Of a DNA stretch of 64,000 nucleotides, positions 1-64,000 are shown piece by piece. A program made the position numbers and the translations under genes. Position 1 is the first letter of the stretch. Every line of letters begins with the position of its first letter. This DNA is from Medicago truncatula. Taxonomy: Eukaryota; Streptophyta; Magnoliopsida; Fabales; Fabaceae. The stretch spans positions 4,479,001 through 4,543,000 of the forward strand of contig NC_053047.1 in NCBI RefSeq assembly GCF_003473485.1. Reading direction: 5' to 3'. The notes below the pieces were generated by a model. It made no database searches. It saw only the letters and a program-made list of their open reading frames with translations, and was not told where the DNA came from.

Positions 1-1461
1 AAGGTGAGTGTGTGCGTGTCGGTGCGTCATAGTGTCCATAGTCCATATTACAAAAATTGCCTAAATACATTCTATGGCCCTTTGCCAAGCTACAAACCAA
101 TGATAACAAATTACATTACCAAATGAATTAAAACTTGCAAAAAAAACAAATGCTAGGCTAAAAAGTGGAGGGAATGCTGAGTTTTTATGGAGATTCTGTT
201 AGGTTTCTTCGGAAACACTTGGATTTGGCTTTTGCTTGTTGATTTCTGGCTTTGAACCGAAAATAAATCGGTGATTCTTCTTTTCTCACTGATTCCGTTT
301 CTTCATCTTCTTCGCCGGCTTAAAACCTTGCTTCTTTCCCTTTTCTTCTCCTTTTTCAACGCCTCTGTGATCGGTGTTGGAGTTCTTCGCCACTGGGGAA
401 GAATTCTCACCTTGAATTGCAGAGGGATCAACTCAGTGATGAAGATTCGCCATTGAATCTCTGAGAGTTTGATGCAAAAATCAATGAATTTGTGTATGAA
501 TTTTGGTTCTGGAAATTTCTAGGGTTCTTGTGTTCTTGATGAACTTGATGATTTTTCTGTTTCTGATCTAACTGAATGGAGAGAGAAAGTCTCATTGTGT
601 TTGTTGAGTTGGCGTGTGATTAATGGCTTTGAATCTGACTCACTGTTTATATAGTTGACATGTGTACACTTGAGCCAATGAAATTGTGACACGTACCCTG
701 GACTTGCTCACTTGGGCGCTGCTTGCTATTTTAAGGACCAATCTGCAAATTGTGAAAATGACAAGGACTGGACTGCAAAATTAAAAAAACTTGAAATGAA
801 ATAAATAATAAAAAAACAGTTTGGACAAAAATGCAATTTTGGGACCTCAATTGAGGGACCAAAATGCAATACAAAATAAAATTTGAATAAAAAACGTAAT
901 TTGACCAAACGTAAAGTGAAACAAAAATAAAATTGACAAAACGGACTAAAACGAACCAATGGCCTAAATGAGGTACTTCAAAGTAACCTCCCCATGCCAA
1001 AATTTCATGTGAAATGACCAAAATGCCCCTAGGGCTAAAAATGACCTAAACTGACTCAAACAGACTTGACACTGACTCAGATGCAAGTTTGAAATGAATT
1101 TAAACAGGGTTTACTGACGAAATGTCAAAAAATGAATTTGAAAAGACTCGGAGATAGTCACAAGGATGAAGATGGGTCCCACTGCAGGAAATGACCAAAA
1201 TACCCTTCTGTATGACCTTTTGCAAATTTTGAAATAAACTGTAGAAAAAGCAATGTAATGATTCAGAGGCACTTTTGAATGACTTACAAGACAAGTAAAG
1301 ACATTTTGAAAGGTTTTATGCAAGAAAAACATAGGTAAAATTGTGATTGAAAATACTGCGAAGCAGAGACAATTTGAACTGTGCAGTTGAAATTTGATAA
1401 TTGACAAAGTTTGAAATGAAATTGGGCCCAGTATTTTTAGGTCCAAAAACAGGGTATAACA
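1..1461 (-). repeat. 3' LTR of the Ogre-like element (partial, cut by window edge)
   Basis: This stretch matches 13866-15328 almost base for base. It ends on the plus strand in GGTATAACA, the inverse of the TGTTATACC with which the LTR begins in element orientation. The part equivalent to 13169-13865 lies before the window. Short open frames here recur in the other LTR and are not genes. Confidence 0.95.
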
Positions 1462-1470
1462 GCTGCCCCT
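1462..1470 (-). promoter_or_regulatory. Polypurine tract next to the 3' LTR
   Basis: Read on the minus strand, the bases just before the 3' LTR are AGGGGCAGC followed by TGTTATACC. A short G-rich purine run directly against the TG of the 3' LTR is the usual plus-strand primer of LTR retrotransposons. Confidence 0.7.
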
Positions 1471-1734
1471 ATTTAAGTTTCTTTGTCTGGAGAGTCAAGA
1501 GACGGAGTCTTTGGCTTGACAGGACGAAGATACTTAAATATTAGCATTTGCACTGTGTTTGGACGTAAAAATACGCCTACCTATTTTCAAATAATATGCA
1601 TGCCATGCGTCATTTGGACTATGAATGCAAGACCTCAGGGGGATTGGAATTAACAAAATATGTCGTATCCATTGCGGGATTGGTAGACATTGACAAAGAT
1701 AGTGAATAGCAGAGTAACGGGAAACTAGAAACAA

Positions 1735-2270
1735 GTTGGACAGGTACAAGCTGTTCTTGGATTCAAACTAGCCACTTGACCGGGGATGAAACAAACAGAC
1801 AACTGCGAGTTGTTCTTATGGATTCGAACTGGTCACTTCACAGGGGATAGAGGTTACTGGACAAACATGAGTTGTTCTTATGAATTCGAACTGATAACTC
1901 ACTTGGGGATGTTGGAAAGTGCGAGTTGTTCTTATGGATTCGAACTGGTGACCCGACTGGGGAAATTGACAAGTACGAGTTGTTCTTATGGATTCGAACT
2001 GGTCACTCGACCGAAAGCAAAGGCAAATAAACAGGTGTGAGCTTGTTCTTGGATGCGAACTGGTTACTCCACCGGACAGAAATAGATAGACAGGTACAAG
2101 CTGCTCTTGGATTGAGCTAGCCACTTGACCAAACGGAAACATATTGACAGGTACGAGCTGCTCTTGGATTGAGCTGGACACTCGACCGATAACATAAGCA
2201 AATTGATAGGTACAAGCTGTTCTTGGACTTGAACTAGCCACTTGACCAAACAGAAACATATTCACTGGGG
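1735..2270 (-). repeat. Minisatellite array 1 in the element's 3' untranslated region
   Basis: About nine copies of a 54-64 bp unit, each carrying a version of GAGTTGTTCTTATGGATTCG followed by AACTGGTCACTCGACC. Core starts are near 1751, 1809, 1871, 1925, 1979, 2043, 2101, 2157 and 2217. Copies have diverged and fall into two subtypes (left copies and right copies). 3' tandem repeats are a known feature of Ogre/Tat elements, and in pea one such array gave rise to a satellite (PisTR-A). Confidence 0.85.
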
Positions 2271-2799
2271 ATTGAGTTTTGTTTGACGAAATATAGATTG
2301 AGATTGACTTGGCGTCGATTTGGTTTGAAAGGTAGAAATTGATTGATATTATTGGATCACAAGGCTTTGACAGAGAACCTGACATGAGTATTGAATTGAG
2401 ACTGATGTTGACATTGGAAATGCAATATGCATGGATGATATAACAGTTCCATTAAATGCATGGGCACGTAATATGCATGATTATGCATGTATGAATGCTT
2501 GTAATGCATGACTGTTGGCATTTTGTAGGCACGACTTCACGGGGAAGACAAGACATCAGAGTATTGGGCACGTAGTGGCTCGTGCTATATTACACATTCT
2601 TGGAAATCCTCTTTGGAGATGACGTCGTTGGGAGACGTATCGGAACCATGGCTGAGGGCAGGTAGCTATGCAACTTGCTGGGGATAGAATCTCGAGAGAC
2701 TTTACTGGGGATAATGCCGTTGTGCTGGGCATGTTGTGGACATCGCATCTGTGGTCAATGCTTTTTGCATGCTATTTTCTCATTCTCATTTTTCGCATC

Positions 2800-3715
2800 C
2801 CATTTTTGCCTGGATCGCCCTTTCGGGTTTTCGATCCACCGGGGAAATAGATTCTTTTCAATGCCCCATTTTTGCCTGAACTGCCCTTTCGGGTTGTCAA
2901 TCCAGCGGGGTGCTCATTTTTGCCTAAGCCGCCCTTCCGGGTTTTCAACTTAGCGAGCCTTTTCATTTTCATGCATTTTCATTCTGTTTTTTCATTCTTG
3001 CCATTGACCACAGATTATCTTGGAGGAGAACCTGCTTGTAACATATATTGAAATAGACATTAACATACTCTCGCTCATGCATGTTTCATTTGAACGTACC
3101 CTGTTGCTCAGGTTTGCTTTTCAAAACAGACAAAAAGTTTTCAATTTTCAAAATGTTTGTTTCAAGCATTGTCATTATCAAAATAGAAAGAAAATGTTTT
3201 GTATATAGCTTTGAAAGTAAAAAGAAAAATAGAGTTTCAAACAACAGCACAAGCTCAATTTGATGTATAAGAGTGGTGGTCAGCCGAAGGCATGACTCCA
3301 CGGATTCACAAAGCTTGGAAAATGGTAATTTTTATTGGTTGGTGGTACATTGAACACGGTAACCACTACAGTTCTTAGAAACTTTGAATTCACAAGTACA
3401 GAAGCTTTTGATGAAGATAGGCATTAACAGCTGCAGATGCCCCAAGGGGGACGGTGGTTGGCCAGATATAGTTACTTGCCTTTTGTTTCAATCTCATTTT
3501 TGCATGAACCGCCCTTCCGGGTTTTCGGCTCATCGAGACGCTCATTCTTGCCTGAGTTGCGTACAATCTCAGCGAGCTTTTCATATTTGTTTTTTTTTTT
3601 TTTTTTTTTTGTCCCTTATTTTTGCCTGGACCGCCCTTTCGGGTTTTCGATCCACCGGGAAGCGCATTTTTGCCTAGGCCGCCCTTTCGGGTTTTCGACC
3701 TACCACGCTGTTCTT
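2800..3715 (-). repeat. Minisatellite array 2 in the element's 3' untranslated region (split)
   Basis: A second unit of about 46-50 bp with the core CGCCCTTTCGGGTTTTCGAT followed by CCACCGGG occurs near 2805, 2870 and 2918, and again near 3502, 3627 and 3674. Unrelated sequence of about 500 bp separates the two groups. It shares no sequence with array 1. A run of about 24 T lies at 3588-3611. Confidence 0.75.
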
Positions 3716-3724
3716 TTCACATTT

Positions 3725-6700
3725 CTAGGCAAAGTATTTCTTGACTATATCGGCATTCACTGGATTTGGAAGCTCTACACCATCCATGTGTGTAAGGATT
3801 AAAGCACCACCGGAGAAGGCCTTCTTGACAACATAAGGACCTTCATAGTTAGGCGTCCACTTGCCCCTTGGGTCGGGTTGCTGGCTTATCCTCCTTTTCA
3901 ATACAAGTTCCCCTACCTTGAATTCTCGAGGATGGACTTTCTTGTCAAAAGCAGTCTTCATTCTTGCTTGATATGACTGTCCACGAGCCATGGCATCCAT
4001 ACGTTTTCCCTCAATCAAATTCAACTGATCATACCGGCTTTGGCACCATTCAGCCTCAGATAACTTTGCTTCCATTATCACACGGAGAGATGGGATCTCC
4101 ACTTCCAAAGGAAGAACTGCTTCCATACCATATACAAGAGAGAAAGGGGTTGCCCCGGTTGAACTGCGCACGGTAGTGCGGTAGCCATGCAGAGCATAGG
4201 GTAACATCTCATGCCAGTCCTTGTAAGTGGTTACCATCTTCTGGACAATTCTCTTGATATTCTTGTTGGCGGCCTCAACTGCACCATTCATCTGAGGTCT
4301 ATAGGGAGAAGAGTTATGATGCTCAATTTTGAATTCTTCACAAAGAACTTGCACCACATTATTGTTCAGGTTGGTACCATTGTCGGTAATAATCTTGCTG
4401 GGAACACCATATCGACAGATGATGTTGTTCTTGATGAACTTAGCTACCACTTGCTTGGTCACATTGGTATAAGATGCTGCTTCAACCCATTTGGTAAAGT
4501 AGTCAATTGCCACTAAGATGAAACGATGACCATTTGAAGCCTTCGGTTCAATTCTTCCAATCATGTCGATGCCCCACATCGAGAACGGCCATGGGGATGA
4601 CATAACATTGAGAGCGTGCGGAGGCACATGAATCTTATCAGCATAGATTTGACATTTGTGGCATTTTCTGGCGTACTGGTAGCAATCATGCTCCATAGTC
4701 ATCCAGTAGTAACCTGCCCGTAGCAACTTTCTTGACATAGTATGCCCTGTAGCATGGGTCCCGAAGGTACCGTCATGTACATCATGCATTAACTGCTCTG
4801 CCTCATGTTCATCAACACATCTTAACAATACCATGTCATAGTTTCTCTTGTACAGAATATCTCCATCTAACAGGAATCTACTGGCCAATCTTCTCAAGGT
4901 CTTCTTGTCTTGTTTGGAAGCACCCGGCGGATACTCACGGCTCAGCAAGAACCGTTTGATGTCGTAGTACCAGGGTTTATAGTCAACCACATTTTCGCCA
5001 GCCTGATCGATCACATCCCCAATAGCAAACACATGGGAAGGTCTTTCAAGGCGTTGCACTTTGATTACTGGCACATCATTCCAATGGTTTACTCGGAACA
5101 TGGAAGATAGAGTAGCAAGAGCATCCGCCATTTGGTTCTCATCACGAGGAATATGATGCAGCTCAACCTTTGTAAAATATGTCAGAAGACGTCTCGCATA
5201 ATCACGATAAGGAATCAACTTAGCATGGTGGGTCTCCCATTCACCCTTTATCTGATTGATGACGAGCGCAGAATCTCCATAGATGTCGAGGTGTTTGATT
5301 CTCATGTCAATTGCTTCCTCGATCCCGAAGATACATGCTTCATACTCAGCCATGTTGTTGGTACATTCGAACAGAATTCGGGCGGTAAAGGGAATGTGAT
5401 GCCCTTGCGGGGATACAATGACTGCCCCAATTCCTTTGCCATAAGCATTGACAGCACCATCAAAGACTAAACCCCACTTGCTATTGGGATCTGGACCTTC
5501 ATTAATCAACGGTTCGTCGCAGTCTTTGGATTTCAAATACATGATCTCTTCATCAGGGAAATCGAATTCAATTGGTTGGTAATCATCAAGAGGTTGATAA
5601 GCAAGGTGATTGGCAAGAATGCTGCCTTTGATTGCCTTTTGAGTTTTGAACACAATATCATATTCAGACAAAAGCATCTGCCAGCGTGCGATCTTCCCAG
5701 TAACGGCCGCTTTCTCAAAGATATACTTTATCGGATCCATTCTGGATATCAACCAAGTTGTATGATTCACCAAATAATGGCGCAGGCGTTTGGCAGCCCA
5801 AGCTAAAGCACAACAAGTCTTTTCAAGCATTGTATATCGAGTTTCACAATCGGTGAACTTCTTACTTAGATAGTAGATAGCATGCTCTTTCTTTCCGGTT
5901 TCATCTTGTTGACCAAGTACACATCCCATGGATTCATCAAATACTGCCAAATACATAATCAAAGGCCTTCCTTCCACGGGTGGGACAAGGATAGGTGGTT
6001 CCAGCAGGTAATTCTTGATGCTATCAAAAGCTTCTTGGCATTCATCATTCCATACAACAGGCTGGTTCTTTCTAAGTAGCTTGAAAATCGGCCCGCAGGT
6101 TGCAGTCATGTGAGATATGAATCGGGAGATGTAATTCAAACGTCCCAAGAAACCTCTGACTTGCTTCTCTGTCTGTGGAGCTGGCATTTCTCGGATGGCC
6201 CGGACTTTATCAGGATCGACTTCAATGCCCTTTTGGCTGACAATGAAGCCTAATAACTTTCCGGACCTGACACTGAATGTACATTTGTTGGGATTCAATC
6301 GCAGCTTGTATTTTCTCAACCTTTCAAACATCTTTGTTAAATATTCAACATGCTGCTCCTCATCTGCTGACTTCACAATCATGTCATCCACATATACCTC
6401 AACTTCTTTGTGAATCATGTCATGAAACAGAGTGGTCATTCCCCTTTGGTAGGTAGCACCGGCATTGATTAGGCCGAACGGCATCACTTTGTAACAGAAA
6501 GTACCCCATGGAGTGATAAAAGATGTCTTTTCTCTATCTTCAGGGGACATTTTGATCTGATTGTAACCGGAGAAACCGTCCATGAAGGAGAACACCTTAG
6601 ATTGAGCAGTATTATCAACAATCACATCAATATGAGGTAATGGAAAGTTGTCTTTTGGACTGGCTTTGTTCAAGTCCCTGAAGTCAACACACATCCGGAC

Positions 6701-7213
6701 TTTACCATCCTTCTTTGGCACAGGCACAATATTGGCAACCCATTCGGGATACTCAACTGTCATGAGGAAACCCGCATCGATCTGCTTTTGAACTTCATTC
6801 TTGATCTTGAGGGCCATGTCAGGATGAGTCCTCCTCAATTTCTGCCTGACGGGAGGACATTCAGGCTTGGTAGGGATCCGATGCTCCACGATCATAGGGT
6901 CTAGACCTGGCATATCTTCATAGGACCATGCAAAAATATCCGGATATTCCCGGAGGAGTTGGATGATCTTCTGTTTAACCCCTTCCTCTAGAGTAGCACC
7001 AATCTTGATTTCTCGCTTGTTTTCCTCGGTACCTATGTTGATAAGCTCAATCTCTTCTTGGTGAGGCTGAATGGCTTTCTTTTCTTGCTCAAGTAACCGA
7101 GTGATCTCATACGGTATGTCATCACCTTCCTCATCTTCGGCTTCATATACAGGGAAATCAAAACTTGGAGGAACCGTAGGATTACTGTGTTCAACGGGTT
7201 TATTATGGTTCAA
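3725..7213 (-). CDS. Ogre-like pol polyprotein: RT, RNase H, second RNase H, integrase (1162 aa)
   Basis: Retrotransposon polyprotein that copies the element's RNA and inserts the DNA. Domains in order: reverse transcriptase at about 160-340 with the YVDD active site at 274-277; the usual gypsy RNase H at about 415-540; a second, archaeal-type RNase H at about 578-703 (WGLVFDGA, NNMAEYEA and YGDSALV motifs); the integrase zinc finger with H820, H824, C851 and C854; the integrase core with D883, D944 and E980; and a C-terminal domain at about 1060-1162. The dual RNase H is a known mark of the Tat lineage. Protease is in the preceding frame. Ogre elements are known to splice between protease and RT, so the true N-terminus may be formed by splicing. 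The frame is open throughout and looks whole. Confidence 0.93.
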   Translation of the reverse strand: MNHNKPVEHSNPTVPPSFDFPVYEAEDEEGDDIPYEITRLLEQEKKAIQPHQEEIELINIGTEENKREIKIGATLEEGVKQKIIQLLREYPDIFAWSYEDMPGLDPMIVEHRIPTKPECPPVRQKLRRTHPDMALKIKNEVQKQIDAGFLMTVEYPEWVANIVPVPKKDGKVRMCVDFRDLNKASPKDNFPLPHIDVIVDNTAQSKVFSFMDGFSGYNQIKMSPEDREKTSFITPWGTFCYKVMPFGLINAGATYQRGMTTLFHDMIHKEVEVYVDDMIVKSADEEQHVEYLTKMFERLRKYKLRLNPNKCTFSVRSGKLLGFIVSQKGIEVDPDKVRAIREMPAPQTEKQVRGFLGRLNYISRFISHMTATCGPIFKLLRKNQPVVWNDECQEAFDSIKNYLLEPPILVPPVEGRPLIMYLAVFDESMGCVLGQQDETGKKEHAIYYLSKKFTDCETRYTMLEKTCCALAWAAKRLRHYLVNHTTWLISRMDPIKYIFEKAAVTGKIARWQMLLSEYDIVFKTQKAIKGSILANHLAYQPLDDYQPIEFDFPDEEIMYLKSKDCDEPLINEGPDPNSKWGLVFDGAVNAYGKGIGAVIVSPQGHHIPFTARILFECTNNMAEYEACIFGIEEAIDMRIKHLDIYGDSALVINQIKGEWETHHAKLIPYRDYARRLLTYFTKVELHHIPRDENQMADALATLSSMFRVNHWNDVPVIKVQRLERPSHVFAIGDVIDQAGENVVDYKPWYYDIKRFLLSREYPPGASKQDKKTLRRLASRFLLDGDILYKRNYDMVLLRCVDEHEAEQLMHDVHDGTFGTHATGHTMSRKLLRAGYYWMTMEHDCYQYARKCHKCQIYADKIHVPPHALNVMSSPWPFSMWGIDMIGRIEPKASNGHRFILVAIDYFTKWVEAASYTNVTKQVVAKFIKNNIICRYGVPSKIITDNGTNLNNNVVQVLCEEFKIEHHNSSPYRPQMNGAVEAANKNIKRIVQKMVTTYKDWHEMLPYALHGYRTTVRSSTGATPFSLVYGMEAVLPLEVEIPSLRVIMEAKLSEAEWCQSRYDQLNLIEGKRMDAMARGQSYQARMKTAFDKKVHPREFKVGELVLKRRISQQPDPRGKWTPNYEGPYVVKKAFSGGALILTHMDGVELPNPVNADIVKKYFA

Positions 7214-7494
7214 CCTGCATATAATGATTGGATGATTTTAGAAAGAGCTTTTTTTTTTCATGCAGATTTTTGAAACTAATAAGAAAATACAGACGTTTTG
7301 GTTTTTTCTGGCATTACCATTGTTTCCAAGGGAAAAAGCACTAAAAGAAAAGTAGTCGTGGAAGAAACGACAAAATTTTATTAACCAACGGCAATGCCGA
7401 AACAAACATGCCCTTACAGAAAATATCACTCTCGCTTTGGGCAGAGCGAGAGGATTGTTATTTTGAAAACAAAGCACTAAAGCAACAAGACACA
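7214..7494 (-). other. Spacer between gag-protease and pol, the place of the known Ogre intron
   Basis: About 280 bp with no convincing coding content separate gag-protease from pol. Next to pol it is A/T-rich and ends in TATATGCAG, which resembles a 3' splice site. Ogre elements are known to remove an intron at this place. That this copy does so is inference. Confidence 0.55.
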
Positions 7495-10400
7495 TTACTC
7501 AGAAACATGCATGATTGAAGGAATGTCAATGGCATCCCAATTCGTCGCAATGCCTCCTGGTGTAACAAATACAGGCCTGAGACCAGATCCAGTGGCTTCT
7601 TCAGAGATAACATTAACAAACCCTGCACTGTGGAAGACTCCTGAGGAAACCCTTGACGATGGAGAGAACCCGAGACCTTCTTTACGCTTGTTCTCACAGA
7701 GCTGTATCACCTTGCCCCAGCCGGCAGTCTGACCTTCTTGGATGGCTCTCTGAGCATCTTTCAATGAAGCCATAGCAGCCCCAGCTTCCTTAGACTCTGC
7801 ACCTTCGATGGTCAAACCTTGGAAAGCAGTCCCTTCAGCAGACCCTGCTTCAACACAAGAAAAAGAAGACAACTGGCTGACTAAGTATGCTTCTTCACCA
7901 TGGATTGTAACGAGTTTTCCATTCTTCACAAATTTCAACTTCTGATGTAAGGTGGAAGTAACCGCACCTGCATCGTGTATCCACGGTCTTCCCAGCAGGC
8001 AACTGTAGGATGCATTAATGTCCATCACTTGGAAGGTAACCAAGAAATTCTCAGGGCCAATAGTTATCGGCAAGTCTATCTCCCCCAGCACATTCTTTCG
8101 AGATCCGTCAAAAGCTTTGACCAAGAAAGTACTTCTCCTCAACGGGGTCCCACGGTAGCTCAACTGATCTAGAGTTGTCTTGGGCATTACATTGAGAGAG
8201 GAACCGGTATCTACCAACACATTTGATATCATGTCTGATTTACAATTCACCGAGATGTGCAAAGCCAGATTGTGACTCCTTCCCACTTCCGGCAACTCTT
8301 CTTCACTAAACCAGAGGTTGTTACAAGCAGTAATATTTCCCACTATACCACCGAAACGATCTACCGAGACTTCGTGGTCAACATATGCCTGCTCCAGCAC
8401 TTTCAACAAGGTGTTCCTGTGAGCCTCAGAGCTCAAGAGTAGCGACAAGACAGATATCTTCGAAGGAGTTTGCAGCAATTGATCAACGATCTTGTAGTCG
8501 CTCCTCTTTATTATTCTCAGAATCTCGTCTAAATTTGAATCCTCTATAGATTTGCCTGGCTGATTCACATCTGTAGCAATGGGTGAAACAACGGTTGGAG
8601 TTGCTTCTTTAACTGGTGGAGTAATTGGCGTAGCTACCTTCTTCTGAAATAACGGCGGACGAACCTTCCCGCTTCTCAGCGCTGCAGAAGTCCCTTCGGC
8701 AATATTGCTTACTGTGGCAAAGGAGGCTAGAGGCACCTCTACTCCATTTTCTATCATAGTGGCATTGTACTTGTATGGCACTGCCTTGTCCGAAGCATAA
8801 GGAATTGGTCCTGGCAACCTTATTACCAAAGGCTCAGCATTCTTCTTCAAAGGTACACTCTTGACAGGCGGATCGTGAAAAACCGGCACAACCACGCAAA
8901 CATCACTGACAGTCAGAAGATTATCATTCATCAAGCTTTGGATGTCGTCTTGAACAGTATAGCAGCCCAAAGGATCACAGAGGCATCCTAGACACTTGGC
9001 ATGATCATGGCTGAACAGAGAAGCTTTGCACAGCTTGATGTGCAGAGGCACCAGAGGAGTAGCAACATTGCGGACATCAAGTCTAGGAGCTTCCTCACAC
9101 ACTTCGATCATATTCACAGCGGCATGATTTGGTAGTGGATTGTCAAGGACATGTGGAACATTGTTCTCAAAAGTCAGCTTTCCCTGATCAATGAGCTTCT
9201 TCACGATATACTTCAAAGCATAACACCCCTCGACATCATGACCTAAAGCACCTTGATGAAAGTCACATTTGAGATCAGACCTGAACCTTGGAGGCAACGG
9301 ATCAGGTGGGGGCTTACCCTGTCTAGTTGTACAATGTCCTCTCTGGAGTAGAGTTGGAAGCAACTCAGCATACAACATTGGTATAGGAGGAAAAGTTGGC
9401 CTAGTATACTGCTGCTGCTGCTGTTGTTGTTGTTGTTGAACCGGCAACTGTTGTTTCATCTGTTGGGCAATTGCATTGACGGGCACTTGAGGCTGGCCCG
9501 GTGGCAAAGGGTACTGATGATAAAACGGTGGGAAGAACGGATGCTGAGAATACGGCATATATGGGTATGACGGAGGCATTTGAGCTGCATTGATAGGAGC
9601 AACGGTAGCCATAGATTGACCGGCTGCAGCTGACACCATTCCCACTTCCGTTTCTTTCTTCTTGTGGTGTCCATTACCATACCTCTTCGATGCACTCGTA
9701 GAAGATTCAGCTTTCTCAAACACAATGATCCCATCTCTGACTGCTTCCTCAAGACGGGTTCCCATGGTGACCATCTCCGAAAAGTTGTTCGGGGCAGCAA
9801 TGATCATTCTCTCAACATAATCTTTCTTCAAGGTCTTTAAGAACGTCTGGGTCATTTCTTCTTCATCTAAAGCAGGAGTGATACGGGCAGCTGCCCCTCT
9901 CCACCTTTGCGCATATTCACGGAAACTTTCCTCCTTTTTCTGAGATAGGGACCTGAGAAACTCCCTATTCGGCTTCAAACGAGTGTTAAACCCGTAGTGG
10001 CTCCTGAAAGCGGTGGCCAGCTCATCAAAAGTATGGACATCGTCTTTGCTCAGACTAGTATACCACTCCGCAGCATCTTCCATCAGACTGTCTTGGAAGT
10101 AATGGATCATAAGGGAATCATTGTCCTTGTAGTTGCCCATTTTCCGGACGTATTTGACAATATGATTTTGAGGACAAGTCAGCCCGTTATACTTGTCGAA
10201 CTCCGGGACTTTGAACTTTTTTGGAACATCTACCTTCGATACCAAGCAGAGGTCCTGGGTTTTAATGGAGTCTCCATTTCCCCTGTTGGCCTTAATTTCC
10301 CGTCGGAGCTCTTTGGCAAGTTCTTCCATTCTCTCTTCCATAGTTCCGGTTGTGGTAATACTCCCGTGGTGTGCGTTGGCATGGACAAATAGAGGCACCG

Positions 10401-10812
10401 CATTCACAATGGGCTCGGTAACAGTTGTTGCAGCTTGAGTCAAGGCGGTACTAATAGGAGTTAAGTTTGCCCCTGGGATTGGGCCACTGTTGGTAGTACC
10501 AGAGGTCCCTGCCCCTGTGTTAGCAGTATAGTACAGCGGAAGTCCGTAAGGATACCCGGATGGCATGATAGAGCGGGGATCAGTTGTTACAGTAGGAGTC
10601 ACATTTGCAGCTGTAGAAACTACAGGAACTGGTTGTTCCTGAGCAGCCAACAGAGCAGTCATAGCATCATGAGCTTTGGCCAATTCCTCCCTTAGAGATG
10701 CCAATTCGGTACGAAGCTGTGTGTTCTCTTCTTCCATAGCCCTTTTCTTTCTTCTGTATTCTCTGGTTCGATCAATTCTATCAGGTTCGTAAACTCTCTG
10801 AGCACGAGCCAC
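7495..10812 (-). CDS. Ogre-like Gag-protease polyprotein (1105 aa)
   Basis: Structural capsid protein plus aspartic protease of the element. The N-terminus (about 15-60) is rich in charged residues and probably coiled. The retrotransposon Gag domain lies at about 200-400 and includes AAEWYTSL. A polyglutamine run encoded by mixed CAG/CAA codons is at about 450-465. A zinc-knuckle-like C/H cluster (CDFHQGALGHDVEGC) is near 510. The protease active site LVDTGSSLNV is near 866-875, followed by LLGRPWIH, which is typical of retropepsins. The frame is open throughout. It follows ORF1 with a gap of about 210 bp and precedes the spacer and pol. Confidence 0.92.
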   Translation of the reverse strand: MARAQRVYEPDRIDRTREYRRKKRAMEEENTQLRTELASLREELAKAHDAMTALLAAQEQPVPVVSTAANVTPTVTTDPRSIMPSGYPYGLPLYYTANTGAGTSGTTNSGPIPGANLTPISTALTQAATTVTEPIVNAVPLFVHANAHHGSITTTGTMEERMEELAKELRREIKANRGNGDSIKTQDLCLVSKVDVPKKFKVPEFDKYNGLTCPQNHIVKYVRKMGNYKDNDSLMIHYFQDSLMEDAAEWYTSLSKDDVHTFDELATAFRSHYGFNTRLKPNREFLRSLSQKKEESFREYAQRWRGAAARITPALDEEEMTQTFLKTLKKDYVERMIIAAPNNFSEMVTMGTRLEEAVRDGIIVFEKAESSTSASKRYGNGHHKKKETEVGMVSAAAGQSMATVAPINAAQMPPSYPYMPYSQHPFFPPFYHQYPLPPGQPQVPVNAIAQQMKQQLPVQQQQQQQQQQYTRPTFPPIPMLYAELLPTLLQRGHCTTRQGKPPPDPLPPRFRSDLKCDFHQGALGHDVEGCYALKYIVKKLIDQGKLTFENNVPHVLDNPLPNHAAVNMIEVCEEAPRLDVRNVATPLVPLHIKLCKASLFSHDHAKCLGCLCDPLGCYTVQDDIQSLMNDNLLTVSDVCVVVPVFHDPPVKSVPLKKNAEPLVIRLPGPIPYASDKAVPYKYNATMIENGVEVPLASFATVSNIAEGTSAALRSGKVRPPLFQKKVATPITPPVKEATPTVVSPIATDVNQPGKSIEDSNLDEILRIIKRSDYKIVDQLLQTPSKISVLSLLLSSEAHRNTLLKVLEQAYVDHEVSVDRFGGIVGNITACNNLWFSEEELPEVGRSHNLALHISVNCKSDMISNVLVDTGSSLNVMPKTTLDQLSYRGTPLRRSTFLVKAFDGSRKNVLGEIDLPITIGPENFLVTFQVMDINASYSCLLGRPWIHDAGAVTSTLHQKLKFVKNGKLVTIHGEEAYLVSQLSSFSCVEAGSAEGTAFQGLTIEGAESKEAGAAMASLKDAQRAIQEGQTAGWGKVIQLCENKRKEGLGFSPSSRVSSGVFHSAGFVNVISEEATGSGLRPVFVTPGGIATNWDAIDIPSIMHVSE

Positions 10813-11024
10813 TTTTCACACTGCGGCAGAGAAACCAGGAGGTGGTAAGCACTTGGAAGCCTTTGTGACCAATGCATGATGCATATGATGCATGATGTGC
10901 AAATGCAAATGCAAAAGACTTATTTTCTCATCGAAGGATTTTTAAACAAATTAGAAATCTTGCAAATAAACAAAACTACATAGTATTCTCAACAGAAAGA
11001 CTTTGAAATAAACATATGAAGCCC

Positions 11025-12455
11025 TCAAGCATAGGAAGCAGTCGGAAGATCATCGGACTCGGAATCTGAATCACAGTATCTGGCAAAGAAGTCTCGTCGT
11101 CCTCTGGCTCTCTTGGAATCCCTCATAAGCAGCTCGTCTTTCTCTTCCAATTCCCTCCGGGCCTTAGCTAGCTCTTTCTTCAACATTAAATTCTCATGAG
11201 TCTTCTGCTCATCTCTACCATCCAAAGTCATGATTAGATTCTCGGCTTGATTATACCGAGCTTTCCACACTTGCTTCTCACGACTCTCCATAGCTAGATG
11301 CTCCTGATACATATCCTGAGTCGCGGGGAGTAGAGGTAGAGGCATAGATGGAGTAGACGAAGACACGTATCTCATAGCTGGATAAGGCATACCAATCTCC
11401 TCAGCTCGATCTATCACCCACTGAGTATAGGCCTCATGAGCAACACCGGATCTCACACCTAGATGCTTCACACTCTTCCTTCGAACCTTGGACCAAGCAT
11501 CCATGAAAGCTTTCCTTTGTCCGGTAGGAGCATTCGCATAGAAGAAGAACTCTGGAGATGTAGCAAGATTGATGGGCTTCGACTTCATAGGGAAACCAAA
11601 CTGTCTCATAGCAAGCTCGGGATTGTAGTTAATTCCTCCCCGAGTACCAAGAAGAGGTACATTGAGAAAGTCTCCACAACCCATAATGATTTCCTTCACT
11701 TGAGCGGCAGGAGTGAGCCAGACGACCTCATTAGGAGTGAGGGCCATAATCCGCTGCGAGTAGGACCAGTTCTCCGAGTTATCATGGAAGGAACTCGGAA
11801 GGTGCGAAATAAACCACCTATACAAAAGAGATGTGCAGCAAAGAATATACCCACGGCCCTTGAGAGTCCTGTCATGAATGGCGTGGTAAGTATCCGCTAG
11901 CAAAGTAGGAACCGGGTTCTTGGAATGAAAGATCTCGATAGCATTCATGTCCACGAAGTTGTCGAGGTTCGGAAAGAGAATGAGCCCGTAGATAAGCAAA
12001 GCAAGAATAGCCTCAAGTGTATCCTGACGAGTAGTACCGAGATTAGCCTGATCAAGAAGATACTTCGAAGTAAACCCCCGGATGTGAGACTTGGTAATAA
12101 GATGGTTGGAGACGTCGGAAGTCTTGAGGTAGAGATCCTTAGCAATAACCAGAGGAGTAAGAGGAGTCCCAGGACCGGTGAAAGGCGTCTTCTCGGCTAT
12201 AGGTAAACCCACTAGATTGGAGTAAGCCTCAAGAGTAGGAACCAACTGGAAGTCCGGGAAAGTGAAGCAACGGAAGCTCGGATCATAAAATTGCACCAGA
12301 GTGTGCACTAGCTTCTCGTCCACATCGGTTCGGAGCAAAGTAAGCAATCCCCCATACCGGAGTCGGAACCCTGTTTGGCTCTTGACCTTGAGCGCCAACT
12401 CTCTCAAACTAACCAAATCCACTTCCTTGAACTTGTAGCACTTAGTCTTCTTCAT
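11025..12455 (-). CDS. Ogre ORF1 protein (476 aa), function unknown
   Basis: This separate frame between the 5' leader and gag is the extra ORF1 that distinguishes Ogre from most other gypsy elements. The N-terminal two thirds are globular, with the opening KKTKCYKFKEVDLVSLREL and a stretch VPTLEAYSNLVGLPI that recalls plant-mobile-domain proteins (a remembered resemblance, not tested). About 390-450 is a lysine/glutamate-rich predicted coiled coil. The C-terminus is a basic RARGRRDF patch followed by an acidic serine-rich tail. The role of ORF1 is not established. The frame is open and looks whole. Confidence 0.82.
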   Translation of the reverse strand: MKKTKCYKFKEVDLVSLRELALKVKSQTGFRLRYGGLLTLLRTDVDEKLVHTLVQFYDPSFRCFTFPDFQLVPTLEAYSNLVGLPIAEKTPFTGPGTPLTPLVIAKDLYLKTSDVSNHLITKSHIRGFTSKYLLDQANLGTTRQDTLEAILALLIYGLILFPNLDNFVDMNAIEIFHSKNPVPTLLADTYHAIHDRTLKGRGYILCCTSLLYRWFISHLPSSFHDNSENWSYSQRIMALTPNEVVWLTPAAQVKEIIMGCGDFLNVPLLGTRGGINYNPELAMRQFGFPMKSKPINLATSPEFFFYANAPTGQRKAFMDAWSKVRRKSVKHLGVRSGVAHEAYTQWVIDRAEEIGMPYPAMRYVSSSTPSMPLPLLPATQDMYQEHLAMESREKQVWKARYNQAENLIMTLDGRDEQKTHENLMLKKELAKARRELEEKDELLMRDSKRARGRRDFFARYCDSDSESDDLPTASYA

Positions 12456-13168
12456 ACCTGTGATTATTTACAAAAAATTTCCATTTGTTTAAGTCCTTCG
12501 ATGAATGCATGAAAAATGTTTATGCATGAATGCATGTATGCATGATTGTGTTGTTTAGTTACAATGTGGGTTGAGATTCAAAGTAACAAGGCCACGGATG
12601 GACACGGTGTCCGGTGAACTAAGGCTTTGGATAGTAGTAACCAAGGTTCTAACACAGTTCCCAAACTGCAACCTCTCTCACATATATCATGGTAGTACAG
12701 GACGACACCCGTTCCATGTTTATTTGTGAGAAGGTCTAGCTTGAGTGTAGTATCGCGTGACGACTAAAGTTTGAGACAACACTCAATTTAGCCACCGCAC
12801 TACGTCCTAAGAAGGCTAGGATGGGTTTGGTAACTACGGTTCATAGCTTCGTCGAACAATTGAAAGTGAAGTGCCTAAGCATGACAACACACGCCGACAA
12901 TATCACCTTCAAAATGCCTCAGCTATGTGAGATTGATCGCATAATCCAATACACGAGGCAACCCCCGGATCGAATTGTCGATTATATCTCTACCTAAACA
13001 TAAGTTCACTCAGCCCGGGTATAGGACTTTTGATATTCTCACCCCACACGTCAAATGAAAATAAACAAGTATTCACATGTGTAGGCAATAAAATAAAGCA
13101 TAAATATACACTAAGGAAAACTAGGCGCGACCCGCTAAAAAGAATTTCCCCAGTGAAGTCGCCATTTC
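12456..13168 (-). other. Untranslated leader of the Ogre-like element
   Basis: About 710 bp between the 5' LTR and ORF1. It contains repeated ATGCATG-type motifs near 12500-12545 and no credible long frame. The primer binding site lies at its LTR end. Confidence 0.75.
13147..13164 (-). promoter_or_regulatory. Primer binding site, tRNA-Arg type
   Basis: Four bases inside the 5' LTR the minus strand reads TGGCGACTTCACTGGGGA. It begins with TGG, complementary to the CCA end of a tRNA, and matches my memory of the tRNA-Arg primer site of Ogre elements. Confidence 0.75.
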
Positions 13169-15328
13169 TGTTATCATGGTTTTTGGGTGCCAAGCCATTA
13201 ATTGGACTTGTACCTTTCGACCGTTGATATCTCTATTTTTTCTTGGGAAGGGCAAAATTGAGAAAAAACCCTTAGATTCTAAGTTCGGGGGTCGGTTTTA
13301 CTACGGGAAGGTGTTAGGCACCCGGAGTAACTATAGTCCTCTATAGGAGCCGTTTTCCTAAGTCTATATTCACGCTTATTTTTACTTACTTTTGAAGATG
13401 GGAGGTTTATTTAGTTAAGAATGAGGGGAGAGAAGTTGTAAGACTTTTTAATTTTATTTCGGCTTGGATGAGTTTTGACTCATTGCCTACGTACCGTTTT
13501 ACGGGATCAAAACCGGCGTAGTTCTTGCTAAAAAAAAGACTTGTTTTTCTTTTGTTTTAATTGTTTGATTTTAAGTTTTAAAAAAAGGTTTTGAAGAAGG
13601 AGATTGGGAGGCTTCATGAGCATTAGATTTAGCAAAAAAGGTGAGGTTTGATTAGTGATTTAGAAAGAAAGTCTAAATGATTAAGATGAATTGAATTTTT
13701 CTTAAGAAAAAAGAGAAAGGAAAAAAAAAATGAAGTGTTGACTTCATACTTATTATGAAAATTTTTGAAGTGAAGTTCAATTGCTTTTTTTGAAAAAAAG
13801 ATGGATTTTCCCTAAGTGTTCAAACCTAAGCGCTTATCTAACCATACAATCCTATGCATACATCTAAGGTGAGTGTGTGCGTGTCGGTGCGTCATAGTGT
13901 CCATAGTCCATATTACAAAAATTGCCTAAATACATTCTATGGCCCCTTTGCCAAGCTACAAACCAATGATAACAAATTACATTACCAAATGAATTAAAAC
14001 TTGCAAAAAAAACAAATGCTAGGCTAAAAAGTGGAGGGAATGCTGAGTTTTTATGGAGATTCTGTTAGGTTTCTTCGGAAACACTTGGATTTGGCTTTTG
14101 CTTGTTGATTTCTGGCTTTGAACCGAAAATAAATCGGTGATTCTTCTTTTCTCACTGATTCCGTTTCTTCATCTTCTTCGCCGGCTTAAAACCTTGCTTC
14201 TTTCCCTTTTCTTCTCCTTTTTCAACGCCTCTGTGATCGGTGTTGGAGTTCTTCGCCACTGGGGAAGAATTCTCACCTTGAATTGCAGAGGGATCAACTC
14301 AGTGATGAAGATTCGCCATTGAATCTCTGAGAGTTTGATGCAAAAATCAATGAATTTGTGTATGAATTTTGGTTCTGGAAATTTCTAGGGTTCTTGTGTT
14401 CTTGATGAACTTGATGATTTTTCTGTTTCTGATCTAACTGAATGGAGAGAGAAAGTCTCATTGTGTTTGTTGAGTTGGCGTGTGATTAATGGCTTTGAAT
14501 CTGACTCACTGTTTATATAGTTGACATGTGTACACTTGAGCCAATGAAATTGTGACACGTACCCTGGACTTGCTCACTTGGGCGCTGCTTGCTATTTTAA
14601 GGACCAATCTGCAAATTGTGAAAATGACAAGGACTGGACTGCAAAATTAAAAAAAACTTGAAATGAAATAAATAATAAAAAAACAGTTTGGACAAAAATG
14701 CAATTTTGGGACCTCAATTGAGGGACCAAAATGCAATACAAAATAAAATTTGAATAAAAAACGTAATTTGACCAAACGTAAAGTGAAACAAAAATAAAAT
14801 TGACAAAACGGACTAAAACGAACCAATGGCCTAAATGAGGTACTTCAAAGTAACCTCCCCATGCCAAAATTTCATGTGAAATGACCAAAATGCCCCTAGG
14901 GCTAAAAATGACCTAAACTGACTCAAACAGACTTGACACTGACTTAGATGCAAGTTTGAAATGAATTTAAACAGGGTTTACTGACGAAATGTCAAAAAAT
15001 GAATTTGAAAAGACTCGGAGATAGTCACAAGGATAAAGATGGGTCCCACTGCAGGAAATGACCAAAATACCCTTCTGTATGACCTTTTGCAAATTTTGAA
15101 ATAAACTGTAGAAAAAGCAATGTAATGATTCAGAGGCACTTTTGAATGACTTACAAGACAAGTAAAGACATTTTGAAAGGTTTTATGCAAGAAAAACATA
15201 GGTAAAATTGTGATTGAAAATACTGCGAAGCAGAGACAATTTGAACTGTGCAGTTGAAATTTGATAATTGACAAAGTTTAAAATGAAATTGGGCCCAGTA
15301 TTTTTAGGTCCAAAAACAGGGTATAACA
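13169..15328 (-). repeat. 5' LTR of the Ogre-like element (complete, 2160 bp)
   Basis: Bounded by TGTTATACC at 15328 and GATAACA at 13169 in element orientation, giving the standard TG...CA ends. A TATA-like box CTATATAAAC lies at 14511-14520 on the minus strand, about 810 bp into the LTR, a reasonable place for the U3 promoter. Its short open frames are shared with the other LTR and are not genes. Confidence 0.93.
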
Positions 15329-16203
15329 CATCCCATTTAGCATTCCCTCCACTTTCTTTAGCCTAGCCTTTATCTTTTGCAAGTTTTAATTCATTTGGTA
15401 ATGTAATTTGTTATCATTGGTTTGTAGCTTGGCAAAGGGGCCATAGAATGTATTTAGGCAATTTTTGTAATATGGACTATGGACACTATGATGCACCGAC
15501 ACGCACACACTCACCTTAGATGTATGCATAGGATTGTATGGTTAAATAAGCGTTTAGGTTTTAAACACTTAGAGAAAATCCATCTTTTTTTCAAAAAAAA
15601 ATAATTGAACTTCACTTCAAAAACTTTCCTAATAAGTATGAAGTCAACACTTCATTTTTTTCCTTTCTTTTTTTCTTAAGAAAAATTCAATTCATCTTAA
15701 TCATTTAGACTTTCTTTCTAATCACTAATCAAACCTCACTTTTTGCTAAATCTAATGCTCATGAAGCCTCCCAATCTCCTTCTTCAAAACCTTTTTTCTC
15801 AAAACTTAAAATTAAACAATTAGAACAAAAAACAAGTCTTTTTAGCAAGAACTACGCCGGTTTTGATCCCGTAAAACGGTACGTAGGCAATGAGTCAAAA
15901 CTCATCCAAGCCGAAATAAAATCCAATTCTACTTCTTCTCACCCCCATTCTTCACTAATCATACTTTCTTTTTTACAAATAAGCAATAAAACTAAAGCGT
16001 AGAAATAAACTTAGGAAAGCGGTTCTTATGGAGTACCATAATCGCTCCGGGTGCCTAACACCTTCCCGTAGCGAAAACGACCCCCGAACTTAGAATCTAA
16101 GGGTTTTTCTCAATTTTGCCCTTCCCAAGAAAAAATAGAGAATATCAACGGTCAAAAGGTTCAAGTCCAATTAATGGCTTGGCACCCAAAAACCATGATA
16201 ACA
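15329..16203 (+). mobile_element. Older LTR fragment of the same Ogre-like family, opposite orientation
   Basis: From about 15339 the plus strand matches the reverse complement of 13169-14046 at roughly 95% by eye and ends with the LTR terminus CCATGATAACA at 16203. It is thus the terminal 870 bp or so of an LTR pointing the other way. No tRNA-Arg-type primer site follows it, so it is a solo or 3' LTR rather than a 5' LTR. The younger element lies directly against its broken edge, as expected if it inserted there, with the other part of the old LTR left of the window. Fossil fragment, no genes. Confidence 0.82.
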
Positions 16204-16235
16204 ATAAGAAACTGAAATAGTGTATTTTGTTTATA

Positions 16236-16538
16236 ACCCTCCGTCCCATAAAAACCGAGCCATTTGCAAAAAAATATTGTCTCAGAAAAATTGACTCATT
16301 TCACTTTTCAATACAATATTAATTACTTTTTTTTTCCTTTCAATTATAACACTAATTAATATTACTTTCACCACTCCCAATTTAATATATTCTAATTTGC
16401 ATTTATGATAAAGAAGAATGCACCAATAGTTACTCAAAACCATTTTTCTCTCTCTTTTTACTTATACATATTTTCTTAATAAGTGTGAAATGAGCTAAGA
16501 GCTGAGCTCGAGCTCAGTTAAAATGGGACGGAGGAGGA
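16236..16538. mobile_element. Stowaway-like MITE
   Basis: The left end reads CCCTCCGTCCCATAAAAA and the right end TTAAAATGGGACGGAGGAG, inverted copies that match the Stowaway (Tc1/mariner) terminal consensus CTCCCTCCGTCCC. The interior is AT-rich, without coding sequence. TA target duplications are degenerate, so the ends are good to a few bases only. Confidence 0.65.
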
Positions 16539-17167
16539 ATGTAATTCAAAGTAACTCAATTTTATGCTATTTATTTATTTATGCTGAAGCCTCATTATAA
16601 TAGTATATAGTGATATGTGTGAGAAGCATAGGAAAAGTACATATGGTGATGAATGATGGAACAAGCTTAAAGTCATAATTATTATTGTTCAATCATAAAT
16701 AGATGGTCCCCCAATTAGAAAAGTATTTATGATCCCCCATTTTAAAATGACCCTCGTCCTTTTTTAGAATTTTAATCTTAATAATGGTGATATATCATAA
16801 TTAAATGGATGCATTTAGGAAGTTTATAAATAATTTTATAGGTATTGATGATTTTACATTATCGGATCGTATGACACATCATTTAAAATATGTCATGTTA
16901 TAGTTTTTTAGTTTAAAAATATGAAGAAAAAGATATGTCACGTCAGTACTTTTGAGTCCAAAAATATAAAAATAGGCCAAAACGAATTATTCTAAAATTT
17001 GGGACAAATTTCATGAAAATAAAGACCTAGAGTGTAGTTAAGACTTATAACTATTTTAAACATTCCTTAAAAAAACTAATCTATAAAATGACATACGATT
17101 AATTATAAATATGATTGACATATACTCTAAAAAAGGAAATGTTTGCATATGGTATTTTAAACACCGT

Positions 17168-17236
17168 TCTCGTGAACTTAACTCAATTGATACGGACAAT
17201 GCTTAATATGTGCAAGGTCTAGGGTTTTAACCTTGA
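17168..17236 (+). repeat. tRNA-like SINE-type repeat fragment
   Basis: GTGAACTTAACTCAATTGAT resembles a pol III A box and TCTAGGGTTTTAACC a degraded B box. The same arrangement occurs at 19240-19343 and 41173-41296. Short and eroded. Confidence 0.4.
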
Positions 17237-18303
17237 TCACAAAAAAAACACCAATATTTTTTTTCGGGGATATTAAACACCAATATTCTTTGGATACTTC
17301 TACCCTAATATCCATTACTAAAGTATTTTAAATTATTTATTTAATTTTTGTGTGGCTTTTGATGGTCTAATCCTAATTTGTAGAGCAACATGCAAATAAT
17401 TGGACTATAAAAGTTACGTGCACAATTTTTCATCAAGAATTTTTTGGCAGCACGCATTGAAAATTTGTGTCTCATTAAGAATTTGTTAGCACTACGCATG
17501 CATATTCTTTTGGGCCTGTCATCCTGTGTATTTTCATTTTCAACAGTAATTTGTCGGCACTACTAAGCATCTATATCTATCTTTGTTTTGAAACAGCAAA
17601 ACTTATAAAAAAATCCACTCTTTAGACAAAAACGAACAAATACCGACAATTCAAAAACTACAAAATAAAACGTCATATGTAGGCAGAACACAAAAAAAAC
17701 ACCATAACATATCTCACCTCACCAAACAAAAACCTACGTTCAACCGCCATAAGAAAACAATCACCAAACCCAACTTCATCACTCAAACCAAACTCCATCG
17801 CAAACGACCACTGAAAACAAAATCCATAAACATCCATCGTCCGCTACTCACCCCAATACCTCCAAAAACCATCTTAAACATCATCATCTTCTCATCACCA
17901 TAACCTAGCCCAATTTAACACCCGAAAAGTCCTATTCCAACTCTCCTTCGGGTTCTACCACCCCTCATCCCCTGGTCCACCAAAGAAAACATCATAAATA
18001 TCCCAAAATAAACTTGACTCACCGTATATTTATATCTATATCTATATCTATATCTATCTATATATCAATTAATTCAGGCTCTCAAGTTATATCTATTAAT
18101 TTAGGCTCTCAAGTTAACCTCTTCACAACTCACCATGTTATATATATCATATAGTCTAATTTTGGCCACATCAAATAAATTCTAATGTGACATCTTCCAA
18201 AACACACCATTCCTTATTCTCTCGTTGCCTTGCTTCATAATTTATGTATTATTACATCTCATTCCCTTACGAATTCACAATTAAATGACGTTTACTACAT
18301 GTC

Positions 18304-18570
18304 ATAACTCTCATGTAATAACGTCAAATAAGATGCATGACCTTAAATGTCAAATCATTATTATTATTATTATGAGAGAAGAAGTGAATGAATAATATTC
18401 TCATTATTGATCAAATGATAGAGGTTACAACTTATATAGTCATGGTCTAGGAATACAGTAATACAATAGTGGTAACATCGAATATAAAAACTAAGATAGC
18501 TAACTCTACTTGATAATAACTCTCATGTAATGTCAAATAAGGTGCATAACCTTACATGTCAAATCATTAT
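18304..18570. repeat. Direct repeats of about 57 bp flanking a 154-bp insert
   Basis: A stretch starting ATAACTCTCATGTAAT and ending ATGTCAAATCATTAT occurs at 18304-18361 and again at 18516-18570 with only a few differences. Between them is a short TTA microsatellite and AT-rich sequence resembling an LTR fragment. Origin unclear. Confidence 0.6.
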
Positions 18571-19239
18571 CAAATTTATTACGAAATTAATCAAGAACCA
18601 AACCTTGATCCAACATGGAACTCAATCAACAATCAACCCACTTATTTTGTCGTTAACATGTTTGTATGTTTTTTTCTTTTGTTCTCTTTGTATCATTTGA
18701 TTATTACTTTATTGTTTAGATTCTTTAGATTGAATGTGTTTTTTCCTTCATCTCCTATGCAATTAATATATGGACATGTTTTAATTCGGTAATAACGGTG
18801 TGCTCATCAAATTGGCAAAATGTTTCCACATAAAAAAAAATAAAAAAATAAAAAATGTAGCGGTTCATGTCTAATATGAATCCGGTTAATAAAATAATAT
18901 TTTTTTCTCTCCAATTTTTGCTAAACATAGGACACCATTGTTATTTTTTGCATGTTATTTTTTAAGCGACACGTTTTATAGATTTTTTTTAGGGAACATT
19001 GTATGGAATTTTAGGAAATGGATCTCGCCAACTTAATTTTTTTGTCAGGTTGTCTAGTGGTTCGAGTTCACACATATTAGAGATATATAGTTTAGTTACA
19101 AGTAGTACTAGTCCTGGTAGTATATATAGTTGTAACCACCTCATAAGTGGGATACTTTTCACTCATTAGTAATATTTCATTTCTATCAATACAAAGAGTT
19201 TGTTAGATTTTGCTCCTTCGATCTATGGATGCCATGTTT

Positions 19240-19343
19240 CCTAACAACACATTTTAAATGTGGTGAAATAGAGTATCCGAGTTTAAACCCTAACCCCTAC
19301 ATATATTATGCGATGTCCTTATCAATTAAGCTATGTTCACCGG
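19240..19343 (-). repeat. tRNA-like SINE-type repeat
   Basis: On the minus strand, CATAGCTTAATTGATAAGGA resembles an A box and GTTAGGGTTTAAACTCGG a B box, spaced as in tRNA-derived SINEs. It lacks a cloverleaf, so it is not a tRNA gene. Confidence 0.45.
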
Positions 19344-19691
19344 AATATTTCTTTCTGTTTTCACATCTCAACCATCATATAACCTCTCTCTCAAATTCCA
19401 ATATCAATGTCATCTCCTCTTTATAATTTAATGGTCTAGATTCCCACACTAATTCTTCAACTTCTTTTTTACCATGTATCATTTTTGTCACATCACTTAT
19501 TTTTCAACATGCAAGACTTTATTCCATTTTGCATATCCTACACTCCATGTTTGTAATTGCAGACGATCTAATTTCTCATAAATGATCTCAACCTAGGATC
19601 ATGGATATGGTCAATATCATGGATACCGCTAGAAAATTCATTTGTAGACCACAAATGAATTTTCTAACGGTAACCACAAATGGATTTATGG

Positions 19692-19692
<1 letters not shown>

Positions 19693-19721
<29 letters not shown>
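19693..19721. repeat. (TA)n microsatellite
   Basis: About 14 uninterrupted TA units followed by a short GCGCGC patch. Confidence 0.95.
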
Positions 19722-19726
<5 letters not shown>

Positions 19727-20551
19727 CACGCTGGGGGCCATGAGTGAGATGAGAACTGAGGGAGAAGGATCCACATATGCAATGGTTGCTAGTGAAAATC
19801 CTTCCTTATCTTAGTTTCAAAGGATTTATTCCATTGCATCTATATAGAAAAAGAGAAAAACTAAAAATGTGTAGTTCTGTTATTGATCAAACAAATAGCT
19901 AACTAAAACTATATTAACTATACCCTCTAGATGCAGACAAATAGAATGCTCATATACATATTCCCACCAATATTCTTCACTTCAAATGAATATAACTAAA
20001 TGTGTCGGGGTCGTTTAGGTTTCAAATATCAACATGTGTCGGACACTAAACACACATCAATTTGAAGTGTCAATGCTACACACTTTAAAACCTTTGACCT
20101 AAGCAAGCTTACCATGTCTATTTTACATTAAAACTGTTTTCCATGCTAGAGTAAAACATTTACTTATGATTTGTATTTAATTAGTTAGTTATTCCTAACA
20201 AAACTATAAATCTTGTAGAATAGAGAAGGATGTTAGTTTAAACCTGTACACACGGCAAAATGATTGTTTTGCCTTAATTTATCCTTCACATGAGAATGGA
20301 ATTCAAGATACTGTGGAAAAAACCTAACTCACCCAACTGCAATTATTCAAAGCTATAAAATTCAACTAATAAAGATTTAAATACATGCCATATAACTATC
20401 TAATTCAATCCATTTAATATTAGCAATAACCACTATTTTATTTTAAGAATTCTTGCACAAGATATGTTCAATTCCATCATCATAAACTGATTACTTATTA
20501 GCATCATCTCTTAAATTCAATGTAATACTAAATTGCATAAAAAAAAGTCAC

Positions 20552-22130
20552 TTAGGTTTGATTTTGTTTAAGCAAAACCTCCTTAATCACTTTTTCCAAA
20601 TTCATGTATGAACAACCACCAGGTCTCGTGTCCTCCTCCGCCTTCGTCTTCATCTCAATTATCTTTTTCCACATCTTCTTTCCTTTCTCCCCCTCCATCA
20701 ATTCATTGACCAAATTCTCTACCTCATCTCTCTTCACATTGGTGTCAATTTCCATGCCAATCTCCCATGTATTGCAAATATATCTGCAGTTTGCTGGCTG
20801 ATCAGCAAAAAATGGCCAACACAACATTGGAACTCCAGCAGATATGCTTTCAGTGGTTGAGTTCCATCCACAATGAGTCAAGAATCCACCAATTGAAGGA
20901 TGGTTTAATACTTGCTCTTGCGGGCACCAGCCCGCGATTAGGCCTCTATCTGAAATTTCATTGACAAACTCCGATGACAAAACAACTGAGCCACCGATGA
21001 CAAGATCGGGCCTAATGATCCACAAAAAGGGTTGCTTGCTATTTGCTAAACCCCATGCAAACTCTAACAGTTTTTCTGCCGTCATAACTGTCATGCTCCC
21101 AAAATTCACATAAACAACGGACCTCGGTTCCTTGGATTCAAGCCAACCAAGACACTTGTTATCTTCTTTCCAAAGATTGGTACTTAAACTTGCCAAGTGA
21201 TTATGTGGACTTTGACTTAAAAGTGAAGATAAAGGGCCGATACCACAAATATTTGGGAACGTCGAGGAGAGAACATTCATTACATCCTTCTCAAGTTCAC
21301 TAGAAGTATTAAAAATAAAAGCAGACGCTTTGTGAGCCCTTCCTGCTGCTTCAACGATAAATTCTACCATCGAATCATTTGTATCTGTAATCCTTATAAA
21401 GTCAGGCAGATCCTTCAGTCGAAAGTTCTGCAATCCTGGAATACAATCCACTTTAGTGTCCAAATATCCGTTTGTCAGATAACTCTCATCTACATGTCAA
21501 ATTTATAAAAGTTGTTAGCTGGAAATAAAATCTCCATACTCCTAATACATGTCATTTGATTTTGAACACTTTAACTATTCTACATATATGAAGAAAGCAA
21601 GAAGATTAATTGTTACCTTTTAGTGGTATGAGACCTTTATCCAACAATGTACTAAAATGAATAAAAGTCAAAAATGTACATGCATTGGATGGACTAAAGA
21701 AAACAGAAGGGATTGAAAGTTCTTCAGAAGCTTGTATGGTAAAAGACATGCCAATATCAGAAACTATGCAAGTAACTGGAGGGACAAGACCAGATGTTGC
21801 AGAGTCATTTAGTCTAGCAAGAAGTTCGCGGAAAGGTTGTAGGAAGTTCTTTCTGATTGATTTACAAAGAGCGTAAATGTCTTGACTAACATCGCCATCA
21901 CCATCCGTTGGAGTTAAACCATCCGGAATAGTCTCAAAGCTAAAATCAGTGAAACCATCAAAGGCATTTGGACCTCTTGACTTGAGCAACCGTTTGTGGT
22001 TGTATTCAGTGTTTACATAGGTTATGTGAAATCCTCTAAGGTGAAGAAGTTTTGCTAGTTTCAACAATGGATTGATATGGCCTTGAACTGGATATGGAAT
22101 TAACACAGCATGTGGTTTTTTATCACTCAT
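20552..22130 (-). CDS. UGT-1: UGT85-family UDP-glycosyltransferase, intact, 483 aa
   Basis: Family-1 glycosyltransferase, expected to act in the cytosol and move glucose from UDP-glucose to a small hydroxylated acceptor. Exon 1 is 22130-21617 and exon 2 is 21489-20552, with a 127-bp phase-1 GT-AG intron after IPLK. The start at [12 protein letters not shown] was chosen over an in-frame upstream Met because the paralogues begin there. Catalytic His18 (PVQGHIN) and its partner Asp125 (CIVSD) are present. The 44-residue PSPG sugar-donor box spans about 359-402, starting WCPQEQ and ending in Gln, the residue usual for UDP-glucose users. Length is normal for UGT85. UGT-5 is its closest paralogue here. 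Acceptor unknown. Confidence 0.9.
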
Positions 22131-22619
22131 TTTTGAGTTTTTGTGTTTGAATGTTGAGCTAAGGGAAGCCAATGGTTTAATAAAGATAAAGCCAATGTTT
22201 CTTGGATTTGTGTAAAAGAAGATAAGAGACAAAAGTCAAGGAAAGCAAACTCAAATTCTAAGTAATATGTAACACAATAATTGATACATACTTATCAAGT
22301 CACCACTTTTTGTTATAGAAGGAAAACAATTTTTCATTAAAAAGTTTATTGAACAAACTTAAGCATGCCTTTTGGTTTGCGGTGGCGAGAATTGATTTGA
22401 ATGAATTTGTTTGATAAAATTAGTATCAGGTTAAAAGTGCGTTGAATATAAAATAATTTGTGTTTATATAAATTTACGTAAAATTGATTTGAACTATAAA
22501 TTGAAGACTAAAAATCGATTATAAAAACAAAATTTTGATATCTTAACTTTAAATTACGAGCAATTTGGAGACAAAATCAATTCTATTTAATTTGAGAACA
22601 CATAACCATAGGGTCTGAC
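22131..22619. other. Upstream flank of UGT-1
   Basis: No gene. Similar to the flanks upstream of UGT-5 (35972-36480) and UGT-8 (50637-51060), including the stretch CACCACTTTTTGTTA and the GTTGAATATAAAAT motif, so promoter and gene were duplicated together. Confidence 0.6.
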
Positions 22620-23620
22620 TAGGCTTATCTAAGATCCCTAATGTAACCAACTTGCATCTAATCATAACTAACTTATAACTATCTTGAAAAATATCAAACT
22701 AATTTTAACAAATCTGAAACTATATCTAACACATACTTGCATGGAATTGCAACCATTCAGTAGAAAGATATTATCAAACAAAATCTTCATATGCTTTAGT
22801 CAAAAAAAAGGAAAATCTTCATATGCTTGTGGACCAACTGATCCATACGTTTCAGTTTCAAAATTGAACTAGATGACACTTTTATTCAAGTAAGTGTAAG
22901 ATAGTTCTGACATCAAAGATTTTTGTTGTACAAAGAAAATAATCATGACCACTTATTTATTTTATAATAGTCTATTGGCTATTATTTTCCATGCTTGAAT
23001 CAGTCAGACATTGGACATCACAAAAAAAAATTGTCCTTTTCAACAAAGGCTCAAGATTATCTCCAAAGTCACAATTGCATAAAAGCCAAATTTACTTTTA
23101 TTGTGCAGAGAAAAGTGGATGTATATTATCAACACTGCCTTCCATAAGGGCTTCGTGTCCTCTAATTTTTTTTTTTACTAGTCTTTGTTATGTCCTTTAT
23201 CATGTCTATGAGGTATCAACTCAATGGTAAGAGTTTGAGCTTTTAACCTCAAGGGAAAAAGTACAATTCCCCTTAATAACAGTGGTAAAAATGCTCATTG
23301 TTGTAACTTTAATTAATAAACCCTTATATTGACTAATAGGAATGTTAAAATATTTCTTGAAATCTCATGTTGAAAGTTTGTTCTTCTTTTCGGTTTGATT
23401 AGTGTTCCCATGCACTAGGCGCAGTTGTTTGTTGTTTTCAGCTTGTTGTAATTTGTAGCTTGCGCAAGGCGAAGGATATAGCTGACTGAGGCGCAGGTGT
23501 GCATCAAGATCTATAGATAAGCAGGTTTTGCATCAGTTTTCAGGGTAAAAAAGTGGGAATTCTAAGGTAACAAAAGAGGGAATTTGTAGGGTTAAAAGTT
23601 CACATATATAGATAAGAATT
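22620..23620. repeat. Segmental-duplication block A, copy 1
   Basis: About 1 kb shared with 29530-30470 and 36490-37320, with an eroded version near 54770-55200. It includes a tRNA-like SINE-type patch (CAACTCAATGGTAAGAG near 23216) and, at its right end, sequence resembling a copia LTR (CATGCACTAGGCGCAG near 23411). No coding capacity. The shared block shows that UGT pairs were duplicated with their spacer. Confidence 0.8.
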
Positions 23621-23760
23621 TGTAGGGGACATTGATGATTTCACACAATTTGCATTTGCATCATCGGTGAATGTTTTTGAATGTTCATAGAGGAAAGAAA
23701 CTTTGAATTCAAATGCTTTCAAATCAATCTATGCAACAAGAAGCTGACAAAGTAGTGCAG
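23621..23760 (+). mobile_element. Ty1/copia gag relic fragment, copy 1
   Basis: Matches the end of the gag relic at 31345-31475 (ACATTGATGATT and GTGAATGTTTTTGAATGTTC are shared). Heavily broken fossil and a small remnant only. It marks the same duplicated spacer as the relics at 31 kb and 37 kb. Confidence 0.65.
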
Positions 23761-23933
23761 AGAAATTTTATAAACGAGCTAAAGAAGAATATAAATTTAA
23801 TATTATTATGATTTTGAAGTATTGTCTTACTTCGAAGTATGAACAGCAATGTACCATACTTAAGAACATAGCAAGACCTAAAATACAAATGATTTGTTCC
23901 TAACAAAACTATATATATTGTATAAAAGTAACT

Positions 23934-25680
23934 TATGTTTGATTTTGTTTAAGCAACACCTCCTTAATCACTTTCTCCAAGTTCATGTATGAACAACCTC
24001 CAGGTCTCGTGTACACCTCCGCCTTTTTCTTCAGCTCCATGGCCTTTTGCCTCATCTTCTTTCCTTTATCTCAGGACATCAATTCATTGACCAGTTTCTC
24101 CACGTCCTCCCTCTTTACATTTGTATCAATTTCGTTTCCAATCTTCCATTCATTGCAAATATATCTTCAGTTTGCTGGCTGATCTGCAAAAAATGGCCAA
24201 CACAACATTGGAACTCCAGCACATATGCTTTCAGTGGTTGAGTTCCATCCGCAATGAGTCAAGAATCCACCGACTGATGGGTGGTTCAATACTTTCTCTT
24301 GTGGACACCAACTTGCTATTAGTCCTCTATCTGAAATTTCTTTCAAAAATCAGATGAGAAAACCACCGAGCCACCAATGACAAGATCAGGCCTAATGATC
24401 CATAAAAATGGTTTCTTGCTGTTGGCCAAACCCCAAGCAAACTCTAAGGCTTCTCTTGAGACTTAACAGTGATGCTGCCAAAATTTACATAAACAACAGA
24501 TCCTGGTTCTTTTGATTCAAGCCATTCAAGACATTTAGTATCTTCTTTCCAAAGATTACAGTCTAAAGATGTCAAGTGATTTTGTGGACTTTGATTTACA
24601 AAAGAAGCTAATGGACCAATTGTGTATAGAGAAGGGAACATAGAATAGAAAGCATTCATAACATCACTCTCAAGTTCATTAGAAGTATTGAATACCATAC
24701 CAGAAGCTCTAAGACATTTATCTGCCACTTCAGTGTTAAATCTTATCGTCAAGTCATTAGGATTTTTTGTCTTTATTAACCTAGGAAGATCCTTCAATCT
24801 GAAGTTTTTCAAACCTGGGATCCAGTCAACTTTCGTGTCCAGATATTCATTTGTTAGATCACTCTCATCTGCATGTCATAATTGCAAAAATCAATAGCTT
24901 AAAGTCATATGTATAAATATATATCATGGTTTAAAATCACATTAACAATAATAATTTTGCCTGTGCTATCATATTGATATTGCATATAATCCCAATCAAA
25001 TCTGGCTGATGAAACCTCAATTGTGATTATAGAGACATCGCAACCTTGATGTTCGGCCCATATTGTGACCGCAAAGCTTTTTTAAAAACCATAACATACA
25101 CACAAAAACACACACAGATCTCCTAAAAAGAAAAAGGGAACAGAAATGATTACCTTTGAATGGTAGTTGACTATTCTGATACATTTTAGGACTGAGCAAA
25201 CAAGCCAAGAAATAACATGCTCTACTTGGGGAAAAAAGAACAACTGGGAGTGCATGTTCTTCAGCAGCAGCTACTGTAAATGGCATGTAGCAATCAGAAA
25301 CTAAGCAAGTGACTGGGGGGATAAGACCAGCAGTGGCAGAGTCTTGAAGTTTAGCAAGAAGTTCATCAAAGAAGTGGTGAAAGTTCGTTATGATTGATTC
25401 ACCAAGAGAGTGTAGGTCTTGACTAATATCACCATCACCATCCTTTGGAGTTAAACCATCTGGTATAGTCTCAAAGTTAAAGTCAGTGAAACCATCAAAG
25501 GCATTTTCACCTCTTGATTTAGCAAACGTTTGTGATTGTATTCAGTGTTAACAAAGGTTTATGTGAAAGCCTCTTAGGTGAAGCAGTTTTGCTATTTTCA
25601 ACAATGCATTGATATGACCTTGAACTGGAAATGGAGTTAATTAACACTGCATGTGGCCTTTTCTCTTCAAAGTTGGTCAT
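23934..25680 (-). pseudogene. UGT-2: UGT85-family pseudogene, near-copy of UGT-6
   Basis: Exon 1 would be 25680-25154 and exon 2 24868-23934, with the same splice sites as UGT-6, to which it is nearly identical. It has several small indels. Exon 1 has a 4-base TTAA insertion shortly after the start (near 25640), a 1-base loss near 25520 and a 1-base gain near 25560. Exon 2 has small losses near 24350 and 24455. No full-length glycosyltransferase can be made, although the PSPG region (THCGWNS) is recognisable. The stop codon in KQNQT* survives at 23934. The TATA region is also shorter than in UGT-6. A host gene in early decay after duplication. Confidence 0.88.
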
Positions 25681-27134
25681 GTTTGATATTTTTCTTATGT
25701 AAGAAAACAGAGAAAAAACTGAGGTGAAAAATCTATGAGGCCTCTATAACAATGAGTAAGTTTTGTTACATATCTATTATCTATTATATAGTATAAAAAA
25801 ATTCTTAAGAATAGAAAAACCATTTTTTTTTAATAATTCAATTACTGTCTAATTCATGTTTATCTAATTTTTAGTATTTTAATAATTGAGAAGATAATAA
25901 TATTTTTTTTAATGTTGACGTTCCGATTTTTAGAGAAAATGGGTTCTGATAATTTGGAGTTCGGTCGTGAGGTAAACATCACCTTACCAAGAATTGAGAA
26001 GAGAATAAAATAAAATATAATAACATGAATCTAACTGAAAAATGAGGAGATTGAAACTCCGAAAGCAACGTCTGCATGTTGAAAGGAGACCACTTTCTAT
26101 ACACACACAATGGTGTTCAGACGGGTACAGACTTGCCAATCTATTTATTATGACCAACTAAACAAACATACGATTTTTAAACGTTATCTATGCGGACAGA
26201 CTCTGGACCATTGTTCAAGTCACATGACTTTTAAACGTTATCAATTTGGTGCGCTTTTAATCGATTTTGAGGCTAAAAGACATCCCAATCGTAAGATAAA
26301 AGAGTATTTAGTTTGGTTTGGTTCAGTTGATTTTTAAAATAAAATTTAAACCAAACCAAACCAATATGATTTGAGTTGTATTGGTTGATGCGGTTTTTTT
26401 GAGACAATACAATTTTTTGTTTCCAACATTAAAATCGAGTTAAAAAGCTATAACACAACATATTTTCAATAATGTTTGAAACAATGTTTTCAATTTCATC
26501 CAACATTACAATTTTATTTTCACAAAACAAAATAGACGAAATTTAAAATGTGGACAAAAAGTAATCCTATTATTTAATAAATGTAAAAGATTAAGATTTA
26601 TTATTCTTAAAATTTTATTTTATAATTTTTTTAATTTTTGAAATAGAAAGCAAAGAAGAAACTTAACGTACAAGGGAAAAAAATATGCCGTTTTATAAAA
26701 GTTTTTATTGAGTTTCTATGAGTATTGGTGTAGGTGACATAGGTTTAATTTGGTTAGGTGACATAGTTTCTATGAGTATGTCGTTTTACAAAATAGTTTT
26801 TTTGCATTTTTTGGTATATAAGAAGAAACATAAACTAGTATACATATGATTTTTTGACAAAATGGATCCTTCACATGATAATGGAATTCAAGATACTGTG
26901 AAAGAATTCTTATTCACCCAACTTAACATATTTAAACTTGTAGGATTTATATTATAAAGTTAATATACATGCCATATAATTATCCAATATGCATATATTC
27001 AAAACACTTAAAATTAGCAAGAATCACTATTTAAGTTCAGGAACTCTTGCTGAAGATGACTTCACTTACATCAGAACTTAAATTCAATAGGGGAAGATCA
27101 ATTAATTATCGTTGAACTGAATTGCATAAAAAAG
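25681..27134. other. Intergenic region between UGT-2 and UGT-3
   Basis: No gene. 26040-26820 matches 40355-40980 (upstream of UGT-6), including GCAACGTCTGCATGTTGAAA and AATGGTGTTCAGACGG, so at least 1 kb of upstream sequence was copied with UGT-2/UGT-6. Within it, mirrored TTTGGTTTGGTT / AACCAAACCAA motifs suggest part of an hAT-like element. 26870-27130 is the downstream flank shared with UGT-9 (55385-55660). Confidence 0.6.
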
Positions 27135-29043
27135 TTACTTAAATTGATTTTGTTTAAGCAAAACCTCCTTGATCACTTTGTCCAAGTTCATGTATGAACA
27201 ACCTCCAGCTCTCGTGTTTTCCTCCACTTTCTTCTTCAACTCAATTGCCTTTTGCCGCATCTTCTTTCCTTTCTCTCCTGACATCAATTCATTGACAAGT
27301 TTCTCCACCTCTTCTCTCTTTACATTCGTATCGATTTCCATCCCAATCTCCCATTCATTGTAAATAAGTCTACAGTTTGTTGGCTGATCACCAAAGAATG
27401 GCCAACACAACATTGGAACTCCAGCACATATGCTTTCAGTGGTTGAGTTCCATCCGCAATGAGTCAAGAATCCGCCAATTGAAGGGTGGTTCAATACTTT
27501 CTCCTGTGGACACCAACTTGCAATTAAGCCTCTATCTGAAATTTCATTCACAAACTCAGATGACAAAACGACTGAGCCACCAATGACAAGGTCAGGCCTA
27601 ATGATCCACAAAAAGGGTTTATTGCAATTGGCCAACCCCCAAGCAAATTCCAACAGTTGTTTTGGTGTCATAACTGTAATGCTTCCAAAATTCACATAAA
27701 CAACGGATCCCGGCTCCTTGGATTCAAGCCATTCAAGACACTTAGTATCTTCTTTCCAAAGGTTGGAACCTAAAGAATCCAATTGATGAATTTGTGGAGT
27801 TTGGTTTAATAATGAAGGTAAAGGGCCAATGGGGTAAAGAGAAGGAAACATAGAGGAGAGAGCATTTATTACATCACTCTAAAGTTCATGGAAAGTATTC
27901 AAAACAATTGTAGAGTCTCCAAGAACTTTATCAGCCGCATCAATTACAAAGTCTAACATAATATCATTTGGATCTGTTGTCCTGATACTGTCAAAGATAT
28001 CCTTTAACCGAAAGTTTTTCAAACCTGGAATCCAATCTACATTAGTTTCCAAATATCCATTTGTTAGATAGCTCTGATCTGCATATCAAATGTATCAGTT
28101 AATATCTTGAAGGTTATACATACATCCGTACATACATGAGTATTTTGTTTTCGACAAAAACATACATATATAATAAGGTATTATAAATTGAATAAAAGTC
28201 ATTTATTGATGTATAAATTTTAATTTTGAAGTTTTATGAAATTTGTGGAGTTCCTCTATTCAATAAGAGTTTTTAATTTGATGGTTGCTTTATTGAAATT
28301 TAGTGTCTACATTGAGTTTTATATTAACTGAAACTATATCAAGTGTTACTCTTGGAGTAAGTTGATTATCTCGCACACGACCATTTATATAGATTTAATT
28401 CATATATAGAGTCAAAGTAAAAGTTTTTTACACCGTCAATAAATCATAAGTGTCAGAATAGTGTAGCAAAATTAATATTAATCTCTCTATAAATATATAC
28501 TTTATGAAGAAAAAAACTTAACTTAGTACCTTTGAGTGGCGTGAGACCTTTTTCTACAAAGGAACGTAAGTGGTGAATACTCAGTAACAAACTTGCACTG
28601 GATGGAAAGAAGATAACAATTGGTAGTGCAAATTCTTCAGCAGCTTGTATAGTAAAGCTCATAAAATAATCAGAAACTAAGCAAGTAACTGGTGGAACAT
28701 TGGCAGAGTCATTAAGTCTTGTAAGAAGTTCACAAAAAGGTTTAAGGAAATTTTTTCTTATAGATTGAGCAAGAGAAGGTACATCTTGACTAACATCACC
28801 ATCACCTTCTATCGGTGTTAGACCATCTGGTATGGTTTCAAAGCAAAAACCACGGGAACCATCTAAGGCATTTGGACCTCTTGATTTTAGCAATCGTTTA
28901 TGATTGTATTCAGTGTTGACAAAGGTTATATGAAATCCTCTAAGGTGAAGAAGTTTTGCAAGTTTGAACAATGGATTTATATGTCCTTGAAATGGAGCTG
29001 GAATCAACACAGCATGTGGTTTTCTGTTTGCAAAACTTCCCAT
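27135..29043 (-). pseudogene. UGT-3: UGT85H2-like gene with one in-frame nonsense codon
   Basis: Exon 1 is 29043-28530 and exon 2 28078-27135, with a 451-bp phase-1 intron. Start [12 protein letters not shown] is nearly the same as in UGT-9 and, from memory, Medicago UGT85H2. Both splice sites and the PSPG box (WCPQEK to FFGDQ) are preserved, and the full frame would be 485 codons. The only lesion I see is TAG at 27879-27881, codon 238, where UGT-9 has GAG (NELES). The product would be 237 aa and lack the whole C-terminal sugar-donor domain. With just one lesion it may be a recent loss, a segregating allele or an assembly error. Confidence 0.85.
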
Positions 29044-29114
29044 CTTTGAAATTTTTCTGTTTGTATGTTATTTGTGCAAGATATGAGGTTGAAAAACAAG
29101 TGATAGGCATGTGC

Positions 29115-29124
29115 TTTTATAGAG
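29115..29124 (-). promoter_or_regulatory. Putative TATA box of UGT-3
   Basis: The minus strand reads CTATAAAAGC about 72 bp upstream of the ATG, a fitting place for a plant TATA box with a short 5' untranslated region. Confidence 0.55.
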
Positions 29125-29529
29125 AGAAAAAAGGACAATGCTACAAAATTGAAAAATATAAAGAAATCCAAACAGATAAATTCTGGGAGGTTCTAACAAA
29201 AGGAAATAAGTTCATTGTATGAAAAGACAGACACATAAAAAGACACCAAAAATGACACTGACACGTTAACGTCAATGATAATTTGAGAAATAAATTAATT
29301 CAATGTAATTACAATGTGTCTGACATAAAATTGAAATCTTATACAGGTATGTTCTTGTAAACTTTCCTATATGACTCATTATATTGATTGAATATGTTTG
29401 TTGGTATTTGGTTTAACCAATCAATGTGGCATTAACAATTCAACTGTTACTTGTTACTTAGATGTCGTTTGAGATTTATTTGGGAATTGATAAAATAGAA
29501 AAGTTGAGAAAAACTTTATATTGTGATCC
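29125..29529. other. Upstream flank of UGT-3
   Basis: No gene seen. Similar to 58550-58920 upstream of UGT-9, for example the shared ATGACTCATTATA and ACCAATCAAT stretches. Confidence 0.55.
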
Positions 29530-30469
29530 TAAAATCACTAATATAACCAAATTGAATCTAACCATATCTAACTATCTTCCAAAATATTAAACTAATTTTA
29601 ACAAATCTGAAACTACATCTAACACATACTTGCATGGAATTGCAACCATTCAGTAGAAAGATATTATCAAACAAAATCTTCATATGCTTGTGGACCAACT
29701 CTATACGTTTCAGTTTCAAAATTGAACTAGAAGGCACTTCTATTCAAGTAAGTATAAGATAGTTCTGACATCAAAGATTTTTGTTGTACAAAGAAAATAA
29801 TTATGTCCACTTATTTATTTTATAATAGTCTATTGGCTATTATTTTCCATGCTTGAATCAGTCAGACATTAGACATCACAAAAAAAATATTAGTCCCTTT
29901 CAACAAGGGCTCATGATTATCTCCAAAAGTTACAATTGCATAAAAGTCAAATTCACTTTTATTGTGCAGAATAGTGACTAGTGGATATGTTGTCTTCATT
30001 ATCAATGGTACCTTCCATAAGGGCTTTGTGTCCTCTAATTTTTTTACTAGTCTTTATTTATGCATGTATTATAATCCTTTATCATGTCTATGAGATATGG
30101 GCTCAATGGTAAAAATTTCAGCCAGTAATCTCAAAGGACAAAGTTCAAACTCCCTTGATAACAGTGGTAAAATGGTCATTGTTGTAACTTTAATTAATAA
30201 TTCTTATTTTCACTAATAAGAATGTTAAAATATGTCTTGAAATCTCATGTTGAAAGTTTTTTTTCTTTTCGGTTTGATTATTGTCCCCATGCGCTGGGCG
30301 AAGCTGTTTGCTGTTTTCATCATGTTGCTATTTTGTTGCTTGGATGAGGCGATATAGCTAAATGAGTCATAGGTGTGCGTCAAGATCTATAGATAAGCAA
30401 TTTTTGCATCAGTTTTCAGGGTGAAAATGTGTGAATTTTAGGGTTACAAAAGAGGGAATTTTTAGGGTT
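29530..30469. repeat. Segmental-duplication block A, copy 2
   Basis: Matches 22620-23620 and 36490-37320 closely, e.g. CATACTTGCATGGAATTGCA and CTATTGGCTATTATTTTCCA. It carries the same SINE-type patch (GGGCTCAATGGTAAAAAT) and the same copia-LTR-like right end. No coding capacity. Confidence 0.8.
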
Positions 30470-31480
30470 AAAAGTTGAGAGCTTTTGGAAAAATTATAGG
30501 ATTAGGAAACATTTTTGTACATCTTGGAAATAAAGCATCGAGTCTTTTGTCCATCGGAAGAGAATTGGGAAAATTGTAACCCTTGTATTTCTTTGTAAGA
30601 AACTCTTTGTTAGTGGTAAGCCAGATTTGGGTCGAACTGGATAACTTTGTTTTGGTTGTTGCTAATATTTCTCCACACTTCAAAGTATTGATGTGAGTTT
30701 TTACAAATTCACAACAACTGGAACCCACCGTGGGAGAAATAAGAGGTAACTTTTTCAAGTGTGCAACATGGGTACCAACTGGGATATCAATAAATTTATC
30801 GGAGACAACGATTTGGGGCTGTGAAAAGTGAAGATGAAAGATGTGTTGATTCAACAAAAGTTTGCAGAAGCACTGAAGGATGAGGTTGCTCTCCCAGCTA
30901 CCATGTTACAAGCAAACAAGACCGAGATGGTGGACAAGGCCATGAGTGTCATTGTCTTGTGCCACACTGATAAAGGTTTTAGAGAAATCGTAAAGGAGCA
31001 ATTGACGAGTCCTACAAAATCCTTGATGATTTGACAACTATTAAAGTGGATATTGAGGATGAAGACACGGATATACTCTTATTATTATGAGCATTAGCTA
31101 GATCCTTTGAGAACTTCAAGGATACTATGCTTTATGGTAAAGAAGTCATTGTCACTTCGAGGAAGTCCAAGAGGCACATAACCAAGTCCAAGAACTTGAA
31201 AGTTGATGATAGTGGTGAAGACATGAGTGTCTAAAGAGGAAGACGTATAAGTTGATGAAATCGAGGAAGCTCAATTGATGGTGCAAGTTGAAGTACAAAT
31301 ACTCCAAGTGTCAAACGACCGGTCACTTCAATAAGGACATTCCCAAGTTAGAGGACATTAATGATTCCGCACAATTTGCATTTGCAACATCAGTGAATGT
31401 TTTTGAATGTTCACGGAAAGAACCTTTAATTTCAAATCAATCTATGCAACAAGAAGCTGATAGTGTAGTGCAGAGAAGTA
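30470..31480 (+). mobile_element. Ty1/copia LTR-leader and gag relic (fossil)
   Basis: The left part resembles the end of a copia LTR plus leader. Near 30828 the plus strand reads a copia Gag start (VKMKDVLIQQKFAEAL), and near 31300 a zinc-knuckle remnant (KCQTTGHFNKD). Protease, integrase and RT are absent. The copy is old and broken at many places. It is the longest of three relics of the same insertion; the others are at about 23.6 and 37.3 kb. Confidence 0.72.
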
Positions 31481-31496
31481 TGCTTTTGAAGTATGA

Positions 31497-33058
31497 TTTC
31501 CAAGACATCCTTAATCACTTTGTCCAAGTTCATGTATGAAGAATCACCAGGTCTTGTGTCCTTCTCTGCCTTCTTCTTCTTCAACTCCACGGCCTTTTGC
31601 CTCATCTTTTTTCCTTTCTGTCCCACCATTAATTCATTCATCAGCTTCTCCACCTCCTCTCTCTTCACATTTGTATCAATTTCGATTCCGATCTCCAACT
31701 TATTACAAATATATCTGCAGTATGTTGGCTGCTCAGAAAAAAAAGGCCAACATAACATTGGTACTCTGGCACAAATGCTTTCCAATGTGGAGTTCCATCC
31801 ACAATGAGTCAAGAATCGTCCAACTGAAGGGTGGTTCAACACTTGCTCTTGCGGACACCAGCTTGCTATTTGGCCTCTATCCGAAGTTCCATTCACAAAC
31901 TCGGATGACAAAATAACTGAGCCACCAATGACAAGCTAAGGCCTAATGATCCACAAAAAAGGTTTCTTGCTGTTGGCAAAACCTCAAGAGAACTCTAACT
32001 GCTCTGGAGTCATAACCATAGTGCTTCCAAAATTCACATAAACTACAGAACCTTGTTCCTTAGATTCAAGACATTTCATATCTTCTTTCCAAAGATTGGA
32101 ACCTAAAGAAGCCAAGTGCTTTTGGGGATTTTGATTCAAAAACGAAGATAAAGGGCCAATGGCGTAAATAGAAGGGATCTTAATAGATAGAGCCTTTACT
32201 ACATCACTCTCAAGTTCATTATAAGTATTGAAAACAATAGCGTTAGCTTCATGAACCATATCGTCCGCTTCAATGATAAAATTTATCATTAGGATCAGTA
32301 GTTCTTATAAAATCAAGCAGGTCCTTTAGTCTAATGTTTCGCAAACCTGGAATCCAGTCAACTTTAGTGACCAAATATCCATTTGTCAGATAACTCATCT
32401 GCATATTATAATCACAAAATCCATTAGCTTAAAGTTAAAACTCTGAACCCCTAATATATATCATATTAATTCTAATACTACATTCTATGTTGTATACATA
32501 CTCTCAGTTTCTCCAAAGGAAGAACTTCCATAGTAAAACTAAACTATAGTAATGAAACTCTTCACTTCTGCATAATAGTCCTACACTATCGATAAAGAAA
32601 GAACATAAATGATTACCTTTGAGGGGTATGACACCTTTATCAATAAATGTACGAAAGAGCAAAGCACACAAAAGTGAGGATGCACTAGCAGGAATAATTC
32701 AATATCAGAAACTAAGCAACTAACAGGAGGAATAAGATCATCATTGGAAGAATCTTTTAAGTTTAGCAAGAAGTTCACAAAAAGGGTGATAGAAATTCTT
32801 TCTTATTGAATCATCAAGAGAGACAATTTCTTGACTAATATCACCATAACCTTCTGTCGGAGTTAAACCATCTGGAATAGTCTCAAAGGTAAAATCAGTG
32901 AAACCATCAAAGGCTTTTGGACCTCTTGATTTGAGCAAATGTTTGTGATTTCGGTGTTGACAAAGGTTATGTGAAAGCCTCTAAGGTGAAGAAGTTTTGC
33001 TAGTTTCAATAATGGATTGATATGGCCTTGAAGTGGATATGGAGTTATGCTTACTGAT
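31497..33058 (-). pseudogene. UGT-4: UGT85-family pseudogene with many lesions, truncated at both ends
   Basis: Exon 1 is about 33058-32617 and exon 2 about 32398-31497. The normal start MSxxKKPHAVL is missing: similarity begins at [13 protein letters not shown]. Frameshifts lie near 32940, at the exon 2 start near 32392, and near 32290. There are nonsense codons within the FAWGLANS and RPDLVIGG regions. A 9-base loss removes EWL from CLEWLESKE. The last codons are lost: after KVIKDVL the sequence runs into the neighbouring copia relic. The PSPG box is still readable (WCPQEQ to FFSEQ). Long inactive. Confidence 0.88.
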
Positions 33059-34410
33059 ATGAGTGAGAAGCATAAGAAAATCATAAATATATTTGACTTT
33101 AATAGGTCCCCCAAATCATTGGAATATAAAAGTTAGGTGCACAATTTTTCATCAAGAATTTGTTTGCAGCACGCATTGGAAGTTTGTTTATTTTTATTCT
33201 CATTAAGAATTTGTTGGCACTGCACATGCATATACAATTGTTTCTTGGTTGAAAAATAATATATTTTTCATGGTTTATACTATTTCAATTCTTTTCTTGT
33301 TGATAGTTGAAATGGCAAGAATCGTTGAAAACTCGCACACATAAGTGGAGAAGTTTGGATTCGAAACCCCAGTTACGGAGTTGGCCTAACAATTTTGTTC
33401 TTTATTGTCTATTAAGCTAGAACTTGTCGACATTTATTTCCTGTTTTTTATCAGACCATACATGTGAATTTGAATTGCATGCAAGCACAATTTCCACGCG
33501 ATCAGAATTAATTCAATCAACAGCTCGGAGTCATTTCATCAAATATTCGACGTCTCTTATTGTAGGATATGTGAATCCATTTTAAAAGCAAACTTAAAAT
33601 TGGAGTCGTCCAATGTTAATCTAATATCTCCGAGCTGCGCTGGCTGAACAAGTGCCTAAAATTGTGATTGTAGACAAAGGTTGCTAGTAAAAATACTTCC
33701 TTATCTTAGTTTTAAACGATTCATTATATTGCATCTAAATAGAAAATAGAGAAAAACATAAAATTTATAGTTCTGTTATTGATGAAATGATTTCCTAAAA
33801 GAAAAAAGCTTTGAAACTATAACCTCTACGTACCGAGAAATAGAATGCTCATATACATATTCCCACCAATATTTTTCACTTCAAATGAATGTAACTAAAT
33901 GTATCGGGGTCGTTTAGGTGTCAAATATCAACATGTGAAGTGTCAATGCTACACACTTTAAAACCTTCAACCTAAGTAAGCTTACCATGTCTATTTTATT
34001 TTAAAACTGATTTCTATTTTAGAGTAAAATATTTACTTATGACTTGTATTTAATTAGTTAATCCTGATAAAACTATAAATCTTGTATAGAACGATAGAAC
34101 GATATTAATTTAAACCTGTACACACAGAAAAATGATTGGTTTGCCTTAATTTATCCTATACATGATAATGGAATTCAACATAGTGTGCAAAAGCCTTACC
34201 TACCCCATATAATTATCCAATTCAATACATTTAATATTAGCAAGAAGCACTATTTTAGTTTAAGAATTCTTGCACAAGATATGTTCGATACAGTCATCAT
34301 GAACTCATTACTTATTCACTACAATAGCCTCATCCCTTAAATTCAATAGCAGAAGATCAATGGATCAATATAATACTACATTGCATTAAAAACGTCACTT
34401 AGGTGTGATT
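33059..34410. other. Intergenic region between UGT-4 and UGT-5
   Basis: No gene. 33110-33230 matches 17390-17560. A degraded SINE-type patch with GGATTCGAAACCCC lies near 33357. From about 33680 to 34400 the sequence is the downstream flank shared with UGT-1 (19790-20550) and UGT-8. Confidence 0.6.
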
Positions 34411-35971
34411 TTATTTAAGCAAAACCTCCTTAATCACTTTTTCCAAGTTCATGTATGAACAACCACCAGGTCTCGTGTCCTCCTCCGCCTTCTTCTTCAT
34501 CTCCATTATATTTTTCCTCATCTTCTTTCCTTTATCTCCCACCATCAATTCATTGACCAAATTCTCCACCTCATTTCTCTTCACATTAGTATCGATTTCG
34601 ATTCCAATCTCCCATGTATTGCAGATATATCTACAGTTTGCTGGCTGATCAGCAAAAAATGGCTAACACAACATTGGAACTCCAGTAGATATGCTTTCGG
34701 TCGTTGAGTTCCATCCACAGTGAGTCAAGAAACCACCAATTGAAGGATGGTTCAATACTTTCTCTTGCGAGCACCAACCAGCAATTAGGCCTCTATCTGA
34801 AATTTCATTCACAAACTCCGATGACAAAACAACTGAGCCACCAATGACAAGATCGGGCCTAATGATCCACAAAAAGAGTTGCTTGCTATTTGCTAAACCC
34901 CATGCAAACTCTAACAGTTTTTCTGAAGTCATAACTGTCCTGCTCCCAAAATTCACATAAACAACGGACCTCGGTTCCTTTGATTCAAGCCAATCAAGAC
35001 ACTTGTTATCTTCTTTCCAAAGATTGGTACTTAAACTTGCCAAGTGATTCTGTGGACTTTGACTTAAAAGTGAAGATAAAGGGCCAATAGCATAAACATT
35101 AGGGAACGTCGAAGAGATAACTTTCATTACATCCTTCTCAAGTTCATTAGAAGTATTAAAAATAAAAGCAGAGGCTCTGTGAGCCCTTCCTGCTGCTTCA
35201 ATGATAAATTCTACCATCGAATCATTTGGATCAGTAATCTGTATAAAGGCAGGCAAATCCCTCAGTCGAAAGTTCTTCAGTCCTGGCATACAGTCCACTT
35301 TAGTGTCCAAATATCCGTTTGTCAGATAACTCTCATCTGCATATCAAATTTACAAAAGTTGTTAGTGTGAAATTGAATCTCCATACTCCAAATATATGTC
35401 ATATGAACACTTTAACTACTCTACACATATGAAGAAAGAAAGAAGATTAATTGTTACCTTTTAGTGGTATGAGACCTTTATCTAGAAATGTACGTAAATG
35501 AATACCAGTCAGAAATGTACATGCATTGGATGGACTAAAGACAACATTAGGGATTGAAAGTTCTTCAGCAGCTTGTATAGTAAAGGACATGCTAATATCA
35601 GAAACTATGCAACTAACTGGACGGACAAGACCAGATGTTGCAGAGTCATTAAGTCTAGCAAGAAGTTCGCGGAAAGGTTGTAGAAAATTCTTCCTGATTG
35701 ATTTACAAAGAGCGTAAATGTCTTGACTAACATCGCCATCGCCATCCGTTGGAGATAAACCATCTGGAATACTCTCAAAGTTAAAATTGGTGAAACCATC
35801 AAAGGCATTTTGACCTCTTGACTTGAGCAACCGTTTGTGATTGTATTCAGTGTTTACATAGGTTATGTGAAAACCTCTAAGGTGAAGAAATTTTGCTAGT
35901 TGCAACAATGGATTGATATGGCCTTGAACTGGATATGGGATTAACACAGCATGTGGTTTTTTATCACTCAT
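34411..35971 (-). pseudogene. UGT-5: UGT85-family gene with one nonsense codon in the PSPG box
   Basis: Exon 1 is 35971-35458 and exon 2 35336-34411, with a 121-bp phase-1 intron. The combined length is an exact 480 codons. Start [12 protein letters not shown], His18 (PVQGHIN) and Asp125 (CIVSD) are intact. The only disabling change seen is TAG at 34663-34665 (codon 396) in place of the PSPG tryptophan in [10 protein letters not shown] (TGG in UGT-1). The product would stop 38 codons into the 44-residue donor box and lack the acidic and Gln residues that bind the sugar. Otherwise very like UGT-1. The end is KEVLLK*, as in UGT-8. Recent loss, a segregating allele or a base error are all possible. 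Confidence 0.86.
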
Positions 35972-36489
35972 TATTGAGTTTTTGTGTTTGAATGTTGAGC
36001 TAAGGAAACCAATGTTTTAATAAAGATAAATCCAATGTTTCTTGGATTTGTGGAAAAGAAGATAGAGACAAAAGACAAGGAAAGCAAAATCAAATTTAAA
36101 GGGTGAGATCTTTTTCTTATAATATGAAATAATTCTAAGTGACACAATAATTGATGCATACTAGTCAAGTCACCACTTTTTGTTACGTGAGAGAAGGAAA
36201 ACAATTTTTCATTAAAAAGTTTATAGCACAAACTTAAGAATGCCTTTAGTATGCGGTGGTCAGAATTGATTTAAATAAATTTGTTTGTTAAAATTAGTTT
36301 TTGTTAAAAAGGGCGTTGGATATAAAATTATTTATACTTATATATATTTACGTAAATTTGAGTTGAGCAAAAAATTAAAGACTTAAAATCAAAGACTAAA
36401 AATTGAAGACTTATCTAACTTAAATACTATTAGTTAGACATCGTTTGGGATTTATTTTGGAATTGATAGAATAATAAAGTTGAGAAACA
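35972..36489. other. Upstream flank of UGT-5
   Basis: No gene. Matches 22131-22620 upstream of UGT-1 with small indels. Confidence 0.6.
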
Positions 36490-37319
36490 CTGTATATTGT
36501 GATCCTAAGATCACTAATATAACCAACCTTGCATCTAATCATAACTAACTTTTTTTTATAAGCAATAATCATAACTAACTTATAACTATCTTAAACAATA
36601 CTAAACTAATTTCAACAAATATGAAACTATATCTAACACATACTTGCATGGAATTGCAACCATTCAGTAGAAAGATATTATCAAACAAAATCTTCATATG
36701 CTTGTGGACCAACTCTATACGTTTCAGTTTCAAAATTGAACTAGAAGACACTTCTATTCAAGTATAAGATATATAGTTCTGACATCAAAGATTTTTGTTG
36801 TACAAAGAAAATAATTATGACCACTTATTTATTTTATAATAGTCTATTGGCTATTATTTTCCATGCTTGAATCAGTCAGACATTGGACATCACAAAAATA
36901 TTTGTCCCTTTCAACAAGAGCTCAAGATTATCTACAAAGTCTCAATTCCATAAAAGCCAAATTCATTTTTATATGTTGTCCCTTTACACATGAATTATAA
37001 TCCTTTATCACGCTACAACGTATCAGCTCAATGGTAAGAGTTTGAGCTTGTAATCTCAAAGGACAAAGTTTAAATTCCCTTAATAACAATGGTAAAATGC
37101 TCATTGTTGTAACTTTAATTAATAAACACTTATTTTGACTAATAGGAATGTTAAAATATGTCTTGAAATCTCATGTTGAAAGTTTTTTTACTTTACTATT
37201 GCCCCCATGCGCTAGGCGCAGTTGTTTGTTGTTTTTAGCATGTTTCTATTTTGTAGCTTGCATGAGGCGAAGGGTATAGCTGATTTAGCAGGTGTGCGTC
37301 ATGATCTATATTAGTTAGG
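36490..37319. repeat. Segmental-duplication block A, copy 3
   Basis: Third copy of the spacer block seen at 22620 and 29530, including the SINE-type patch (CAGCTCAATGGTAAGAG near 37027) and the copia-LTR-like right end (CATGCGCTAGGCGCAG near 37207). Confidence 0.8.
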
Positions 37320-37470
37320 GGACATTGATGATTCCACACAATTGGCATTTGCAAACATCAATGAATGTTTTTGAATGTTTAAATAAGAAAGAACCTTTGA
37401 ATTCAAATGCTTTCAAATCAATCTATGCAACCAGAAGCTGACAATGTAGTGCAGAGAAATTTTATAAAAG
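37320..37470 (+). mobile_element. Ty1/copia gag relic fragment, copy 3
   Basis: Matches the tail of the relics at 23.6 and 31.3 kb (GACATTGATGATTCCACACA; ATCTATGCAACCAGAAGCTG). Broken fossil remnant only. Confidence 0.65.
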
Positions 37471-37734
37471 ATCAAAAGAAGAATATAAATATAATATTAA
37501 TATGATTTTCAACTATTGTCTTACTTTGATTCAGGTGAATTCAATCAATCAAAATTTGAAGGGGAAAAATAAAGGTATGTGATCTTTATTTATGAAGAAT
37601 GAACTTGATGAACAAGAATGCATCATTACAATGTTTCTGACTAAATTGTTGATGTTCATACTTAAGAACATAGGAAGACCTAAAATATGAATTATTTGTT
37701 CCTAACAAAACTATATATATTGTATAAAAGTGAC

Positions 37735-39469
37735 TTAAGCTTGATTTTGTTTAAGCAACACCTCCTTAATCACTTTCTCCAAGTTTGTGTATGAACAACC
37801 TCCAGGTCTCGTGTCCACCTCCACCTTCTTCTTCAGCTCAATGGCTTTTTGCCTCATCTTCTTTCCTTTATCTCCGGACATCAATTCATTGACCAGTTTC
37901 TCCACCTCCTCCCTCTTTACATTAGTATCGATTTCCTTTCCAATCTCCCATTCATTGCAAATATATCTGCAGTTTGCTGGCTGATCCGAAAAAAATGGCC
38001 AACATAACATTGGAACTCCAGCACATATGCTTTCAGTGGTTGAGTTCCATCCGCAATGAGTCAAGAATCCACCGACTGAAAGGTGGTTCAATACTTTCTC
38101 TTGTGGACACCAACTTGCTATTAGTCCTCTATCTGAAATTTCTTTCAAAAAATCAGATGAGAAAACCACCGAGCCACCAATGACAAGATCAGGCCTAATG
38201 ATCCACAAAAAGGGTTTTTTGCTGTTGGCCAAACCCCAAGCAAACTCTACGAGCTTCTCTCGAGACATAACAGTGATGCTGCCAAAATTTACATAAACAA
38301 CAGATCTTGGTTCTTTTGATTCAATCCATTCAAGACATTTAGTATCTTCTTTCCAAAGATTAGAGTCTAAAGATGTCAAGTCATTTTGTGGACTTTGATT
38401 TACAAAAGAAGCTAATGGACCAATTGTGTATAGAGAAGGGAACATAGAATAGAAAGCATTCATAACATCACTCTCAAGTTCATTAGAAGTATTGAATACC
38501 ATACCAGAAGCTCTATGACATTTATCTGCCACTTCAGTATTAAATCTTATCGTCAAGTCATTAGGATTTTTTGTCTTTATTAACCTAGGAAGATCCTTCA
38601 ATCTGAAGTTTTTCAAACCTGGGATCCAGTCAATTTTTGTGTCCAAATATTCATTTGTTAGATCACTCTCATCTGCATGTCATAATTGCAAAAATCAATA
38701 GCAAGTCATATGTATAAATATATATATCAAGGTTTAAAATCACATTTGCAATAATAATTTTGGTTGTGTTATCCTACTGATATTGCATATAATCCCAATC
38801 AAATGTGGTTGATGCAACCTCAATTGCGATTATAGAGATATCGCAACCTTGATGTTCGGCCCATATTGTGACCGCAAACCTTTTTTAAAAACCATAACAT
38901 ACACACACAGATCTCTTAAGAAGAAAAAGGGAACAAAAATGATTACCTTTGAATGGTACTTGACTATTCAGATACATTTTAGGACTGAGCAAACAAGACA
39001 AGAAATAACATGCACTACATGGGGAAAAAAGAACAATTGGGAGGGCATGTTCTTCAGCAGCATCTACTGTAAATGGCATGTAGCAATCAGAAACTAAGCA
39101 AGTGACTGGGGGGATAAGACCAGCAGTGGCAGAGTCTTGAAGTTTAGCAAGAAGTTCATCAAAGAAGTGGCGAAAGTTCGTTATGATTGATTCACCAAGA
39201 GAGTGTAGGTCTTGACTTACATCACCATTACCATCCTTTGGAGTTAAACCATCTGGTATAGTCTCAAAGTTAAAGTCAGTGAAACCATCAAAGGCATTTT
39301 CACCTCTTGATTTGAGCAAACGTTTGTGATTGTATTCAGTGTTAACAAAGGTTATGTGAAAGCCTCTAAGGTGAAGCAGTTTTGCTATTTTCAACAATGC
39401 ATTGATATGGCCTTGAACTGGAAATGGAGTTAACACTGCATGTGGCTTTTTCTCTTCAAAGTTACTCAT
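37735..39469 (-). CDS. UGT-6: UGT85-family UDP-glycosyltransferase, intact, 486 aa
   Basis: Predicted cytosolic UDP-glucose-dependent glycosyltransferase of small molecules. Exon 1 is 39469-38947 and exon 2 38672-37735, with a 274-bp phase-1 intron after VPFK. Start MSNFEEKKPHAV. Catalytic His21 (PVQGHIN) and Asp128 (CLVSD) are present. PSPG box about 362-405, WCPQEK to FFSDQ, ending in Gln. It has His-Leu-Ser (NHLSVGG) where most paralogues have His-Pro-Ser, and [12 protein letters not shown] instead of [12 protein letters not shown]. The intron contains an AT-poor patch (CCCATATTGTGACCGCAA) shared with UGT-2, so it predates that duplication. A good TATA box lies 64-73 bp upstream. This is the only working member of the UGT-2/UGT-6 pair. 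Acceptor unknown. Confidence 0.9.
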
Positions 39470-39532
39470 GATTGATATTTTTCTTATGTAAGAAAACTAA
39501 GAAAAAACTGAGGTGAAAAATCTATGAGGCCT

Positions 39533-39542
39533 CTATATATAA
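39533..39542 (-). promoter_or_regulatory. Putative TATA box of UGT-6
   Basis: The minus strand reads TTATATATAG about 65 bp upstream of the ATG. The equivalent place upstream of UGT-2 (near 25749) has only TTATAG, shortened by four bases. Confidence 0.55.
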
Positions 39543-40484
39543 CAATGAGTGAATTTTGTTACGTATCTATTATCTATTGTATAATATAAAAAAATTCTTA
39601 AGAATGGAAAAAACCATTTTTCTTTTTGAATAATTCAATTACTGTCTAATTCATTTTTATCTAATTTTTAGTAAATTGAAAATCGGATTTTCTAATTAAG
39701 ATAATCCATATTTGATAATTTTTTCTATACATCAAACTTTCTTTATAAACTCTTCCCCTTAAATATATTAAGAGAAGGCCATATTTGACAATATATCTTC
39801 TAAACCAATAAAAATCAAATTGCAAATTCTATGGTACAGCCAATATATTTGAATGTACCGGTACACTTACTCTTTAAATTAATGGTTAAATGAGTTGTTT
39901 TTTGAAGAAAAATATTATTTTCTATCCTTTATATTTATAATAACTAAATCTTATTCATCAAAAGTGTTAACGAAATAAAATTAATTTTTTTTGAATTTTT
40001 AGCACTCATAGTTGAGAATATTGATTATATTTTACGATAATATGCAAAAAAATTACTATAATTCTTATAAATAATGAACTGATGTTTTTTCTTATGAAAT
40101 GATGTTCTATAAAATATAAATATTGATAAATAGTTATTTATTTCACAAAAAATAATCGTTAATTTATAAAATTATGAAAAAAGAGTACCGGTACACCTCA
40201 TTTTGTGAGTCTACAATAGAAGTTCCCCAAATCAAATACAGTCAAAATATACTTTAAGTAAAAAAAATAAAAATCAAATATACTTAATACAATAAAAATC
40301 CAATTTGGACTTGACAAAGAAAAAAATCCAACATGTGCAACAAATTGACGTGGTGAACGAAAGCAACGTCTGCATGTTGAAAGGAGACCACTTTCTGTGG
40401 TGGGGACTGATTTTATATACAGACAATGGTGTTCAGACGGGAACAGACTTGCCAGTCTATTCTTTTAATAGTGTTAATTAAGGG
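39543..40484. other. Upstream flank of UGT-6
   Basis: No gene. The palindrome GTACCGGTAC occurs at about 39857 and 40185 in inverted surroundings, which could be the ends of a 340-bp MITE (weak). 40355-40480 is shared with the UGT-2 upstream flank. Confidence 0.45.
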
Positions 40485-41163
40485 TGTTTTGGTGCATTTT
40501 TAATCGATTTTGAGGTTAAAAGTTATCCAAATCGTAAAATAAAAGAGCATCATGTTTGATTTAATTGACTTTTAAAATAAAACTTGAACCAAATCAATAT
40601 GGGTTGAATTATATTGGTTCGTGTGGTTTTTTCGAGACTATAATTTTTTATTTTTAACATTAAAATCGAGTTAAAAACTTATAACACAACATATTTCCAA
40701 TAATGTTTCCGACAATGTTTTCAATTTCATCCAACATGACAATTTTATTTTCACCAAATAATAATATAGACGAAATTTAAAATGTGGACAAAAAGTAATC
40801 CTATTAAAGAAATGTAAAATACTAAGATTTATCATTCTATAAAATTTTATTTTATAAAAGTTTCCATTTTTGAAATAAAAAGTAAAGAAGAAAATTAACA
40901 AGAGAAAATAATATGTCGTTTTATAAAAGTTTTCATTGAATTTCTATGAGTATTGGTCTACCTGAATTAGGTTTAATTAGCGTTTTTCTTATGTTGCGGT
41001 TTAGTTTGGTTAATAAAATAAAAACTGCAAACCGAACCAAACCTTGCGGTTAAGTAAAAAAGTGATCCGAATTCATCCAAACCAAATGCATTTTTTGCGG
41101 TTTTAGTTTGAGTTGGTTCGGTTTGCAGTTTTTCTACTGGATTGGTCAGTTTTGAACACCACT
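40485..41163. mobile_element. Possible hAT-like non-autonomous element
   Basis: The left end AGGGTGTTTTGG and the right end CAGTTTTGAACACC are approximate inverted copies. The interior is AT-rich and has repeated mirrored CGGTTTGGTT / AACCAAACC motifs near its right end. A related, shorter stretch lies at 26230-26820. No clear target duplication, so boundaries are tentative. Confidence 0.35.
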
Positions 41164-41172
41164 ATTTTTTTT

Positions 41173-41296
41173 GTCTAGTAGCCTAGTGTCTGGAGCTCAC
41201 ACAATTAAATTTGAAGAAGTGGGGTATCTGGGGTTCAAACCCCGACCCTGTATAAATTGTGCAATGTTCTTATCAATTGAGCTAAGCTCACGGGGA
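41173..41296 (-). repeat. tRNA-like SINE-type repeat, best copy in the window
   Basis: On the minus strand GAGCTTAGCTCAATTGATAA is a good pol III A box and GGGGTTTGAACCCC a good B box, about 40 bases apart. There is no cloverleaf, so it is not a tRNA gene. Related copies are at 17168 and 19240. The family looks like one common in legume genomes (from memory). Confidence 0.5.
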
Positions 41297-42858
41297 CGTT
41301 TCGAACACCTCTAGTGCTAATGCATATAAATTATGAATATTTAGTAGTTTTTATGAAATTTTAATTTTGATTAAAATTATAGATATAGATATTTTGTTCT
41401 TTATATTCTAACAAATTATACTTATTTTTTTTAAATAACACTAACAATATAGCAAATATAATATAAATTCTTATCTTTTTATTTATATTTTTATTTTTAT
41501 AAGCCTTATTTCATAAGCCGTTTTCAGCAAATTTTCAAAAATGTTTTCAAAATCATTTATGAAAACATCTTATATATGAAAACAATTTAACATAAATTTA
41601 TCTTTTGCTGTAGAAATAGTTTATGCATAAGTGCTCATCATAATTAATAAGAACTTGCGCTATAAATTATTTATCCAAACATGGCCTCTATTCATTACTA
41701 TTCAACTTATGAAGCGTGTAAGAATTATACTCCCCGATGTCCAAAAAGGAACTGAAAGGTGAGCATTTCTTAATTCATTGATTTAGAATTATTAAGTTAT
41801 GTTTACAATTTTTCATGGTTCATATTTTTTTTCAGTTTTCAGTAGGACGCCTATCTTACTTTTTAATGATTTATTCTATTGAATTTATAGAGAAAAGGAG
41901 GGAAACTGAAAAGTTATAAATCTGTTATTGATCAAATGACTCCCTAAAACTAGTTCTGCAGTATACCAATCTTATATATCATTAAAAGCTTACTAGGGTT
42001 TTTTATACAAGAAAATGTTAATGCTTAGTATATTATGTAAGTAACCTGAATTGGAATCTTAGACCTCATGTTAAGCAGTGGTTTAGAGTTTTTTTTTATA
42101 TAAGAAAATGTTAATTGTAGTGAGTTATGTTAGTAACCAGACTTGTTAGTTATTGATTTGAATTCTGTTACAACTCAGACACTTAAGCTACCCCTTGAGG
42201 ATAAAATTATGCAAGAGTTACTTACAACAAATAACTGTAGTAACCATCGATTTCAGAACTGGATCCGCTGATTGAACCAGGAATCGGCCAGTCTATACCG
42301 GTTGTTCAACCATGGTCGGTTATAAGTCTGTCAGAACCTCATTCAACCATGGTTTATTCAACCGAATCATTGTTTTTTCGAATGTTCATACATATTTCGG
42401 GAAATATTCTTTAATTCCTGGATATGAAAGACAACCAAAATCTCATATTAGTTTTATTCATGGTCCTATGTTAAAACCTGTTCTATAAAGTAGCTGATCT
42501 TATGTACGCCTGATATATTTGAAGTTTGATCCTTCTGTTTGCATAGGCTGTTCTTTGATGATATTGAAAATGAATAGTATAATTGCATAGTAGTACTCAA
42601 CATAAGTGAATGTCTTTTATTGTTATAGGATAGAACCTTTCAAATCAATCTCCGAAGCAAGAAGCTTACAAGCAATGAGAAGTTTATGAATATAATATTA
42701 ATGTGATCTTTAGTTACGAAGAATGAACTTGATGAAGTTGAATGCATTGTTACGATGTTCCTGACTAAAATGTTGATATCCACACTTAAGAACATAGGTA
42801 GACATAAAATGCAAATTATTTGGTCCGAACAAAACTATAAAAATCGTACAAAAGTCAC
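41297..42858. other. Intergenic region downstream of UGT-7
   Basis: No gene. AT-rich. A patch at 42240-42370 with CCGGTTGTTCAACCATGG and CATTCAACCATGG may be a decayed repeat. 42620-42850 is the downstream flank shared with UGT-2, UGT-6 and UGT-10 (TTCAAATCAATCT, AATATAATATTAATGTGAT). Confidence 0.5.
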
Positions 42859-45028
42859 TTAAGTTCGATTTTGTTTGAGTAACACCTCCTTAATCACTTT
42901 CTCCAAGTTCATGTATGAACAGCCTCCAGGTCTCGTGTCCTCCTCCACCTTCTTCTTCAACTCAATTGCCTTTTGCCTCATCTTCTTTGCTTTCTCTCCC
43001 ACCATCAATTCATTAACCAGCTTCTCCACCTCCTCTCTCTTCACATTAGTGTCGATTTCAATTCCAATTTTCCATGTATTGCATAAATATCTGCAGCTTA
43101 CTGGGTGATCAGCGAAAAATGGCCAACACAACATTGGAACTCCAGCAGATATGCTTTCAGTGATTGAGTTCCATCCGCAATGAGTCAAGAATCCACCAAT
43201 TGAAGGGTGGTTCAGTACTTGCTCTTGCGGACACCAGCTCGTTATTAGGCCTCTATCTGAAATTTCATTCACAAACTCCGATGACAAAACAGCTGAGCCG
43301 CCGATGACAAGATCGGGCCTAATGATCCACAAAAAGGGTTGCTTGCTATTTGCTAAACCCCATGCAAACTCTAACAGTTTTTCTGCAGTCATAACTGTCA
43401 AGCTCCCAAAATTCACATAAACAACAGACCTAGGTTCCTTGGATTCAAGCCAATAAAGACACTTGGTATCTTCTTTCCAAAAATTGGTGCTTAAAGATGT
43501 CAAATGGTTTTCTGGACTTTGATTTAAAAACGAAGATAAAGGGCCAATAGCATGAATACAAGGGAACACAGTGGAGAGAGCATTCATTACATCCTTCTCA
43601 AGTTCATTAGAAGTGTTTAAAATATAAGCAGAGGGTCGGTGAGCCCTTCCAGACGCTTCAAGGATAAATTCTACCATGGAATCATTTGGATATTTTGCTC
43701 TTACAAAGTCCGGAAGATCCTTGATTCGGAAGTTTTTCATGTTGGAAATTTAGGTCTTAATATAAACAGATTTCATAATACATGTTCAACAACTATGAAT
43801 CAATAGCGGAAGCAAACAAAACATTGAACATGATTATGATCGGATCTACGACATGTTTGATTTACCAAGGATATTAAGAATTAGGGTATTAGGAATACCT
43901 GGATAAAGCTTTTGTAACAACCCTCTCATCAACAACGATAACCAAAGAGAGGAGATGATCTGAAACACGCAATAGAGTTAGCGGCGGCTGATTTGGTTCT
44001 TCCTCAACCGGTACCTTTATGCCTCAAGTTCTCTTCAGATGGGGAGAAGAGAGAGTATTGCCGTGTACGGTGTATTGGGGACCATAGCCTCTTTTATATT
44101 GGATGGCCATTAGGGTTTCCCATTATTCCATTAATGGGTCATCCGGACATCCACTCATGTTGAGTCCATATCAACTAATTAAATAATTAATTATCCAAAA
44201 TAGAAATCTAATTAGCCTTATTACTTAATTTGATCACTAATCAATTAAGGCTCACAATTGATAAATAGCTAATATAATTATTATTACGATATTTGCCCAC
44301 ATAATGATATTGGAATATTATTAATTAATAAAATATTCCAACATTTCAGTCCTGGAATACAATCTACTTTAGTGTCCAAATATCCGTTTGTGAGATAACT
44401 GTCATCTGTACATCAAATTACAAAATCTGTTAACTTGAAATGTCATATTAATACTTTAACTACACTACATCTATGAAGAAAGAAAGAAGATTAATTGATT
44501 GTTACCTTTTAGTGGTATGACACCTTTGTCAAACAGTGTAGGTAAGTGAAAACAAGTCAAAAACATACATGCACTGGCTGGACTAAAGAAAACAACAGGG
44601 ATTGAAAGTTCTTCAGCAGCTTGTATTGTAAAATACATGCTATTATCAGAAACTATGCAAGTAACTGGAGGGACAAGACCAGAAGTGGCAGAGTCATTAA
44701 GTCTAGCAAGAAGTTCACAAAAAGGTTGTAGGAAGTTCTTTCTGATTGATTCACATAGAGCATATATGTCTTGATTAACATCACTATCGCCTTCTATCGG
44801 AGTTAAACCATCTGGAATAGTCTCAAAGGTAAAATCGGTGAAACCATCAAACGCTTTTGGACCTCTTGATTTGAGCAAGCGTTTGTGATTGTATTCGGTG
44901 TTGACAAAGGTTATGTGAAAGCCTCTAAGGTGAAGAAGCTTTGCTAGTGTTATTAATGGAGTGATATGTCCTTGAAGTGGATATGGAATCAACACTGCAT
45001 GTGGCTTTTTATCAGAAAAATGACTCAT
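42859..45028 (-). pseudogene. UGT-7: UGT85-family gene split in exon 2 by a solo LTR
   Basis: Exon 1 is 45028-44506 (start MSHFSDKKPHAV). Exon 2 runs 44405-42859 but carries a 604-bp solo LTR at 43740-44343 plus a 5-bp duplication between IPGL and KNF. Leaving out insert and duplication, exon 2 is 938 bp, the same as UGT-1, and both sides stay open, so the insertion is the only obvious lesion. A catalytic His (PLQGHIT) and Asp (CIVSD) are present. The PSPG box (WCPQEQ to FFADH) ends in His where every other copy that can be read has Gln. Unless the insert is removed from RNA, no full enzyme can be made. Confidence 0.9.
43740..44343 (-). mobile_element. Solo LTR, probably Ty1/copia, inserted in UGT-7
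   Basis: Begins TGTTGGAAAT and ends ATATTCCAACA, with the direct repeat TTTCA at 43735-43739 and 44344-44348. These are the TG...CA ends and 5-bp target duplication of an LTR element. A TATA-like ATATAAAAG on the minus strand (44091-44100) sets the orientation. No internal region is present, so it is a solo LTR left by recombination. Superfamily is a judgement from its ends and length. Confidence 0.88.
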
Positions 45029-45507
45029 TTCTGAGTTTTCTTGTATTATAGTATGTGTATGACTTGAGGTTTAGAGATAAAGGGATTAGCCAGTGCCAAC
45101 AATACACCTACCTAACAACTCTAATCATAATGCCAAAAAACATGTCATGTGACAGCGTTTAAATTAGTCTGTAGCTGAATAAAAATTTGGTGATGAATAA
45201 TGGCAATCATTAGGCTGTGACCAATAATGTTGGAGGACTTAATGATAAGTAATCTAAGTCAAATAATTGCATGGTTTTGTAACCAATATATGTGAACAAT
45301 AAAAGATATTTAAACTGTCTCATTATTGTAAGGGAAATATATTACAGACTCTAATTTGAACTACACAATATTCTATCCGTCGCATAAAAAGTGTTTTATT
45401 TAGAATGTGTACGATTCTTATGAAAATAATTAGCTGTGTTGATTTTAATGGTAAAATTAATATCATTTACTAAAATATTCATATTAATTTATATCATTTA
45501 CTACTAA
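45029..45507. other. Upstream flank of UGT-7
   Basis: No gene. Aligns with 53528-54124 upstream of UGT-8 (AATTTGGTGATGAATAATGG; CTCATTATTGTAAGGGAAAT), so it is part of a UGT-7/UGT-8 duplication. TAA at 45505-45507 is the left target duplication of the next element. Confidence 0.65.
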
Positions 45508-47770
45508 GACTTTGTTTGCGAGTTGGATTTTGGAGGGGAGGGGAAGGGAAGGAAAGGCTCATGGCTCATGGAGTGGTAAATCCTTGTTTGCGAGTTTTAA
45601 AAAAACAAGGGAAAGGTTTTGGGGGGTTTTGAAGGGCTTTATTTGTCCAATTTTAAAGTTCCCCCAAATTGGGGGTTTTGGGGGGTTAAACATACAAATT
45701 GACAATTTTGCCCTCTTAATAATTCAAAATTCTAATTTTAGACATTACTAAAATTATTACAATCTTTTTTAAAAACAACTTATTCAAAACAACTTATTTA
45801 TACAAAACAGCTTATTACGACCTCATTTTCAAAAACGGCTTATTCAAAACAGCTTATTACGACCTCATTTTCAAAGACCACTTATTCAAAACAACTTATT
45901 TATAAAAAACAGCTTATTACGACCTCATTTTCAAAAACCGCTTATTCAAAACAACTTATTTATGCAAAACAGCTTATTACGACCTCATTTTCAAAAACAT
46001 CTTATTTATGCAAAACAGCTTAATACGACCTCTTTTTCAAAAACAGCTTACTCAAAACAGCTTATTTATGCAAAACAGCATTATACGATCTCTTTTTCAA
46101 AAACAGCTTATTACGACCTCATTTTCAAAAATCGCTTATTCAAAACAACTTATTTATACAAAACAGCTTAATATGACTTCATTTTAAAAAACAGCTTATT
46201 CAAAACACCTTATTTATGCAAAACAGCTTAATACGATCTCTTTTTCAAAAAAAAGCTTACTCAAAGCAGCTTATTTATACAAAACAGCTTAATACAATCT
46301 ATTTTTCAAAAACAACTTTTTCAAAACAGCTTATTTATCCAAAACAGCTTATTATCACCTCTTTTCAAAAAAACAGTTTATTTGTGCAAAACACCTTATT
46401 TCGACCTCTTTTCAAAAAATAGCTTATTCAAAACAACTTATTTTTACAAAACAGTTTGGATAAATAAGTTGTTTTGAATAAGTTTTTTTTAAAAAAGAGA
46501 TCGTATTATGCTATTTTGCATAAATAAGTTGTTTTGAATAAGCTGTTTTTGAAAAAGAGATCGTATTAAGTTGTTTGGTATAAATAAGCTGTTTTGAAAT
46601 AGCTGTTTTTATAAAAGAGATTGTATTAAGCTGTTTCGCATAATAAGTTGTTTTGAATAAGCTGTTTCTGAAAATGAGGTCATATTAAGCTGTTTTGTAT
46701 AAATAAGTTGTTTTGAATAAGTGATTTTTGAAAATGAGGTCATAATAAGCTGTTTTATATAAATAAGTTGTTTTGAATAAGCTGTTTTTGTAAAAGAGAT
46801 TGTATTAAGCTGCTTTGTATAATAAGTTGTTTTGAATAAGCTATTTTTGAAAATGAGGTCATATTATGTTGTTTTGTATAAATAAGTTGTTTTGAATAAG
46901 CGATTTTTGAAAATGAGGTCATAATAAGTTGTTTTGTATAAATAAGTTGTTTAAATGAGGTCGTAATAAGTTGTTTTGTATAAATAAGTTGTTTTGAATA
47001 AGCGGTTTTTGAAAATGAGGTCGTAATAAGCTGTTTTGTATAAATAAGCTATTTTGAATAAGCTATTTTTGAAAAAGAGATTGTATTAAGCTGTTTTGCA
47101 TAAATAAGCTGTTTTGAATAAGTTGTTTTTGAAAAAGAGATTGTAATAAGTTGTTTTGTATAAATAAGCTGTTTTGAACAAGTTGTTTTTTTGAAAAGAG
47201 GTCGTAATAAGCTGTTTTGTATACATAAATTGTTTTGGATAAGTTGTTTTTGAAAAGAGATTGTATTAAGCTGTTTTGAATAAGCTGTTTTTCTGAAAAG
47301 AGGCCATAATAAGTTGTTTTGTATAAATAAGCTATTTTGAATAAGTTGTTTTTTAAAAAAAGATCGTAATAATTTGTTTTTCATAAGATAAGCTATTTTT
47401 TAAAAAGAGGTCGTAATAAGTTGTTTTGTATAAGTAAGTTGTTTTTAAAAAGTGATTGTAATAAGTTTTTTTTTTTTTTTATAAATAAGTTGTTTTTTAA
47501 AAATAGATTTTAATAATTTGTTTTTCATGCGATAAGTTGCTTTGAATAAATTTGAAGTTAAATTACGAAGTATAACAATGTATTGATTTTAAGAGGAAAA
47601 ATGGTAAAATAGTAAAATTATACTATAAGCCCTCCATCTCCTTTTCTTTATTGACTTTTTAACTCCCAAACAAGAGGAAGGTTTTCCCTCCTTTCTCCCT
47701 TCCCTCCCTTTCCTTCCCTTCCTCTCCTTAGCCTTTCCTTTCCTTCCCCTCAAAACTCGCAAACAAAGCC
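45508..47770. mobile_element. PIF/Harbinger-like foldback element with tandem-repeat arms (2263 bp)
   Basis: The left end GACTTTGTTTGCGAGTT and the right end AACTCGCAAACAAAGCC are inverted, next to mirrored G-rich and C-rich runs (GGGGAAGGGAAGGAAAGG). TAA flanks both sides (45505-45507 and 47771-47773), the 3-bp duplication usual for PIF/Harbinger and Tourist elements, whose ends often contain CTTTGTTTG. The left arm (about 45770-46455) is a tandem array of a 60-bp unit with CTTATTCAAAACAACTTATT and CAGCTTATTACGACCTCATT. The right arm (about 46456-47530) is the same unit inverted. An empty site exists at 54122-54124. Short open frames come from the repeat and are not genes. Confidence 0.85.
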
Positions 47771-47773
47771 TAA

Positions 47774-49073
47774 AATGTATTTTGAGAGTTCGCTTCGTAA
47801 AATATTTTTTGTTTAATAGTGAGTTGAACAAAAATTAATTTATGTTTAGATATATTTATTAGCGCATCTTGCAACGTTTCTCTTTTGTTGTAATCTAATT
47901 ATGAGTGATAAGATAATTAACTCGATGAGAGTTAAGAGAAGAAAATATATGTTGCAATCTGATCTCATTATTAATGGAAAAAAATTTACTACAACTTATT
48001 TATATGGAAATTACTTGCTAGTCAAGCAAAACATACTCAACTTACCTAGCTGTATTTTGTAGTTCAGATATTGATGAAAAAGCTAAACTATGGAAATTAC
48101 AACAACTTAAAATTTACTACAACTTATTTATATGGAAATTACTTGTGAATTTACATAAAATTAAGACTAAAAATTAATTATTCTATTGCATCTAGATAGA
48201 AAATAGAGAGAGAAAAAAAATTAAAATTTTAGTTCTGTTATTGATCAAAAAGCTAAACTATAACTATATTAACTATAACATCTAGATAAGAGAAATAGGA
48301 TGCTCATATACATATTCTCACCAATATTCTTCACTAGTAGAATATGTAAAGAGAACAAAAATATCATATTAGTTTCAGTCATGTTCCAGTCACACCAACA
48401 TGGACACTAGACATGACACGACTCGACACTGACAATGAAATTTTGATGCCTGCAATAATTTGAGAAAATAGAATAAATGTATTTAAATGTGTTGGAGTCG
48501 TTTAGGTGTCAAATATCAACATGTTTCGGACACTAAACACTCATCGAAGTGTCAATGTTGCACCCTTTAAAACCTTACACCTAAGTAAGCTTACCATTTC
48601 TATTTTTTTATATTAAAACTGATTCCAATGTTAAAGTAAAACATTAACTTATGGCTTGTATTTAATTTAGTTATTCCTAACAAAACTATAAATCTTGTTT
48701 AACATAGAAGGATATTAATTTAAACCTGAACACACAGCAAAGTGATTGTTTGCTTTAATTTATCCTTCATATGATAATGGAATTCAAGATACTGTGGAAA
48801 AAGCCTCACTACCCCAACTTCAAAATTTCAAAGCTGTAAAATTCAACGAATAAAAATTTAAATACATATGCCATAGAATTATCCAATTCAATCCATTAGT
48901 TTAAGAATTCTTGCACAAGATATGTTCAATTCCATCATCATGAACTCTTAATTTATTAGCATCAATATATTTGTTATACAATACAATAGCATCATCCCTT
49001 AAATTCAGTAGGAGAATATCAATGGATCAATATAATACTACATTGCATAAAAAATTCACTTATAGGTTTGATT
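47774..49073. other. Intergenic region downstream of UGT-8
   Basis: No gene. 47800-47960 matches 54400-54535 (ATCTAATTATGAGTGATAAG), continuing the UGT-7/UGT-8 upstream duplication past the foldback insertion. From 48180 the sequence becomes the downstream flank shared with UGT-1 and UGT-5, with ATGATAATGGAATTCAAGAT near 48770. Confidence 0.6.
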
Positions 49074-50636
49074 TTATTTAAGCAAAACCTCCTTAATCAC
49101 TTTTTCCAAGTTTATGTATGAACAACCTCCAGGTCTCGTGTCCTCCTCCGCCTTCTTCTTCAACTCGATTGCCTTTTGCCTCATCTTCTTTCCATTCTCT
49201 CCCACCATCAATTCATTGACCAACTTCTCCACCTCCTCTCTCTTCACATTGGTGTCAACTTCCATCCCAATCTCCCATTCATTGCAAATAATTCTACAGT
49301 TTGTTGGCTGATCAGCAATGAATGGCCAACACAACATTGGCACTCCAGCACATATGCTTTCAGTGGTTGAGTTCCATCCACAGTGAGTCAAGAATCCACC
49401 AATTGAAGGGTGGTTCAATACTTGCTCTTGCGGGCACCAACCCGCGATTAGGCCTCTATCTGAAATTTCATTCTTAAACTCAGATGACAAAACCAAGGAA
49501 CCACCAATGACAAGATCAGGTCTAATGATCCATAAAAAATGTTGCTTGCTATTGGCCAAACCCCAAGCAAACTCTAATAGTTTTTCTGTAGTCATAACTG
49601 TTGTGCTCCCAAAATTCACATAAACAACGGACCTCGGTTCCTTTGATTCAAGCCAATCAAGACACTTGGTATCCTCTTTCCAAAGATTTGTACTTAAAGA
49701 TGCTAAGTGGTTTTGTGGACTTTGATTTAAAAATGATGATAAAGGGCCAATGGCATAAATAGAAGGGAACTTAGTGGAGAGAACATTTATTACATCCTTC
49801 TCAAGTTCATCAGAAGTATTAAAAATAAAAGCAGAGTCTTTGTGAGCCGTTCCTGCGCCTTCAATGATAAATTCTATGATCGAATCATTTGGATCAGTAA
49901 TCCTTATAAAGTCAGGCAAATCCTTTAGTCGAAAGTTCTCCAATCCTGGAATACAGTCCACTTTAGTGTCCAAATATCCGTTTGTCAGATAACTCTTATC
50001 TGCATATATCAAATTTATAAAAGTTGTTAGCTTGAAATTGAATCTTCATACTCCAAATATATGTCATATGAACACGCTAACTATTCTACATATATGAAGA
50101 AAGAAAGAAGATTAATTGTTACCCTTTAGTGGTATGAGACCTTTATCCAACAATGTACTAAAATGAATACAAGTCAAAAACATACATGCACTGGCTGGAT
50201 TAAAGAAAACAAGTGGGAGTGAAAGTTCTTCAGCAGCTTGTATAGTAAAGGACATGGTAATATCAGAAACTATACAAGTGACTGGAGGGATAAGACCAGA
50301 TGTTGCAGAGTCATTAAGTCTAGCAAGAAGTTCGCGGAAAGGTTGTAGGAAGTTCTTTCTGATTGATTTACAAAGAGCGTAAATGTCTTGACTAACATCA
50401 CCATCACCATCCGTTGGAGTTAAACCATCTGGAATAGTCTCAAAGCTAAAATCAGTTAAATCATCAAAGGCATTTGGAGCTCTTGACTTAAGCAACCGTT
50501 TGTGATTGTATTCAGTGTTTACAAAGGTTATGTGAAATCCTCGAAGGTGAAGAAGTTTAGCTAGTTTCAACAATGGATTGATATGGCCTTGAACTGGAGA
50601 TGGGATTAACACAGCATGAGGTTTTGAATCACTCAT
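49074..50636 (-). CDS. UGT-8: UGT85-family UDP-glycosyltransferase, intact, 479 aa
   Basis: Predicted cytosolic UDP-glucose-dependent glycosyltransferase. Exon 1 is 50636-50123 and exon 2 49999-49074, with a 123-bp phase-1 intron. Start [12 protein letters not shown], at the conserved family position, preferred over an in-frame upstream Met. Catalytic His18 (PVQGHIN) and Asp125 (CIVSD) are present. PSPG box about 359-402, WCPQEQ to PFIADQ, ending in Gln. Ile replaces the usual second Phe in WPFF. The C-terminus is KEVLLK*, a few residues shorter than UGT-1 but like UGT-9. It lies between two large inverted-repeat transposon loci (45.5-47.8 and 51.3-53.5 kb). Closest to UGT-1 and UGT-5. Acceptor unknown. 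Confidence 0.9.
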
Positions 50637-51295
50637 TTCTGAGTTTGTGTTTGAATTTTGAGCAAAGGGAAGCCAATGGTTTAATAGAGATAAAGTGACC
50701 ACTTTTTGTTATAAAAGGAAATCAATTTTTCATTAAAAAGTTTATAGCACAAACTTAAGTATGTATTTGTTTGCGGTGACGAGAATTGATTTGAATGAAT
50801 TTGTTTAACAAAATTAGTGTTTGGTTAAAGTGCGTTGAATGTGATATATATTTATATAAATTTACGTAAAATTGATTTGAAAAATAAATTGAAGACTTAA
50901 ATTCGATTATAAAAATAAAATTTTGATACCTTAGCTTTAAATAACGAGCGGCTTAAAGGCAAAATCAATTCCATTTAAGAACACACAACCATAGGGTCTG
51001 ACTAGGCTTATCTAAGTTAAATACTGTTAGTTAGATGTCGTTCGAGATTTATTTTGGAATTGATAGAATAAAAAAGTTGAGAAACACTTTATATTGTGAT
51101 CCTAAGATTACTAATATAACCAAATTCCATCTAATCACAATTTTTTTTTACAAGCAATAATCATAACTAACTTATAAATATCTTTAAAAATATTATATTA
51201 ATTTATCAAACAATATCATTATTTGCTAGGGTGGAAATAAATGTGGTCAAATTAATGTACCTAGCCAGTGTTAAAAGCAATACACCTACATTTCA
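50637..51295. other. Upstream flank of UGT-8
   Basis: No gene. 50690-51200 resembles the upstream flanks of UGT-1 and UGT-5. From 51240 it switches to sequence shared with the UGT-7 upstream flank (CTAGCCAGTGTTAAAAGCAA). Confidence 0.6.
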
Positions 51296-51480
51296 GGTTT
51301 TTTCTAGATTACCCTCTCTTATTTAGAGGATATTTTACCCTCTCATGATATCAACCAATTAAAATGTAATATATATTGGCAACATTAAATGTCATAAATG
51401 AGTCAATTTTTTTTTCTAAAAAAAGAATCAATTATAATCATAAGGTAACTTTTAATACTTTTAATTTTTATTTAATTATA

Positions 51481-51897
51481 GACATGATTACATTAGAGAT
51501 CCTTTATCTTATTTATTTGTTACACTTGGGTCCTTTATCTTTATTTATTTTCACTCAGGTCTTTTATCTCTTATAAAAGCACATATACACCATTTTTCTC
51601 ATTTTTTTTATTAAAAAAAATACATAATTTTATTTTTTAAAATATCTTTTTATTAAAAATGAAACAAATCCAGAAATATGATGAAGATGTTCATCATCTT
51701 CATCTTCTTCCATTGAATATTCATCATCTTCATTGAATCAAAAAAATTTCTACACAAATATATCTCCAAATATCATGAATTAATGTTATATTCACCTCAA
51801 ATCTTCCTTTAAACACAAAAATCAAACCCCTATAGAGAAAGAGATTTAGTTTCATCACCAAAAAAGAAAAATTAGTTATATAAATTGTCACGCTGTA

Positions 51898-51931
<34 letters not shown>

Positions 51932-52443
51932 TTCTAACTCAATATTCAAGCCCGATATAAAAATAATCCCAAAATTGATAGCAACTTTACACATCAATTT
52001 TGTTGTTTTCAGAGCAATCTTAACTTTCGTAAAGCCTAACCCTTCCGTCAGTGACTAAGCCTCCACCATCCGCCTTGCAACATTTGTGAAATTAAGGTTT
52101 TGATTTTTGTGTTTAAAATAAGATATGAGGTGAATATAACATTAATTCACGATATTTGGAGATATATTTTAGTAGATTTTTTTTTATTTAAAGAAGATGA
52201 TGAAGATTCAAAGGAAGAACATGAAGATGATGAACATCTTCATCATAGTTTTGGATTTTTTTTTTCAGTTTTAATAAAAATATATTTTTAAAAATAAAAT
52301 TATGTATTTTTTAATAAAAAAATGCGAAAAAAGATGTATATGTGCTTTTAAGAGAGATAAAGGACCTAAACGGGAAAAAATAAAGACAAAGGACCAAAGT
52401 GTTACAAATAAATAAGATAAATGACCCATAATGTAATATTGCC
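51481..52443. mobile_element. Mutator-like inverted-repeat element (963 bp) inside the outer element
   Basis: Flanked by the 9-bp direct repeat TTAATTATA (51472-51480 and 52444-52452). Ends GACATGATTACATTA and, on the other strand, GGCAATATTACATTA. The inverted arms run almost to the centre near 51965 (for example ATCCTTTATCTTATTTATTT and its inverse), so the transcript would fold into a long hairpin. An (ATT)n run lies at 51898-51930. No transposase. Confidence 0.8.
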
Positions 52444-52456
52444 TTAATTATATTTA

Positions 52457-53274
52457 GGTGTTCAATCTTAATTAATTTACACTACAAGATTGGCTTAGAA
52501 CAATAAAAATTTCACATCAAATTTCTTTAATCTGAATGTTCTTAAATTTATCAATTATATTTATAAAATTTATTCCTCCCATTTTGATTGTTCAATTTTG
52601 TCGTTCCCAACTGCCACATTTTTCAATTTTCGTGAGAATCGTCATGATTTCAAATATCGTGAGAATTGCCGTTATTTCCAGTACAACGTCAGGTATGATG
52701 ACTTGATTTTTCTTGGTTGTGAGGTAGTTAATTAAAACAATCGAGTAAATCATCCGTTGTACTTTGAGGGCTGCTAGCAGGTGTTGCCGCTGTGATGTTG
52801 TGGGAGTTTGCTAGCATTTTTTTGGTTGTTGCTGAAATGATTATGTGATGAGGCTTTTGTTCTTTTATTTGGACTTAAAGGCTTTTGCTGATAGTGAGAC
52901 AGGTCTATGCGTGTTAACAGATTTTATTAGGTTGACTGCTTAAATAAAAAAAAAAAGTCACGATACCTGACGCGGTTCTAAAAACAACGACAATTCTCAC
53001 GATAATTGGAAATTGCGGCAATTTGAAACGACAAAATTGAACAATCAAAATGGGAAGAAGAATGAAAAAGAAACAAAAATTGATCAATATGGAAGAATAA
53101 AGAAGAAGAAATTTGAAAGAAGGAGATGTTTTTGTTCTCACGTTCGAGGTTCTGGAATGGAAGAAATTTTATGAATGTAAATGATGAATTTAAGGACATC
53201 CAGAAGAAAGAAATTTGATGTAAAATTTTATTTGTTATAAGTCTTGTAGTGTAAATTAATTAAGATTGAACACC
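52457..53274. mobile_element. Harbinger-like inverted-repeat element (818 bp), innermost of the nest
   Basis: The left end GGTGTTCAATCTTAATTAAT and right end ATTAATTAAGATTGAACACC are perfect inverted copies, flanked by TTA on both sides (52454-52456 and 53275-53277). Inner arms also pair (AACAATCAAAATGGGA and its inverse). It sits 5 bases beyond the Mutator-like element's right target duplication. No transposase. Confidence 0.8.
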
Positions 53275-53527
53275 TTAATATAAAAAAAAATTAAATCATT
53301 TGTTGTTTAAAAAAAATATTAAAAGTATTAAAAGTTACCTTATGATTAAGATTAACTCTCCTTCAAAAAAAAAATTAAGATTAACTCTTTTATTTTTAAA
53401 AAAAATCTATTTATTTATTTGACATTTAATGTTACCTATGTATATTACATTTGGATTGATTGATATCATGAGAGGATAAATTACCCTCTAAATAAGAGAG
53501 GGTAACGTAGACTTCACCTACATTTCA

Positions 53528-55668
53528 ACTCTAGTCATAATGCCAACAAAACATGTCATATCACAGCATTTAAATTAGTCTGAAGCAGATGAAAAATTTG
53601 GTGATGAATAATGGCAATCATTAGGCTATGTTACAACTGGTCATATAACAATATAAGATGTTGGAGGACTTGATCTAAAGTAATCTAAGTCAAATAATTG
53701 CATGGTTTTGTAACCAATATGTGACCAATAAAAGATAGTTAAACTTTCTCATTATTGTAAGGGAAATCTATTACAGACTCTAATTTGAACTACACAATAT
53801 TCCGCTCCTCGCATAAAAAGTGTTCTATTTGGATTATGTTCTATTTTTAAAAAATAAAGGGAAATGTTAACGAGTCTTTTTTGGGGAATTCTTTAACGAC
53901 TATAAGTAATAAGTATTTATAAAAAAATTTGTAATTAATGCATTGGAAATTAAAACGTTTGATTTTTTTTTAAAAGTAATTGCTTATTTTAGAATGTTTA
54001 AGGAGTATTCCGAAGGCGCTCGTTAACACAAAACCCATAAATAAATTAATTGTGTTGATTTCAATAGTAAAATTAATATCGTTTACTAAAATATTCATAT
54101 TAATTAATATGATTTTACTACTAAAATACGCTTAGTTTGTGTTTTTTCTTAGTTTGTGTTTAAATGTTGAGATAAAGTCAAAGTTTCTAGATTTATGGAT
54201 AAGAAAATAGAGGAAAAAGGCAAGGGAGACTAACTTAAAGTCCCAACTTAGTATGACCCTTTTGATAATGATACGTAAGATAAAAATAACAATTTCTTAA
54301 TCAAAAGTTGGTAGCACAAACATAAGCGTGCCTTTGGTTTCATGTAGTGAGAATTGATTTGAGAATTCGATCACTTCATAAAATTATTTTTGTTTTAAAG
54401 TAAGTTGAACATAAAATAATTTATGTTTATATTTTTTTTTTAGCGCATTTTGTAATTTTTCTAGTTTGTTCAGTAATCTAATTATGAGTGATAAGATAAT
54501 TAACTCATGAGAGTTAATAGAAGAAAGTATATCACCACAACATAATGGATATCTATCCTTCAAATAAAAAATATAATTAACATTTAGTAACATTTGAAAA
54601 TTATTACTAAATCAAGAAAAATGTTACCGATTAAAATCAATAACCTTTGTACAATTGTTAGGTATAGTCTGTATTACTAAATACATTAATAATGGCATAA
54701 TACACTTTATATAGTGATCAAGGTTGCTAATTTCCTCAACAAAAAAAATAAAGGGTCACTAATATTAGCAACCGACAACTAATCATAACTAACTTATAGC
54801 TATCTTAATCTTTCAAAAAAACTTATAACTATCCTAAAAAATATGAAACTAATTCTAACAAATATCAAACTATCTAAGAAATTATCAAACAATATCTTCA
54901 TATGATTGTTGACTGACCAAAACAAAAAAGATTCAATTTCCTATTTGAACTAGAAGACAATCGTATAAGATGTTTCTCATGACAAACAAAAAGATTCTAT
55001 AATTGTACAGAAAAGATCCAAAACAAGTATGACTATTTTTTTCTTTTATCAGAGTCTATTGGCTATTATTGGCCATGCCTTAATCAGTCCAAATTTTCAC
55101 ATCATGAAAATATTAAATATTTGAATTTGCACAAGACAATATCTCTCCCTTGTCTTTTAACGAGGGTTGTAAAACTGTTTTATACATGCATCCAATCAAG
55201 CCATGTCATAATGGCAATTGTTTAGGTTACTTCCTCAAATATCTCAAAATATAATAAACATGGGGTGATCTGATAAGATTCAACGCGTAAAAAAGCTTTA
55301 CACCGTCAGTTTTCAGCAATTAATCTCTGCAAAGTATTTCTGCCTACAAGATTTGATAGGATTCTACATATGATTTTTATTTTGTTTTGAAAAAATGGAT
55401 CGGATCCTTCACATGAACATGATAATGAAATTCAAGATACCGTGAAAGAATTCTTATTCCCTCTACTTTACATATTAAAATGGTAGGATTCATATTATAA
55501 AGTTAATATACATGCCATATAATTATCCAATATGCATATATTCAAAACATTCAGTTTAGGAACTCTTGCTGAAGATGAGTTCACTTACATCATCACTTAA
55601 ATTCAATAGGGGAAGATCAATCAATTATTGTTGAACTGCTTTGCATAAAAAATTACTTAAATTTGATT
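53528..55668. other. Intergenic region between UGT-8 upstream flank and UGT-9
   Basis: No gene. 53528-54130 aligns with the UGT-7 upstream flank. 54400-54535 aligns with 47800-47960. 54770-55200 is an eroded copy of block A. 55385-55660 is the downstream flank shared with UGT-3. Confidence 0.6.
54122..54124. other. Empty (pre-insertion) site for the foldback element
   Basis: TTTACTACTAAAATACGC here equals TTTACTACTAA plus TAAAATGTAT flanking the element at 45508-47770, with a single TAA instead of two. It therefore shows the target before insertion. Confidence 0.75.
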
Positions 55669-57418
55669 TTATTTAAGCAACACCTCCTTGATCAATTTGT
55701 CCAAGTTCATATATGAACAACCTCCAGGTCTCGTGTTCTCCTCTGCCTTCTTCTTCAACTCGATTGCCTTTTTCCTCATCTTCTTTCCTTTCTCTCCCAC
55801 CATCAATTCATTGATAAGTTTCTCCACCTCCTCTCTCTTTACATTCGTATCAATTTCCATCCCAATCTCCCATTCATTGTAAATAAGTCTACAGTTTGTT
55901 GGCTGATCACTAAAGAATGGCCAACACAACATTGGAATTCCAGCACATATACTTTCAGTGGTTGAGTTCCATCCACAATGAGTCAAGAATCCACCAATTG
56001 AAGGGTGGTTTAATACTTGCTCTTGAGGACACCAGCTCGCGATTACGCCTCTATCTGAAATTTCATTCACAAACTCCGATGACAAAACAATTGTGCCACC
56101 AATGACAAGATCAGGCCTAATGATCCACAAAAAAGGTTTATTGCAATTGGCCAAACCCCAAGCAAACTCTAACATTTTCTCTTCATTCATAACTGTAAGG
56201 CTGCCGAAATTCACATAAACAACGGAACCCGATTCCTTCGATTCAAGCCATTTAAGACACTCAGTATCTTCTTTCCATATGTTGGAACCAAAAGAATCCA
56301 ATTGATGGATTTGTGGAGTTTGGTTTAATAATGAAGGTAAAGGGCCAATGGGGTAAAGAGAAGGAAACATAGAGGAGAGAGCATTTATTACATCACTCTC
56401 AAGTTCATTGAAAGTATTCAAAATAATAGTAGAGTTTTTATGATCTTTATCAGCCACATCAATTACAAAGTTTAACATAATATCATTTGGATCTGTTGTC
56501 CTGATATAGTCAGCAATGTCCTTCAACCGAAAGTTTTTCAAACCTGGAATCCAATCTACTTTAGTTTCCAAATATCCATTTGTTAGATAACTCTCATCTG
56601 CATATCAAAAGTAGCAAAGTTAATAGCTTGAAGGAGGGCCGTATCTGAGGCAGGGCGAGGAGGACGACCGTCCCAAGGTCCCAAAAAATAAGTTTAAAAT
56701 TTGGGTCAAAAATATAAAACTAGGGGTTCATTGGGTAAAAAACATATTAGGATATGCTAAAATCATATACATTTTAACTTAAAAAGGACATATCAGGAAT
56801 TGATGTACATTTCCTAACATAATAAAAACTATCATCTTCAAGAAAATTATTTTTACACTTTAGGAATTCAATTTTTTTTTTGTACTTATTAGTTAGGGCC
56901 CAAACTGTAGGTTCATCCGTAGGCCACCTGAATCTCAGAAACGGCCATTTGAAAGTCATACATACATACACACGTGTATATTTTGTTTTCGACAGAAACA
57001 TGCATGTATAAGGTATTATAAATTGAATAAAAGTCATTTATTGAAGTATAAATTTTAGTTTTGAAGTTTTATCGATCAAATTTGTGGAGGTCATCTATTC
57101 AATAAGATTTTTTAATTTGAGTGTTGCTTTATTGAAATTTAGTGTCGACATTGAGCTATATATTAACTGAAACTATATCGAGAGTTACTCTTGGAGTAAG
57201 TTGATTATCTCGCACACGAAGATATATATAAATTTAATTCATATATATAGTTAATGTAAAGATTTTTTACACTGTCAATAAATCATGATATATTGTAAGA
57301 TAATAGAAAATATGAACTTTAATCTTAACTACTTCTAAAGTAAATCATATGATTGGTTGTGATTTGCTGACACCGTAAAACTTTTTACACTAATAGTATA
57401 TCAAAGTAAATATTAATC

Positions 57419-57477
<59 letters not shown>

Positions 57478-58019
57478 TTTGTGAATAAAAAACTCAACTT
57501 AGTACCTTTGAGTGGCGTGAGACCTTTTTCTACAAAGGAACGTAAGTGATGAATACTCAACAAAAAACATGCACTGGCTGGAAAAAGGATAACATTTGGG
57601 ATTGCGAATTCTACAGCAGCCTGTATAGTAAAGCTCATAAAATAATCAGAAACTAAGCAAGTAACTGGTGGAACATTGGTAGAGTCATTAAGTCTTGTAA
57701 GAAGTTCACAAAAGGGTTTAAGGAAATTCTTTCTTATAGATTGAGCAAGAGAGGGTATGTCTTGACTAACATCACCATCACCTTCCATTGGTGTTAGACC
57801 ATCTGGTATGGTTTCAAAGCTAAAACCAGGGAAACCATCTAAGGCATTTGGACCTCTTGATTTGAGCAAACGTTTATGATTGTATTCAGTGTTGACAAAG
57901 GTTATGTGAAATCCTCTAAGGTGAAGAAGTTTTGCAAGTTTGAACAATGGATTTATATGTCCTTGAAGTGGAGCTGGAATCAACACAGCATGTGGTTTTC
58001 TGTTTGCAAAGTTTCCCAT
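55669..58019 (-). CDS. UGT-9: UGT85H2-like UDP-glycosyltransferase, intact, 480 aa
   Basis: Predicted cytosolic UDP-glucose-dependent glycosyltransferase. Exon 1 is 58019-57506 and exon 2 56597-55669, with a phase-1 intron of 908 bp, the longest in the cluster. Start [12 protein letters not shown]. Catalytic His21 (PLQGHIN) and Asp125 (CLVSD) are present. PSPG box about 360-403, WCPQEQ to FFSDQ, ending in Gln. N-terminus and many segments match Medicago truncatula UGT85H2 as I remember it, an enzyme reported to glucosylate (iso)flavonoids and a chalcone; a similar role is inference. The intron is enlarged by a 316-bp insertion, a MITE and a long AT microsatellite. UGT-3 is its damaged paralogue. 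Confidence 0.9.
56633..56948. mobile_element. Non-autonomous transposon in the UGT-9 intron
   Basis: GGGCCGTATCTGAG at the left and CTCAGAAACGGCC at the right are inverted. TTGAA flanks both sides (56628-56632 and 56949-56953). The UGT-3 intron lacks this stretch and runs straight from CTTGAAGG to TTATACATAC, so it inserted after UGT-3 and UGT-9 separated. Superfamily uncertain. Confidence 0.65.
57250..57402. mobile_element. Small MITE-like inverted repeat in the UGT-9 intron
   Basis: TTAATGTAAAGATTTTTTACACTG at the left resembles the inverse of the right end ACCGTAAAACTTTTTACACTAA. The interior has TGATTGGTTGTGATTTGCTG. A partial counterpart is at 28410-28460 in the UGT-3 intron. Boundaries approximate. 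Confidence 0.45.
57422..57476. repeat. (AT)n microsatellite near the UGT-9 5' splice site
   Basis: About 27 uninterrupted AT units, some 30 bp inside the intron from the exon 1 donor. A good marker locus and probably length-variable. Confidence 0.97.
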
Positions 58020-59183
58020 CTTTGATAATTCTCTATTGAATGTTATTGTTATGTGTGCAAGATACGAGGTTGAGAAACAAGTGATAAACATGGGCTTTAA
58101 TAGAGAAAAAAAAAAGGAAATTGCTATAAAATTGAAAAATATAAAGAAATCCAAACAGTTAAAATCTGGAAGGTTAACTTAAAATCGGGATTTTGCTTCA
58201 GATCGAAAGGTAAGAGCAAAATCGCAATCAAAATCTACGAAAGTTAACTTAAAATCAGGATCTGAAAGAAATTGTGCCACGGCCGGAGGAATTGTGCCAC
58301 GATTGTGAAGGAAATTTCTGGAGCAGGTCTCTGGAAAAAACATGTCATGATGGAGCCACAAAGTGGCACGATGGAGCGTTGAAGGAGAAAAATAAAACCA
58401 TAACTTTCAGCGTAATATTTGTTCCTAATTTTAAGGGTTATAGAAGGGAGGGAGGGAGGGAGTGTGTGAGAGAGAGAGGCAACAACAAAACTAGGGTTTG
58501 TAGAGTTTTCACTTGGCAACAAACACTAGGGTTCAAATATTAATTTGGTTTTCATAACAATGCTATGAAACACAGGCATAGAAAAAGACATAAAAAATAA
58601 CACTGACACGTTGATACTAATAATAATAAAAAAAATTAATTAATTGAATGTAATTACAACGTAATTGAATGTAATTACAACGTTTGACATAGACACATGT
58701 TAGATACCATTCACATCTTCGGTGAGGGTCGTCGGTGGCACACAGTTACAATTTTTTCTTATATACACAAATATAAATATCAATAAGTTGTAGTTATGTT
58801 ACTTCTTCTACTTCCTGTCCTCGTCAATTCATCTCCCTATATGACTCATTATAATGGTTGAATGTGTTTGTTGGTTGTTGGTTAATTAACCAATCAATAT
58901 GGCATTAAATTTTATGTTGTGTGTACTTGTGTCCATTTGGTAACCAAGAAAAGGAAAGTTGATAGAGTCCACAAAAGGGAAATATTTATGCATGATTATG
59001 GAGATGGACCACCACCATAAGCCGCAGTTCCCTTACGTCCACATGCAAATTGTAAACGTTTTTACATACATATATATTAGTAAAAAAAAGAAGGTAGAGT
59101 AAAACTTGAAATTGGTACATGAATTGTAATTTGTAACAGTGTGTAACTTACTATAAAGAAATTTCAAGTTAGTATCCCAAATT

Positions 59184-59357
59184 GAGGAATGCTAGAAACA
59201 CTCTCTCTAGCACTCACTCTTTTATTGAGTGAAATCAATGTATGTCTCACCACTTTTTATGGGTTCCATTTTCAAAGTGTAAGTCCTACATTAATTTCAC
59301 CAAAGAAAAGAGTGAGTGCTAAAGAGTTCTCAAAAGAGAGTGTTGCTAGCATTTCTC
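59184..59357. mobile_element. Mutator-like MITE (174 bp)
   Basis: Left end GAGGAATGCTAGAAACACTC and inverse of the right end GAGAAATGCTAGCAACACTC. Both flanks carry ATCCCAAATT (59174-59183 and 59358-59367), a 9-10 bp target duplication typical of Mutator-like elements. No coding sequence. Confidence 0.78.
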
Positions 59358-60060
59358 ATCCCAAATTTGTTCACATAATTATCCCTTCAAAACAATGTAA
59401 AATAGTTAGGTACTAGAATGCGACCATATTTGTTGTTTCAATCAAATTCATTGTCAGTATCAAACCGTAAGAAAACGTATAGTAATAAATAAGCTCCTTT
59501 AATTTGACAGAAAATGCACAATAAGTAGGGTAAGCAAAGGAGCTCCTTTCAAGGACGTATTCGGGGAATATCAGGTTCGATTTTCAGGGGGAACAACGTT
59601 TGGCCAATGTACATGAGCCGGATTAGTCGTCCACCATTAGTGGGTTGGAAACCAGTGCGAAGGCAAAAAAAAAAAAGTTAAAGCAACCATGACCCCTTAA
59701 TTTGATAGCAGGCGCTAAAAATCATTTTATTAATCAGGTAATGCAATTGTGAAAAAACTCCCATTATTTTTTTTTAAGAAGCCAAAATTGAATTATATTA
59801 ACAATAAAAGAGCAATCCCCAAAGCACAAGATGTGCCTTTGAGACTACGGCAAAGAACCAAGTTTTATATCATAGTACACAAATACAGCTCAAACAACAT
59901 TAGCCAATACCCAAACAAACAAGAGGGTTTGACCACCGCTGTTGAGAGCCAAAAACAAAACAAGCTTTTTTTTAAGTTTTATACATATGGTATTTAGATA
60001 AAGAGAGAGATAAGACCACATAAGCTTTATATTAAAGAAGGGTTGTGTTGTATTTACCAT

Positions 60061-60707
60061 GGTTGTTAAAATTGGGATTTTGTTTTCGGTTGAAAGGGAG
60101 TAGCAAAATAAAAAATTGTAAAATTGCAATCAAAATTGAAGGATTCTACTCAATTACTTTTCTAGAATTGATATAGGATAGCGAAACACGAAAATCGTAA
60201 AATCGCAATAAAAATCGGTGGATTCTACCAAAACAGCAAAAATAATGCTAAATACATGTTATTAATTGCATATATTTTGGATCCACAAAATACTTATACA
60301 TAAATGACTCACACCTAGATGCCAAATATCTTTTAGTAGTGATAATAATGCTACACAACTTAGACAAAATACTTAAAGTAAATCCTAGATGCCAGACAAA
60401 ATAATTGATCATAAATGAGTAAATGACTATTAAGTTTTAAGGAATAGCCGATATGGCTACCAAAATACACAATCGAAAGCCTAGATGCAATCATAAATCA
60501 ATTGACAGACCAGGTCACCCATATAAAAAAAAAGGCTAGAATCCTTCAAAATTATGTAAAATCCAACGATTTTGCATGAATTTCACGATTATGTGTGGTT
60601 TTACTAGGATTTTGCCTATTTTTAAATTCTGCAATGAATTTGAATCGTTAAAGATGAATAAAGTCACAAAATCCTAAATTTAGGATTTAAATTGTGATTT
60701 TGACAAC
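60061..60707. mobile_element. Possible inverted-repeat element
   Basis: Left end GGTTGTTAAAATTGGGATTT and inverse of the right end GTTGTCAAAATCACAATTT are similar. AAATCGTAAAATCGCAAT-type words recur inside. No clear target duplication. Confidence 0.35.
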
Positions 60708-60835
60708 AAAGGTATATACACCAGAATTGAAACATTTATATTCAAATGTATTGTAAACTTGTAGTTATGGAACCTTAACTACTCTTTTTTTTTTCCATGT
60801 AAGCTTGTAACAGTGCAACAGGGAAATATTATATA

Positions 60836-61140
60836 GGATAAAGTGCACTTTTCGCCCCCTATGTTTCAAAATGTTGCGATTTTGGTCCCCTATTAAAAAA
60901 AATGACAATTTTGGCCCCCTTCAACCCAAAATTACTGAAAAGACGCCACATGTCCCAAAAAAGGGGCCATAATTGCAACTTTTTGTAAAGATAAGGGGTC
61001 AAAAAACATATTTCCCTTATGTTAGGAGGTCAAAAGAGCATATTTCCCTAAACATAGGGGGTCATTTTTGCCATTTTTTATAATAGGGGGCCAAAATTGC
61101 AACATTTTGAAACTTAGAGGGCGAAAAGTGAAGTTTAGCC
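60836..61140. mobile_element. Mutator-like MITE (305 bp)
   Basis: The left end GGATAAAGTGCACTTTTCGC and the inverse of the right end GGCTAAACTTCACTTTTCGC match, and the similarity runs on for about 85 bp. A perfect 9-bp direct repeat TATTATATA flanks it (60827-60835 and 61141-61149). No coding sequence. Confidence 0.85.
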
Positions 61141-61592
61141 TATTATATATACAGTTTAACATTGTGAAATTGGAATTATGTAAAGTTATTTTAGGGACAC
61201 TATATATGGATTAATCTAATTGCATAGTTTTAATTCAAACACTAATGGGAACAACCGTGAGTGCTCACGAGTATTTAAATGCATTCAAATCAGTCTCTTC
61301 AAAAGATCTAAAGAAGCATTCAAGCATATAAATATAATATTAATGAGATTTTGAAGTATTGGCTTACTTTGATCCATATGGATTCAATCAAAAACAACCA
61401 AAGGCCAAAATAGAGGTATGTAATGTAATCTTTAAATGTGAACTTATGAATAATGGACTTGAGGAAGCTGCATGCATGCATCATTGCAATGTTCCTGACT
61501 AAAATGTTGATGCTCACACTTTAGAATATAGGTTAACAAAAAGTAAAAATTATTTGATCCTAATAAAACTATAAATATTTTATTAAAGTTAA

Positions 61593-63163
61593 TTAAGTTT
61601 GATTCTGTTTAAGAAACACCTCCTTAATCACTTTCTCTAAGTTCATGTATGAACAACCTCCAAGTCTCGTTTCCTCCTCCGCCTTCATCTTCAAATCAAT
61701 TGTCTTTTGCCTCATTTTCTTTCCTTTATCTCCCGACATCAATTCGTTGACCAGCTTCTCCACCTCCTCTCTCTTCACATTAGTTTCAATTTTGATTCCA
61801 ATCTCCCATTCATTGCAAATATATCTGCAGTTGGCTTGCTGATCCGCGAAAAAGGGACAACACAACATTGGCACTCCGGCACATATACTTTCAGTGGTTG
61901 AGTTCCATCCGCAATGAGTTAAGAATCCACCAATTGAAGGATGGTTTAATACTTGCTCTTGCAGACACCAGCTTGCAACTAAGCCTCTATCTGAAATTTC
62001 ATTCACAAACTCCGATGACAAAACAACCGAGCCACCAATGACAAGATCAGGCCTAATGATCCACAAAAAGGGTTTCTTGCTATTGGCCAAACCCCAAGCA
62101 AAGTCTAACAACTTTTCTGCAGTCATCACCGTTATGCTCCCAAAATTCACATAAACAACAGACCTTGGTTCATTGGATTCAAGCCAGTCAAGACACTTGG
62201 TATCTTCTTTCCAAAGATTGGTACCTAAAGATGCCAAATGCTTTTGTTGACTTTGATTTAAAAACGAAGATAAAGGGCCAATGGCATAAATACAAGGGAA
62301 CATACTGGAGAGAACATTCAATACATCATTCTCAAGTTCATTACAAGTGTTAAGAATTATAGCAGAGGCACGGTAGCCCTATTCATCGCTTCATTGATAA
62401 ATTCTACTATAGAATAATTTGGATCTGTTATCCCTATAAAATCAGGAAGATCTTTCAGTCGAAAGTTTTGCAGTCCAGGAATACAATCTACTTTAGTTTC
62501 CAAATATCCGTTTGTCAGACGACTATCATCTGTATATATCAAATTACAAAACTTGTTAGCTTGAAATTGAATTAACATATATACTTCATATGAACAATTT
62601 AACTAAACTACACCTAAGCAGAAAGAAATAAGATTAATTAGTTATATTACCTTTTAGTGGTATGAGACATTTTTCAAACAATGTCGGTAAGTGTAAACAA
62701 GTCAAGAATGTACATGCATTGGATGGACTAAAGAGAACAATAGGAAGTGAAAGTTCTTCAGCAACTTGTATAGTAAAGGACATGTTCCAATCATAACTAA
62801 GCAAGTAACTGGAGGGATAAGACCAGCAGTAGAAGACTCATAGAGTCTAGCAAGAAGTTCGCGAAATGGTTGGAGGAAGTTATTTCTGATTGATTTACAG
62901 AGAGAATTTATGTCCTGTGTAACATCACCATCACCATCTATTGGAGTTAAACCATCTGGAATAGTCTCGAAGGAAAAATCAGTGAAACCATTACGAGAAT
63001 TAGGACCTCTTGATTTGAGCAAGCGTTTGTGATTGTACTCGGTGTTCACGAAGGTTATGTAAAATCCTCTAAGGTGAAGAATCTTTGCTAGTTTGATTAA
63101 TAGATTGATATTTCCTTGAATTGGTAATGGAATCAATACTGCATGTAGTTTTTTACCACTCAT
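61593..63163 (-). pseudogene. UGT-10: UGT85-family pseudogene, catalytic His lost
   Basis: Exon 1 is 63163-62651 and exon 2 62529-61593, with a 121-bp intron. Each exon is one base shorter than in UGT-1, and each has a matching frameshift. In exon 1 it falls at the VSD motif near 62790 and so destroys the catalytic Asp region. In exon 2 it falls near 62375. Independently, the catalytic His is Asn (PIQGNIN for PVQGHIN), and the PSPG box has WCLQEQ for WCPQEQ and MLCCPFF for MLCWPFF. Start MSGKKLHAVLIP. The changes at conserved residues suggest relaxed constraint. Closest to UGT-7/UGT-1 by eye. Confidence 0.88.
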
Positions 63164-64000
63164 TTGTGAGTTTGTGTTTGAATGTTGAGTGTGTATGATA
63201 TGAAGTATAGAGAAAATGAGAAAGGGGTATGTCAGTGGTTTAATAATTGAGATAAAAGCCAATGTCCCTTAGATTTGTGGAATGGAAAATAGAGAAAATA
63301 AAAATGGAAAAGAAACAGAAATTCAGAGTCTAAGATATGTTTATTTTAAAATGGAATGATTCCAAGTAATACAATTTGAGCCTTATCCTCATTGTGACAA
63401 AGATTGATCTTGAATCCTCTCAATAATCGATGCATACTAGTCTAGTCAAAACTTTTTGCTATGCCAGAAATTAATTTGAATTATTCACAATTATGTTTAG
63501 AATCTGCAGACAGCAAATGTAGTCAAGTTCTAACTCTATCCTTTAGTGAAAAAGAAAAAGTCCAAGTCTTGTAACATCATTTGTAACACCATTCATTTTT
63601 AAGGTGTCACTGTATTTTGAGAAAAATAGTTAAGTGAAGATTGCGATCATTCTTAAGGAAACCAAAAAATTGGTTTTGGTTCAAAATTGTTCGCCTCCAC
63701 TGTTGGTCGTGCAATGCTTTAATGTGGTTTTGTAGCGGTGGGAGTGACACAATCTTTTAAAGTACGATTTTCAGCCATTTTAGACTTGTGATCACTCTCT
63801 TCTTCGTTGATGGAGAAATCTCTCTTTCTCGAGTATTGGTGGAACAATTTTCCCGAGAATTCAAGTTCTTCACGTCCAAACAAGAAAACAAGCAAAAACA
63901 GAAAATATTATTGTGGCACGATTTTGACAATAAAGAAACTTGGAAATTTTGTATCATACCAAAAAATCTCAAAACTATATCTTACAAGAATACTTGCACA
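63164..64000. other. Upstream flank of UGT-10 to window end
   Basis: No gene recognised. 63340-63470 resembles the upstream flank of the UGT-1/UGT-5 class (AATCGATGCATACTAGTC near 63424). The remainder to 64000 shows no homology to the rest of the window that I can see. Confidence 0.5.

Follow-up and report, generated by a model that had tools for sequence, protein, structure and literature searches.

A foldback copy of the PIF/Harbinger subfamily MtPH-A6-4 with arms of inverted 60-bp tandem repeats in Medicago truncatula

MtPH-A6-4 is a published PIF/Harbinger subfamily of Medicago truncatula (Grzebelus et al. 2007, PMC2213677) whose 17-bp terminal inverted repeat (TIR), GGCTTTGTTTGCGAGTT, is given in Table 3 of that paper. 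In the sections drawn on here, the subfamily is described as carrying arrays of a 60-bp repeat on both sides of the element in opposite orientation, the 60-bp repeats with a triplicated AAACNNCTTATT being found in 18 of 23 published members. Five empty sites are reported there, abortive gap repair is the route proposed for changes in the subfamily, and the core element MtPH-A6-4-Ia is 4699 bp long, with TPase preceding orf1. At the level of titles and opening lines of abstracts, the literature on foldbacks with tandem-repeat arms offered nothing closer to the element analysed here than MtPH-A6-4 and the Drosophila elements Galileo and Tetris. Galileo, of the P superfamily, resembles it in having long, length-variable terminal inverted repeats and many non-autonomous two-arm copies, and in its F group arm length comes partly from internal tandem repeats; it differs in its transposase superfamily and in its F-group unit, which is ~210 bp and present two or three times as against 60 bp and ~30 times here (portions consulted of PMC3573991). 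Tetris of Drosophila virilis, called apparently non-autonomous, is likewise a foldback with internal tandem repeats, but its 220-bp unit itself forms satellite-like arrays (portions consulted of PMC4079207), whereas the tandem array on M. truncatula contig C15 described below repeats a whole foldback-bearing unit.

The window, i.e. the whole 64,000-nucleotide stretch of M. truncatula DNA analysed, contains at 45508-47770 on the plus strand a 2263-bp non-autonomous foldback element that is assigned to MtPH-A6-4 by its ends, its TAA and its array layout, as compared with Table 3 and the Results of PMC2213677. The target-site duplication TAA reads at 45505-45507 and again at 47771-47773. Of the two 17-bp TIRs the left (45508-45524, plus) has one mismatch to the published GGCTTTGTTTGCGAGTT and the right (47754-47770, minus) matches it exactly; the terminal letters are GACTTTGTTTGCGAGTT on the left and, as the reverse complement, GGCTTTGTTTGCGAGTT on the right. 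Repeat-free subterminal regions follow inward at 45525-45750 and 47553-47753 (plus strand), giving repeat-free ends of ~243 bp left and ~218 bp right of the arrays. The left arm (45751-46449, plus) holds ~12-13 imperfect 60-bp repeats in ~0.7 kb, with 13 unit hits on the plus strand starting at 45755, and the right arm (46456-47552, minus) holds ~18-19 in the opposite orientation in ~1.1 kb, with 19 unit hits on the minus strand. The arms meet head to head near 46452, within a junction designated type A (46424-46492, plus) that a probe also detects in 11 of 30 further sequences. The first-pass annotation had proposed a 2.26-kb element with Harbinger-type ends and a TAA duplication, its arms made of ~60-bp repeats running ~690 bp one way and then ~1.07 kb the other, and this outline is confirmed, almost to the base as regards the element and its duplication.

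These features are those published for MtPH-A6-4, and the window element therefore is, as judged from its sequence, a copy of this known, many-copy subfamily and an ordinary member of it. Besides the TIRs and the TAA on both sides, which agree with the 3-bp TAA/TTA duplication expected of the subfamily, the 60-bp repeat is the published one; Tandem Repeats Finder gives period 60 on both sides, alongside other periods, and AAACNNCTTATT occurs 48 times, 20 times on the plus and 28 times on the minus strand with each set confined to its own arm, as against a mean of 0.015 and a maximum of 1 in 200 mononucleotide shuffles. The commonest spacings of this motif over 24 copies of the element are 14, 18 and 28. 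A related coding copy with TPase and orf1 downstream, also expected of the subfamily, is present as locus L039, which carries DDE_Tnp_4 rather than the P-type transposase that kinship with Galileo would predict, and nothing was found against membership in MtPH-A6-4. The alternative, raised earlier, of an uncommon foldback family is thus half right: it is a foldback family, but a many-copy one already described in PMC2213677. Relative to the sections of that paper drawn on here, what appears to be new is the sharing of junctions and of the left boundary among copies, and the step changes on contig C15.

Read as RNA, and with RNA parameters, the element is predicted to have 81% of its bases paired, with a minimum free energy of -995.7 compared to -445.7 +/- 5.7 for 8 dinucleotide shuffles, and 630 of 752 predicted arm pairs join left to right. 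Aligned in inverted orientation the whole arms are 78% identical over 1528 columns; the longest ungapped stretch is 87% identical over 198, and shorter stretches reach 93%. Because of the 78% whole-arm identity, the predicted hairpin is strong yet not near perfect, and the earlier description of a near-perfect hairpin was overstated.

Other copies were sought in the 429.9-Mb genome. The left end (first 293 bp) gave 388 candidates, and the 40 scored comprise the window's own and 39 more that are 92-95% identical to it; the right end gave 248 candidates, the 40 scored again being the window and 39 others (94-96%), six of these 39 on contig C15. End matches are spread over contigs C1 to C8, and the 17-bp end occurs exactly 332 times genome-wide compared to 0 for the reversed pattern. 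The transposon reading, which depended on other copies sharing the ends, is accordingly upheld. In a first set of 20 fetched loci both ends could be placed for 17, three (L012, L015, L030) being left out for want of a right end in the expected orientation; with the window this makes 18 copies. All 18 are head-to-head foldbacks, of 1624 to 3795 bp, L029 having only 4 left-arm unit hits, and TAA/TTA is the same on both sides in 15 of them, the window included (exceptions L018, L019, L020). A second set of eight loci added six delimited copies (L033-L038), five of them head-to-head foldbacks and one, L034, nearly a left arm alone, bringing the total to 24 copies with lengths from 1439 to 3795 bp; of the other two loci, L031 belongs to the C15 units and L032 consists of two right ends in opposite orientation, without a left end. 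The copies were picked by the likeness of their ends to those of the window element, which favours foldbacks, and the 24 are consequently not a random sample. The boundary between left end and array is identical in all 24, window included; in L021, L029 and L038 ~14 bp of the first repeat are absent. Three further loci (L041, L042, L043) are MITE-sized relatives that share the 17-bp ends and measure 370-384 bp from TIR to TIR.

A paralogous site without the element lies in the window at 54039-54532 (plus). Compared with the joined flanks of the element it reads left flank, single TAA (54122-54124), three matching bases, ~230 bp of foreign sequence from 54128, and right flank. The earlier claim that the empty site is preserved in the window needs qualification: the single TAA is real and supports the element boundaries, but the site is not clean, having its own insertion 3 bp further on. 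That insertion (54128-54357) includes the near-inverted stretches ACGCTTAGTTTGTG and ACGCTTATGTTTGTG and is perhaps another small element. With the joined flanks as query, the rest of the genome yielded no clean empty site among the 40 matches scored of 517 candidates. Part of the left flank, 45406-45489, is itself repeated in the genome; 37 of the 42 joined-flank matches listed fall outside the element's region, nearly all on this part.

The coding relative L039 is a 4698-bp element with both ends present and TAA on both sides, in which DDE_Tnp_4 is split across two frames and Myb_DNA-bind_3 lies downstream (Pfam). With 4698 compared to 4699 bp, and TPase before orf1, it is probably the published MtPH-A6-4-Ia. 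Bases 3-234 of the window element are 84.5% identical to its left end. L039 has an array on the right only, its 26 motif copies all being on the minus strand and confined to bases 3723-4400 of the 4698, and the left-arm repeats of the window element match solely this right array, inverted. There is one such copy, from which a left array may have been lost. L040, which measures 4577 bp from TIR to TIR, was considered as another coding candidate and set aside, its frames being partly repeat-derived.

A 69-base probe for junction A was written from the copies themselves, with a cut-off of 53 chosen after the scores had been seen. Twelve of the 31 sequences score at least 53 of 69 and no other exceeds 47; the carriers are the window, L011, L013, L017, L021, L022, L024, L026, L027, L033, L038 and one C15 unit. 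Among the 24 delimited copies, 11 (including the window) thus carry junction A, at different loci, and 13 have other junctions, e.g. type B in L014 and L020 and type C in L023, L025 and L028. Placed on a tree built from the ends, type A requires 4 changes, or 3 without the coding relative, compared to a shuffled mean of 8.5, and 1 of 500 shuffles was as low; type C is not clustered. Of the 22 inner branches of this tree, 2 are starred and 17 are open, so that a single origin of junction A is favoured, no more. Later deletion across the centre could account for the other junctions in 13 of the 24 copies.

On contig C15 (L031, L050, L051) a 581-bp segment is repeated in tandem from base 1 to ~33700, nine times in full and once in part, at 99% identity. 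Of the six units read there, four have the foldback and two share the 581-bp segment without it. The four, of 3235-3310 bp, have the same foldback insertion with its left end missing; identity among them is 99.68 to 99.97%, and their only indels of at least 5 bp, of 60, 59 and 14 bp, are all in the arms. Barring assembly error these indels are changes after insertion, gain and loss not being distinguishable.

The explanation in which we place high confidence, taken as a whole, is that an MtPH-A6-4 founder foldback spread as such and had its arms adjusted later. That a local minisatellite or satellite was inverted by chance, with no transposon involved, appears extremely improbable: the sequence is mostly tandem repeats, and foldbacks do stand in a tandem array on contig C15, but the ends are fixed, the flanking trinucleotides match in most of the first 18 copies, matches are found on C1 to C8 with exact ends in one orientation of the pattern only, and a coding relative exists in L039. 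An assembly artefact is to be considered, long inverted tandem repeats being hard to assemble; against this stand 24 delimited copies with a common left boundary and varied arm lengths, and the same build was reported independently in 2007 (PMC2213677, in the parts drawn on), and we regard such an artefact as most unlikely.

A further alternative is that a short element inserted and its arms then grew in place, by slippage or template switching. The C15 duplicates do indicate that unit-step changes occur after insertion, and nearest units within the same copy and arm are slightly more frequent than in 200 permutations (43.1 compared to 26.9 +/- 4.9). Yet for ~545 of 599 near-full units from 18 copies the closest unit belongs to a different copy (for ~416, to the same arm of a different copy), and the mean distance between units of the same arm is 0.134 within and 0.132 between copies; homogenisation of units within a copy was looked for in this comparison and not found. 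Since within- and between-copy distances are alike and nearest units lie mostly elsewhere, most unit variants would predate dispersal, the small same-copy excess being compatible with some duplication in place; a pattern of this kind could arise by exchange between copies as well. The junction and left boundary common to different loci likewise speak against growth in place, as does the length of the four copies that branch nearest the coding relative, a mean of 3122 bp compared to 2328 for the other 20, with the reservation that these four, three of which carry junction A, were chosen after inspection of the tree. Comparison of the window with 17 copies gave 41 of 96 gaps of at least 40 bp that are no more than 4 bp off a multiple of 60, where 14.4 are expected if uniform; this excess carries little weight because aligned tandem arrays tend to yield such gaps anyway. 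In-place growth is accordingly rejected as the origin of the arms on the unit comparison, the common junction and the common left boundary, and as a whole we consider it unlikely; the growth after insertion suggested by the first-pass annotation survives as fine adjustment, of the kind seen in the 60, 59 and 14 bp steps.

Returning to the founder foldback, its history may be proposed as follows. The common left boundary, junction A at different loci and the right-only array of L039 together make it probable that the foldback arose once, before the window insertion. The coding ancestor would have had a 60-bp array beside its right end only, going by one copy, and in a single founder this right array would have been copied and joined, inverted, to the left end with loss of the coding middle, likely through template switching during repair after excision, by abortive gap repair. 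The founder would then have spread as a foldback, its copies, including that in the window, being presumably mobilised in trans through the transposase and Myb-like orf1 that coding relatives, for example L039, would supply. On the simplest view the founder had long arms and later change was mostly loss; the arms would have changed by whole 60-bp units or by shorter submotif steps, of the sizes observed, via misalignment or recombination between repeats.

In the window, a cluster of similar frames on the minus strand (20552-63262) looks like tandem UDP-glycosyltransferase genes, and the element lies among them. Three frames of the cluster were compared with Pfam: two C-terminal exons hit PF00201, and an N-terminal exon had no match. 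The nearest open frame on the element's left, in a gene at 42859-45028, has its ATG at 45028; its second exon matches UDPGT and its first has no Pfam match, and the near end of the element is ~480 bp upstream of this ATG. An effect of the element on this glycosyltransferase-like gene is by its closeness testable. Elsewhere in the window, a long open frame at 3725-7213 (minus) has reverse transcriptase, RNase H and integrase in Gypsy order, and a separate tandem array of period 54-57 bp occupies 1869-2262.

A more speculative and rather doubtful proposal is that the one event that made a one-sided Harbinger array into a mirror pair let the foldback out-multiply its coding parent, through stronger binding of the transposase or its Myb-like partner at two AAACNNCTTATT arrays. 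The motif is absent from all three MITE-sized relatives examined (L041, L042, L043), which have the same TIRs; it is thus not essential for movement, and its absence there counts against the binding reading. If the proposal were true, the hairpin build would be a putative amplified binding platform and not a by-product.

In practical terms, the window element need not be handled as a new kind of element. The C15 duplicates of one insertion preserve a record of how a large inverted array mutates by repeat steps, and it appears that foldback shape and repeat number differ in their history, the one seemingly inherited and the other still changing.
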